In this document: positions 1 to 42,959 of the stretch, in pieces | Position numbering within the stretch: the stretch's first letter is position 1 | How the letters are laid out: every line of letters starts with the position of its first letter | DNA from: Spirochaetes bacterium RBG_16_49_21 | GTDB taxonomy: Bacteria; Spirochaetota; UBA4802; UBA5550 | DNA length: 42,959 nt | Direction: 5' to 3' | Assembly: GCA_001829495.1 (NCBI GenBank) | Contig: MIBJ01000031.1 | Coordinates: 1 to 42,959, forward strand | Notes under the pieces: model-generated | Told to the model about the DNA's origin: nothing | Database searches by the model: none | Seen by the model: only the letters and a program-made list of their open reading frames with translations | Program-made: the position numbers and the translations under genes

Positions 1-440
1 AGAGCGGGTATGCGCTCAGGGAGATTATCCAGTCCGTGAAGTCGGTGGCGCATCTGATGGCGGAGCTCTCGGCGTCGAACGAGGAGCAGAAGAGGGGCGT
101 TTCCCAGATCAACACGGCGATAGCGGAGCTCGACACCATGACCCAGCAGAACGCCGCGCTGGTCGAGGAGACGGCGTCAGCGAGCGAGGAGATGGCCAAT
201 CTGGCCCGGGAGCTCATGACCATGATGGAGAAATTCAAGATACGGGACGAAGTCTGGAACGAGGCGCGGAGGGTCAGTGAGGAGCAGGCGCGCCGGAATG
301 CGGCCGGAGGGGCGACGCATGCGACGGATAAGAAGGATGACGGAAACGGAAGGAAAAAAATACCGGCTTCCGCCGGCCTGAAAGCCAAGAACCGGGACAT
401 CAAAGAAACGCTGGCCAAAGAAGGGTTTGAGGAGTTTTAG
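1..440 (+). CDS. Methyl-accepting chemotaxis protein, C-terminal part (cut by window start)
   Basis: The reading frame is open from the window edge (first full codon at base 3), so only about the last 145 residues of a chemoreceptor are present. They hold the final part of the cytoplasmic signalling helix, with the typical stretches [36 protein letters not shown] and a methylation-type Glu-rich helix. After it comes a hydrophilic Lys/Arg/Ala linker and a C-terminal GFEEF. That tail fits the x-aromatic-x-x-aromatic pattern of CheR-docking pentapeptides. The receptor is followed 12 bases later by cheA, so it heads the visible operon. It closely resembles the complete receptor at 33132-34964, which ends in GFDEF. 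Ligand domain and membrane segments lie outside the window. Confidence 0.95.
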   Translation, partial: SGYALREIIQSVKSVAHLMAELSASNEEQKRGVSQINTAIAELDTMTQQNAALVEETASASEEMANLARELMTMMEKFKIRDEVWNEARRVSEEQARRNAAGGATHATDKKDDGNGRKKIPASAGLKAKNRDIKETLAKEGFEEF

Positions 441-452
441 AAAATAACATAC

Positions 453-2561
453 GTGATAAAGATGAATCCGGAAACGAGAGAAATATTTTTGCATGAGGCG
501 CACGAGATTTTATCGAGCCTCGAATCCGATCTGGTGCTCCTCGAGCAGGGCGGAGACCCCGAGCTCCTGAACCGGGTATTCCGCTGCGCGCATACGCTTA
601 AGGGTAGCTCCGCGGTAGCCGGGTTTGACGAGGTGCGCGGATTCATGCACAGCCTTGAGGGCGTGTTGGACGGACTGCGCTCCGGGATGATCGCGGTCGA
701 CGACCGTTTGACCGATCTTTTGCTCGGCAGCGTGGACTGGGTGAGGCTCGAGCTGTTCGGCGGCGACGATAAAATCGATACGATCGGCATGAAGCAGGAG
801 CTCCTCGACCGGATCAAAGGATACCGGATTGAGGGATCACCGCCGGCCGCCGACCCGGAAAAAGAATTCACGGACGTCGGATACCGGTACTTTAGAATGC
901 GCGCAAAGTTCCGGGACGACATCTTCGAGTTTGGAATAAATCCCCTGTCGATCATCGACGATTTCATATCGATGGGGAGCATCGTGGAAATGAAGGTTGA
1001 CGACGCGCGGCTTCCGGAGCTCGGCAGTCTTAATCCCGAGAAGTGTTACCTCGGCTGGGACGTTATTCTTAAGACCAAATTCCCCGGCGAGAAGCTGAAT
1101 GAAGTCTTTCTGTTCGTGAGGGACGATAACAAAATCGAACTCGAAGACGTGAGCTCCCGGTACATCGATGAATACGGCGGCAAGAAAATAACGGAAGACC
1201 GGAAGATCGGCGAGATCCTTCTACGGAAGGGGATACTGGCACGAGGCGAGCTCGATGAGGTTCTGGAGGAACAGGGCGTTACGAACCGGAAGATAGGGGA
1301 TATTATCATAGAGAAAGGCTTTGCCACGGAAAAGGAGATACAGTGCGCCCTGGCGGAACAGGAGGGATTCAGGAGGAGGATGGAGACCGGGACGGTGCGC
1401 GTCGACGCCCGGAAGCTTGACACCCTGCTGAACCTCTTGGGCGAAATCGTGATCGGCCAGTCGGGAATAGCCAGGATCGCGGACGAGATACCGGAGATAC
1501 AGGGGCTCAGGCTCAAGAACGCGCTCTACGGCCTTGACCGGACCACCCGGGAATTCCAAGAGCAGATCATGTCGATCAGGATGATACCGATCGGACCGAC
1601 CTTCAACCAGTTCAGAAGGTTCATCCGGGACGCCACCCGGGATCTGGGCAAGAAGATCAAGCTCGAGATATTCGGCGAAGAAACGGAGATCGACAAGACG
1701 ATGATAGAGAAGATAAGCGATCCGCTCAAGCACATGATTCGCAACGCCCTCGATCATGGTATTGAGAGTCCGGACGAGCGCGAAGGCAAGGGAAAGAGCT
1801 GCGAGGGACTCGTCCGGCTGAACGCCTACCACCAGGAAGGGAGCGTCTTCATCGAGATTACTGACGACGGGAGGGGCATCGACCGGGCCCGGATACGGGA
1901 GAAAGCCGTCTCCCTCGGCCTCATGAAACAGGATGAGGAGGTGTCTGAAGAGCGCTTGTTTTCATTCATATTCCTGCCCGGTTTTACAACGGTGGAGGAA
2001 ACCAGCGACCTTTCAGGCCGCGGCGTCGGGATGGACGTGGTCAAAACGAACATTGAAGCCATGCGCGGCACGGTTACGGTTGAAACGCTCGAGGGGATAG
2101 GAACGACCTTCCAGATCAAACTGCCGCTTACCCTCGCGATTATAGAGGGGATGCTGGTCCGCATTGGGGAGAACATCTATATCATCCCTCTCCTGTCGAT
2201 AGCCGAGTGTCTGCAGCCGAAGAGAGACGATGTTGCAACGGTCGAAGGCAAGGGAGAACTCCTGCACGTGCGGGGCAGGTATATCCCCCTGATCCGGCTG
2301 CATGACTTATTCGGAATCAAGAGCGACTGCGCCAATCCCTGGGAGTCGCTTGTTGTGGTCGTCGAGTCGGAAGAGGAAGCCGTGGGCATCATGGTTGACG
2401 AACTTGTGGGACAACAACAGATCGTGATCAAGAGCCTGAACGGAAATATATCCAAAACCCGCGCAGTGTCCGGCGCGGCGATTCTCGGCGACGGAATGGT
2501 GGCGTTGATACTGGATATACACGGACTTGTCGGCGAGATGACGACAAGCCAACGTAATTAA
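453..2561 (+). CDS. cheA: Chemotaxis histidine kinase CheA with MshEN-like tandem repeats
   Basis: CheA autophosphorylates on its HPt histidine and passes phosphate to CheY and CheB. Seen: HPt domain at residues 5-105 with His47 in AHTLKGSS; a conserved regulatory stretch at about 143-235 (LNPEKCYLGWDV) found in many non-enteric CheAs; two tandem repeats at 251-274 and 280-303 (KIGEILLRKG, KIGDIIIEKG) with a 5-residue spacer; dimerisation helices from about 315; HATPase with N box MIRNALDHGIE, G1 DDGRGID and G2 GRGVGMDVV; and a C-terminal CheW-like domain. The start is GTG at 453; ATG at 462 would drop three residues and neither has a strong ribosome site. The repeats match the layout of the c-di-GMP-binding MshEN domain. 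A close paralogue lies at 34983-37118. Confidence 0.96.
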   Translation: MIKMNPETREIFLHEAHEILSSLESDLVLLEQGGDPELLNRVFRCAHTLKGSSAVAGFDEVRGFMHSLEGVLDGLRSGMIAVDDRLTDLLLGSVDWVRLELFGGDDKIDTIGMKQELLDRIKGYRIEGSPPAADPEKEFTDVGYRYFRMRAKFRDDIFEFGINPLSIIDDFISMGSIVEMKVDDARLPELGSLNPEKCYLGWDVILKTKFPGEKLNEVFLFVRDDNKIELEDVSSRYIDEYGGKKITEDRKIGEILLRKGILARGELDEVLEEQGVTNRKIGDIIIEKGFATEKEIQCALAEQEGFRRRMETGTVRVDARKLDTLLNLLGEIVIGQSGIARIADEIPEIQGLRLKNALYGLDRTTREFQEQIMSIRMIPIGPTFNQFRRFIRDATRDLGKKIKLEIFGEETEIDKTMIEKISDPLKHMIRNALDHGIESPDEREGKGKSCEGLVRLNAYHQEGSVFIEITDDGRGIDRARIREKAVSLGLMKQDEEVSEERLFSFIFLPGFTTVEETSDLSGRGVGMDVVKTNIEAMRGTVTVETLEGIGTTFQIKLPLTLAIIEGMLVRIGENIYIIPLLSIAECLQPKRDDVATVEGKGELLHVRGRYIPLIRLHDLFGIKSDCANPWESLVVVVESEEEAVGIMVDELVGQQQIVIKSLNGNISKTRAVSGAAILGDGMVALILDIHGLVGEMTTSQRN

Positions 2562-2591
2562 TAGATACGGGACGCCGGAGGAGATGTATAT

Positions 2592-4331
2592 ATGGCTGAA
2601 GCGACTGCGGTAACCAGACTCGATAGAGAAAAACAGAACTTGAAGATGTTCAAGGAGAAGGTTTCGAGGATTTATGAGGATATGGGAAATTTTATGATCA
2701 CGACTGCCGATCAGATGGACGATTTCAGAAAGATGATAACGCCGTATGTCGATTATTTTTACCCTCTCAACAGCGGTTCCTCCGGCGATTGTTTTGTAAC
2801 CGATGTGGTGATTCCGAGCGGGCGCGAGCTCGGGAACGCGATTGAACGGGCGGTGAATATCACGGCGGGCGATGCGGAGATGAACGGGAAGGTCTCACGC
2901 GCAATCGAAAGCGTCATGGGGCTGAAGAAGAGCATCGACAACATCCTCTGGCTCATAGACGAGATTGACATATATTCGGAAAATACTCTGGTAATATCCA
3001 CAAAGTACGGCGAAGAGGGGATGTCCCTGGCGCGCATATCGAAAGAGATGGTCATGATGGCCCGATTGGTGAACGGGATCGGCATGCAGTTCAGTGATTA
3101 CCTGGATATGCTTGATGGGCACAAGGACGAGTTTACCGCCATCCAGGAGCGGCTGGAGTCGCTCAGTCATAACCATTTTGCGCTGATGAAGGAGCATCTT
3201 TCAACCGCATTTGGGACAATGGCGAGCGAACTTGAGAGCGTATCAAAACACGTAAACGGGATGCTTTCAAATTCAATAGAGGCGGAGCTCTCGATGAAGA
3301 ATTTCATCAAGAATATTCAGATGGAGGATATTATCCGACAAAAGGCGGAAAAGATCATGTTTTACCTGGACCAGCTCGATGGTGATGCGGGGAGCGAAGA
3401 TTGCAGCGCGATTGCGAACCTGGACGCGGTCGTCCTGCACGTGGCTTCGGACCGGCTTTCCGATCTTGAGAAGGACGTATCGCGGCAGTATGGCGAGGTC
3501 TCCGGGTTTTGCAACCGGATCACGCTTCTCCTGGATGAAATTTTGTCGAAATTTTACGGAGACGGCATAGCGGACGTGGAGAAAGAGCGTAACCGGCTGG
3601 ACATGATATACACCCGGATTGAAAATCTCAAGGACGAGTATGTCCGCTGCATGGAGGAGATCATATCCGGCAAGAGGATGCTCCTGAATCTCTTCGGGAA
3701 GATCATTGATATTCTCTCCCTGTTTGACGGGCTCTTTTCTGAGATAGTGGATATCCTCAAACGCTTCGAGGCATTAAACATGATAACGCGCATAGAGCTT
3801 GCGCGCCATATCAAGCTGTCGCGGGCCCTGGGCGGAGCGCTGACGTCGGTTAAAATCCTTCCGGCGAAAATGAAGAAGATTCTCAAGGAATCCCAGGATC
3901 TTTATCACGGGATACAAAAAAATATTAAAGACGCGGTCGCAATGTATACGGATAATTTCAGGCTCCAGGAAAAGGTGCTTGATGAGTGCATCGCTTCGAT
4001 GAAGACAGTTTCCGTAAAGCTGTATGAGTCGCAAAAGTACTACGGCGATATCTCCAAGGAGATCGGCCGCTATTGCTGGAAGATGCTGGAGTTCATTGAC
4101 GGCAACGGCAGCATCGGAGTACTGTCCGCGGTCATGGAGTCGATTCGCGAGGCCGCGGCCGGCATCAACGGCAGACTGGATTCGGAATACGGCGTCTCAA
4201 AGCCCGACATGGAATCGGTAAAGCGCCTGGTGCTGGAAACGGCTGAAACCGCGCAATGCGGGTCCTTGCTCGACGCCTTGCGCCATGAATTTGAAAGCAA
4301 GAAGACGGCGGAGCGCGTGATACTATTTTAA
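2592..4331 (+). CDS. Helical chemotaxis-associated protein with degenerate receptor hairpin and CheZ-like D-x3-Q motif
   Basis: Not a named family that I can identify with certainty. The 579-residue protein has no signal peptide or membrane segment and is predicted almost wholly helical. Residues 120-165 (IDEIDIYSENTLVIS, then YGEEGMSLARISKEM) look like a worn version of the receptor signalling hairpin. Residues 241-252 (NIQMEDIIRQKA) place Asp246 and Gln250 four residues apart inside a helix, as in the catalytic DFQDLTGQ segment of CheZ. The second half (280-579) is long helical, coiled-coil-like. It sits between cheA and the STAS gene with a strong GGAGGAG ribosome site. The cassette at 33-38 kb has no equivalent. 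A role as CheY-phosphate phosphatase or soluble adaptor is inferred; no cheC, cheX or classical cheZ is visible. Confidence 0.8.
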   Translation: MAEATAVTRLDREKQNLKMFKEKVSRIYEDMGNFMITTADQMDDFRKMITPYVDYFYPLNSGSSGDCFVTDVVIPSGRELGNAIERAVNITAGDAEMNGKVSRAIESVMGLKKSIDNILWLIDEIDIYSENTLVISTKYGEEGMSLARISKEMVMMARLVNGIGMQFSDYLDMLDGHKDEFTAIQERLESLSHNHFALMKEHLSTAFGTMASELESVSKHVNGMLSNSIEAELSMKNFIKNIQMEDIIRQKAEKIMFYLDQLDGDAGSEDCSAIANLDAVVLHVASDRLSDLEKDVSRQYGEVSGFCNRITLLLDEILSKFYGDGIADVEKERNRLDMIYTRIENLKDEYVRCMEEIISGKRMLLNLFGKIIDILSLFDGLFSEIVDILKRFEALNMITRIELARHIKLSRALGGALTSVKILPAKMKKILKESQDLYHGIQKNIKDAVAMYTDNFRLQEKVLDECIASMKTVSVKLYESQKYYGDISKEIGRYCWKMLEFIDGNGSIGVLSAVMESIREAAAGINGRLDSEYGVSKPDMESVKRLVLETAETAQCGSLLDALRHEFESKKTAERVILF

Positions 4332-4371
4332 CCGGGTCCGGGGAAAGATCAAAATAAACGAAAGAGGCAGG

Positions 4372-4632
4372 ATGATGAAGACTATAATGCTGTCCCGCGA
4401 TTTAGGGATCAAAAAGGCCGGAAAGTTTTACAGCGCGGCGATCACGGTGATGAACGCGGCGCCGGATTGCGCGCTCGACTTTTCGCGGGTCGAGCGTCTC
4501 GATCTTTCGGCTGCCCAGCTTGCCTTGGCGCTGCAGCTCGAATGCGAACGGAGGGGAGGACGGCTTATCATAAGAAATACGAACGATACGACCGCTCACT
4601 TGCTAAGACTGGCTGGTATGAAAGGCGTATGA
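4372..4632 (+). CDS. STAS-domain protein of chemosensory cluster
   Basis: An 86-residue single-domain STAS protein, the fold of anti-sigma-factor antagonists such as SpoIIAA and RsbV. Seen: the core DFSRVERLDLSAAQLALAL, where Asp44-Leu-Ser46 aligns with the Asp-Ser-Ser phosphosite of SpoIIAA, keeping the second serine, and the terminal LLRLAGM helix typical of STAS ends. The start may be ATG 4372 or 4375, both behind AGGCAGG. It lies between the 579-residue protein and cheY in one operon. A paralogue (37105-37365) holds the same place in the second cassette, so STAS is a fixed part of this system. It could receive phosphate from an RsbW-like kinase or act as an adaptor for CheA; neither is shown by sequence. 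Confidence 0.88.
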   Translation: MMKTIMLSRDLGIKKAGKFYSAAITVMNAAPDCALDFSRVERLDLSAAQLALALQLECERRGGRLIIRNTNDTTAHLLRLAGMKGV

Positions 4633-4647
4633 AGGGAGGAGGCATCT

Positions 4648-5019
4648 ATGAAACATATCATGGTGATCGACGATTCAGCAACCATCCGAATGAGCGTTGA
4701 ATACGCCCTGAAAAGGCCCGGCTTCCTGATGAACCACGCTGTAAACGGCTCCGACGCTCTTGAGAAGGTAAAAAATATTAAAAACAAGGGAGAGGATGTG
4801 GCGCTGTGCATAGTGGACATCAACATGCCGGTGATGGATGGAATCACCTTTATCGACGAATTCCGGAGACTGGACAAATACACGCCGGTATTGATACTGA
4901 CGACCGAGTCCGAAGAAGAAAAGATCAAGGCCGGCAAAAAAGCGGGAGCTTCCGCCTGGATCGTAAAGCCGTTCAAGGATCAGGAGATGATAAACGTGGT
5001 GCAGAGATTGATGAGGTAG
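4648..5019 (+). CDS. cheY: Single-domain response regulator CheY
   Basis: 123-residue receiver without an output domain. Acidic pair Asp8-Asp9 (VIDDSATIR), phosphoacceptor Asp57 (CIVDINMPVMDG), Thr85/Thr86 (LILTTES) and Lys107 (IVKPF) are all present, so it should be an active CheA substrate. The ribosome site GGAGGAGG is strong and lies 15 bases after the STAS stop. It is nearly colinear with CheY of the second cassette. Whether it binds a flagellar switch or another output (for example pili) cannot be told from this window, which holds no motility genes. Confidence 0.96.
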   Translation: MKHIMVIDDSATIRMSVEYALKRPGFLMNHAVNGSDALEKVKNIKNKGEDVALCIVDINMPVMDGITFIDEFRRLDKYTPVLILTTESEEEKIKAGKKAGASAWIVKPFKDQEMINVVQRLMR

Positions 5020-5060
5020 GATCATCAAACAGCAGAGTAGTTATAGATAAGGAGGCAATC

Positions 5061-5564
5061 ATGAATAACATGGCGCTGCGGGGGCATGCGAAGGAGAAGC
5101 GGGAAGCTGCGGTGCAGGAGGAACGGCAATATGTGACCTTTATGATCGATAACGAGAATTACGCATTGCCGGTGCTGAAGGTCCAGGAAATAATCGGGAT
5201 GACGGATATCGTATATGTCCCGAACAGCCCTGATTTCATCAAGGGCGTCATCAACCTCCGGGGATCGGTCGTACCGGTCGTCGATATGCGGAAACGCTTT
5301 CATATGGGAGAGCGTGTTTTCGACATGTTCACGGTAATAATTATCGTTGAGATAAACGAGATGCCGGTCGGAATGATCGTTGATTCCGTCTCCGACGTCA
5401 TTAACATCCCCCAGGTGAATATTCAAGTACCACCGCAATTTTCCGCCAGGATCAAGACGGATTTTATCAACGGCATTGCCCAGGTTAATGAGAAGCTCGT
5501 CATCATACTGGATATCGAAAAAGTATTTACCATTGAAGAAATAAAGGAGTTAGACGATGATTAA
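5061..5564 (+). CDS. cheW: CheW coupling protein
   Basis: CheW links receptors to CheA. The 167-residue protein has the CheW core: QYVTFMIDNENYALPVLKV, EIIGMTDIVYVPNSPDFI, then GVINLRGSVVPVVDMRKR, and MIVDSVSDVI later. The frame is open further upstream inside cheY, but ATG 5061 sits six bases after GGAGG and gives a normal CheW length, so the longer version is rejected. A charged N-terminal extension of about 25 residues precedes the domain; the paralogue at 37769-38278 has one too. It lies between cheY and cheR in the operon. Confidence 0.95.
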   Translation: MNNMALRGHAKEKREAAVQEERQYVTFMIDNENYALPVLKVQEIIGMTDIVYVPNSPDFIKGVINLRGSVVPVVDMRKRFHMGERVFDMFTVIIIVEINEMPVGMIVDSVSDVINIPQVNIQVPPQFSARIKTDFINGIAQVNEKLVIILDIEKVFTIEEIKELDDD

Positions 5565-5602
5565 GGCTATGCTTCAATATTTTTGTTTGACCGAGGTGTA
5601 AT

Positions 5603-6460
5603 ATGACAGCGTGTGCGGGAATGCGGGCGCTCGAAGAGAAGGAGTTTCATCTCCTAAAGAACGTAATCTACCGGGAAAGCGGAATACACCTCACCGAGAT
5701 GAAAAAGGCCCTCGTTCAGGCCAGAGTGATGAAGCGGCTCAGGGAATTAAAAATATGGAATTATAAAGAATACTGCTGCTATTTATCTGATAATTATGAT
5801 CGGGAGATCATAAATCTGATCAACTGTATTACGACCAACAAAACGGATTTTTTCAGAGAGCCGAAGCATTTTGAATTTTTAAAGGAGGCTGCCTTGCCGG
5901 CATTTGAAAAAGCCGGCAGGAAACAAGTGAGCATTTGGAGCGCAGGCTGCTCGACCGGGGCTGAGCCGTACTCCATTGCCATTACGGTATTTGAATATTT
6001 TAGAGATAAAAAAATTCCCGATATAAAAATTTTGGCTACGGATATCGACACCGAGGTGCTGCGCAAAGGTGAATCAGGGATATACACTTCGGACGAGGTC
6101 GGGAGTATCGATCAGGATATCTTGCAAAACTATTTCATGAGAGGAGTCGGGCAGAATTCAGGTCTGTTCAAGGTGAAGGATTTCATGAAAAAAATCATTC
6201 ATTTTGACCGGTTGAATCTTCTGAATGATACCTATCCGCTCAGGACGGTTTTTGATATAATATTCTGCAGAAATGTCATCATCTATTTTGACGTTGAATC
6301 CAGACAGAGTGTCTTTAAAAATTTTTACGACTATTTGGCCGAAGACGGATACCTCGTCATGGGGCATTCCGAAACCCTGGCCAGTTTGACGAATAAATTT
6401 TATTTTTACGGCAATACCATTTACCGGAAGGTCGTACGCGATGCACGTTCCGCATGCTAA
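5603..6460 (+). CDS. cheR: Chemotaxis protein methyltransferase CheR
   Basis: CheR methylates receptor glutamates with S-adenosylmethionine. In 285 residues there are the N-terminal helical domain (ERGSGIHL-like region YRESGIHLTEMKK), the NKTDFFRE motif, the SAM-binding WSAGCSTGAEPYSIAI, ATDID, and the FCRNVIIYF and GHSETL motifs near the end. The beta-subdomain reads YFMRGVGQNSGLFKVKD, the short-loop form (GxG) seen in enterobacterial CheR that docks on a receptor C-terminal pentapeptide. The receptors in this window end in GFEEF and GFDEF, which fit. ATG 5603 follows GAGGTG. It is the only CheR visible, so it probably serves both cassettes. Confidence 0.96.
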   Translation: MTACAGMRALEEKEFHLLKNVIYRESGIHLTEMKKALVQARVMKRLRELKIWNYKEYCCYLSDNYDREIINLINCITTNKTDFFREPKHFEFLKEAALPAFEKAGRKQVSIWSAGCSTGAEPYSIAITVFEYFRDKKIPDIKILATDIDTEVLRKGESGIYTSDEVGSIDQDILQNYFMRGVGQNSGLFKVKDFMKKIIHFDRLNLLNDTYPLRTVFDIIFCRNVIIYFDVESRQSVFKNFYDYLAEDGYLVMGHSETLASLTNKFYFYGNTIYRKVVRDARSAC

Positions 6461-6706
6461 AAACCTCTATCAGGCTTTGGCACAAACCCGATACCCGGCA
6501 ACAATATACGGTTAGCGAAGCTCCTGCTTGAGCTCGAGGAGATTCCTATTACGAAAATGGAGGTCGGCGGAGCGTATACGCGGAAAATAATAATTGACGT
6601 CATGAGGGGAAGGGTGTTTCTGAAAAGCATAAGCCGTGATGAATTCACGGAAATAATGAAGAGTACTGAGTTCCGGTGCGGGCCGGTCAGTTATGCCATG
6701 GCATGA
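6461..6706 (+). pseudogene. cheD: cheD remnant (C-terminal end only)
   Basis: Directly after the cheR stop the same frame stays open for 81 codons to TGA 6704-6706, with no ATG until base 6557, in mid-domain. The product has a clear CheD end: GNNIRLAKLLLELEEIPIT, then KMEVGGAYTRKIIIDVMRG and RVFLKSI. CheD is a receptor deamidase of about 160-200 residues. The N-terminal half with catalytic Cys (GLGSCV) and His is absent. The stop overlaps the cheB start (ATGA), the usual spacing for coupled genes, so the 3' junction is original and a deletion has removed the start of cheD. Expression from an internal ATG is possible but would give an inactive piece. Confidence 0.8.
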
Positions 6707-7827
6707 AAAAGATCAAGCTATTGATAGTCGACGATTCAGCGGTCGCCAGAAAGCTGCTCACTGAAGCCGTATCTCTATCTAAAATAATCGAGGTTGCGGG
6801 CACGGCCCTTGACCCCTATATCGCTGCGGATAAAATAAAAAAGCTCAACCCTGATGTATTGACGCTTGATCTTGAAATGCCCCGGATGGACGGCCTTACG
6901 TTCCTTTCGAAGCTGATGATCGCCCGGCCGATTCCCGTTATAATGGTCAGCTCATTTACCGACGCGAACGCCCGGGAGACCATACGGGCGCTGGAGCTGG
7001 GAGCCGTCGATTTCATACTGAAGCCCAGTTTTGACGCCGGTATTCTGCCGAGGGAGTTTTCCGAAGAGCTTATTGAAAAAATCATTGCCGCAAGCCAATC
7101 GAAGGTTCGGCGTTTGATTACCCCAAGCAATAACAGGAAAACAGCTTCCGAGGCCTTCGAGAAGTATACCGCCGATGTCATCCTGCCTTTGAAAAATGGG
7201 AAAAATGGAATGAAGATAAAGCATGCGAGCCAGTCCGTAATCGCCATCGGAGCATCCACCGGCGGCACCGAGGCGATAGCGGAGATATTCAAAGGCCTTT
7301 CAGACGATCTTCCCGGAATCCTTATCGCGCAGCACATGCCGGAAAAATTCACCAAGGCGTTTGCAGACCGTATAAACGGGATCGCGAAACCGTACGTCAA
7401 GGAGGCCGAGGAAGGCGACCGGGTGTATCGGGGCGCGGCTCTTATCGCTCCCGGGAACCGGCATATGATCTTGAGATCGGATGCCGACGGCTTATACGTG
7501 GAGATAAACGACGGCCTTCCGGTGAACAGGCACAAGCCGTCGGTGGACGTCCTTTTCCGGTCGATCGCGCAGATTGGCGGACAAAGCGCGGTTGGAATAC
7601 TTTTAACCGGCATGGGAGCGGACGGGGCCGCGGGGCTTCTTGAGATGAAGGAGGCCGGCGCAGAAACGATCGCGCAGGATGAAGAATCATCCGTTGTATT
7701 CGGCATGCCGCGCGAGGCCATAAAGATCGGCGCCGCCGACAGGATTCTGAGCATACACGAGATCGTCTCCCATCTCCAGAAACTGCAATCCCCCAAGGTC
7801 CTCACCGGCAAGCGCGATCAAGACTAA
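6703..7827 (+). CDS. cheB: Chemotaxis protein-glutamate methylesterase/deamidase CheB
   Basis: CheB removes receptor methyl groups and is activated by CheA phosphorylation. The 374-residue protein has a receiver (Asp10-Asp11, phospho-Asp56 in TLDLEMPRMDG, Lys107) joined by a linker of about 45 residues to the esterase domain with Ser185 (AIGASTGGTEAI), His211 (AQHMP) and Asp307 (TGMGADGAAG), a complete triad. ATG 6703 is chosen over the upstream ATG 6676 because it gives MKKIKLLIVDDS and overlaps the cheD-remnant stop as ATGA. With cheD broken, CheB is the only visible deamidase candidate. A DUF1353 gene follows 12 bases after its stop. Confidence 0.96.
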   Translation: MKKIKLLIVDDSAVARKLLTEAVSLSKIIEVAGTALDPYIAADKIKKLNPDVLTLDLEMPRMDGLTFLSKLMIARPIPVIMVSSFTDANARETIRALELGAVDFILKPSFDAGILPREFSEELIEKIIAASQSKVRRLITPSNNRKTASEAFEKYTADVILPLKNGKNGMKIKHASQSVIAIGASTGGTEAIAEIFKGLSDDLPGILIAQHMPEKFTKAFADRINGIAKPYVKEAEEGDRVYRGAALIAPGNRHMILRSDADGLYVEINDGLPVNRHKPSVDVLFRSIAQIGGQSAVGILLTGMGADGAAGLLEMKEAGAETIAQDEESSVVFGMPREAIKIGAADRILSIHEIVSHLQKLQSPKVLTGKRDQD

Positions 7828-7839
7828 AGGAGGGGCGCA

Positions 7840-8313
7840 ATGAGCAGATTCACTGAAATCTTGACCGTTTCTCCGCTCTCGGACGGAAAAACATGGATCA
7901 TCAGAAAAAAATTCGGATATGATGTCGGCAGGGAAGGGGGTGCGGAGTTTGTCGACGTTCCCGTCGGTTTTATGACCGACTTCGCGAGCGTACCGCGCCT
8001 TCTCTGGGCCATAATACCCCGCTGGGGCACCTACGGCAACGCTGCCGTGATCCATGATTACTGCTATTGGTGCCAGCAGATATCGGTGCGAAGAAAAAGA
8101 AAAATCATCAATAAAAATATCAACCGGAAAAAGGCAGACCGGATTTTTTTTGAAGCCATGGGAGTGCTGCGGGTGACCTTCTATTACCGATATACGATAT
8201 ATTGGGCGGTGCGGCTGTTCGGCCTGCTCCAGTGGCGTGCGAATCAAAGGGGAAAGAGAAAAGGCGTTCAGCGCGTGCTGAGAAGAATCCCGAAAAAAAC
8301 GGCTGGCCGGTGA
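7840..8313 (+). CDS. DUF1353 family protein
   Basis: 157 residues. The DUF1353 signature is plain: VPVGFMTDFASVPRLLW, then WGTYGNAAVIHDYCYW. Conserved Asp (TDFAS) and His-Asp (IHDY) suggest a small metal or hydrolytic site, but the family has no established function; many members are phage or prophage genes. Residues 160 onward of a typical member are replaced here by a basic tail (RGKRKGVQRVLRR). The ribosome site AGGAGGGG lies four bases before the start and only one base after the cheB stop, so it is probably co-transcribed with cheB. That position may be accidental, as the genes after it are decayed. Confidence 0.85.
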   Translation: MSRFTEILTVSPLSDGKTWIIRKKFGYDVGREGGAEFVDVPVGFMTDFASVPRLLWAIIPRWGTYGNAAVIHDYCYWCQQISVRRKRKIINKNINRKKADRIFFEAMGVLRVTFYYRYTIYWAVRLFGLLQWRANQRGKRKGVQRVLRRIPKKTAGR

Positions 8314-8345
8314 ATACGATAACGCCGGTTGATTGTATGAAGGAT

Positions 8346-8901
8346 ATGAAGAAAAAAATCATGCAGGCGGTCGTCACGCTGATATTTGCCGCAGCCCCGT
8401 TTGCGGCCGGCGCGCAGGACGGGTATAACGTCGTGTTCGTGGTGGGGGAGGTGAGCATAACGGCCGGAGGGAAAACCCATAAGGCAGTGGTGAATGAGAG
8501 CCTTACCGAAGGCGCACTCATCGCCACCGGTAGCGGGTCAATGGCCGATATCTCCTTGGCAGGAAAGGGGCTGATGAGAGCTCGTGTCGGACAACCAGTC
8601 GCTCACGCTTGATAAGATCATCGTCCTGGACATCATTGCGAAAAAAAAGAAACTCAAACTGGCTGCCTTACGGCACGATATCAAGGATGCCTTTATGAAG
8701 CAGGTCAGGCAGATACGGGAGTCGCCCCAGTTCCAGAAACTCAATGATGATCTGAAAACCGAGATCAATAACCGCATTATGGAGATCAAGCGGGATATGA
8801 AGGAGAAAAATCTTGACCGGAAATCATTGCGGGAAAAAATGAAAGAAGAAAAAAAGAAGCTTCGGGAACAGATTCAGCAGCAAGAGAAACAGAATAGATG
8901 A
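8346..8901 (+). pseudogene. FecR-domain exported protein, split by a frameshift
   Basis: Two overlapping frames make one protein. Frame A starts at ATG 8346 (AAGGA five bases upstream), has a signal peptide (IMQAVVTLIFAAAPFAAGA) and a FecR start (VVFVVGEVSITAGGKTHKA, then EGALIATGSGSMADISLAG), and stops at 8612. Frame B is open from before 8584 to 8901 and continues the domain (SDNQSLTLDKIIV), then runs into a Lys/Glu/Gln-rich helix ending EQIQQQEKQNR. The FecR fold runs across the break, so a small indel near 8575-8590 is the simplest reading. FecR-domain lipoproteins of this kind are common in spirochaetes. A sequencing error is an alternative; a separate gene starting at GTG 8584 is less likely. 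Confidence 0.7.
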
Positions 8902-9110
8902 CACGGTGCGCGCGGGAGATCGTGGTCGCGGTTCCGACGGCCCCGCTCAGCACCTATAACGCGATAGCGCCGCTGGTCTCCGAGATCGTCTGCCCCGACG
9001 TACGGGATGCGGTCACCTTCGCCGTTGCTGATGCGTACGAGAACTGGCATGACATAAGCTGCGAAGGAGCCCTGGCCATTCTGCAGAAAGAGGGATACCT
9101 GTATGTTTAA
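8898..9110 (+). pseudogene. Phosphoribosyltransferase-family C-terminal remnant
   Basis: 70 codons starting at an ATG that overlaps the previous stop (ATGA). The product REIVVAVPTAPLSTYNAI, then VSEIVCPDVRD and FAVADAYENWHDIS, matches the last third of predicted phosphoribosyltransferases (COG1926-like), which are normally about 210-230 residues. The part with the PRPP-binding acidic loop is missing, so it cannot be active by itself. It ends nine bases from the end of the convergent MBL gene. Together with the cheD and fecR breaks it marks 6.4-9.1 kb as a decaying stretch. Confidence 0.68.
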
Positions 9111-9119
9111 CGAACATGG

Positions 9120-10124
9120 TCACGACATTTTAAAATGGAGCAGACCTTTATCCATATACGAACTAACGGCATTCTCCCCCTGCAGCACTTGCAGGTGCGT
9201 GTACACTTCCGAGACCATGAGAAAGATCTCGAGGGGAAGCCGGATTCCCCCGATGTCCGGAAATAAGGTGCGTCCGATCTCATACACGGTAAATTCGCCG
9301 TCGGCCAATATGGACATGATATTTTTCTGGCGCAGGTGGAACTGTTCCCGGTACAGGGCGATGGTTCCCCGGATATCGCGTATCGGATCGCCGTGGGCCG
9401 GGAAGGCTATCTGCGGTGAAATCCCTTCTATTTTACGGAGCGAATCATAATATTCAATCTGGCTCATGCGCCGGGGCAGGTCGAAATCGGCTTCAAGCAT
9501 GACAAAGGCGTTGGGCGTGATGTGCGCCAGGAGATGATCGCCGGGGAAGAGAAAACCTTCTTTTTCAAAATACAAGCTTATGGAGCCTCTGGTATGGCCC
9601 GGGGTGGCTATGACCGTTGCCTCATAATCCCCCAGCATTATTTTTTCGCCGTCCGAGAGAAATCTGTTCACGCGGCAGTTCTCAGCCAGGGAGGAGAAAA
9701 TGAATCGCATGAAGAGGAGCGAAAACTGAAAGACCGCCGGGACTCCCATGAGCCGGTAGTACTTGATAAACTGCTGCCGCGGCACCTCAAGGCCGTGCTC
9801 TATGAGGGTGCGGTCTTCCTTATGGGCCGCCACCTGTGCCTTACCGTCCGAGCCTTCGACGATCTTCCGTGCAGCGCCGTAATGGTCTATGTGGCCGTGG
9901 GTGAGGATAATCTGGCGGATATCTGAAAAAGTGAGTCCCAGTTCCCCGAGTGCCTTTTCAAGTATCTGCGCGGTTCGACGGGTTCCGGTATCGATCAGGG
10001 CAGGGCTGTCGCCCGTGAACAGGTAGGTGTTTACCGGACCCGGCTTTCCGCCGGCCAGGGGCAGGATGATCCGGTATATGTTCGGATAAATTTTCTCGCA
10101 GCGGGTCCGTGTAATTTGTTTCAT
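9120..10124 (-). CDS. MBL-fold metallo-hydrolase
   Basis: 334 residues from ATG 10124. Metal ligands are present: THGHIDHYG (His76, His78, Asp80, His81), TPGHTRGS, FPGDHLL and FPAHGDP, giving a two-metal beta-lactamase-fold hydrolase. The C-terminal 90 residues look like the winged-helix tail of LACTB2-like and RNase-Z-like hydrolases (GEFTVYEIGRTLFPD). The frame opens at TTG 10160, but that codon is part of a possible promoter and the ATG gives a normal N-terminus. Substrate unknown; a thioester or other ester of the neighbouring acyl-CoA pathway is a guess from context. It is last of the minus-strand genes, 110 bases after the ferredoxin gene. Confidence 0.88.
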   Translation of the reverse strand: MKQITRTRCEKIYPNIYRIILPLAGGKPGPVNTYLFTGDSPALIDTGTRRTAQILEKALGELGLTFSDIRQIILTHGHIDHYGAARKIVEGSDGKAQVAAHKEDRTLIEHGLEVPRQQFIKYYRLMGVPAVFQFSLLFMRFIFSSLAENCRVNRFLSDGEKIMLGDYEATVIATPGHTRGSISLYFEKEGFLFPGDHLLAHITPNAFVMLEADFDLPRRMSQIEYYDSLRKIEGISPQIAFPAHGDPIRDIRGTIALYREQFHLRQKNIMSILADGEFTVYEIGRTLFPDIGGIRLPLEIFLMVSEVYTHLQVLQGENAVSSYMDKGLLHFKMS

Positions 10125-10131
10125 TGAGGCC

Positions 10132-10160
10132 AGTATCTCGATTTGACACGATAAAGTCAA
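10132..10160 (-). promoter_or_regulatory. Candidate promoter of the MBL gene, possibly leaderless
   Basis: On the minus strand TTGACT (10160-10155) and GATACT (10137-10132) are 17 bases apart, close to the sigma-70 consensus. The chosen ATG is only seven bases after the second box, which would make the transcript leaderless. No clear ribosome site precedes the ATG, in agreement. Motif matching only. Confidence 0.35.
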
Positions 10161-10234
10161 TCCAATGAATTTTTGGTCAGCGAGAAACCGATACCATGCC
10201 CGGCCCCGCTCGCTCCGGTTGAAGATGAGCCAGC

Positions 10235-10618
10235 CTAATATCGCTTCGGGTACCTCATCTCCGACGTCTGGGTGAGCCTCTTGAAATGGTATCCCGGGTT
10301 GAAGTTGCGTTTAATGCTGATCGCACCGTGCGGGCAGGCTGCTCCGCAGTCGTAACAGGCGATGCAGAGGGTGGCCCCTGATCTCATCGTCACCACATGA
10401 GGTACCCCGTACTTCCCCCCTTTGGCTTTCCCGGAGATCAAGTCCATTTTCGTCGCCGTATCCGCCAGAAGACACCCGCCCGGACAGAGTTGGACGCATA
10501 CGCCGCATTCCTTGCATTTTTCCCTGTCGAAAAGAAGGTCCCCGGTCTGCATCTGTTTCTGGTTGTCGTACGCCGGTAATCTTAATCTGTCAAATGTCGA
10601 ATAGTGCGCTGTTGCCAT
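10235..10618 (-). CDS. Ferredoxin-like protein with two 4Fe-4S motifs
   Basis: 127 residues with two cysteine clusters: CKECGVCVQLCPGGC and CIACYDCGAACP, each of the CxxCxxCxxxCP type, spaced about 50 residues apart instead of the usual close pair. The first is preceded by LLFDREK as in ferredoxin domains. The start is the ATG after AGGGGG; a longer frame upstream lies inside the nitroreductase gene. The start is one base after that gene's stop (TGATATG), so the two are translationally coupled. It probably passes electrons to or from the nitroreductase or the acyl-CoA dehydrogenases; the partner is inferred. Confidence 0.9.
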   Translation of the reverse strand: MATAHYSTFDRLRLPAYDNQKQMQTGDLLFDREKCKECGVCVQLCPGGCLLADTATKMDLISGKAKGGKYGVPHVVTMRSGATLCIACYDCGAACPHGAISIKRNFNPGYHFKRLTQTSEMRYPKRY

Positions 10619-10619
10619 A

Positions 10620-11375
10620 TCATTCCCCCTGTTTTGTCGTTCGCGGCGGATCATTCAATCCCTTGTCGTACCATTCGACGACCTGGGCCTCCCGCGGTAC
10701 CGGGCCGTCGGCCTTCGGCTTCTGCCATCCCATCGCCAGGCAAACGTCGAGCTTGTACGGATATTTAATGCCGAATTTTTTCCTCCACTTGGGCAGATAC
10801 ATTAAAACCTTTATCAGCCCGATCCAGCAGGCTCCGGCGCCGAGGCTGTGTGCAGCGAGGACCATGTTCTGTCCGCAGATGCCTATGTCCATGGGCGGAT
10901 TGGAAACTCCGCGCCGGTCCTCTACCAATAAAATCAGGATAGGGGCGGCGTGAAAGACCGGCGTTTTTCCTTGTGCTATCTGCGACATCAGGCCGAAGGG
11001 AACCGGGTGCAGCTCGTTCGGCAGTATCCGTATCAATACCGCTGCGTAAAACCTCGCGATGATCCTGCGCACCCGGTTCCCCGTGGTGTAATCGAGAAAA
11101 AACATGAAAAACTTGATCACCCTGATCGCGTCCTTTTCCATCTCGGCGAGGATCTCTCTGCTTTTCACCACGATGAAGCGCCAGGGCTGGCTGTTCCCGG
11201 CCGATGGCGCGAATCTGCCCGCTTCCAGTATGCGCCGGATCATGCTGTCGGGCAACGGCTCTTTTTTAAAGGAGCGGATGCTGCGACGCTCTACTATTAT
11301 TTTTTCAACCGGGTTCCAGGGCATCCCCTCTTCGTATGTGCCGAGCGGAGACAGTTCTTCGTACTTAACGTTCAT
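10620..11375 (-). CDS. Nitroreductase-family flavoprotein
   Basis: 251 residues. Seen: the FMN-binding start ERRSIRSFKKEPLPDSMIRR, then AGRFAPSAGNSQPWRFIVV, the mid-chain AAPILILLVED and the helix GICGQNMVLAAHSLGAGACW, and the end YPYKLDVCLAMGWQKPKA. The length is above the family's usual 170-220 because of a basic insert at about 85-130 that includes FFMFFLDYTTGNRVRR. ATG 11375 lies eight bases after AGGAG; ATG 11381 is too close. It is coupled to the ferredoxin gene, an arrangement seen for fused ferredoxin-nitroreductases, so an electron-transfer or enoate-reduction role is likely. The substrate is unknown. Confidence 0.9.
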   Translation of the reverse strand: MNVKYEELSPLGTYEEGMPWNPVEKIIVERRSIRSFKKEPLPDSMIRRILEAGRFAPSAGNSQPWRFIVVKSREILAEMEKDAIRVIKFFMFFLDYTTGNRVRRIIARFYAAVLIRILPNELHPVPFGLMSQIAQGKTPVFHAAPILILLVEDRRGVSNPPMDIGICGQNMVLAAHSLGAGACWIGLIKVLMYLPKWRKKFGIKYPYKLDVCLAMGWQKPKADGPVPREAQVVEWYDKGLNDPPRTTKQGE

Positions 11376-11381
11376 GCTCAT

Positions 11382-11637
11382 CTCTCCTTAATTAACTCAA
11401 TTATTATATCCGTATGCCCTCACCCGCGCTGCCGCGCACGCCGAGCGCTTTTCGGCGCAGCGCCTTTTCGTGCATCCTGCACGGCGCTGCACTGCGACAT
11501 CCATGTCGGGAGCATCCTGTCCGCGCTCGGGAGCGGTCAGGAAGACTGCCTGCAGACGCTGAAAAGGATGTTCAGAATGCGTCTGCCACTGCGACATCCT
11601 GTCGGGAGCCTCTCCCATTAAACTCGGAAACTCATCC
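11382..11637. repeat. Intergenic stretch with near-identical 22-23-base repeats and hairpins
   Basis: Non-coding 256 bases between the SDR and nitroreductase genes. ACTGCGACATCCATGTCGGG at 11491-11510 recurs with one base missing at 11588-11606, both followed by AGC. Each contains a short palindrome (CGACATCC-TGTCG). A third, looser copy (GCATCCTGTCC, then CTCGGGAGCG) lies between them. GCCGA-N7-TCGGC near 11441-11457 is another hairpin. The GC content is higher than in the flanks. The copies may be debris of dispersed palindromic elements. Confidence 0.6.
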
Positions 11638-12483
11638 TCAATTCTGATCCAATCCCAGATACTTGTCCAGAATCCCCTTTCTATAGATGTATGATGCTAT
11701 TTTGAAATACGCCTCCGGGAAATGCCGCTTCGCCCACCATACGAACCTGCCGTCCGCCTGGGTGATCACGCGGAAGCGGTTTTTCTCCATGCATTTAATT
11801 ACATGGCGGGCGACCGTTTCTGCGGAGGTTTTCGATCTTTCAAAAAATTTTTCCGCGAGCATACGCTGGCGCTCGTCCGGCGACGAGAACTGGTCCATCA
11901 GGTTTGTTTTAAAAAAGGTCGGACATACGACCGTTACTCCGATATCGAAAGGCGCCAGTTCCGTACGGATGGTCTCGGATGCGGATATGACCGCCGCCTT
12001 TGTCACGTTGTAACATCCCATCTCCGGGAGACACGCGATCCCGGCGTTCGACGCGACGTTCACGATATGCCCGCGGCCCTGTTCTTTGAATAACGGTATG
12101 AACGCGCGGCATCCGTAAATGATGCTTTTCAGATTGATGTCGAGTATCCATTCCCACGTTTCGAGCGGTATCTTTTCGAAATATCCGGCTGCCGCGACCC
12201 CGGCGTTGTTGACCAGGATGTCCACGCCGTTCCATTCCTTGTTCAGAAGCGCCACGGCTTTTATAAAATCGTCCGGATCGGTCACGTCACAGCGTATCGC
12301 GAGCCCCGCGCCTCCTTCCTTGTCGATCATCGCCACGGTCTCACGCGACCGTTCCCCGTTGATATCAGCCACGGCGATGTTCCAAGTCTTTTTGGCGAAC
12401 TCAAGCGCGAGCGCCCTGCCCAGGCCGCTTCCGGCTCCGGTGATGACGACTCGTTTTTTAGGGAAGCGTTTTTCAATGTTCAT
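11638..12483 (-). CDS. Short-chain dehydrogenase/reductase (SDR)
   Basis: 281 residues, classical SDR. Cofactor motif TGAGSGLG (15-22), Asp40 after the second strand (AVADINGERS) suggests NAD rather than NADP, NNAG (92-95), and catalytic Ser145, Tyr158 and Lys162 (GCYNVTK). The C-terminal end is longer than usual and carries aromatic-rich RFVWWAKRHFPEAYFK, as in SDRs acting on long or bulky alcohols. The ribosome site AAGGA precedes the ATG. It lies 20 bases after the smaller acyl-CoA dehydrogenase gene and is the last gene of that close-packed run. The likely role is 3-hydroxyacyl or alcohol oxidation in the same pathway. Confidence 0.93.
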   Translation of the reverse strand: MNIEKRFPKKRVVITGAGSGLGRALALEFAKKTWNIAVADINGERSRETVAMIDKEGGAGLAIRCDVTDPDDFIKAVALLNKEWNGVDILVNNAGVAAAGYFEKIPLETWEWILDINLKSIIYGCRAFIPLFKEQGRGHIVNVASNAGIACLPEMGCYNVTKAAVISASETIRTELAPFDIGVTVVCPTFFKTNLMDQFSSPDERQRMLAEKFFERSKTSAETVARHVIKCMEKNRFRVITQADGRFVWWAKRHFPEAYFKIASYIYRKGILDKYLGLDQN

Positions 12484-12503
12484 GAATCTGATCCTTTATA
12501 GTG

Positions 12504-13637
12504 TCACTTTCCCTCAATGATTTGCGCTATGTAATTAATCTTTCTCAATAGCGTCATCCCCAGTAAACATTGCGCCTGTTTCGCGTCGCGCATCCGCTTC
12601 TCCTGGGGGTAATCCTTCATGTAGCCGTTGCCGCCGAAGAGCTGCACGCCGTCGGAGGTCACCCGGTTCGCGAGCTCCCCGATATGGATCGCGGCCGCCT
12701 GTGCGCTCTTTTCCCATCCGGGAGCGGCCGTGTTCATCTCCCGGCAGGCCGCTGCCAGGCACGATTCGGCGACTTTCACCTCTATGGCCATGTTCGCCAG
12801 CATCATCCGCACCTGGCCCCAGTCGATGATCTGGCGCCCTCCCTGGTACCGGTCGGCCGTGTATTGAAGCGCGTCATTGAAGGAGCCCCGCATGACGCCC
12901 GTGCAGATTGCAGCCGCGCACACCGACATGCTGTCCTGCATGGACCGGAAATAGCTCCCGCCTTTGCCTTGTACTCCAATCAATTGTGCAGGCACATTTT
13001 CCACGGTTATATCCACGGCGGGGCATCCGTGGAGCCCCAGGCTCACGATCGGTTTTGATTTCCGCACCCCCTTGTCACTCAGGTCGATGAGATAATACGA
13101 AAATCCGTTCTCTCCCTCTTTCCGGGCAGGGATCACCGCGTGATCGGCGATATCGCCCAGAGGAAGATTATTAATTTTCCCGAAGAATATGCCGGCACCG
13201 TTTTTATTCATCACGGGCATCTGGATTTCCTCGGGACTTGCGTACGCGGGAAAGGCCAACGGGGTTGAGCCCAGGTTTTTCACGCTTTGAAAAATACTCG
13301 CGTCCTTGGCGCTCCCGGCCCCGGCGTTGAGTATCTCCAGCGCGGCAGCGTTGGTGAACACGATGCCGGCAAGGCTCGCGTCCGCCTCGCTCAATTGCTC
13401 GAGGATCGCGGCTATCATCCCGGTATTCATCCCCACGCCGCCGAAGTCGAGGGGAAGATTGACTCCGTAAAATCCGACCACGCCTGCGTCCCTGATTGCG
13501 TCGGCGAAAAGCTCTCCGAAGGGATATTTGTCATGCTCCTCCCGATTTTCAACCAGCTTCTTTACGCTGATATCTTTCGCGAGATCGGTGAAAGCCTGCC
13601 GTTCCGCGGCTAAACTGTCTGTTGTAACGGCATTCAT
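12504..13637 (-). CDS. Acyl-CoA dehydrogenase-like subunit lacking the catalytic glutamate
   Basis: 377 residues with acyl-CoA dehydrogenase architecture: helical N-domain with GVNLPLDFGGVGM, a middle beta domain, and a C-domain with QLFGGNGYMKDYPQEKRMRD. The middle domain lacks the usual TEPxAGSD signature (it reads AYASPEEIQMP). At the position of the catalytic Glu of medium-chain enzymes (usually YEGT after RDAK) it has Leu359 (CLLGMT), and the alternative Glu of isovaleryl-CoA dehydrogenase aligns with Ser. It is therefore probably inactive alone. It sits 16 bases after a larger, complete paralogue, so it may be the second subunit of a heteromer, as known for some actinobacterial FadE pairs. 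A strong GGAGAGG site precedes the ATG. Confidence 0.88.
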   Translation of the reverse strand: MNAVTTDSLAAERQAFTDLAKDISVKKLVENREEHDKYPFGELFADAIRDAGVVGFYGVNLPLDFGGVGMNTGMIAAILEQLSEADASLAGIVFTNAAALEILNAGAGSAKDASIFQSVKNLGSTPLAFPAYASPEEIQMPVMNKNGAGIFFGKINNLPLGDIADHAVIPARKEGENGFSYYLIDLSDKGVRKSKPIVSLGLHGCPAVDITVENVPAQLIGVQGKGGSYFRSMQDSMSVCAAAICTGVMRGSFNDALQYTADRYQGGRQIIDWGQVRMMLANMAIEVKVAESCLAAACREMNTAAPGWEKSAQAAAIHIGELANRVTSDGVQLFGGNGYMKDYPQEKRMRDAKQAQCLLGMTLLRKINYIAQIIEGK

Positions 13638-13653
13638 GATGATTCCTCTCCTT

Positions 13654-15168
13654 TTATTTGAAAAATTCGACTTCCGGCAGGTGGTTCCCCACCAGGCAGC
13701 AGAACAGGTTCATCTGGTTTATCTGGTTCGTGCTTTCGTATATTTGCTGGAGCTTCACATCCCTGAAACATTTTTCCGCGCCGTTGTCGTGCCGAAGCCC
13801 CTCGGCGCCCATCAGATCCAGGGCGAGGCCCGCGTTCGCCAGGCCCACGTCACTGCACGTGTACTTGGCTATGGAGGCCCATCCGGAGGAAACGTCCCGC
13901 TCTTCGGTGGTGTACCAGTCGAAATAATACTTTCTGAAAAGATACGTCGCGATTTTCAAGCGCAGCAGCGGCGATATCAAGGTGAAGTACCATTTCGGAA
14001 GGAATTTCATAAAGTAATGGATCGGCTTTTTCAACAACAGCTTGAACAGGCCGCTCAGCATGTTCGTATACGCGCTTTCCATGTACACGTTCCGGGACAC
14101 GTTCACGTTCCGGTACATGTCGGCGAGGATGATCTGCGCCCACTGGTGGTTGATTAAAAGCTCGCCCGCCACCCTGTTCTTCCGGGCGTGCTCCAGCGCG
14201 ATCTCGTATGCTCCCCGCCCGATGCCCGTGGCGATGGCGCCGACCCCGGCCCGGGAGCTCGATACCACGTAATCGATCACCGTATGGAAGAGCCAGCGGG
14301 ATCCTTTTTTTGATTTTTTTACCTTCGGGTCGCTCAATAGCATGGTTAACCATCTGTCGGGGATGAAACATTCCTCGAAAATGAGATCGCTCGCGGTGGA
14401 GGCCAGGTGGCCCATTTTCTTTTCATGCGTGCCGAAGCTGAATCCCTTGGCGCCGTTCGGGACCACGCATTGGAGGAACGTCTCGCCCTGGTTGTTCCTG
14501 TCTTCGAAACACATGACCACGTGCCAGTAGGAGAGGTGGCCGTTGGAGATGAATATCTTTCTTCCATTTATAACATAGCCGCCCTTCACCTTTTTCGCGA
14601 TGGTTCCGATCCTGCCGCGGCCGATCAGGAGCGGCTCCTGCACGTCCGTGCCCGCTTCCGGCTCGGTAATGACCAGGTCGAGCAGCCGCGGATTTCCCTC
14701 CTTCTCGCTTTTCGCCACGTCGCGCAGCACCTTGTTGATGATCCTGACGTTGAAGGAGGGAAATACCGTGGCGATGCCCAGATAGTGTACGAATATGATA
14801 TGGCCCAACCCGGAGCAGACCGATGAGATCTCCTCAATGAAAGGATACAGGGCCAGAAAATTGAGGCCCGCACCGCCGAACAGTTTCGGAAGGAACAATG
14901 AATAGAATTTCCATTCGCCCGCCTTTTTCACAAAATCCCAGGGGAGATAATCATGATCCTCCATGCATTTGAGGTCAATATCCAGATACATCGGCCGCAG
15001 AACCTCGTTGTTGAACTTGCGGGCGAGGGCGATGGCGTACTTGACTTCCTTATGAACACTCCGGGGAAGCCGGTGCTGACATTCGAGGCCGTTATACGCC
15101 TCCCAGATTTTGGGCCCCTGCAATAGGAGTGAAAGCATGTCCTTTTTTCGAATCTTCCACGGCTTCAT
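13654..15168 (-). CDS. Large acyl-CoA dehydrogenase with hydrophobic insert
   Basis: 504 residues from the ATG six bases after GGAGG (an upstream frame extension is rejected). Motifs: LPKLFGGAGL, VITEPEAGTD, the beta-domain GGYVINGRKIFISNG, and RDVKLQQIYESTNQINQ, which keeps catalytic Glu478. It is about 120 residues longer than standard enzymes. The extra length is mainly a basic-hydrophobic insert (LFKLLLKKPIHYFMKFLPKW, then LISPLLRLKIATYLF) within the C-domain, likely for membrane contact. It stands between the ligase and the smaller dehydrogenase. It should oxidise an acyl-CoA to enoyl-CoA using an electron-transfer partner; chain length cannot be told. Confidence 0.92.
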   Translation of the reverse strand: MKPWKIRKKDMLSLLLQGPKIWEAYNGLECQHRLPRSVHKEVKYAIALARKFNNEVLRPMYLDIDLKCMEDHDYLPWDFVKKAGEWKFYSLFLPKLFGGAGLNFLALYPFIEEISSVCSGLGHIIFVHYLGIATVFPSFNVRIINKVLRDVAKSEKEGNPRLLDLVITEPEAGTDVQEPLLIGRGRIGTIAKKVKGGYVINGRKIFISNGHLSYWHVVMCFEDRNNQGETFLQCVVPNGAKGFSFGTHEKKMGHLASTASDLIFEECFIPDRWLTMLLSDPKVKKSKKGSRWLFHTVIDYVVSSSRAGVGAIATGIGRGAYEIALEHARKNRVAGELLINHQWAQIILADMYRNVNVSRNVYMESAYTNMLSGLFKLLLKKPIHYFMKFLPKWYFTLISPLLRLKIATYLFRKYYFDWYTTEERDVSSGWASIAKYTCSDVGLANAGLALDLMGAEGLRHDNGAEKCFRDVKLQQIYESTNQINQMNLFCCLVGNHLPEVEFFK

Positions 15169-15190
15169 TTCCATCCTCCATAAAAAAGAA

Positions 15191-16915
15191 TCATTTGTCG
15201 CATGATGCCATAGGCGCTTGGACGTACGCCTTGTTCTGCGCGTCATAGGTGCCGGGCGTTATCCCAATCTTTTCAAGCTCCTTTTTAATGATCCGCTGCG
15301 TTTCGGTTTTCGGGAATTCTTTGACTATTTTCACATACCGCGGAACCGCGAATTTAGCAAGGTTTTCTTTCAGGAATCCGACAAGATCCGCCTCGTTCAG
15401 GGAATGACCTTCCACCACCGATATGCACGCCATGATCTCGTCCTCTGCCAGGTCCGACGGCACTGCGTACACCGCGGCCTCCACCACCGATGGGTGCTTC
15501 TGGATCGCGTGCTCAACCTCGTACGCCGACACGTTCTCACCCTTGATGCGCATGAACTCGGCGTTGCGGCCGACGAAGTAAAGGTATCCCTTGCTGTCGC
15601 GCCTCACCAGGTCGCCGGTGTATATCCAGCCGTTCCGAACCTTATTGCTGGAGGCTTTTTCATTTTTAAAATACTCCACCGACTTCCGTTCGCCCTTCGA
15701 TTCGAAGATGAGCTCGCCCGGGGTTCCGACCAGAACGTCATTCCCGTCCCGGTCGACCAGACGGTAGACCACGCCGGGGCTCGGCTTGCCGATGGAGCCT
15801 ACCGGTGCATTCCTCAGGTTCATGATGCTCTTGCCGCCGCCGTCAACTGCGCCGTAGCCCTCGTATATCGTGATCCCGAACCGTTTTTCGAATTTTTCCC
15901 AGTCGTCCGCCGGGCATGCTGCAGAAAAGGTGAAGCGGACCCTGTTGTCCCTGTCGTTCTCGTTGGGCGGCTGCTTCATGAGGATCGGGATCATGGCTCC
16001 GATGGTATTGAAGGCAGTGACATTGTATTTTCGTATATCGTCCCAGAAGCGGCTCGCGGAGAATTTTTTAGCGAGCGCCACCTGCGCGCCCCGGTGCAGC
16101 CCCAGGGTCACGCAGAGCCAGAGCGCGTTGCCGTGGAAAAGGGGAAGACAGGTGTACAGGATGTCCGACTTTTTATACAATGTATACGAAGGGATCGACA
16201 GAAACTTTACCGAGCTTTTGCCGTACCGGTACATGACGCCTTTGGGCAGCCCGGTGGTCCCGGAGGTGTACAGTATGAAGCATATATCCTCCTTATTGTA
16301 GCCGCCCGCAGGCTTTTTCGGCGAATGGCCGTATGCGGAGGAGAGGGCGTGCCTTCCCCTGATAAGCGGCGATGATCCGGTCCCGTCCGTCCTGTTCACG
16401 ATCACATGCTTTATTTTTTCAATCCGGTCAGCGATTTTGTCATACACGTCCTGAAATTCCTCGTCGATGACGAGGAACTCAGCGTCGCTGTGGTTCAATA
16501 TGTAGAGGAGGCTGTCTCCGCGCAGGGACGTGTTAGTGGGGATCGAATACATGCCGATTTTCTGCGAGCCGATGTATACGTCCAGGTATTGGGGGCAATT
16601 TCCCATCATGATGGCAACTCCCTTACCCCTGCCGCCGCCCAGAGACAGGAGGAAGTTGGCTATCCGGTTCGCGTTTTCGTCCATCTGCCTGAAGGTGAAT
16701 TCCTTATCCTCGAAGAAAAGAAATACGCGATCTCCATATATGCGGGCTTTCTCCTCGACAAGCTCGGCCCATGACATATCCTCGGCGATTTCCTTTGTTT
16801 TTTTCATGCTCTGAAAATTCGTCTTAAGCGTACCGCGGCGCTTCTCATCGAGCATGAATCTGAGCAGGCCCCTGGTCATCAAAAAAGCGTTTCTTATGTT
16901 TGCAAATAGGTACAT
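15191..16915 (-). CDS. AMP-forming acyl-CoA synthetase (FadD/FATP type)
   Basis: 574 residues of the adenylate-forming ligase family. It has the phosphate loop LYTSGTTGLPKG (215-226), the A5-type GYGAVDGGGKS, and the TGDL/RIKGEN hinge region (GWIYTGDLVRRDSKGYLYFV, then RNAEFMRIKGENVS). The C-domain ends with the PKTETQRIIKKEL lysine motif. The N-terminal LLRFMLDEKRRGTL and the general pattern resemble very-long-chain or bile-acid/steroid-type synthetases (FATP/FadD6-like) rather than enteric FadD. It activates a carboxylic acid to its CoA thioester at the cost of ATP, the entry step for the block. AAGGA lies six bases before ATG 16915. It is followed 22 bases later by the large acyl-CoA dehydrogenase gene. 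Confidence 0.93.
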   Translation of the reverse strand: MYLFANIRNAFLMTRGLLRFMLDEKRRGTLKTNFQSMKKTKEIAEDMSWAELVEEKARIYGDRVFLFFEDKEFTFRQMDENANRIANFLLSLGGGRGKGVAIMMGNCPQYLDVYIGSQKIGMYSIPTNTSLRGDSLLYILNHSDAEFLVIDEEFQDVYDKIADRIEKIKHVIVNRTDGTGSSPLIRGRHALSSAYGHSPKKPAGGYNKEDICFILYTSGTTGLPKGVMYRYGKSSVKFLSIPSYTLYKKSDILYTCLPLFHGNALWLCVTLGLHRGAQVALAKKFSASRFWDDIRKYNVTAFNTIGAMIPILMKQPPNENDRDNRVRFTFSAACPADDWEKFEKRFGITIYEGYGAVDGGGKSIMNLRNAPVGSIGKPSPGVVYRLVDRDGNDVLVGTPGELIFESKGERKSVEYFKNEKASSNKVRNGWIYTGDLVRRDSKGYLYFVGRNAEFMRIKGENVSAYEVEHAIQKHPSVVEAAVYAVPSDLAEDEIMACISVVEGHSLNEADLVGFLKENLAKFAVPRYVKIVKEFPKTETQRIIKKELEKIGITPGTYDAQNKAYVQAPMASCDK

Positions 16916-16960
16916 GAGGTTTCCTTCATTTATTTTTTACATCTGATTCCGCCCACACCG

Positions 16961-16987
16961 GTAGGGAACGGTCGCGACGTTCCCTAC
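16961..16987 (-). repeat. Hairpin at the thiolase stop codon
   Basis: A 10-bp perfect stem (GTAGGGAACG against CGTTCCCTAC) with a 7-base loop begins in the thiolase stop codon and lies in the 68-base gap before the synthetase gene. There is no T-run after it on the minus strand, so it is not a standard terminator. It may stabilise or separate the upstream message, or be one copy of a dispersed palindromic element. Confidence 0.6.
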
Positions 16988-18387
16988 AAACATGTCGCCT
17001 CCAGTATATGGATGCACATGGCTGCCTCCTCCTGGCCCAGGGCGCCGCCTCCGTTCTCAGCCAAGGCGATGCGCGCTCCCCGAACCTGGCGGCCGCCCGC
17101 CTTTCCCCTGAGCTGTGTCGCGAGTTCATGGATCTGGGCGATCCCGGACGCACCGATGGGGTGACCGCGGGATTCAAGGCCTCCGCTTGTGTTTATGGGG
17201 ATTGTGCCGCCGATCTTCGTCGCTCCGGTCTGGGCGAAAATCCCGCCTTCGCCTGCGGGACAGAATCCGAGGGCCTCAGCCTGGTGAAGCTCGCCAAAGG
17301 CGGTGGCGTCATGTACCTCGGCGCAATTCACGTCCCCGGGCCCGAGGCCTGCCTTTTCGTATGCTATTTTACTGAGACGCTCGCCGATATCGATATCATC
17401 GAAGCTCCGCTCCCTGCCGGACCCGAGCACCGACGCCCTGACCTTCACGGCCTGGGAAGCGAGCCCCCGGCGTTTCATGGTTTGTTCGTCGCATAGTACC
17501 GCGGATGCGGCTCCGTCGCCGATGGGTGCGCACATGGCCCTGGTAAGAGGCCAGGTCACCATGCGGTCGGCAAGCACCTGTTCCGGCGTGACGGTGAAAT
17601 TATACTGTGCATTGGGGTTCAGCGAGGAGTGGAAGTGGTTCTTGGATGCGATTGCGGCAAGCTGTTCGGGCGTGCTCCCGTATTTTTTCATGTGCTGCCG
17701 GGCAGCGAACCCGTATACGTCCATGAAGGGGGAATGGTCTCCGGTAAAGAGTCCGCGCATTTTTTTTACCGTATCGGATCCGATATAGTCGCACATCCGC
17801 TGATACACTCTATATATATCTTTATATTCATTGATCCTCTGTCTGATCGACTTTCGTTTCTTCTTATTGCTTTTCCCGCGGTTCGCAAGATGAGCATATT
17901 TTTTTATATGCTCTCGCATCTGTCTTTTATCTTCATCATTCATGCCGTAAACGGAAATGTCGGCTATGATAGTGGCGATATTCTCTATATCCAGTCCGCC
18001 GAGAAAACCGGCGAATACGGCAAATTTATTCGGATGATGCAGTTTTTCCACGCCCACGGCCATGGTTATATCATAGAGTCCGCTGGTGACCCCGAGCCAG
18101 GCGTGGTGAAAGGCGGTGGATCCGCCCGCGCAGGCGTTTTCTACATTGGTAATGGGAATCGCCTCAATCCCCAGGGGCCGCAAAGCCACCTGGCCTCTGA
18201 TGCTGTCCTGGCCTTTTGAATATCCCCATCCTGAATTGGCAAACCAGAGGGCCTGGATGTCCTTTTTATCCAGCCCCGCCTCCTCGATGCAGGGAAGCGC
18301 CGTTTCCGCAGTGAGGTCTTTAATGCTTTTATCAAGATACCTGCCGAATTTGATTGTATGAATCCCGACGATGTAAACATCTCTCAT
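16984..18387 (-). CDS. Thiolase-family protein (SCP2/acetyl-CoA acetyltransferase type) with basic insert
   Basis: 467 residues; the thiolase fold is clear. Catalytic Cys86 lies in NVENACAGGSTAF, His359 in EVHDATAFGELHQAEA (the SCP2-type HDxF position), and His409 in GGLESRGHPIGASG; the end has AENGGGALGQEEAAMC. Family members are about 390 residues long; the excess is a Lys/Arg-rich segment at about 150-215 (ANRGKSNKKKRKSIRQR). It would cleave a 3-ketoacyl-CoA, the last step of the block. ATG 18387 follows GGAG by seven bases. It is first of the minus-strand run and faces the AraC gene across a 224-base divergent region. Confidence 0.92.
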   Translation of the reverse strand: MRDVYIVGIHTIKFGRYLDKSIKDLTAETALPCIEEAGLDKKDIQALWFANSGWGYSKGQDSIRGQVALRPLGIEAIPITNVENACAGGSTAFHHAWLGVTSGLYDITMAVGVEKLHHPNKFAVFAGFLGGLDIENIATIIADISVYGMNDEDKRQMREHIKKYAHLANRGKSNKKKRKSIRQRINEYKDIYRVYQRMCDYIGSDTVKKMRGLFTGDHSPFMDVYGFAARQHMKKYGSTPEQLAAIASKNHFHSSLNPNAQYNFTVTPEQVLADRMVTWPLTRAMCAPIGDGAASAVLCDEQTMKRRGLASQAVKVRASVLGSGRERSFDDIDIGERLSKIAYEKAGLGPGDVNCAEVHDATAFGELHQAEALGFCPAGEGGIFAQTGATKIGGTIPINTSGGLESRGHPIGASGIAQIHELATQLRGKAGGRQVRGARIALAENGGGALGQEEAAMCIHILEATCL

Positions 18388-18611
18388 TTCATATCTCCGT
18401 TAGATTGGAATCATCATCAATAAAAATGAGGTCAAATTTTGAAGTATTATACGAGTATATTAGAAATCTGTCTTTCACATAATTAAGATTTATAAAAAAA
18501 ACTTCAAAGTGTATAAGGTTTTTATTCGGTGCCGGTATTGAAAAAAATTATCCTTGTAATTTTAGTGATGGAGTAAATTATGATGATCACCTTCTTCCTG
18601 TTTGAAAATCA

Positions 18612-20267
18612 ATGTTAAAAAGACGACATTCGATTCTGATTGCCGCGGTATTCTTGATATCAGCCTTCAATCGGTGCGGATCTTCCGATAAGCTGACGCA
18701 TCGTTCCATAAGCATGGCGGGAAAATGGAAAATAATCGAGACCTGGGGTAATGACCCGGCTGATCCCCGTTTTGACGATTCCAAGGCAGAGGATATACAG
18801 ATACCCGGAAGCTGGGATTATATCCTTAATAAAAATGAAGACCTTGCCGGAACGATATGGCTCAGGAAAAAGATAGTTATCGGAAGGGAATTCAGGGACC
18901 GCATGCTTGTCCTCTTCCTGGGGACAATAGCGCTGGCGGATGAAGCCTATATCAACGGCGTCTACATCGGCGGTACCGGCGTTATACCGGCGAAGGAAAA
19001 ACCGCTTGATTACGACTTTACCTTCTATAAGGAAAGAAGCTATCAATTCTCAGCGGCACTGGTGCATTGGGGCGGCGAGAATGTCATCGCGATAAAAATC
19101 TTCTCACATTACATCAACGGAATAAAGGATAATCCCGAGTTGCTGACCATTTCGGAGTGGGCTGAAAAGAGCCGGTATCAGGACTACCTGCCCTCTTTTA
19201 ATAATTTGAATCCGATAATCTTATCGGTGCTGTTGCTCCTTTTTCTCGGAATCGTCATAAAAGGGAGCGGAAGCAGAAACATCACCGTATATGCCCTTGT
19301 TTTCATCATGAGCGTTTTTGCCATCAACCTCCTGCTCCTGGGCCTGCCGCGATTCGAGAATAATCTGCACAGATTTAAATTATTTTACGGCATATATGCC
19401 TTTGTCGATTATATTCTGCTGTTGCTCATCCAGGAATTCTTCTCCATAAAAAACAGGGTCATTACGATGCTCTTCACCCTGCTTTTGGCCGCCGAATCCC
19501 TGTTCATCGTATATGCTCCGTCCACCGGATTTTTCATCTCGTATTGTGTTATCGCTGCCATAACCCTGGTAATAATCTACATCCTGTACGCGGTGGCGGT
19601 ATTCCTTATAGCACTGTACCGGGATCCCCGTCGGTACTGGTATCTCACTTTTGTCTCGGTTTTTATTTTGATCTCGGTTTCAAACATGCTCTACACCATC
19701 ATCACGCACCAGATGTACAAGATGTCGTATTCCTTCGCCCTGCGCCTGCCGGCAATTCTGCTCGGGGCCTTGTTTGTGTACCTGTTCGACCTGAAAAACG
19801 TCAAAAAGGAGCGGGACTCGCTGGCGCAGGCCCTGCTGAACAAGACCAAGCAGCTCAGGCGCGCGGAAGATAAACTGTCGAATCTCCCGATCAAGCCGGA
19901 GCCGCGGGACATCATACATAACCTGGTGGAATATCTCGACAACAACTTCAATCAAACCTACGACCGCAAAAAGCTGGCCGAGCGGTTCAGTCTCAACGAA
20001 GATTACATGGGCCAGCTATTCAAAAAAATGACGAATACGAACATCGCCAATTACATAAACATGAAGCGCATAGAAGCGGCGAAGCAGCTCCTCAGGGAGA
20101 CCGACAGCAAGGTCATTGATATCGCGTTCCACGTGGGATTCGACAATCTCACCTATTTTTACCGGAATTTCAAAAAGCATACCGGGTATTCGCCGATAGA
20201 ATATAAGCGCATGGTCAGGAAAAGCCTGCTCGCTTTTGAAGGAATAGCGGATGACGAGATTTATTGA
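18612..20267 (+). CDS. Membrane-bound AraC-family regulator with extracytoplasmic jelly-roll sensor
   Basis: 551 residues. The N-terminal hydrophobic anchor or signal is at 7-19. An extracytoplasmic domain at about 35-180 resembles the sugar-binding-like fold of beta-galactosidase/7TMR-DISM sensors (IPGSWDYI, TIWLRKKIVI, LFLGTIALADEAYINGVYIG). About seven transmembrane helices lie at 200-392, followed by a short helical linker. The AraC double helix-turn-helix is at 430-535 (LAERFSLNEDYMGQLFKKMT; then VIDIAFHVGFDNLTYFYRNF). It probably binds DNA while membrane-bound, in response to an outside ligand. It is divergent from the thiolase-led block, making that block a possible target, by position only. 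No ribosome site is evident before ATG 18612. The architecture is typical of spirochaetes. Confidence 0.9.
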   Translation: MLKRRHSILIAAVFLISAFNRCGSSDKLTHRSISMAGKWKIIETWGNDPADPRFDDSKAEDIQIPGSWDYILNKNEDLAGTIWLRKKIVIGREFRDRMLVLFLGTIALADEAYINGVYIGGTGVIPAKEKPLDYDFTFYKERSYQFSAALVHWGGENVIAIKIFSHYINGIKDNPELLTISEWAEKSRYQDYLPSFNNLNPIILSVLLLLFLGIVIKGSGSRNITVYALVFIMSVFAINLLLLGLPRFENNLHRFKLFYGIYAFVDYILLLLIQEFFSIKNRVITMLFTLLLAAESLFIVYAPSTGFFISYCVIAAITLVIIYILYAVAVFLIALYRDPRRYWYLTFVSVFILISVSNMLYTIITHQMYKMSYSFALRLPAILLGALFVYLFDLKNVKKERDSLAQALLNKTKQLRRAEDKLSNLPIKPEPRDIIHNLVEYLDNNFNQTYDRKKLAERFSLNEDYMGQLFKKMTNTNIANYINMKRIEAAKQLLRETDSKVIDIAFHVGFDNLTYFYRNFKKHTGYSPIEYKRMVRKSLLAFEGIADDEIY

Positions 20268-20334
20268 CCGCCGGCTGTTGAAATACTCTTATTGGGCATT
20301 ATATTATAGTATCAAAGGGTAAGTGCAATATCTT

Positions 20335-20433
20335 ATGAAAGCGGTGAAATTAATAGTGGTCTGCGTGCTCTGCATCGGCGCAATTACCGGCTTGGTATAC
20401 CTGATCAAATTCATCCTCGAACCTGTCAGATAA
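20335..20433 (+). CDS. Possible 32-residue single-span membrane peptide
   Basis: A small ORF absent from standard length cut-offs: MKAVKLIVVCVLCIGAITGL followed by VYLIKFILEPVR. It has a positively charged start, one hydrophobic helix of about 20 residues and a short tail, the look of a small membrane protein. It lies seven bases before the next gene and in the same direction. The ribosome site is weak (AAAGGG is about 15 bases upstream), so translation is unproven. Confidence 0.4.
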   Translation: MKAVKLIVVCVLCIGAITGLVYLIKFILEPVR

Positions 20434-20440
20434 AGAGGCA

Positions 20441-20716
20441 ATGCAGAGCAAACAAAAGTATGTACTGGTTGAATACCGGTGCGAGCTTTATCTTCCCGGA
20501 ATCTCCTATCGTCATAATTGGGCACAAATTGAGGGTAAAAATTTGCTCGTAGTGAAAAATACCGGCAAAGAATATCTCATCAATGAACTGGAAAAACTCC
20601 TGGGCAAAGGGCACCGGGATATTGAAATCACTAAAATGGCGGAACTGTCTCGTGCGCAATATCTGCGGTTAAAAGCTAAAGGAAAATGGCGCCAATCATA
20701 TAAAGATTTGATATGA
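20441..20716 (+). CDS. Small hypothetical protein, 91 residues
   Basis: Not recognised. The ATG follows AGAGG by three bases. The product is basic with alternating hydrophobic segments (YVLVEYRCELYLPG, NLLVVKNTGKEYLINELEKL), consistent with a small alpha-beta fold, and has no signal or membrane segment. It could form a two-gene unit with the 32-residue ORF upstream. Codon use resembles neighbours. A regulatory or toxin-antitoxin role cannot be claimed. Confidence 0.55.
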   Translation: MQSKQKYVLVEYRCELYLPGISYRHNWAQIEGKNLLVVKNTGKEYLINELEKLLGKGHRDIEITKMAELSRAQYLRLKAKGKWRQSYKDLI

Positions 20717-20864
20717 TCGGCAATCTTGACGATATAAAAAAATGAATTGACCTTTTCCATACTGCTGTCCGTAACAGTACGGATGAACCGGAATTCAATT
20801 GTAGGATAATCTGCCCCATGAGGCGCGGCCTGCGGTAACAGATAAAAAACGGAGCAACAGGTAA

Positions 20865-22379
20865 TTGAAAATACTATATAAAACAGCGTCAAAAAAAACA
20901 GAAAAACCATGGCGGGCAACACGGTTTGAGGGTGCGATTTTTAAACAAATCGAAAGTCTTTTGTTTGTTATTGAAAGCGAAAAATCAAAATACGAAAGGT
21001 TGAGCAGCAGCCGGAGCAAGAAAAAAACCGTCTCAAACAATGTGCACGAAAACCTGAAAAAACTCCAAAATGAGAATAAAATTCTTAAAAGCAGCATCGC
21101 GTTTCTTCAAAAGCAGACGGAAATTCTTCAGGCATTATTGGCGGGGATGCGGAAGAATTATCGGATTTCCGACAACATATCATCCGGTTTTTTCCCGGAT
21201 CACGACTATAACAAGTATTTATCCCGATTTGTAGATATCGATATCCAATATTCTCCGAGTATAGGCAAACTCAAGGAAATCGGGAAGCATATCAAAAAAT
21301 TTTTTCTTAATGACCGGCGCTGCACGTATATCTTTATCCATTGCAACGGCATTACGGAAGACCTGCAGAATCTGCTTTATATTAATGCCAGGAAAAATCA
21401 AACCGGTTTGGCAGATTTTCTTCTGGACCGGAGCAAGGTTTATCAATATAATCTTGAAGATCTAGACCTTCCGGAGAGAAAGCTGGGCCGGATCATAATC
21501 GGCAGGTATCCGTATGAATCCGGTGAAAAGGAGACGACCCTAAATAACCGGATAGAAACCGAAATCCTCATAACCAAACGACTTCTGGAAAAATATATCC
21601 TCGAGATTCAGAACAAGGAACTGGCGATCAAAGACGGATTGACCGGACTGTACTCGCGCAAATTTTTCATCGAGCGGTTCACGGAAGAATTTAACAGTAT
21701 GGATATGTTCTCAAAGCTTGACGAGTCCGAACTTAATTTGTTGAAGATAATAATAAAATCCGAGGGTATTGCTGCTCATATTTTACGGAATCATTACTTT
21801 GTTAAATATAAGACGAAGGATGAAGTCCTTTTTAATAGAGTTCTAAATAAACTCAGGTCCCTTAATATTATATCAACAAAAAGGATTAAATATCTGGGGG
21901 ATTTGGAAGACGGCTATTTTTTTGAAAACTCCAAAATGAGCTATAATTTGTATCTGGCCATTTTAGATCTCGACCGCTTCAAGAGTGTAAACGACAAATG
22001 GGGGGGACATTCGGTCGGGGACAAAATCTTACGGGAGTTTGCGAACATAATAAAAAAAAATATAAGGACCATGGATATTCCGGTGCGATACGGCGGTGAG
22101 GAATTTATCATCATATTCCCCAGAGCGATGAATTATTCCCGGATATTCAACGTGCTTGAAAAGATCCGTCATGATTGCGAGCATAAATTGACAGTTTCCT
22201 GGAATGGCAAAAAAAGAAATGTCACCGTATCGATCGGAGTAACGCAGTTGACTAAATTCGATAAGAATATTAATTATATCGTCAATCGGGCGGATGCCGC
22301 ATTGTATAAAGCAAAAAAGAAACGAAACAGGATCGTCCGGTGCATACAGGATAATAACGACGAGTTTCTCTACACATAA
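20865..22379 (+). CDS. Diguanylate cyclase with an insert inside the GGDEF domain
   Basis: 504 residues; makes c-di-GMP from GTP. N-terminal basic region and coiled coil (about 60-95), a GAF-like or unknown sensor domain (about 110-245), then GGDEF from 257 (IKDGLTGLYSRKFF) with metal-binding DLDRFKSVND (368-377), GGEEF at 410-414 and an intact RxxD inhibition site (Arg401-Asp404) exactly five residues before it. Between the first helix and the first strand there are about 85 extra residues (275-358) that look like a winged helix (VLFNRVLNKLRSLNIIS, then GDLEDGYFFE). The start is probably TTG 20865 after GGAG, because no ATG occurs until residue 95. No membrane segment, so cytoplasmic. Confidence 0.9.
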   Translation: MKILYKTASKKTEKPWRATRFEGAIFKQIESLLFVIESEKSKYERLSSSRSKKKTVSNNVHENLKKLQNENKILKSSIAFLQKQTEILQALLAGMRKNYRISDNISSGFFPDHDYNKYLSRFVDIDIQYSPSIGKLKEIGKHIKKFFLNDRRCTYIFIHCNGITEDLQNLLYINARKNQTGLADFLLDRSKVYQYNLEDLDLPERKLGRIIIGRYPYESGEKETTLNNRIETEILITKRLLEKYILEIQNKELAIKDGLTGLYSRKFFIERFTEEFNSMDMFSKLDESELNLLKIIIKSEGIAAHILRNHYFVKYKTKDEVLFNRVLNKLRSLNIISTKRIKYLGDLEDGYFFENSKMSYNLYLAILDLDRFKSVNDKWGGHSVGDKILREFANIIKKNIRTMDIPVRYGGEEFIIIFPRAMNYSRIFNVLEKIRHDCEHKLTVSWNGKKRNVTVSIGVTQLTKFDKNINYIVNRADAALYKAKKKRNRIVRCIQDNNDEFLYT

Positions 22380-22532
22380 TTTACCAAACTTGGGCGAATG
22401 CCCCCGTAAGTCCTGCTTTTAACATCTCCGACCCGACTCATTTTTTATTGCTGCTCAATTTTTTTTGAGAACTTTTTGAATATCTCGGATGTCAAAATAG
22501 TAAGCTTAAAAGAACCGCAGGAGGCAGGGATT

Positions 22533-23330
22533 ATGAAATACAAAACTATTTCCAGTATGTTACTTGTAATATCGATTATTTCCATGATCGGATTTGCTTC
22601 AATAGGAGAGTCGAATGTGGTGGACGTGCGGATCGTTTCCGATAAGGGGATAGAGTTTCCCCGGTATAGGACGTACCCGGGTGTCCGCCGGCCGGGCGCG
22701 TATTTCTACATGGAGGCGCTGAAGGGCGAGAAATACTCTATTGAAGTGAGGAATAGAAGCGATCGGCGCATCGGCGTGGTAATTGCAGTGGACGGCCGAA
22801 ACATCATCAGCGGCGGGAAATCGGATCTGAAAAACAACGAGCGCATGTATATTATCGAACCCTATGCAACGAATATCTTTGAGGGATGGCGGACCGGCAT
22901 GAATAGAACAAACAGGTTCTACTTCACCGAGCAGTCAAACTCATATGCGGAAAAGGTATTTTCCGATGCTTCCGCCATGGGAACCATTGCCCTTGCCGTT
23001 TACCGGGAAAAGCTTCCGGTAATAGCTCCCCTTACTCCATCGTACAATTCAGAATCAAAATCTCAAGCACCCCGGGGAAAACAGGGTTCCGGACAGTTTG
23101 AGGGTGAAAGCAGGGACGAACAGTCGGGTACCGGATTCGGAGAAACAACCTATTCTCCCAGCCGTGAAGTCCTTTTCGAGCCCGAGAATATAGCTGCCGG
23201 AAGGGTTGTATTGAAATATGAGTGGCGGACGGAGCTCTGCAAGAAGGGAATCATTGCCTGCGGACCGAAAAACAGGTTCTGGCCCGACGGCTGGGGCTTT
23301 GCCCCGATTCCCGGCGATTTCAGGGAATGA
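22533..23330 (+). CDS. Exported protein of a conserved uncharacterised family
   Basis: 265 residues from ATG 22533, behind GGAGG; an earlier TTG is rejected. A signal peptide is present (MLLVISIISMIGFASIGES). The mature part has a strongly patterned domain: YSIEVRNRSDRRIGVVIAVD, GRNIISGGKSDL, IIEPYATNIFEGWRT, NRFYFTEQSNSYAEKVFSD, SAMGTIALAVYRE. I recall similar proteins annotated as hypothetical in proteobacteria but cannot name the family. A Ser/Gly/Gln-rich linker follows, then a C-terminal piece with two cysteines and the end FWPDGWGFAPIPGDFRE. It is probably periplasmic or surface. A small ORF overlaps its stop. Confidence 0.75.
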   Translation: MKYKTISSMLLVISIISMIGFASIGESNVVDVRIVSDKGIEFPRYRTYPGVRRPGAYFYMEALKGEKYSIEVRNRSDRRIGVVIAVDGRNIISGGKSDLKNNERMYIIEPYATNIFEGWRTGMNRTNRFYFTEQSNSYAEKVFSDASAMGTIALAVYREKLPVIAPLTPSYNSESKSQAPRGKQGSGQFEGESRDEQSGTGFGETTYSPSREVLFEPENIAAGRVVLKYEWRTELCKKGIIACGPKNRFWPDGWGFAPIPGDFRE

Positions 23331-23458
23331 TGCTCATAGTGCACGGAACAGACATCAAAAGTCTTGACGAAATCAGACGGATATGCTATATATCTATTCA
23401 GCTTGAAGACGAGGATGATCATCCTCGCCTTCAAAAAAGAATAAATTTTGCGTGGTAA
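23327..23458 (+). CDS. Possible 43-residue ORF coupled to the exported protein
   Basis: ATG 23327 overlaps the previous stop (ATGA) in another frame and the ORF ends at 23458, 19 bases before the next gene. The product (MMLIVHGTDIKSLDEIRRIC and an acidic-basic tail) is not recognised. It contains the 18-base palindrome at 23410-23427, which suggests the DNA may be regulatory instead. Low confidence. Confidence 0.25.
   Translation: MMLIVHGTDIKSLDEIRRICYISIQLEDEDDHPRLQKRINFAW
23405..23432. repeat. 28-base inverted repeat with 18-base perfect palindrome core
   Basis: CGAGGATGATCATCCTCG at 23410-23427 is a perfect palindrome; with one mismatch the symmetry extends to GAAG and CTTC on the outside. 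It lies about 45 bases before the start of the next gene. There is no T-run on either side, and no loop, so it looks more like an operator for a dimeric regulator than a terminator. Confidence 0.55.
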
Positions 23459-23477
23459 GGAGGGGTAACAGGACACC

Positions 23478-24308
23478 ATGAATAATCTAATGAAACCGAT
23501 AAGCACCGCAAAAAGCCTGGCACCGGGGACCATCATTCGCCGTATCGGAAACAACAAGGATCAGCAAGGTTCTTTTCTCAAGTATGACGCGAAAAACAAT
23601 ATGATCCTTGCCAACATCATTGATATGGAGACAGGCTCTCTGGTGGCGAGCGAAGGAGTTCTGAAGCCGCAGCCGGCAGACAAGCTTTATTACTACGCAT
23701 CTTCTTTTAGCAGCAACCCGGCTTCGGACAAGGCCCTGAAAGTCGTTAAAAGCTGGCCGCTGTACAAAAAGCACGGTGATCTCCAGGATAAAATCATCAA
23801 TTTCGTCCGCATCACTTATGTGCCGGAGCAGATAATCGACATGTCGAAAAGGGATTGTCTCCAGTCTCTGTTTGTGCCCATCCAGCAAAAATTTCGCATC
23901 GGCAGGTTCACGGAGAACCGGGGCTCGGAGCGGGTCTGCAACGATATCTTCATGCTGTGGCTCGAATCGATCAATATCGGAAAGCATCTCACCTATCTGG
24001 CGCAGGTTACGAAGGAAAAAGGACAGCTCCCGATATTCTATTCCGCCGGCGCGAAGACCCATGAGGAAACGGCGAACCTGATTCAGAATGAGATTTTCAC
24101 GTTCGAACCGAACCTCGGCGGTCATATCAAATACGCGGATTTCAAGAACGGCACACGGCATTTTATCGTCGACGCGGGATCCAAATATATGGGAGTCGGG
24201 TCGAAGACGCCGCTCGCGGTCAGCAAAATGGTCGCCGGCGCATTAAAGAAATTATACCCCGATTTTGACTTCACCCCACTGAAAGGCCGCGGAGCCATCG
24301 GGGAGTAG
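23478..24308 (+). CDS. Hypothetical protein, 276 residues
   Basis: Not recognised. No signal or membrane segment. The first 70 residues look like a small beta-barrel (GTIIRRIGNNKDQQGSFL, NMILANIIDMETGSLVASEG). The rest is mixed: ALKVVKSWPLYKKHGDLQDK, a central segment with conserved-looking CNDIFMLWLESINIGKHLTY, and a C-terminal KYMGVGSKTPLAVSKMVAGA. GGAGGGG lies about 12 bases before the ATG. Codon use is like the neighbours. It might be co-transcribed with the exported protein upstream, from which the short ORF and palindrome separate it. Confidence 0.7.
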   Translation: MNNLMKPISTAKSLAPGTIIRRIGNNKDQQGSFLKYDAKNNMILANIIDMETGSLVASEGVLKPQPADKLYYYASSFSSNPASDKALKVVKSWPLYKKHGDLQDKIINFVRITYVPEQIIDMSKRDCLQSLFVPIQQKFRIGRFTENRGSERVCNDIFMLWLESINIGKHLTYLAQVTKEKGQLPIFYSAGAKTHEETANLIQNEIFTFEPNLGGHIKYADFKNGTRHFIVDAGSKYMGVGSKTPLAVSKMVAGALKKLYPDFDFTPLKGRGAIGE

Positions 24309-24317
24309 CGGGATTTA

Positions 24318-24549
24318 GAAAAAAAATTTCAGGCTCAAACTTTGACTCTTTAAGGAGCTTGTAACTCCTGAATTCGAAATACATGTTGTTCAATATTATC
24401 GAGGCGTTCTTCATGATCGGCTCCAGGAGAATGTCCTCGTTGATCTCTTTGTACTGCTCAAGCTCGGTAAGATCGATCTTCTTGGATTCGAACAGGTACC
24501 CGGGACTTTTCACGGCAAAGTCGCATATCTTCCCCTTAGTTGCACACAA
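24318..24549 (-). pseudogene. OmpA-family protein remnant
   Basis: On the minus strand an open stretch reads KSPGYLFESKKIDLTELEQY, then ILLEPIMKNASIILNNMYFE and FRSYKLLKESKFEPEIF. This is the usual lead-in and first strand of an OmpA-like peptidoglycan-binding domain (normally NNIFFDFNSAxLKPES). The domain breaks off after about 20 residues and runs into the end of the 23478-24308 gene on the other strand; the N-terminal part is absent as well. It is read as debris of a larger OmpA-family gene. No functional product is expected. Confidence 0.55.
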
Positions 24550-24631
24550 ATTAAGAAATGACTATTAAAAAAACTCGGCATGAGATTTATAATCAAAACT
24601 AATAGTATTGATTATTTTTATATTTTTTTAC

Positions 24632-24660
24632 AAAAAAAATCCGACTTGTCGGTTTTTTTA
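24632..24660. terminator. Bidirectional intrinsic terminator
   Basis: An A-run (24632-24639), a compact stem CCGA-CTTG-TCGG with an extra C-G pair, and a T-run (24653-24659) make a symmetrical hairpin that could stop transcription from either side. It lies in the AT-rich 192-base gap before the kelch gene and would insulate it from the genes to its left. Confidence 0.75.
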
Positions 24661-24741
24661 TTGTAAATTTATAATAGTCCACCATATTGTAGTATAAATA
24701 CAATTTTTCAGTCGATTGAATTAATTTACCAGGTACCGAAA

Positions 24742-26352
24742 ATGCACGAGCGCTTCAATAAAATAATCCTTGCATGGAGCTTACTCGGCATAGCCGTTTT
24801 TTCCTCATGTGGAAGCGGCCTTGATGTATTATTAGACTCGCCTTTGCAAAAAATGGTTCCCCTTTTCAGTAACGGTTATCAGGCTCTCCTGAACAACAGC
24901 CCGGTGATAAACGATTTTAGCGCGAATATGACAAACCCGCATCCGGGTCAGAGCGTGACCCTTACGGTCACGGCGAGCGACGCGGAGGGTGATACGCTCA
25001 GTTACGCATATGCGTTTACTGCCGGCTCCGGCACGCTCAGCGCGAGCGGAGCGTCCGCCACCGCCTCTGTTGATACCATGATCGCCAGTACCGTCACGGT
25101 CACCGTAACCGACGGGAAAGGCGGCCAGGCCACGAGAACGCTCGATCTCTCGGGATCGAACGAGGCGCCGGCGATCAGCTCGTTCAGCGCAGCAGCGGGA
25201 AATATCTTCAACACCGGCTCGGACACCAAGAACCTCGCGGTCGACGCGACTGACGGTGACGGCGATACCCTTACCTATTCGTACAGCGTAGTTTCGGGCT
25301 TGGGATCGGCCTCGGGGAGCACGGCTACCGGAACCTTCACGAGCGGTACAATTGCCGGCTATAGTACCGTGCGCGTGACCGTGAGCGATCCTTATGGCGG
25401 GGTGGCGACGTCTAACGTGCAGATCAAGGTGTGCGGGTGGCGGCAGCTTGCATCTTTAGGCGACCCGCCCCCGACAGCGCGCGATAGTCACAGCGCTATC
25501 CTCGACGGCTCCGGCAACATGATTATCTTTGGTGGTGTGTTTGGAAGCGGCGAGGATTATAAAGATGACGTTCGGAGATATAACATAGCCAGCCAAACCT
25601 GGACGAATATCACTCCCCTATCGGGGCCAACCCCGGCTGCGCGAAAATGGCACAGGGCAGTATACGATAGCGCCGGGAATAATATGTATATAACCGCCGG
25701 TTTTAACGGAACGTTCAGGAATGATACATGGGCCTTTAACTTGACAACCGGAACCTGGAATGGGCTACTGCCGTCCTCAAGTCCGCCGGGCCGCATATTG
25801 TTCAGCGCGATCAATGACGGCGGTGGGGACATGATCATCTATGGCGGCTATCAAAGCGACACATGGCGCTATACGATCGCGACCAACGCCTGGACTCAGG
25901 TTTTCCCTCCCTCAGGCCCCGGAGAGGTTACCGGCCACAGCACGATCTTTGACGGAGTGAACATGATCATATTCGGCGGCCAGGACAGCGTCCATATCTT
26001 TAGAAACGAAATATGGCGATACACTATTGCGACTGAGCAATGGATGCAGCTCACTACGCCTGATCCCCCTCCGGCGGGCCCGGCTGCGCGCTGGGGAAAT
26101 TCTGCGGTGTACGACGGTGTCGGCAAAATGATCATTTATGGCGGTAATTTTTCTGGCGGGTATAGTAATGATGTGTGGGCTTATGATATAGCCGGCCAGA
26201 CCTGGGAGGACTATGCTTCAGTGAATGGCCCTGCCGGCCGTTATTATCATAGCGCGATTTATTACAGCGGAAGTATGATCATATATGGCGGTGCATTGAG
26301 CGGATTGGACGGTGGGACCGACTTGGTAGTATGGGAATACATACTGCCGTGA
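24742..26352 (+). CDS. Kelch-propeller lipoprotein with Ig/PKD-like repeats
   Basis: 536 residues. A lipoprotein signal with lipobox Ala-Val-Phe-Ser-Ser-Cys23 is present. Two Ig/PKD-like domains (about 50-135 and 140-230) share DAEGDTLSYAYAF / DGDGDTLTYSYSV and TVTVTDGKGG / RVTVSDPYGG, with acidic calcium-type sites. Then about six kelch blades (about 235-536) recur with patterns such as HSAILDGSGNMIIFGG and NDTWAFNLTTGTWNGL. It is probably a surface- or periplasm-exposed lipoprotein for binding; no catalytic residues are visible. It is followed after 84 bases by the envelope gene 26437-27258, with only a weak hairpin between. Confidence 0.9.
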   Translation: MHERFNKIILAWSLLGIAVFSSCGSGLDVLLDSPLQKMVPLFSNGYQALLNNSPVINDFSANMTNPHPGQSVTLTVTASDAEGDTLSYAYAFTAGSGTLSASGASATASVDTMIASTVTVTVTDGKGGQATRTLDLSGSNEAPAISSFSAAAGNIFNTGSDTKNLAVDATDGDGDTLTYSYSVVSGLGSASGSTATGTFTSGTIAGYSTVRVTVSDPYGGVATSNVQIKVCGWRQLASLGDPPPTARDSHSAILDGSGNMIIFGGVFGSGEDYKDDVRRYNIASQTWTNITPLSGPTPAARKWHRAVYDSAGNNMYITAGFNGTFRNDTWAFNLTTGTWNGLLPSSSPPGRILFSAINDGGGDMIIYGGYQSDTWRYTIATNAWTQVFPPSGPGEVTGHSTIFDGVNMIIFGGQDSVHIFRNEIWRYTIATEQWMQLTTPDPPPAGPAARWGNSAVYDGVGKMIIYGGNFSGGYSNDVWAYDIAGQTWEDYASVNGPAGRYYHSAIYYSGSMIIYGGALSGLDGGTDLVVWEYILP

Positions 26353-26436
26353 GGAAAACGGCTCTGTCGTCAGCCAGGATTTTTAAACTAAAAATTTCGT
26401 CATGAGAGATGCAAAAGAGGTTGAATACGAAATTCC

Positions 26437-27258
26437 ATGAGAAAGCTGATTATAGCATGCTTGCCGCTGCTGCTTCTTATCGCCATATCTCTACAAATCC
26501 CCCTCCGCGCAGATACAATAAAGCTTGTCGAGGGCTCGATTCTAGTCGGTAAAATAATCAAGGAAGACAAAAAAAGCCTGGAGTTCACCAACGCGTACGG
26601 CACGTTTCAGATAAAAAAAATCCACATCGTCGATATCTATAAAACAAACGATTATACCGAGGACATCGAAATCCTGAAAAAAATGGACCGGGACGTCAAT
26701 GCCGCGGAAATAAAAAAGAACGTGGAGGCAGGCCAGGTAAAAAAAGAAATACGGGAGAAGATGTGGGTAAACGGAAGGATCAGCGTTTCCGGGTCATTCA
26801 ATTATGTTTTCGGGAGGGTCGGGGGTAAGCTTCCCTATGGATATTCAGGCCACCTGGCCCTGGACCAGGGTCTTGATATGGCCCTGGGCAGGCGCCATCC
26901 CCTGATGCCGGGGCTGCGGTTCGAAGGGGGATACCTTAATTTTCACCGGGGATCATACGCGGTTTCGGGCTTTAACGCCGGCGGCGGCCTGATGTGGGCG
27001 GTTCCGTCGATGAAAAACCGGGGAGGCTGTTTTGTATTCGCGATGATGCCCGGCGCGTCGCTCCTCGATATTACAAACAGCGAGAGCGGCGGCCGTGCAA
27101 AATCATACACCTTCACGGCGCAGGCGATAGCGGGATATCAGGTATCCTTTGGGGTCTTTTCAATGTTTTTTCACGCCCGGTACACGTATATATACGACAG
27201 GAATGTGCTCTTCAACACCATTGGCGCTGAGGCCGGGTTCGGCTTTAACGCATGGTAG
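26437..27258 (+). CDS. Exported protein: small beta domain plus probable outer-membrane barrel
   Basis: 273 residues. Signal peptide MRKLIIACLPLLLLIAISL ending near ALRAD-type QIPLRAD. Residues 27-70 form a small SH3/LSm-like unit (VEGSILVGKIIKEDKKSLEF, then TFQIKKIHIVDIY). A charged helix follows (70-110). The rest (about 115-273) alternates hydrophobic strands and Gly-rich turns, ending in aromatic-rich YTYIYDRNVLFN and AGFGFNAW with a terminal Trp, as in outer-membrane beta-barrels. The function is unknown. Its N-terminal unit resembles the C-terminal unit of the convergent TPR protein (27320-28699). A 50-base perfect palindrome lies between them. Confidence 0.72.
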   Translation: MRKLIIACLPLLLLIAISLQIPLRADTIKLVEGSILVGKIIKEDKKSLEFTNAYGTFQIKKIHIVDIYKTNDYTEDIEILKKMDRDVNAAEIKKNVEAGQVKKEIREKMWVNGRISVSGSFNYVFGRVGGKLPYGYSGHLALDQGLDMALGRRHPLMPGLRFEGGYLNFHRGSYAVSGFNAGGGLMWAVPSMKNRGGCFVFAMMPGASLLDITNSESGGRAKSYTFTAQAIAGYQVSFGVFSMFFHARYTYIYDRNVLFNTIGAEAGFGFNAW

Positions 27259-27265
27259 GAGGCGG

Positions 27266-27315
27266 GGTTGCTGCCCGAAGGCGGGGATGCGCATCCCCGC
27301 CTTCGGGCAGCAACC
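27266..27315. repeat. 50-base perfect palindrome between convergent genes
   Basis: The left arm 27266-27290 (begins GGTTGCTGCCCG, ends GGGGATGC) is matched with no mismatch by 27291-27315. It starts eight bases after one stop and ends five bases before the other gene's stop. It could fold as a very stable hairpin in both transcripts. There is no T-run, so it is either a factor-assisted or bidirectional terminator or a dispersed palindromic element. Confidence 0.9.
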
Positions 27316-27319
27316 GATG

Positions 27320-28699
27320 TTATTTCATTATGGTTCTGCCGGTAATTTTGCCCTTCGGTATCCGGACGTCCCCGATAAGGGACTTAAGGATAATATAATC
27401 CTTCGTCTCTGCCGTAATAACGCCGACGAAAACGTTCCCGTCACTGGTTTGTATCTTTATTTTGACTTCCTGAGGCGACCCGGCCTCCGGTTTAGGCCTG
27501 ATCGCAGCCGTCATCTTTTTAAAGGAGCGCATCACCCTATTCCCCAATGATTCTATTTTGTCAGCAATGAGCACAGGATAGCGGCGTTCGAATGCCGCCA
27601 TCTCTTTTCCGAGGTTCCTGTTTCTCTCCTGCGTATCATCATCAATGTTGCGTATCCTTGACTCTTCAACAAGCATCCGGTCGAACACTGTGTCTTTTAG
27701 TACACGGTTATTGCCCATCGCCAGATTTTTTACTTTCTCGCCGTTGTTCGCTAAAGCGCCCGAAATATAGATTCGCCTGTTGGCGAGCCTGGCGTAGTTC
27801 GACCGTTCATTTTCATTGATTATTTTCTGGAATGTATCGATGGCCTTTTCCTTACGGGAGAGATTTTCGAGGCAGCGTCCCTTTAAATAGAGGATCCGCG
27901 GCTTGTCCGCAGGGGGAGCGGTTTTCTCTATTTTGTTTATTACATTCAGCGCCTCCCGGTATGCGAGAAGCCGGACAAGCTTCTCGCTCTTGCCGGTGGA
28001 ATCACGCTCGTATTTTAGAATACGGTCGAGCTCGGACTTGAATCCCTCGATATACCGGAGCAGGATGAGCGCGGTATTTGACGCCGGCTTGTCGCCGTAA
28101 TCGTTAATAACAGTCATTAATTCCTTCTTTGCGGTTTTGTAATTCCCCAGTATGGCATGGCAGAATCCCCTGTGGAGATGGATGCCGGCTCTCTTCGACC
28201 GGTCGCGCTTTTCTTCCCGGAGGGCCTTCTCATATATATCCAGGGCCCTTGCAAAGTAATTGTTCCTTTCGTAATAATAGGCTATCTCAAGGAAAACATT
28301 GGATTTGTCGTCCCGTATATCCTGTATGGGGCCTTTCCGGATTATCGAGCGGAACAGGTTGATTACGGCCAGCGACGGCTTTGAAAGATATTCATACCTC
28401 TCCATGGAAACTTTCTTGGCGGCGGTCATATCCGCCAGTATCGAATTGACCCGCAGCTCGACGACATCGGCGTCGTCCTGCGTTATCCTGTTTTCATATA
28501 TCTTCTTATAGACGCGGTATTTCATCAGCAGGCCGATATGGTCGAGGCTGTTGTCCTCTCTGCTGGTTTTTTGCAAGCAGATGCGCAGCTCCCTGATGCG
28601 TATCTGCCGGTTGATATCATTTATCAAAAACATTATTCCCACGACGCCGACGGCGACTGCGGCGAACAACAGTTCGGTTCTATACGATCTTGCCTGCAT
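27320..28699 (-). CDS. Membrane-anchored TPR protein
   Basis: 459 residues. One N-terminal transmembrane segment (LLFAAVAVGVVGIMFLI), then helical repeats: tetratricopeptide-like units around 125-215 (FLEIAYYYERNNYFARALDI; LHRGFCHAILGNYKTAKKEL) and 270-310 (LKGRCLENLSRKEKAIDTFQ). A charged helical region precedes a C-terminal SH3/LSm-like unit (VKIKIQTSDGNVFVGVI, then IGDVRIPKGKITG). It lies nine bases after the SpoIIE phosphatase gene and so is co-transcribed with it. It may scaffold or tether that phosphatase's pathway. No enzyme motif was found. Confidence 0.85.
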   Translation of the reverse strand: MQARSYRTELLFAAVAVGVVGIMFLINDINRQIRIRELRICLQKTSREDNSLDHIGLLMKYRVYKKIYENRITQDDADVVELRVNSILADMTAAKKVSMERYEYLSKPSLAVINLFRSIIRKGPIQDIRDDKSNVFLEIAYYYERNNYFARALDIYEKALREEKRDRSKRAGIHLHRGFCHAILGNYKTAKKELMTVINDYGDKPASNTALILLRYIEGFKSELDRILKYERDSTGKSEKLVRLLAYREALNVINKIEKTAPPADKPRILYLKGRCLENLSRKEKAIDTFQKIINENERSNYARLANRRIYISGALANNGEKVKNLAMGNNRVLKDTVFDRMLVEESRIRNIDDDTQERNRNLGKEMAAFERRYPVLIADKIESLGNRVMRSFKKMTAAIRPKPEAGSPQEVKIKIQTSDGNVFVGVITAETKDYIILKSLIGDVRIPKGKITGRTIMK

Positions 28700-28708
28700 A
28701 ATGCGGAA

Positions 28709-30253
28709 TCACTTGACCTCGATCAGAAATATGGTGGCGTCATCCTTCAGCTCTTCGGTTTCAATATGGGCCGTGAGATCGTCAATGATGGTCTGGACGA
28801 TTGTTTTCCCCGGGGCCATGTAAGATTTCCTGATTGAGGCTTGCAGGCCTTCAATGCCGAACTGATCCCCTTTGTGATTCATCGGCTCGATAATCCCATC
28901 GGTAAACATGATGATTTTATCACCGCTTTCGACGCGCGTCGCGCCGGACTTGTAAAAATCGTTCATCTCTTCAGATATGCCGATCGGTCCGCCGGAAGCG
29001 GAGATTTTTGACAGCTTCATTTTTTTCGGCTTGACGATTAATACCTGCTGGTGACCGGCGTTACAGCAGTGGAGCACATTATTCTTATCAATGACCAGGT
29101 ACACGGCAGTGCAGAAGATGCCCGCCAACATGCCATCCTTGATGAGGAGCTTCAGTATCTCCGTGTTCATATATCTTAATAAGTCTGCGGGATCGGCATG
29201 CGCCCTGGCGTCCCGGTTGAAGATCTCTTTAACCACCATGGTGACCAGGGCGGCCGGAACCCCGTGGCCCGACACGTCCACGAGCAGGCAGCCTATCCCT
29301 GAATCGCTGAAATTGAAAATGTCGTAATAATCGCCGCTCACCTTGCCGAGCGATTTATGATAAATGGCGTAATTGAACCGCCGGTCGCCGTCCAGAGCGG
29401 GGTAGATCAGCTTTTGCACGCCGCCGGCCATATCGAGCTCGTCTTCCATCATCTGATTATAGAATTCCAGAGAGTTGATCTTTTCCCGGATCGAATCCGC
29501 CATGCTGTTGAAGGCGTTGCCGAGCTCGCCAATCTCATCGCTGCGCTGCACCTCCGCCCGCGCGTCCAGGTCGCCCCTGCTGATCGCCAGGCTCTTGCCG
29601 TGAAGGGATTGGATGGGGCGGATGAACATCCGGTTGAAAATGACGGCGAAGACGACATGGAACAGCGCGATGCAACAGAGTATGACCAGGATGAGGATGT
29701 AAAGCTCGTCAAGCCGGTTTTTGAGCTCCTTGACCTCAATCTTGAGGAGCATGATCGAATCGCCCAGGAAGGCGAGCTTATGCGGAATATAAAATGATAT
29801 GGTGTATGATTTCTCGTCTACGGTCGAATAGAACGGGCGACCGGAATAATCAAGATTTGTTATCGCCGTTATCCCGTTCTTGATATCTGACTTTGAAAGA
29901 GTAAAATCGGGCCTCGATTGGTAAAGCAGGGTCCCGGTTTCATTGAAAATGATGAAATTGGCGGTTTTATCCTTGTTCAATATTTTTGTTTTTATGAGTC
30001 CCGCTATTTCCCTGACGGCGTTGTCCCTGTCTTTCAACGGAAGGATCCCGCCCTTTCCCATATCTGCGGATAATTTTTTGATCGAGGATACTAAATCCTC
30101 GGTGAGCTCTTTCACATGGTACTTGCTGTTTTCGGTTATGAGATCTATCTGGTTTTCGTAAACCATCATCGTAAAAAAAGACATGTTTACGACGGCCAGA
30201 AACAGATAGAGCAATAAAACCTTGACGTTTATCGATTTTAATCCCAGCTTCAT
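28709..30253 (-). CDS. Membrane SpoIIE/RsbU-type PP2C serine phosphatase with HAMP domain
   Basis: About 514 residues if ATG 30253 is used; the frame also opens at ATG 30316, adding 21 residues. Neither start has a good ribosome site. It has a transmembrane helix near the start (VLLLYLFLAVVNMSFFTMMV), an extracytoplasmic domain of about 150 residues (TANFIIFNETGTLLYQSRPD), a second membrane helix (ILILVILCCIALFHVVFAVI), HAMP (RPIQSLHGKSLAISRGDLD), and a PP2C domain with KVSGDYYDIF, LVDVSGHGVPAALVT, HQQVLIVK and FTDGIIE, all acidic metal ligands kept. Such proteins dephosphorylate STAS antagonists in partner switching. The divergent neighbour is an RsbW-like ATPase, and two STAS genes lie in the chemosensory cassettes; a link is inferred. 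Confidence 0.92.
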   Translation of the reverse strand: MKLGLKSINVKVLLLYLFLAVVNMSFFTMMVYENQIDLITENSKYHVKELTEDLVSSIKKLSADMGKGGILPLKDRDNAVREIAGLIKTKILNKDKTANFIIFNETGTLLYQSRPDFTLSKSDIKNGITAITNLDYSGRPFYSTVDEKSYTISFYIPHKLAFLGDSIMLLKIEVKELKNRLDELYILILVILCCIALFHVVFAVIFNRMFIRPIQSLHGKSLAISRGDLDARAEVQRSDEIGELGNAFNSMADSIREKINSLEFYNQMMEDELDMAGGVQKLIYPALDGDRRFNYAIYHKSLGKVSGDYYDIFNFSDSGIGCLLVDVSGHGVPAALVTMVVKEIFNRDARAHADPADLLRYMNTEILKLLIKDGMLAGIFCTAVYLVIDKNNVLHCCNAGHQQVLIVKPKKMKLSKISASGGPIGISEEMNDFYKSGATRVESGDKIIMFTDGIIEPMNHKGDQFGIEGLQASIRKSYMAPGKTIVQTIIDDLTAHIETEELKDDATIFLIEVK

Positions 30254-30658
30254 AGAATAGTGTTCGCTAATGATAAATTCATACGGGCATGAAAATTTGT
30301 AAATGTGCATTTTCATGTTAAAAAAAAGTTGATAAAAGGTAAAGCGTTTTTTTGACGAGCATGCTTCTTTGTCGGTGACTGATTTCAGCGTTCCATCAGG
30401 GTCTCGTTAATCAGAACATTGACATCCCCGGTTACGGCTGAACCGGTCACGACGTCTCCCAGTCGAAGGACTGGTGTCAGAGTGTAATTTTTAATTTTAT
30501 CTTGACTATTTATCAAATATCTGACAATATATAAATATTGAAGATCATATTATTTTTTTATTGTTGTGCTTGCATCTCCATATATCCGCATCGGGGGCGC
30601 CCGATATCTCGAACGTTAAATCTTATTCAACAAAAGGCGTCTTTCTTACTTCATCGTT
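30254..30658. other. Divergent intergenic region with a small coding-like fragment
   Basis: 405 bases between the phosphatase and the 7TM-ATPase gene, mostly AT-rich and expected to hold both promoters; I could not fix a convincing -35/-10 pair. A GC-richer piece is open on the minus strand from about 30560 to TGA at 30385-30387, with a plausible protein tail (YTLTPVLRLGDVVTGSAVTG) but no start codon. This may be the tail of a lost gene. I cannot name the family. Confidence 0.45.
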
Positions 30659-32755
30659 ATGAAATATATTTTGTATAAATCTGCACCGGTTGCTTTCCTT
30701 CTCTTATGCACGTATTACAACGCTTTAGCGTCCGAGCCGATACCGTTGGATGACTCCCTGTCCGTTGAAAATATAAGCAATAATATCGATTATATAGAAG
30801 ACGCGAAGAAAAAATTAAGCCTGGAGGATGTTGTAAACAATCGGTCGCTTAAATGGACGAGGTCAAGTAAAAATTATATCAATTTCGGATATACAAAATC
30901 CCAGTACTGGTTCCGCTTTACCGTAAACAACCTGACAAAAAAGATAATACCATGGCTCCTTGAAATCGATTATCCGTCTATAGATCTGATCGAGTTGAAT
31001 ATCCCCGATAAGCAGGGCCATTTTCTCCTTAAAAAGACCGGTTCTACCATGCCGTTCAGCAGCAGGGAAGTTAAAGACATAACCTATATCTTCAAAATTA
31101 AGCAGAAGCCGGGGATCATGTCCTGCTTTATCCGCATCGACTCCCTTAATTCCATAAATTTCAAATTAAACATGCTGTCCTTTGATTCTTATGTTGAACG
31201 GCTGCACTATGATTTACCGATCCACTGGGCGTATTTCGGTCTGATGTTTATCATGGCTCTCTACAATCTTTTCATTTTCATTTTAACAAGAGACCGCGTA
31301 TACTTATTTTTTGCATGCTTCGTGGCTCTCTTTTTGCTATTTGAATTCAATTTTAACGGCTTCGCCATACAGTACCTCTGGCCCAATGCAACCTGGTGGC
31401 CGCGCCATGCCAACGCATTTTTTATTTGTTTAATAATCTTATTCCTCGATGTCTTTCTCACTGAATTTGTCGGGTTTAAGGAGCGTTTCCCCCGATTATA
31501 CTTACCGGTACTATACGCGGTCATTTTTGTTCCATCGCTGTTTGCAATGATAACATTGTTTGTAAATATTCAGGCGGGTTTATTCTTGATGTATGTTTTA
31601 ATATTAATCAATGTTGTGCAGCTGACAATAATCGCCGTTTACATGGCATTTATCCAAAAGCCGCCTTCACGGCAGGCCCGTATCGGGATAGCGGCATTTT
31701 TCATGTTTTCGATCGGGATACCGATTCTATCCTTTACAATGCTGGGTTTTCTGCCTTCCAATTTTTTCACCAGGTGGGCGATGCAATTCGGCTCCTCCAT
31801 CCTCGTTGTGCTCTTCTCGCTCGGGATAACGGACAAAATAAACGTAATGAAATCCGATATTCAAAAAGCGGAACGGAAATATCGGCATCTTGTTGAAAGC
31901 ACCCGCGATATAATATTCACCCTTGACGATGCCAACAATATCCTGAGCATGAATCGAGCGGTAAAAGAACATCTGGGCTTTAATGTTGAAGAACTCGTGA
32001 ATACAAATTTTGTTGATTTGATTCAGAAACCGTGGGGCAAAGCCATCAACATCCAGCGGCAGATGGTGCTGGAGTATATTTCCGATCTAAGAAAAAAAAA
32101 GATGGACGGCGTTCAATTCCGCGCAATGATGAAAGAAAAGTACAGCCATGAGCCGAAAGAGCTTTCGGTAAATCTTGAATATACGGGAGACAAAGATGTT
32201 GAATATACAATTCTCGGCAAGGCTTCACAGATTATTGATGATACTTTGACTCAATTCCTGGTATCCGAACGCTACACCTACAACCTCAATAATTATCTCG
32301 GCAATGCTGATCTTATAAGCCAGAGACTCGTGCGAAACCTGGACCCATTTACCGATCCGACGACGATATCAATGATCAGGGCGGGGCTTTTCGAAGCAAT
32401 AATCAATGCCATCGAGCATGGGAACCTGCATCTCACCTTTGAAGAGAAGACCGAATCGCTACATAATGGATCTTACTTTGAACTCGTGAAGGAACGTCAG
32501 ATGGATTCGACCTTAAATGAAAAAAAGGTTCATATCGATTATTCATTGAATCGGGAGCGCGTCGTGTACAAGATATCCGACGAAGGAGAAGGCTATAATT
32601 ACTCATTAATGGGCAATGTCAGTCCTTATGATTATAGGGATATTAGTCTTGAGCACGGTCGCGGCCTTTACATTATAAAAGGAACTTTTGACGTGGTGAA
32701 ATATAATAAAAAAGGAAATCAGATTTTACTCGTGAAGTATTTCAAAAATTCGTAA
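30659..32755 (+). CDS. 7TM receptor (7TMR-DISM type) with PAS and RsbW-like HATPase domains
   Basis: 698 residues. A signal peptide (APVAFLLLCTYYNALA), an extracytoplasmic jelly-roll of the 7TMR-DISMED2 type (about 30-185, with the hallmark INFGYTKSQYWFRFTVNN), and about seven membrane helices (190-395) come first. Then a PAS domain (about 405-525, YRHLVESTRDIIFTLDD) and an anti-sigma-type ATPase at the end: N box EAIINAIEHGN, G1 ISDEGEGYN, G2 HGRGLYIIKG. No DHp histidine box is seen between PAS and ATPase, so it should phosphorylate a Ser/Thr target or bind a partner instead of acting as a His kinase. It is divergent from the SpoIIE phosphatase, the natural opposing activity. Confidence 0.92.
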   Translation: MKYILYKSAPVAFLLLCTYYNALASEPIPLDDSLSVENISNNIDYIEDAKKKLSLEDVVNNRSLKWTRSSKNYINFGYTKSQYWFRFTVNNLTKKIIPWLLEIDYPSIDLIELNIPDKQGHFLLKKTGSTMPFSSREVKDITYIFKIKQKPGIMSCFIRIDSLNSINFKLNMLSFDSYVERLHYDLPIHWAYFGLMFIMALYNLFIFILTRDRVYLFFACFVALFLLFEFNFNGFAIQYLWPNATWWPRHANAFFICLIILFLDVFLTEFVGFKERFPRLYLPVLYAVIFVPSLFAMITLFVNIQAGLFLMYVLILINVVQLTIIAVYMAFIQKPPSRQARIGIAAFFMFSIGIPILSFTMLGFLPSNFFTRWAMQFGSSILVVLFSLGITDKINVMKSDIQKAERKYRHLVESTRDIIFTLDDANNILSMNRAVKEHLGFNVEELVNTNFVDLIQKPWGKAINIQRQMVLEYISDLRKKKMDGVQFRAMMKEKYSHEPKELSVNLEYTGDKDVEYTILGKASQIIDDTLTQFLVSERYTYNLNNYLGNADLISQRLVRNLDPFTDPTTISMIRAGLFEAIINAIEHGNLHLTFEEKTESLHNGSYFELVKERQMDSTLNEKKVHIDYSLNRERVVYKISDEGEGYNYSLMGNVSPYDYRDISLEHGRGLYIIKGTFDVVKYNKKGNQILLVKYFKNS

Positions 32756-33131
32756 GAGATTCGTAAAACTCGACGCCATTCTTTCATTCTTTATCCCCCG
32801 ATTACCTCGTATCTAAAAAAGGACGTTTTTTCCCATGCCGCTGAGCCGGTTTCGGCATTGAAGCTAGTCCGCGAGTCACCCAACGATGTGTCTTAGCTTA
32901 AGTTTAATTAATATATATATTAATTTGAATTTTGAGCATAATTTAGAAAAATTGTATAAAAAACCGGCTGGATGGTCTTTTTTCTTTTGACTCTTCCTCT
33001 GCACTCCTTAAATTATACATTAGCCAGCAAGTATAATGCTGGATGGGATCGGTAGAAAATCCGTAGGGCCGCACTGGGCGTGCCGGAGATTTGAGAATAA
33101 TTTGTGAGATTATCAAATAAAGGAGGATACC
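32756..33131. other. Leader region of the second chemosensory cassette
   Basis: 376 bases without a gene. Very AT-rich around 32900-32960 (TTAATTAATATATATATTAA). The only well-formed signal is a -10 box at 33032-33037 inside an inverted repeat (listed separately). No sigma-28 or sigma-54 site was convincing. The strong ribosome site AAAGGAGG precedes the receptor ATG. Confidence 0.5.
33008..33042 (+). promoter_or_regulatory. Candidate promoter with -10 box inside an inverted repeat
   Basis: A perfect TATAAT (33032-33037) has TTAAAT 18 bases upstream as a weak -35. CCAGCA (33024-33029) and TGCTGG (33037-33042) form a 6-bp inverted repeat that brackets the -10 box, a place where a dimeric repressor would block polymerase. 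It lies 90 bases before the receptor start. Confidence 0.45.
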
Positions 33132-34964
33132 ATGAAGCTAAAAAATATTGGCATAGCAAAAAAGCTTTTTATTGGATTTGGGATCATTCTGATATTGAAC
33201 ATAATTGTCATAATATGGTCAATAATTCAGATGAACATCAGTAATATCGAGATTTCAAAAAATCAAATTAAGCAAAATCTGAAGGATACATTAATCGGGA
33301 GGGAGATAGATCATCTGGATTGGGTATCACGAGTAAGCAATGGCTTATTAATTGGGAAAGCGGAAGCGATCAATGTTGAGACTGACGGCCATAAATGCAA
33401 GTTCGGCCAGTGGTATTACAGCGAAAATCGTACAATGGCTGAGAAGGATATGCAGGGGCTTAAAGCTGAGTTTCAAATGATTGAGGGACCCCATCTAAGC
33501 CTGCACCAAGAGGTCGTTAGCCTTAAAGAATCGTTACAACGGGGCGGCGAACAAGGTAGAATGAAAGCTCACCTTATATACAGTGACAAAATATTGATCA
33601 ATTTAAAAGAAATAAGGCAGCGCCTCACTAAAGCAAACGATATTATAAGAAATGATGTGCTAAATAGCGAAAAGAGCATAGCCGACAGCATCATGTGGGG
33701 GAAAATTCTTATAGTATGTCTTGGTTTTATGTCGCTGATTATCGGAGTTACCATTGCCCTATTGATATCGAGAAGCATTGTAAAGCCGATCCGATTGTCA
33801 CTGGGTTTTGCAAGCAAAATAGCAGAAGGTGATTTTACTGAAAGAATAGAATTGTCACAAAAAGATGAACTTGGTCTTTTGGTCTCTGCCTTGAATACTT
33901 CAGCGGATAAGCTCGAGTCTCTCATATCCGATATAATAATTGGTACGCAGAGCCTATCCGAGGCGGTGCAGGAGATAGCGAGCGGAAACGAGAATCTGTC
34001 CCAGCGCACGACCGAGGAAGCCTCCGCCATTGAAGAGATTGCTTCAACAATCGAGGAGGCCACGGCAACGATCAGGCAGAATTCGGCTAATTCTCAGGAC
34101 GCAAAAAAGAGCTCTGAAGAAGTAATAAACGTAACGCAGGAGGCGAAACGCACTTCATTCAAGGCAATTGAGATTGCCGAAAACGGCGGGAAGGTTGTGG
34201 AAAAGGCCGTTGATTCCATCAATGAGGTCAATAAGTCGAGCAATAAAATCAGCAATATTCTGAAAGTTATCAATGAGATAGCATTTCAGACGAACCTGCT
34301 CGCCCTGAATGCCGCGGTCGAGGCCGCGCGTGCCGGCGAGCAGGGCCGGGGGTTTGCGGTTGTCGCCGGCGAGGTGCGAAATCTTGCCCAGCGATCGGCT
34401 TCCGCGGCGAACGAGATCAGTGATATGATCAAGGAGTCGATCGAGAAGGTTGAAAATGGAACGAAGCTGGTCAACAAAAGCGGAGATTCGCTGATCGAAA
34501 TTATTGAGGCGTCAAAAGCGAGCGGAGAAGCGCTTGAAAAAGTAATTAAAGCCATAGACCAGGTATCCCGACTCATTGCTGAAATCGCCTTAGCCGGGGA
34601 AGAACAGAGAAAGGGGATGGAGCAGATAAACACTGCCGTCATGGAAATGGATAGCTTGACGCAGCAGAACGCCTCGCTGGTTGAGGAGACGGCGTCGGCG
34701 AGCGAGGAGATGGCGAACCAATCTCAGTATCTTATTTCAATGATTAAAAAGTTTAAGATACGGGATGATACTCAGAATGAATCGAATGAATCGTATGAAA
34801 AAAGCCACAAAAAATTCCATTTTCACGCGGACGTGAAGGAGCTCCAGAAGAAGAAAAAGGCCAACGGCAACGGGAGGAAAAAACAGGCGGCCGCGGCAGC
34901 GCCTGACGCAAAAAGAGAGGATATCATGAATGTCCCAACACCGGAGGGGTTTGATGAGTTTTAG
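33132..34964 (+). CDS. Methyl-accepting chemotaxis protein with extracytoplasmic CZB-like domain
   Basis: 610 residues. Membrane helices lie at about 12-32 and 191-213, then HAMP (214-265) and a full signalling domain with hairpin tip [20 protein letters not shown] and [18 protein letters not shown]. The domain between the membrane helices has His61 (DHLDWV), His87 and Cys89 ([12 protein letters not shown]) and His121/His125 (GPHLSLH), the zinc-ligand order of CZB domains. The C-terminus is a Lys/Asn/Ala-rich linker ending in GFDEF, a likely CheR docking pentapeptide. AAAGGAGG precedes the ATG. It heads the second cassette, 18 bases before its cheA, and is paralogous to the receptor cut off at the window start. 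Confidence 0.96.
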
Positions 34965-34982
34965 AAGGCCAAACGAAATGCG

Positions 34983-37118
34983 GTGATGCAAATGAATGTT
35001 GATATAGAGAGCGTATTTTTAAACGAAGCGCAGGAAATTCTATCAGACGTTGAAAGCGACCTGGTGCTTCTTGAGCAGGGAGTCGATGCCGACCTCCTCA
35101 ACCGCATTTTTCGTTACGCGCACACGCTGAAGGGGAGCTCGGCGATCGCCGGGTTTATGGATGTGAGCGAATTTATGCACGGCCTTGAGAGCGTGCTGAA
35201 TCAGCTCCGTTCCGGCACGCTTCAAGTCGACGGCCGTTTGACCGACATGCTTCTGGGGAGTTTTGACCAGGTGAAGCTCATGCTGTTCGGCGGCACGGAT
35301 GATTCCGGCGGCGATGCAAAAAAGCGGTATTATGTCGATGGGCTGAAGGAATATATCGTCACAGAAGCGGAGAAGCCCGGAGAAAAACCGGAAGAGGAAC
35401 CGGAAGGGGAGATGAAGGATATTGGGTACCGGTATTACCGCGTACGGGCGCGATTCAGGGAGGACATCTTCGAAAGGGGTATTGATCCGCTTTCGATCAT
35501 GGATGATTTCGTCTCTTTGGGCAGCGTGGTGGAGATGGAGGTCGATGATGCGAAGCTGCCGGGACTTGCTGACCTTGACCCTGAGAAATGCTATATCGGA
35601 TGGGATGTAACCCTCAAGACTAAATCTCCACGGGAGAAGATTGACGGGGTCTTCTTATTCGTAAAGGACGATAACGAGATCATACTGGAAGACGTGAGCT
35701 CCCGATACATCGGCGGGAATGATGAAGAGAAACAGGTTGAGGACAAAAAGATCGGCGAGATACTGGTACTCAAGGGAATAATAACGAGGAAGGATCTTGA
35801 GGAAGTTTTAGCACTGCAAGACATTAAGAACCGGAAGATCGGGGACGTTATTGTCGAGAAAGGGTATGCCACGGAAAAGGAGATACACTATGCCCTGAGA
35901 GAGCAGGAGCGGATCCGGACAAGGATAGAGACTGAAACGGTACGGGTTGATACGAAGAAGCTCGACGGTCTGCTGAATCTCCTCGGCGAGATCGTGATCG
36001 GCCAGTCGGCGATTGTTCGAATCGCCGATCAGCTGCCCGAGGAACAGGGGTACGTGCTTAAGAACGCGCTCTATGCTCTCGACCGGACCACGCGGCAATT
36101 TCAGGATCAGATCATGTCGATCCGGATGATTCCGATCGGACCGACGTTCAGCCAGTTCAGGAGATTCGTTCGGGACACGGCGCGAAACCTCGGCAAAGAG
36201 ATAAAGTTCGAGATATTCGGCGAGGAAACCGAGCTGGATAAGACGGTTATTGAGAAGATCAGCGATCCGCTGAAGCATATGATACGTAATGCGGTGGATC
36301 ACGGAATTGAGGACGCTGCGGAACGCGAGCGCACGGGGAAGGAGCGCGAGGGCCATATACGATTGAACGCGTACCATCAGGAGGGGAACGTCTTTATAGA
36401 GATCTCTGACGACGGGAGGGGGATTGAGAGGGATAAGATACGCGACAAGGCGGTTTCCCGTGGCCTTTTGAAACCGGGCGAGGAGACAGCGGATGACCGG
36501 CTCTTTTCCTTTCTATTCATCCCCGGATTTACCACCGCTGATGAGGCATGCGATTTGTCAGGCCGCGGGGTCGGGATGGACGTAGTGAAGACGAATATCG
36601 AGGCTTTGCGGGGCAGTGTTGAAATAGAAACGGTACCGGATAGAGGAACGACCTTTCGCCTCAAGCTGCCGCTCACCCTTGCGATCATCGAGGGAATGCT
36701 GGTCCGTTCCGGGAAGAATGTTTACATCATTCCCCTGCTTTCGATTGTTGAATGCCTGCAGCCGAAGAAAGAAGATATTGAAACCATTGAAGGCAAAGGG
36801 GAGCTTGTGCGGGTGAGGGACAGCTATATTTCCCTGGTGCGGCTGTCCGATTTATTCGGGATAAGGGCCGAGTGCACAAACCCCTGGGAATCGCTTGTGG
36901 TTATTGTCGAGTCGGTCGGGGGGATGGCGGGGATCATGGTTGATGAACTGATGGGCCAGCAGCAGATTGTGATTAAAAGCCTGAGCGGTCATATTTCGGA
37001 TACGCGCGCAATATCCGGGGCTGCAATACTCGGTGACGGCAGGGTGGCGCTGATACTGGACATACACGGTCTTATCGGCGAGATGGCAAAGAAGAGGTGG
37101 ATCGATGAAAATAATTAA
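34983..37118 (+). CDS. cheA: Chemotaxis histidine kinase CheA (second copy) with MshEN-like tandem repeats
   Basis: 711 residues, colinear and highly similar to CheA at 453-2561. HPt His47 (YAHTLKGSS), regulatory stretch with LDPEKCYIGWDV, two 24-residue repeats at 256-279 and 285-308 (KIGEILVLKG; KIGDVIVEKG) with spacer DIKNR, dimerisation helices, HATPase (MIRNAVDHGIE, SDDGRGIE, GRGVGMDVV) and CheW-like end. A Glu/Pro-rich linker at 128-145 is longer than in the first copy. The start is GTG 34983 or ATG 34986/34992; none has a strong ribosome site. The 3' end overlaps the STAS gene by 14 bases, where the first cassette has the 579-residue gene inserted. Confidence 0.96.
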   Translation: MMQMNVDIESVFLNEAQEILSDVESDLVLLEQGVDADLLNRIFRYAHTLKGSSAIAGFMDVSEFMHGLESVLNQLRSGTLQVDGRLTDMLLGSFDQVKLMLFGGTDDSGGDAKKRYYVDGLKEYIVTEAEKPGEKPEEEPEGEMKDIGYRYYRVRARFREDIFERGIDPLSIMDDFVSLGSVVEMEVDDAKLPGLADLDPEKCYIGWDVTLKTKSPREKIDGVFLFVKDDNEIILEDVSSRYIGGNDEEKQVEDKKIGEILVLKGIITRKDLEEVLALQDIKNRKIGDVIVEKGYATEKEIHYALREQERIRTRIETETVRVDTKKLDGLLNLLGEIVIGQSAIVRIADQLPEEQGYVLKNALYALDRTTRQFQDQIMSIRMIPIGPTFSQFRRFVRDTARNLGKEIKFEIFGEETELDKTVIEKISDPLKHMIRNAVDHGIEDAAERERTGKEREGHIRLNAYHQEGNVFIEISDDGRGIERDKIRDKAVSRGLLKPGEETADDRLFSFLFIPGFTTADEACDLSGRGVGMDVVKTNIEALRGSVEIETVPDRGTTFRLKLPLTLAIIEGMLVRSGKNVYIIPLLSIVECLQPKKEDIETIEGKGELVRVRDSYISLVRLSDLFGIRAECTNPWESLVVIVESVGGMAGIMVDELMGQQQIVIKSLSGHISDTRAISGAAILGDGRVALILDIHGLIGEMAKKRWIDENN

Positions 37119-37365
37119 ATTTCCCAGGGATTTTGGGATTAAAAAGGCCGGGAAATTTTACAATGCGGCGATAAAGGTGATGGATAAGGGGCCGAACTGC
37201 GTGCTCGATTTTTCGCAGGTGCGGCATATCGACCTTTCCGCAGCGCAGGTGGTCCTGGCGCTTGAGCGCGAATGCGAGCGTAAAGGCGGGAGGTTGGAGC
37301 TCAGGAACACGGATGAATCCGCCGCCCGGCTGCTGAGGCTTGCAGGTTTAAAGCGGTGCCCATAG
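37105..37365 (+). CDS. STAS-domain protein (second copy)
   Basis: 86 residues, matching the STAS protein at 4372-4632 over its whole length. Core VLDFSQVRHIDLSAAQVVLA keeps Ser45 at the SpoIIAA phosphosite, and the end RLLRLAGL is the same. The start overlaps the cheA end by 14 bases with GAGGTGG before the ATG, so its translation is tied to CheA and a roughly fixed ratio is likely. A partner of CheA or target of an RsbW-type kinase; inferred. Confidence 0.88.
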   Translation: MKIIKFPRDFGIKKAGKFYNAAIKVMDKGPNCVLDFSQVRHIDLSAAQVVLALERECERKGGRLELRNTDESAARLLRLAGLKRCP

Positions 37366-37383
37366 TTATATATTGAGGCGCGT

Positions 37384-37758
37384 ATGAAGCATATCATGAT
37401 AATAGACGATTCGCCGACCATTCGAATGAGCGTTGAATATGCATTGAGCGGGCTCGGATTTTCCATGCACCATGCCGAAAACGGATCCGACGGGCTTGAG
37501 GAGGTGAAGAATATTAAAGGCACGGGAGTGGATGTGGCACTGTGTATTGTTGATATTAACATGCCGGTAATGGACGGCATAACGTTTATCGGCGAATTCC
37601 GGAAAACGGACAGGTTTACACCGGTGCTGGTTTTGACGACCGAGGCTGAGGAACTGAAGATAAAAGAGGGCAGGGTGGCCGGCGCTTCAGGATGGATTCT
37701 TAAGCCGTTCAGGAAACAGGATATGCTGAATGTGGTTCAAAAATTGATCAGATGCTGA
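37384..37758 (+). CDS. cheY: Single-domain response regulator CheY (second copy)
   Basis: 124 residues. Asp8-Asp9, phosphoacceptor Asp57 (CIVDINMPVMDG), Thr85/Thr86 (LVLTTEA) and Lys107 (ILKPF) are complete. Differences from the first CheY cluster in helix 1 (LSGLGFSMHH) and helices 4-5 (LKIKEGRVAG), the faces that usually set partner choice, so the two may differ in output. GAGGCG precedes the ATG. Confidence 0.96.
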   Translation: MKHIMIIDDSPTIRMSVEYALSGLGFSMHHAENGSDGLEEVKNIKGTGVDVALCIVDINMPVMDGITFIGEFRKTDRFTPVLVLTTEAEELKIKEGRVAGASGWILKPFRKQDMLNVVQKLIRC

Positions 37759-37768
37759 GGAGGTCATT

Positions 37769-38278
37769 ATGAATACGACTGCTGTACATAAAAGCAGTAA
37801 TAAGAAGGAGGGAGCCGTGCAGGAGGTTAAACAATATGTGACCTTCATGATCGCGAATGAGAGCTACGGCATACCCGTGCTGAAGGTCCAGGAAATTATC
37901 GGAATGACCGAGATCGTGCATGTCCCGAACAGCCCCGATTTCATCAAAGGGGTGATTAATCTCCGCGGGTCGGTTGTGTCGGTGGTGGACATGCGGAAGC
38001 GATTTCACATGGATGAACGAGAATACGACATGTTTACGGTCATAATAATCGTTGAGATAAAGGACATGCCGGTGGGCATGATCGTGGATTCCGTTTCGGA
38101 CGTCGTGGATATATCGGAGACCGATATTCAGAATACGCCGCATCTAACCGCTAAGATCGATACGGATTTTATTGCGGGGATAGGGCAGATCAATGATAAG
38201 CTGGTCATCATTCTCGATATTGAGCGAATATTTTCCGCTGAGGAAATTAAGAGAATTGAGAAGGAAGAAGCCGTGTAA
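37769..38278 (+). CDS. cheW: CheW coupling protein (second copy)
   Basis: 169 residues, colinear with CheW at 5061-5564: QYVTFMIANESYGIPVLKV, EIIGMTEIVHVPNSPDFI, GVINLRGSVVSVVDMRKR, MIVDSVSDVV. A charged N-terminal extension of about 20 residues is kept in both copies. The ribosome site GAGGAGG is strong. It is the last gene of the second cassette; no cheR, cheB or cheD follows, so adaptation probably depends on the enzymes of the first operon. Confidence 0.95.
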   Translation: MNTTAVHKSSNKKEGAVQEVKQYVTFMIANESYGIPVLKVQEIIGMTEIVHVPNSPDFIKGVINLRGSVVSVVDMRKRFHMDEREYDMFTVIIIVEIKDMPVGMIVDSVSDVVDISETDIQNTPHLTAKIDTDFIAGIGQINDKLVIILDIERIFSAEEIKRIEKEEAV

Positions 38279-38543
38279 TTTACCCGACTTAGGTGAATTT
38301 ATATCTTGACGGAAACATGCCGCCTCATTATATTTTCCCACCACCTTCGGTGAGATTGCCTATCAGCTCCTGAACCAGACCCTGGCATATATCACGATTA
38401 ACAAGCTATAGGCAAGTGATGAATGCTGAGACTGTCTGATAACCCTCCTCCGGGGGGGATTGGGGGGCTTTTCAGACAGCTTCAATCATACCCCATCTGC
38501 AATTTTTTAATCCTTTTACTGATGCTCGTGGAGAATTCCTCAT
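38279..38543. other. Intergenic region with gene debris and an inverted repeat
   Basis: 265 bases. A short open piece 38343-38411 (TFGEIAYQLLNQTLAYITIN, ending at TAG) looks like the tail of a protein but has no start; family not identified. The 8-bp arms CTGTCTGA (38432-38439) and TCAGACAG (38472-38479) enclose a G/C-run region that can itself pair (CCCTCC with GGGGGG). The arms recall the ends of some insertion sequences or MITEs; no transposase is present. It could also act as terminator of the second cassette. Confidence 0.45.
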
Positions 38544-41500
38544 ATGGATCTTACCGGTATCACCATAAATAACCAGTATGCATTAATCAAAAAGATAGCT
38601 GAGGGAAGGACGAGCTCCCTCTATCTTACCGATTGCACCGGTAAAAAAGCCGAACCGGTAGTGATCAAAATTTTCAAGGATGACAGCACATCAAAGAAAG
38701 CAGAAGACATAATAAGATTTAAAAAAGAATTAAATATCATATCAAAATTGGAGCATCCGAACATTATCAGAATATATGATACGGGCGAGATATTTGAACT
38801 CCAGTATATCGCCATGGAGTATATTCAGGGAGCGAGCCTCTCCGGGATTCTTAAAAATACCAGCCTGTCTGTTGAGTTGATCATAGATGTAATTATCCAG
38901 ACCTGCGAAGCTTTGGATTGCCTTCATCAGAACGGCATTGTGCACAGGGACTTGAAGCCCGGGAATTTGATTATGTATGAAGGAGTTGAAGCCGCCGGCA
39001 CAAGAATAAAACTCACCGACAGCGGTAGTATGTGCATAAAGAATTTCGGCGAGCCGATTAAATCAGAAGATATTACGGATATACTGGGATACTTATCCCC
39101 GGAGCAGAGCGGCATACGGAAGAGGCCGGTAGATGAGCGAAGCGATCTGTACTCGCTCGGCGTCTTATTCTATCAATTATTAACGGGCAGACTGCCGTTC
39201 ACCGGCGATGATCTGTTTTCACTATTACATCACTATTCGGCCAGACTGCCCGAATATCCGAGCAGGTTCAGTCCTGCCCTACCTCCCCTATTAGACCGCA
39301 TGGTTTTAAAACTCCTGGACAAGGAGCCTGAGAACAGATACCAGAGCGCCCGGGGGTTGCTCTTTGATTTAGAGAGATACCAATGCGGAGACCGGGAATT
39401 CATACTGGGCTTGAATGACACCTCGATAAGACTGAGCTACCGGACAAGGTTCACAGGCAGACATAAAGAATTAGATAAACTGAAACGGATATTTGACCGG
39501 ACAAGGAATGGTCACGGAGGACTCTGTTTAATAAGAGGAGAGGCGGGAATAGGAAAGACGAGATTAATCGAGGAATTGCACTATTATATCCGCTCAAAGG
39601 ATACAATAGTTATTCATGCAAAATGCTTTTCCGAAGAGAATAAAGAGCCGTACCGGCTGTTAAAGGACGCATTGGATGAGTATCTGAAAATTTTCAGGTC
39701 TTATCCGGATAAAAGAAAGAAGGAGATCAGAAACAGCATCCGTGCGGCGGTCGGCGTGCTCGGTGAGGCCATTCTGAAGTTAAATCCCCGGATGAAGGAG
39801 ATTCTGGAGCGGTGTCCTTCGATGGTGCCGCTCGAGCCTGAAAGGGAAAACGCCCGGTTCCTGGTGGTTGCCAGCCAGTTTTTTATCAGCCTCAGTTGTA
39901 TCGAGAATGGGCTGGTATTATCGATAGACGATTTACAGTGGTGCGATGAAGGAACTCTCGAATTGTTAGCCCGGATCGTCAACGACGCTTCACAATCGCC
40001 GTTTTTGGTGATCGGCACCTTCCGGCATGACGAAATAGCGGGGAGTCAGGGGTTGATAAAATTCGTCCGGGATGCTGAAAATACGGGGAAGGTGCTTGCC
40101 GGGATAACTATTGAGCATCTTGGCGGCTCGGCGATGAATACGTTCGTTTCCGGATTATTATATGATAACGAAATAAATATAAAAGAGATATCCGACTTCA
40201 TTCATCAGAAGAGCAAGGGGAACCCGTTTTTTGCGATTGAGATATTGAAACAGTTGGTGGAAGAGAAGGCGCTCTATTACCGGGATAATAAATGGGACAT
40301 AGATCATACGATCCTTTGGCATGCGGTTATACCGGCAAGTATAATCGACATTTTAATCAAACGAATTTCAAATCTGAGCCCGGAAGAAGCGACGGTTTTA
40401 TCATACGCGGCGGTAGCGGGCAAGAGTTTTGAATTCGAATTGCTCTTTCGTCTTTTGGGTACATTCGACAAGAAAGAGCTGGTAAGGATTATTGATGCTT
40501 GCATTCAATTGCAGCTAATAGATAAGGATATACATGCGATCGGCAGGTTATCCTTTGTGCATGACCGGATACAAGAGGCCTTTTACGGTAATATCGATTT
40601 TGATGCACGAAGAGACATGCACGCGAGAATAGCTGAAACCCTGGAGGATATGTACGCAGACAATAAGAAGGAAGTTCTTTTTGAGCTGGCGCACCATTAT
40701 ATTGAAAGCGGGAACAAGGATAAATCACTGGAGTACGCCTATCCGGCGTCATTTAAGGCTGCGGATAATTTCGCCAATGAGGATGCGCTTAAATATTTCA
40801 ACATTGCCATTGAGCTGCTCAATGAGAAGATTTCAAGCGGTTACGGCTCTGCGCATCCGTTATGGATGAAGTCAAAAGAGGGGATGGCGCGGGTGTATCT
40901 GAGAATCGGTAGATACGACGAGGCCATTGATATTTTCAATGAATTGCTTCCTTTTGAGGATATCGATATCAACCGGGCCCATATTCTCCGCGACCTATCG
41001 TCTGCATACCATAAAAAGGGAGACTGGGCCAACAGCGAGAAATACGCGAAGATCGGCATAGAGATGCTGGGGGGAACGCTGCCGATTAAAAGAGGAGCGG
41101 TTATAGTATCGTTGATCAAAGAATTATTGGTTCACTGCGTGCATCTCCTGTTGCCGGGGATTTTCGTCACCAAACGTCAGAGTCCAAAGGCCGGGAGGAA
41201 GATGGCGCAGAGAATGTTTTACGAATCGTTGATTTTTACGTATGTATTAAGCGAACGTTTGAAATATGTCAGGGCTGTTTTTAGGGTACTTAATCAAGCT
41301 GAGAGATACTTCGGGGAAGGGCAACCTTATGCAAGAGCTCTCAATGCGTATGGAAGTCTGCTGATGGCGCTCACCAGATTCAAAGACGCATTGAAGTGTT
41401 ATTATAAATCCCTTACGATAGCAACCGAGATAAACGACCAGCATAGCATCGGGCGCAGCTACCAGCTTATCGGTCTCTGCCATGAATGGCAGGGGGAATA

Positions 41501-42959
41501 CGGCCCGGCGATTGAAAATTACCATAAGGCGATTAACGTATACACCATGATAGGCGACAGCAATGAAATAGGGATCACCCTGAACGGATTGAGCAACATT
41601 TATTTCTTTCTCGCCGAGTTTGATAAATTAAAAACGACGAGTGAGAAGTTTCTTGCGATCGCGTATAAATCCATGGATAACTATCAAATATGCAACGCTT
41701 TGATTTGCAAAACATTATACTATTTAGGAACCGGCAAACTGAATGAGGCGGAGGTTAATGGGTTAGAGGCTTATAATCTTAGTTATACCAACAAGATTTG
41801 GATGCCTCACTGCATTGTAAATGTTGTCTTAGGAATGATATATCACTACGCCGGTAATGTTGAAAAGTCAATTGAACACCTCAAGAAAGCAAAAAGGCTA
41901 TACAAAAAATATAAATTTTTGAAATATTATGCTGTGTATCTCTATCCTTATATTGCGGATGTCTCTATCGCCGAGTTTTTACAAAAAAAGGAAATTACGA
42001 ATAAGCAGAGAAATTTATTTTTAAAAAAAATTGAGAAATACTGCAGATTGTCTTTAAGAATGACAAGGAGATTGATATCTTATCACTCTTTATCCTTAAC
42101 AGTTAATGCAAAATATTGCGCATTGATTAAGAAAAATAAAAAGGCAAAGAAGTTCTTCCTGCAAGCTATAGGCCTGTGTACAAAGCTTGGCTTGAAAATT
42201 GAATTAGCAATAAATTTGTATGAGTACGGTCAGTTTTTGCTGCAAATCAACGATAACGGTGAATCGCAAAAAATTTTCGGATCTGCATACCGGGTCTTCG
42301 AGCAGATCGGCTCAAGTTTATATTTGGAACGAATGCGCGGCACGCTGGGGATCAGGGATGAAACAGAAGATGCGACTTCGATACAGAGGTTTATCTACAA
42401 CAAGAGGCTTTTGTCGATAGACAGATTAAGCGTTCAAATAAACCAGATTATGGATTTAGACGAACTTTTCCATGCGGTCATTTCAAATGCGGTAGAAATT
42501 GCCGGCGCGCAAAAGGGATATCTTTTTATTGCAAATGACAGCAATGAGATCGAGTTAAAGGCGTCTATAAACCCCCAGGAATCTGAAGAACATTCGTACT
42601 CAGCAGAAATTATTGAGAATGTATTCAGGAATGATCGTGAAATCATTACAGCATTTTCGCTATCCAATAAAAAAACATTCGATCCAGGCCTTGGATCCTC
42701 AGGCATAAGATCGATTCTCGCTGTTCCGCTGAAGGATAAGGATAAGGTTTTCGGCGTCTGTTATCTGGAAAATTCTTTATCGAACAGGCAATTTACCGAG
42801 GAGGATGTAAATCTGGTTGCAGCATTTATTTCCAGGGTCTCCGCATCCATTAATTACGCTTATTTATACCGCCAAACAAAGATTAATAAAAATGATGAGC
42901 AATGGATCATAACGCCTTCTATAGAAAAGAAGATGAACTCAGCCCTGTCCTACTTAAAA
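38544..42959 (+). CDS. Giant Ser/Thr protein kinase - AAA ATPase - TPR - GAF protein (cut by window end)
   Basis: The frame is open from ATG 38544 to the last base, at least 1472 residues. Kinase domain 12-270: Lys42 (VVIKIFK), loop IAEGRTSS in place of GxGxxG, HRDLKPGNL (134-142), Asp159 in DSG instead of DFG, LSPEQ, and DERSDLYSLGVLFYQLLTG. An AAA-like ATPase domain has Walker A GEAGIGKT (332-339) and Walker B LVLSIDD (457-463) with QWCDE. A long helical TPR region spans about 600-1280 (KIGIEML, IENYHKAINVYTMIGDS). A GAF domain runs from about 1300 to 1450 (ILAVPLKDKDKVFGVCYLEN). The same architecture in other bacteria often ends with a His kinase, SpoIIE or cyclase domain, which would lie outside the window. 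GGAG lies 10 bases before the ATG. Confidence 0.92.
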   Translation, partial: MDLTGITINNQYALIKKIAEGRTSSLYLTDCTGKKAEPVVIKIFKDDSTSKKAEDIIRFKKELNIISKLEHPNIIRIYDTGEIFELQYIAMEYIQGASLSGILKNTSLSVELIIDVIIQTCEALDCLHQNGIVHRDLKPGNLIMYEGVEAAGTRIKLTDSGSMCIKNFGEPIKSEDITDILGYLSPEQSGIRKRPVDERSDLYSLGVLFYQLLTGRLPFTGDDLFSLLHHYSARLPEYPSRFSPALPPLLDRMVLKLLDKEPENRYQSARGLLFDLERYQCGDREFILGLNDTSIRLSYRTRFTGRHKELDKLKRIFDRTRNGHGGLCLIRGEAGIGKTRLIEELHYYIRSKDTIVIHAKCFSEENKEPYRLLKDALDEYLKIFRSYPDKRKKEIRNSIRAAVGVLGEAILKLNPRMKEILERCPSMVPLEPERENARFLVVASQFFISLSCIENGLVLSIDDLQWCDEGTLELLARIVNDASQSPFLVIGTFRHDEIAGSQGLIKFVRDAENTGKVLAGITIEHLGGSAMNTFVSGLLYDNEINIKEISDFIHQKSKGNPFFAIEILKQLVEEKALYYRDNKWDIDHTILWHAVIPASIIDILIKRISNLSPEEATVLSYAAVAGKSFEFELLFRLLGTFDKKELVRIIDACIQLQLIDKDIHAIGRLSFVHDRIQEAFYGNIDFDARRDMHARIAETLEDMYADNKKEVLFELAHHYIESGNKDKSLEYAYPASFKAADNFANEDALKYFNIAIELLNEKISSGYGSAHPLWMKSKEGMARVYLRIGRYDEAIDIFNELLPFEDIDINRAHILRDLSSAYHKKGDWANSEKYAKIGIEMLGGTLPIKRGAVIVSLIKELLVHCVHLLLPGIFVTKRQSPKAGRKMAQRMFYESLIFTYVLSERLKYVRAVFRVLNQAERYFGEGQPYARALNAYGSLLMALTRFKDALKCYYKSLTIATEINDQHSIGRSYQLIGLCHEWQGEYGPAIENYHKAINVYTMIGDSNEIGITLNGLSNIYFFLAEFDKLKTTSEKFLAIAYKSMDNYQICNALICKTLYYLGTGKLNEAEVNGLEAYNLSYTNKIWMPHCIVNVVLGMIYHYAGNVEKSIEHLKKAKRLYKKYKFLKYYAVYLYPYIADVSIAEFLQKKEITNKQRNLFLKKIEKYCRLSLRMTRRLISYHSLSLTVNAKYCALIKKNKKAKKFFLQAIGLCTKLGLKIELAINLYEYGQFLLQINDNGESQKIFGSAYRVFEQIGSSLYLERMRGTLGIRDETEDATSIQRFIYNKRLLSIDRLSVQINQIMDLDELFHAVISNAVEIAGAQKGYLFIANDSNEIELKASINPQESEEHSYSAEIIENVFRNDREIITAFSLSNKKTFDPGLGSSGIRSILAVPLKDKDKVFGVCYLENSLSNRQFTEEDVNLVAAFISRVSASINYAYLYRQTKINKNDEQWIITPSIEKKMNSALSYLK

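Follow-up and report, generated by a model that had tools for sequence, protein, structure and literature searches.

Described MshEN domains

Two pilus ATPases, MshE of Vibrio cholerae and PilF of Thermus thermophilus, contain the described MshEN domains with which the present locus was compared. The N-terminal domain of MshE (5htl) consists of two 24-residue motifs separated by a 5-residue spacer, the layout and contact positions being those also found in the chemotaxis kinase CheA1 reported here. Wang et al. 2016 (PMC5013675) assigned ligand-contact roles to positions 1, 2, 3, 17, 21 and 24 of each motif. MshE differs from CheA1 in having Arg at position 1 of both motifs and an alpha/beta C-subdomain, and in being a pilus ATPase rather than a kinase. 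Its N-subdomain alone (MshEN_N, residues 1-62) binds c-di-GMP at 0.35 uM, and the relaxed search motif of the same authors also admits Lys at position 1 (PMC5013675).

The closest solved relative of the CheA1 domain is PilF GSPII-B (8pdk, 9gl5 and 8pfa), and Lys starts motif I in both. GSPII-B contains Lys167 in motif I, has Leu at the start of motif II and binds c-di-GMP with a KD of 6 nM, whereas the K167R substitution takes the KD up to 150 nM; its authors widened the consensus for position 1 to R/K/L in 2024 (PMC11731258). It differs from CheA1 in belonging to a pilus ATPase, in having a C-terminal subdomain and in a motif II that is one residue shorter and begins with Leu (PMC11731258), whereas in CheA1 both motifs begin with Lys and P3 comes directly after the motif. 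Another PilF domain, GSPII-A, has been studied in reconstructed form (PMC12002112). Ile in place of Leu at two positions of motif II carries a 2.4-fold cost, Ala at Gly3 adds a further 10-fold, and Ser at position 1 added on top of these abolishes binding. In full GSPII-A, the restored motif still does not bind, owing to neighbouring structure (PMC12002112). A perfect motif is thus not sufficient for binding, because neighbouring structure can block it.

An earlier reading of the present DNA (the first-pass annotation) had suggested that such repeats may exist in other CheAs, and this is correct: MshEN in CheA has been in print since 2016, when CheA was named among the MshEN-associated proteins in the main text of Wang et al. 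(PMC5013675). Among the open-licence PubMed Central papers listed in literature searches, no published test of an MshEN role in CheA was found. In the covered part of a survey of c-di-GMP proteins in Leptospira (PMC12943098), GspE is the one MshEN protein reported and no CheA with MshEN is mentioned, and the covered parts of PMC8844925, PMC10519070, PMC10333796 and PMC12564702 yielded no content on an MshEN-CheA. Already known, then, are the occurrence of MshEN in CheA and a curated model that recognises such proteins. New, as far as the listed open-licence PubMed Central papers show, are a worked-out case from one spirochaete order, a natural series of intact and changed contacts, and a blind spot of the profile PF05157.

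Gene and domain organization of the CheA proteins

The DNA analysed (the window, a stretch of 42,959 nucleotides in all) comes from Spirochaetes bacterium RBG_16_49_21. The gene for CheA1 (702 amino acids) lies at 453..2561 on the plus strand, has a GTG start and encodes the domains P1, P2-like, MshEN_N, P3, P4 and P5 in that order. The protein is recognised as a CheA by Pfam matches to Hpt, H-kinase_dim, HATPase_c and CheW, all above cut-off. P1 (Hpt; PF01627, 51.2 bits) occupies residues 9-90 (477..722, plus strand). A P2-like domain at about residues 145-232 (885..1148, plus strand) was assigned from predicted secondary structure and has the order strand-helix-strand-strand-helix-strand in the full-length model; the Pfam search found no P2 domain (PF07194) in CheA1. 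The P3 dimerisation domain covers residues 314-375 (1392..1577, plus strand), as indicated by PF02895 and predicted helices.

Upstream of CheA1 lies the truncated end of an apparent receptor gene (MCPsignal, below cut-off). The genes downstream encode a 579-residue protein (window 2592-4331), for which no Pfam match was found at E 0.001, followed by a STAS protein, a CheY-type receiver, CheW, CheR and CheB. Relatives of CheA1 were identified at 23 loci, all of them in spirochaete metagenome-assembled genomes, and the nearest is 69% identical over its best segment.

The window also contains a paralogue, CheA2 (711 amino acids; 34983..37118, plus strand), in which Pfam detects the same architecture, including Hpt, H-kinase_dim, HATPase_c and CheW. 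It is preceded by a receptor with a CZB domain and followed by a receiver and CheW. A third CheA (L099, contig C40 of the same genome) has these four domains together with a P2 domain recognised by Pfam; within the 917 of its 1048 residues that were covered, no MshEN motif was found. This protein has a long extra C-terminal stretch past CheW, the covered part of which gave no Pfam match.

The genome contains 16 GGDEF matches (two of which are adjacent pieces on contig C28), 4 EAL and 4 PilZ matches, so that c-di-GMP is probably made and used in the cell. FliG has 2 matches. The sole GGDEF gene in the window encodes a protein of 504 amino acids (20865-22379) and is located between both chemotaxis clusters. 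Elsewhere (G000:C17:41790-41945, in L005; 60.8 bits to the NCBIfam model NF053729), the genome apparently encodes an MshEN protein that stands alone and has no more than 71 residues, and short frames like it were listed for many relatives in the search with that model.

The tandem repeat of CheA1 and its profile matches

The MshEN_N (c-di-GMP_motif) domain of CheA1 covers residues 251-303 (1203..1361, plus strand), as assigned from NF053729.1, phmmer and Foldseek. It is composed of motif I (residues 251-274; 1203..1274), a 5-residue spacer (residues 275-279; 1275..1289) and motif II (residues 280-303; 1290..1361), all on the plus strand. The two 24-residue repeats have the coordinates, frame and residues that the first-pass annotation had claimed for them; in both, positions 3 and 10 are Gly, position 17 is Leu or Ile, position 21 is Leu and position 24 is Gln. 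The BLOSUM62 score of one repeat against the other is 49, a value equalled in none of 200,000 shuffles, and the relaxed published motif occurred twice at a distance of 29 residues in none of 20,000 shuffled CheA1 sequences. The same motif is found four times in the whole window in six frames, twice each in CheA1 and CheA2. The repeat pair of CheA1 is not a product of chance.

The curated NCBIfam model NF053729 'c-di-GMP_motif' (53 positions, cut-off 38 bits) matches residues 251-303 of CheA1 over positions 1-53 of 53 with 48.2 bits. Residues 256-308 of CheA2 (35748..35906, plus strand), in which all contact positions are retained, are likewise matched over 1-53 of 53 with 52.6 bits, and the GspE of the same genome with 53.4 bits. 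In a phmmer search of PDB sequences with the CheA1 region, Thermus PilF was the top match (full-length chain 6f8l, E 1.7e-14), followed by PilF GSPII-B (8pdk, E 6.2e-8), MshE (5htl, E 3.8e-6) and then PilB chains; among the 18 matches at E <= 10, the 11 at E <= 0.0034 were all PilF, MshE or PilB. The identification of the region as MshEN is upheld, more exactly as its N-subdomain, by the curated profile, the sequence match to solved c-di-GMP-binding domains and the predicted fold.

A chance resemblance to some other repeat of the helix-turn-helix type, for instance the C-terminus of fumarase or the DNA-binding domain of ArgR, is hardly credible as the source of the likeness. Weak signals of this kind were seen: the excised CheA1 region scored 23.0 bits with FumaraseC_C and 16.6 bits with Arg_repressor (cut-off 27), and fumarases and aspartases occur further down among the Foldseek matches. 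However, FumaraseC_C (16.2 and 23.0 bits against a cut-off of 32.5) and Arg_repressor both remain below cut-off with a best stretch of 26-28 residues, whereas NF053729 covers all 53 positions above its own, and Foldseek ranks PilF and MshE first, with smaller rmsd than the fumarases and aspartases. FumaraseC_C and Arg_repressor were rejected as candidates for the region.

A profile search with PF05157, proposed in the first-pass annotation, gave no match in CheA1, and a control with the GspE of the same genome (contig C49) indicates that PF05157 is the wrong test. Both motifs of this GspE lie in residues 1-62, PF05157 matches only residues 63-143, and residues 1-62 on their own gave no match despite the presence of both motifs. 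As observed in this one control protein, PF05157 appears to describe the C-terminal subdomain and to miss the ligand-binding motif half. It was dropped as a membership test because the motif half of the genome's own GspE was also missed. In motif I of this GspE (G000:C49, P0002), position 1 is His and Gly10 is replaced by Asn, and binding of c-di-GMP by the protein is uncertain even though it passes NF053729.

Predicted ligand-contact residues

The contacts of CheA1 assigned by homology are K251, I252, G253, L267, L271 and Q274 in motif I and K280, I281, G282, I296, L300 and Q303 in motif II. With Lys allowed at position 1 and other hydrophobic residues in place of Leu, 12 of 12 contact positions are conserved in both CheA1 and CheA2. 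The 2016 consensus to the letter (Arg at position 1; Leu at position 2 and, in motif II, at 17) is not reproduced. Lys at position 1 had been regarded in the first-pass annotation as a possible weakness, a concern not borne out by PilF GSPII-B, which binds tightly with Lys in motif I. Position 12 of motif II is Ala in all 25 CheAs compared, against Leu/Val in the consensus, where it is classed as a core and not a contact position.

The missing C-subdomain of CheA1 is no bar to binding, because residues 1-62 of MshE alone suffice, and it follows from the homologues that a 53-residue unit can be enough for c-di-GMP binding. By strong analogy with these homologues, the CheA1 domain likely binds c-di-GMP.

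Predicted fold

An AlphaFold2 model of CheA1 residues 243-330 was built from 25 sequences (pLDDT 73.5, pTM 0.50). It predicts four helices, forming a four-helix bundle, followed by the start of P3. The structural overlay proposed in the first-pass annotation gave a close fit: over 53-55 columns, the model lies within 0.8-1.1 A of PilF GSPII-B and MshE. In the Foldseek alignments, the rmsd is 0.8-1.1 A for MshE and 0.8-1.0 A for c-di-GMP-bound PilF GSPII-B, the latter with 44-45% of residues identical across 54-55 columns. The probability is 1.00 for both, and the best twelve PDB matches are exclusively PilF, MshE or PilB N-domains. The Foldseek E-values are weak despite the good local geometry (best 0.057; 0 of 94 at E <= 0.001). 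Rank 5 (2.0 A) is PilF GSPII-A, which does not bind c-di-GMP (PMC12002112); with a non-binder among the fold matches, likeness of fold is no proof of binding.

The full-length CheA1 model (pLDDT 72.8, pTM 0.34) has the order P1, P2-like, MshEN, P3, P4 and P5. Its best PDB matches are the CheA structures 6s1k and 1b3q (39-43% identity, about 380 columns). The matched chains of about 370-390 residues are too short for a whole P1-to-P5 protein, and we take them to cover P3-P5. The fourth MshEN helix, predicted at about residues 293-313, reaches up to P3, and the last MshEN helix likewise ends near residue 313 in the full-length model. The two models disagree on the start of helix 1 (residue 245 versus 252), and the placement of MshEN against P3 is unreliable in both because pTM is low.

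Conservation of the contact positions

CheA1 and CheA2 were compared with the 23 spirochaete loci, giving 25 CheAs. The tandem layout is alignable in all 25. In 22 of them the relaxed regular expression is matched by both repeats; one repeat fails to match in L007 and L012, and neither matches in L018. L012 has His at position 24 of motif I, and L018 has Ala at position 3 of motif II. After removal of two near-copies (23 of 25 sequences), the mean entropy is 0.70 bits at the contact positions versus 1.93 bits at the other non-core positions. The probability of an equally low value in a random draw is 4e-5 without the hydrophobic-core positions and 0.0014 with them. The hydrophobic-core positions have a mean entropy of 0.74, and part of the low entropy of the contact positions is due to the fold; the polar contact residues are more informative. 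Among 32 distinct CheAs, a set that excludes six short same-order segments (L080-L085), Lys or Arg occupies position 1 of motif I in 31 and of motif II in 32, and Gln24 is present in 28 (motif I) and 32 (motif II), with no correction for relatedness. In each of L080-L085, position 1 is Lys in both motifs and Gln24 is missing from motif I.

Distribution in the phylum and loss of contacts

The sample comprised 295 genomes of the phylum, 38 of which belong to the same order (own genome included). A profile of the CheA region matched 127 of the 295 genomes at E <= 1e-6, and NF053729 was above cut-off in 125; judged by frame length, both counts include GspE and other proteins. Of the 38 same-order genomes, 36 gave a CheA match with E no higher than 7.8e-21, the frames being 395-734 residues long; G115 and G096 gave only GspE-length matches near 1e-12. 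When the best-scoring CheA of each genome is considered, all contacts and the 5-residue spacer are kept in 23 of these 36 genomes. A contact position or the spacer is changed in the other 13, which include L080-L085: His replaces position 24 of motif I in seven, Ala replaces position 3 of motif II in two, Met occurs at position 1 in one, and three combine a 4-residue spacer with an altered position 24. These changes argue against a universal need for binding.

A further 40 lower-scoring matches, hand-picked from the listed matches extending as far as the profile's P3 end, comprise 7 same-order best CheAs (L079 repeats L058) and 33 others, namely 27 from other orders of the phylum and 6 second copies in same-order genomes. 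The spacer has a length other than 5 residues in 22 of these 33 CheA-type segments, often with contacts lost. Of those 22, counted without regard to kinship, all keep Gly3 in both motifs and Gln24 in motif II, 10 keep Lys/Arg1 of motif II, and 12 keep Gln24 of motif I. Of the 11 segments with a 5-residue spacer, counted in the same way, 8 have Lys/Arg1 of motif II, 9 have Gln24 of motif I and only 3 retain Gly10 of motif II.

Such losses bear on a reading in which the fold is kept and c-di-GMP binding is lost, the domain being a structural spacer between P2 and P3. The changed contacts or spacer in 13 of 36 same-order genomes, the 22 of 33 further segments with another spacer length, and the example of PilF GSPII-A, which keeps its fold without binding (PMC12002112), are all in its favour, but CheA1 and CheA2 retain 12 of 12 contacts together with the 5-residue spacer. 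Fold alone also seems not to hold Lys/Arg1 of motif II and Gln24 of motif I in the segments with other spacers, where, kinship ignored, Gly3 is invariant and those two residues are kept in about half; the equally invariant Gln24 of motif II does not fit this contrast between fold and contact. Taken together, a purely structural role is quite unlikely for CheA1.

Eighteen CheA-type segments from other spirochaete orders (L059, L061-L064, L067, L068, L071, L086-L091, L094-L096 and L098) contain a related repeat pair with a spacer of 1-2 residues, directly before P3. At least one contact is lost in 13 of the 18 and none in 5, and this short-spacer pair is possibly a decayed or an ancestral form of the MshEN domain. 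Among the second CheA-type copies of same-order genomes, L065, L066, L074 and L076 have a spacer of 9-11 residues, and L070 and L073 have a 5-residue spacer with Arg replacing Gly10 of motif II.

A P3-P5 tree was constructed from 54 rows (33 distinct), from which L037 (no frame through the filter) and L028 (too short) were excluded; L099 served as outgroup and has a very long branch. The broken-contact label requires 4 changes on this tree. The number of contact losses is not fixed by the tree, because well-supported branches force only 2 of the 4.

Proposed mechanism

The preferred reading, to which we assign a probability of about 0.62, is that each of the two CheAs contains a stand-alone MshEN N-subdomain (residues 251-303 in CheA1, 256-308 in CheA2) that binds c-di-GMP and acts on the kinase. 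The two 24-residue motifs would form a four-helix bundle taking up one c-di-GMP per subunit. The ligand, made by the GGDEF proteins of the genome, would bind between the two motifs and, by analogy with the solved domains, contact K251, G253, Q274, K280, G282 and Q303 together with the hydrophobic positions.

Control of the kinase through this binding is plausible. The domain lies between the P2-like domain and P3, with a predicted fourth helix that bears the second contact Gln (Q303) and runs to about residue 313. Binding could alter the geometry towards the P3/P4 core, because Q303 sits on the helix leading to P3. Bound c-di-GMP would order or move the linker from P1/P2 to P3, and the altered geometry of P1/P2 versus P3/P4 may change the access of P1 to the P4 kinase domain and hence the rate of autophosphorylation. 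The CheY-type receiver and CheB, whose genes lie nearby, would then differ in their phosphorylation as well. The sign of the c-di-GMP effect on the kinase is not predicted.

The domain might instead bind c-di-GMP without gating the kinase and set the location or the partners of CheA, for example through a partner protein or oligomerisation. MshEN_N is described as able to homodimerise and to fuse with other domains (Wang et al., PMC5013675), and c-di-GMP heterogeneity in P. aeruginosa has been linked with the chemotaxis machinery and with a phosphodiesterase that is partitioned (PMC3861689), both of which would suit such a role. The gap between the motif and P3 is only 10 residues, however, which favours mechanical coupling over mere localisation, and a role confined to location or partners is considered rather unlikely.

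Biological meaning

Extended to the order, the argument is that in one spirochaete order CheA itself would be a c-di-GMP receptor, with the binding domain beside the dimerisation domain and the kinase output reset directly, without a PilZ adaptor, and that several lineages have apparently lost the contacts; the chances for and against this wider claim appear evenly balanced. Relatives with changes at single contact positions would provide natural non-binding controls, if the contacts are indeed lost. A warning also applies to surveys with PF05157, which seems to overlook the ligand-binding half of MshEN. The genome, with two CheAs that contain the domain and one that does not, would be a compact and testable system. 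If both binding and action on the kinase are true, the level of c-di-GMP would be a direct input to the chemosensory kinase, and not just to the motor, receptors and adaptors, and the third CheA, which is without the domain, would stay blind to c-di-GMP.
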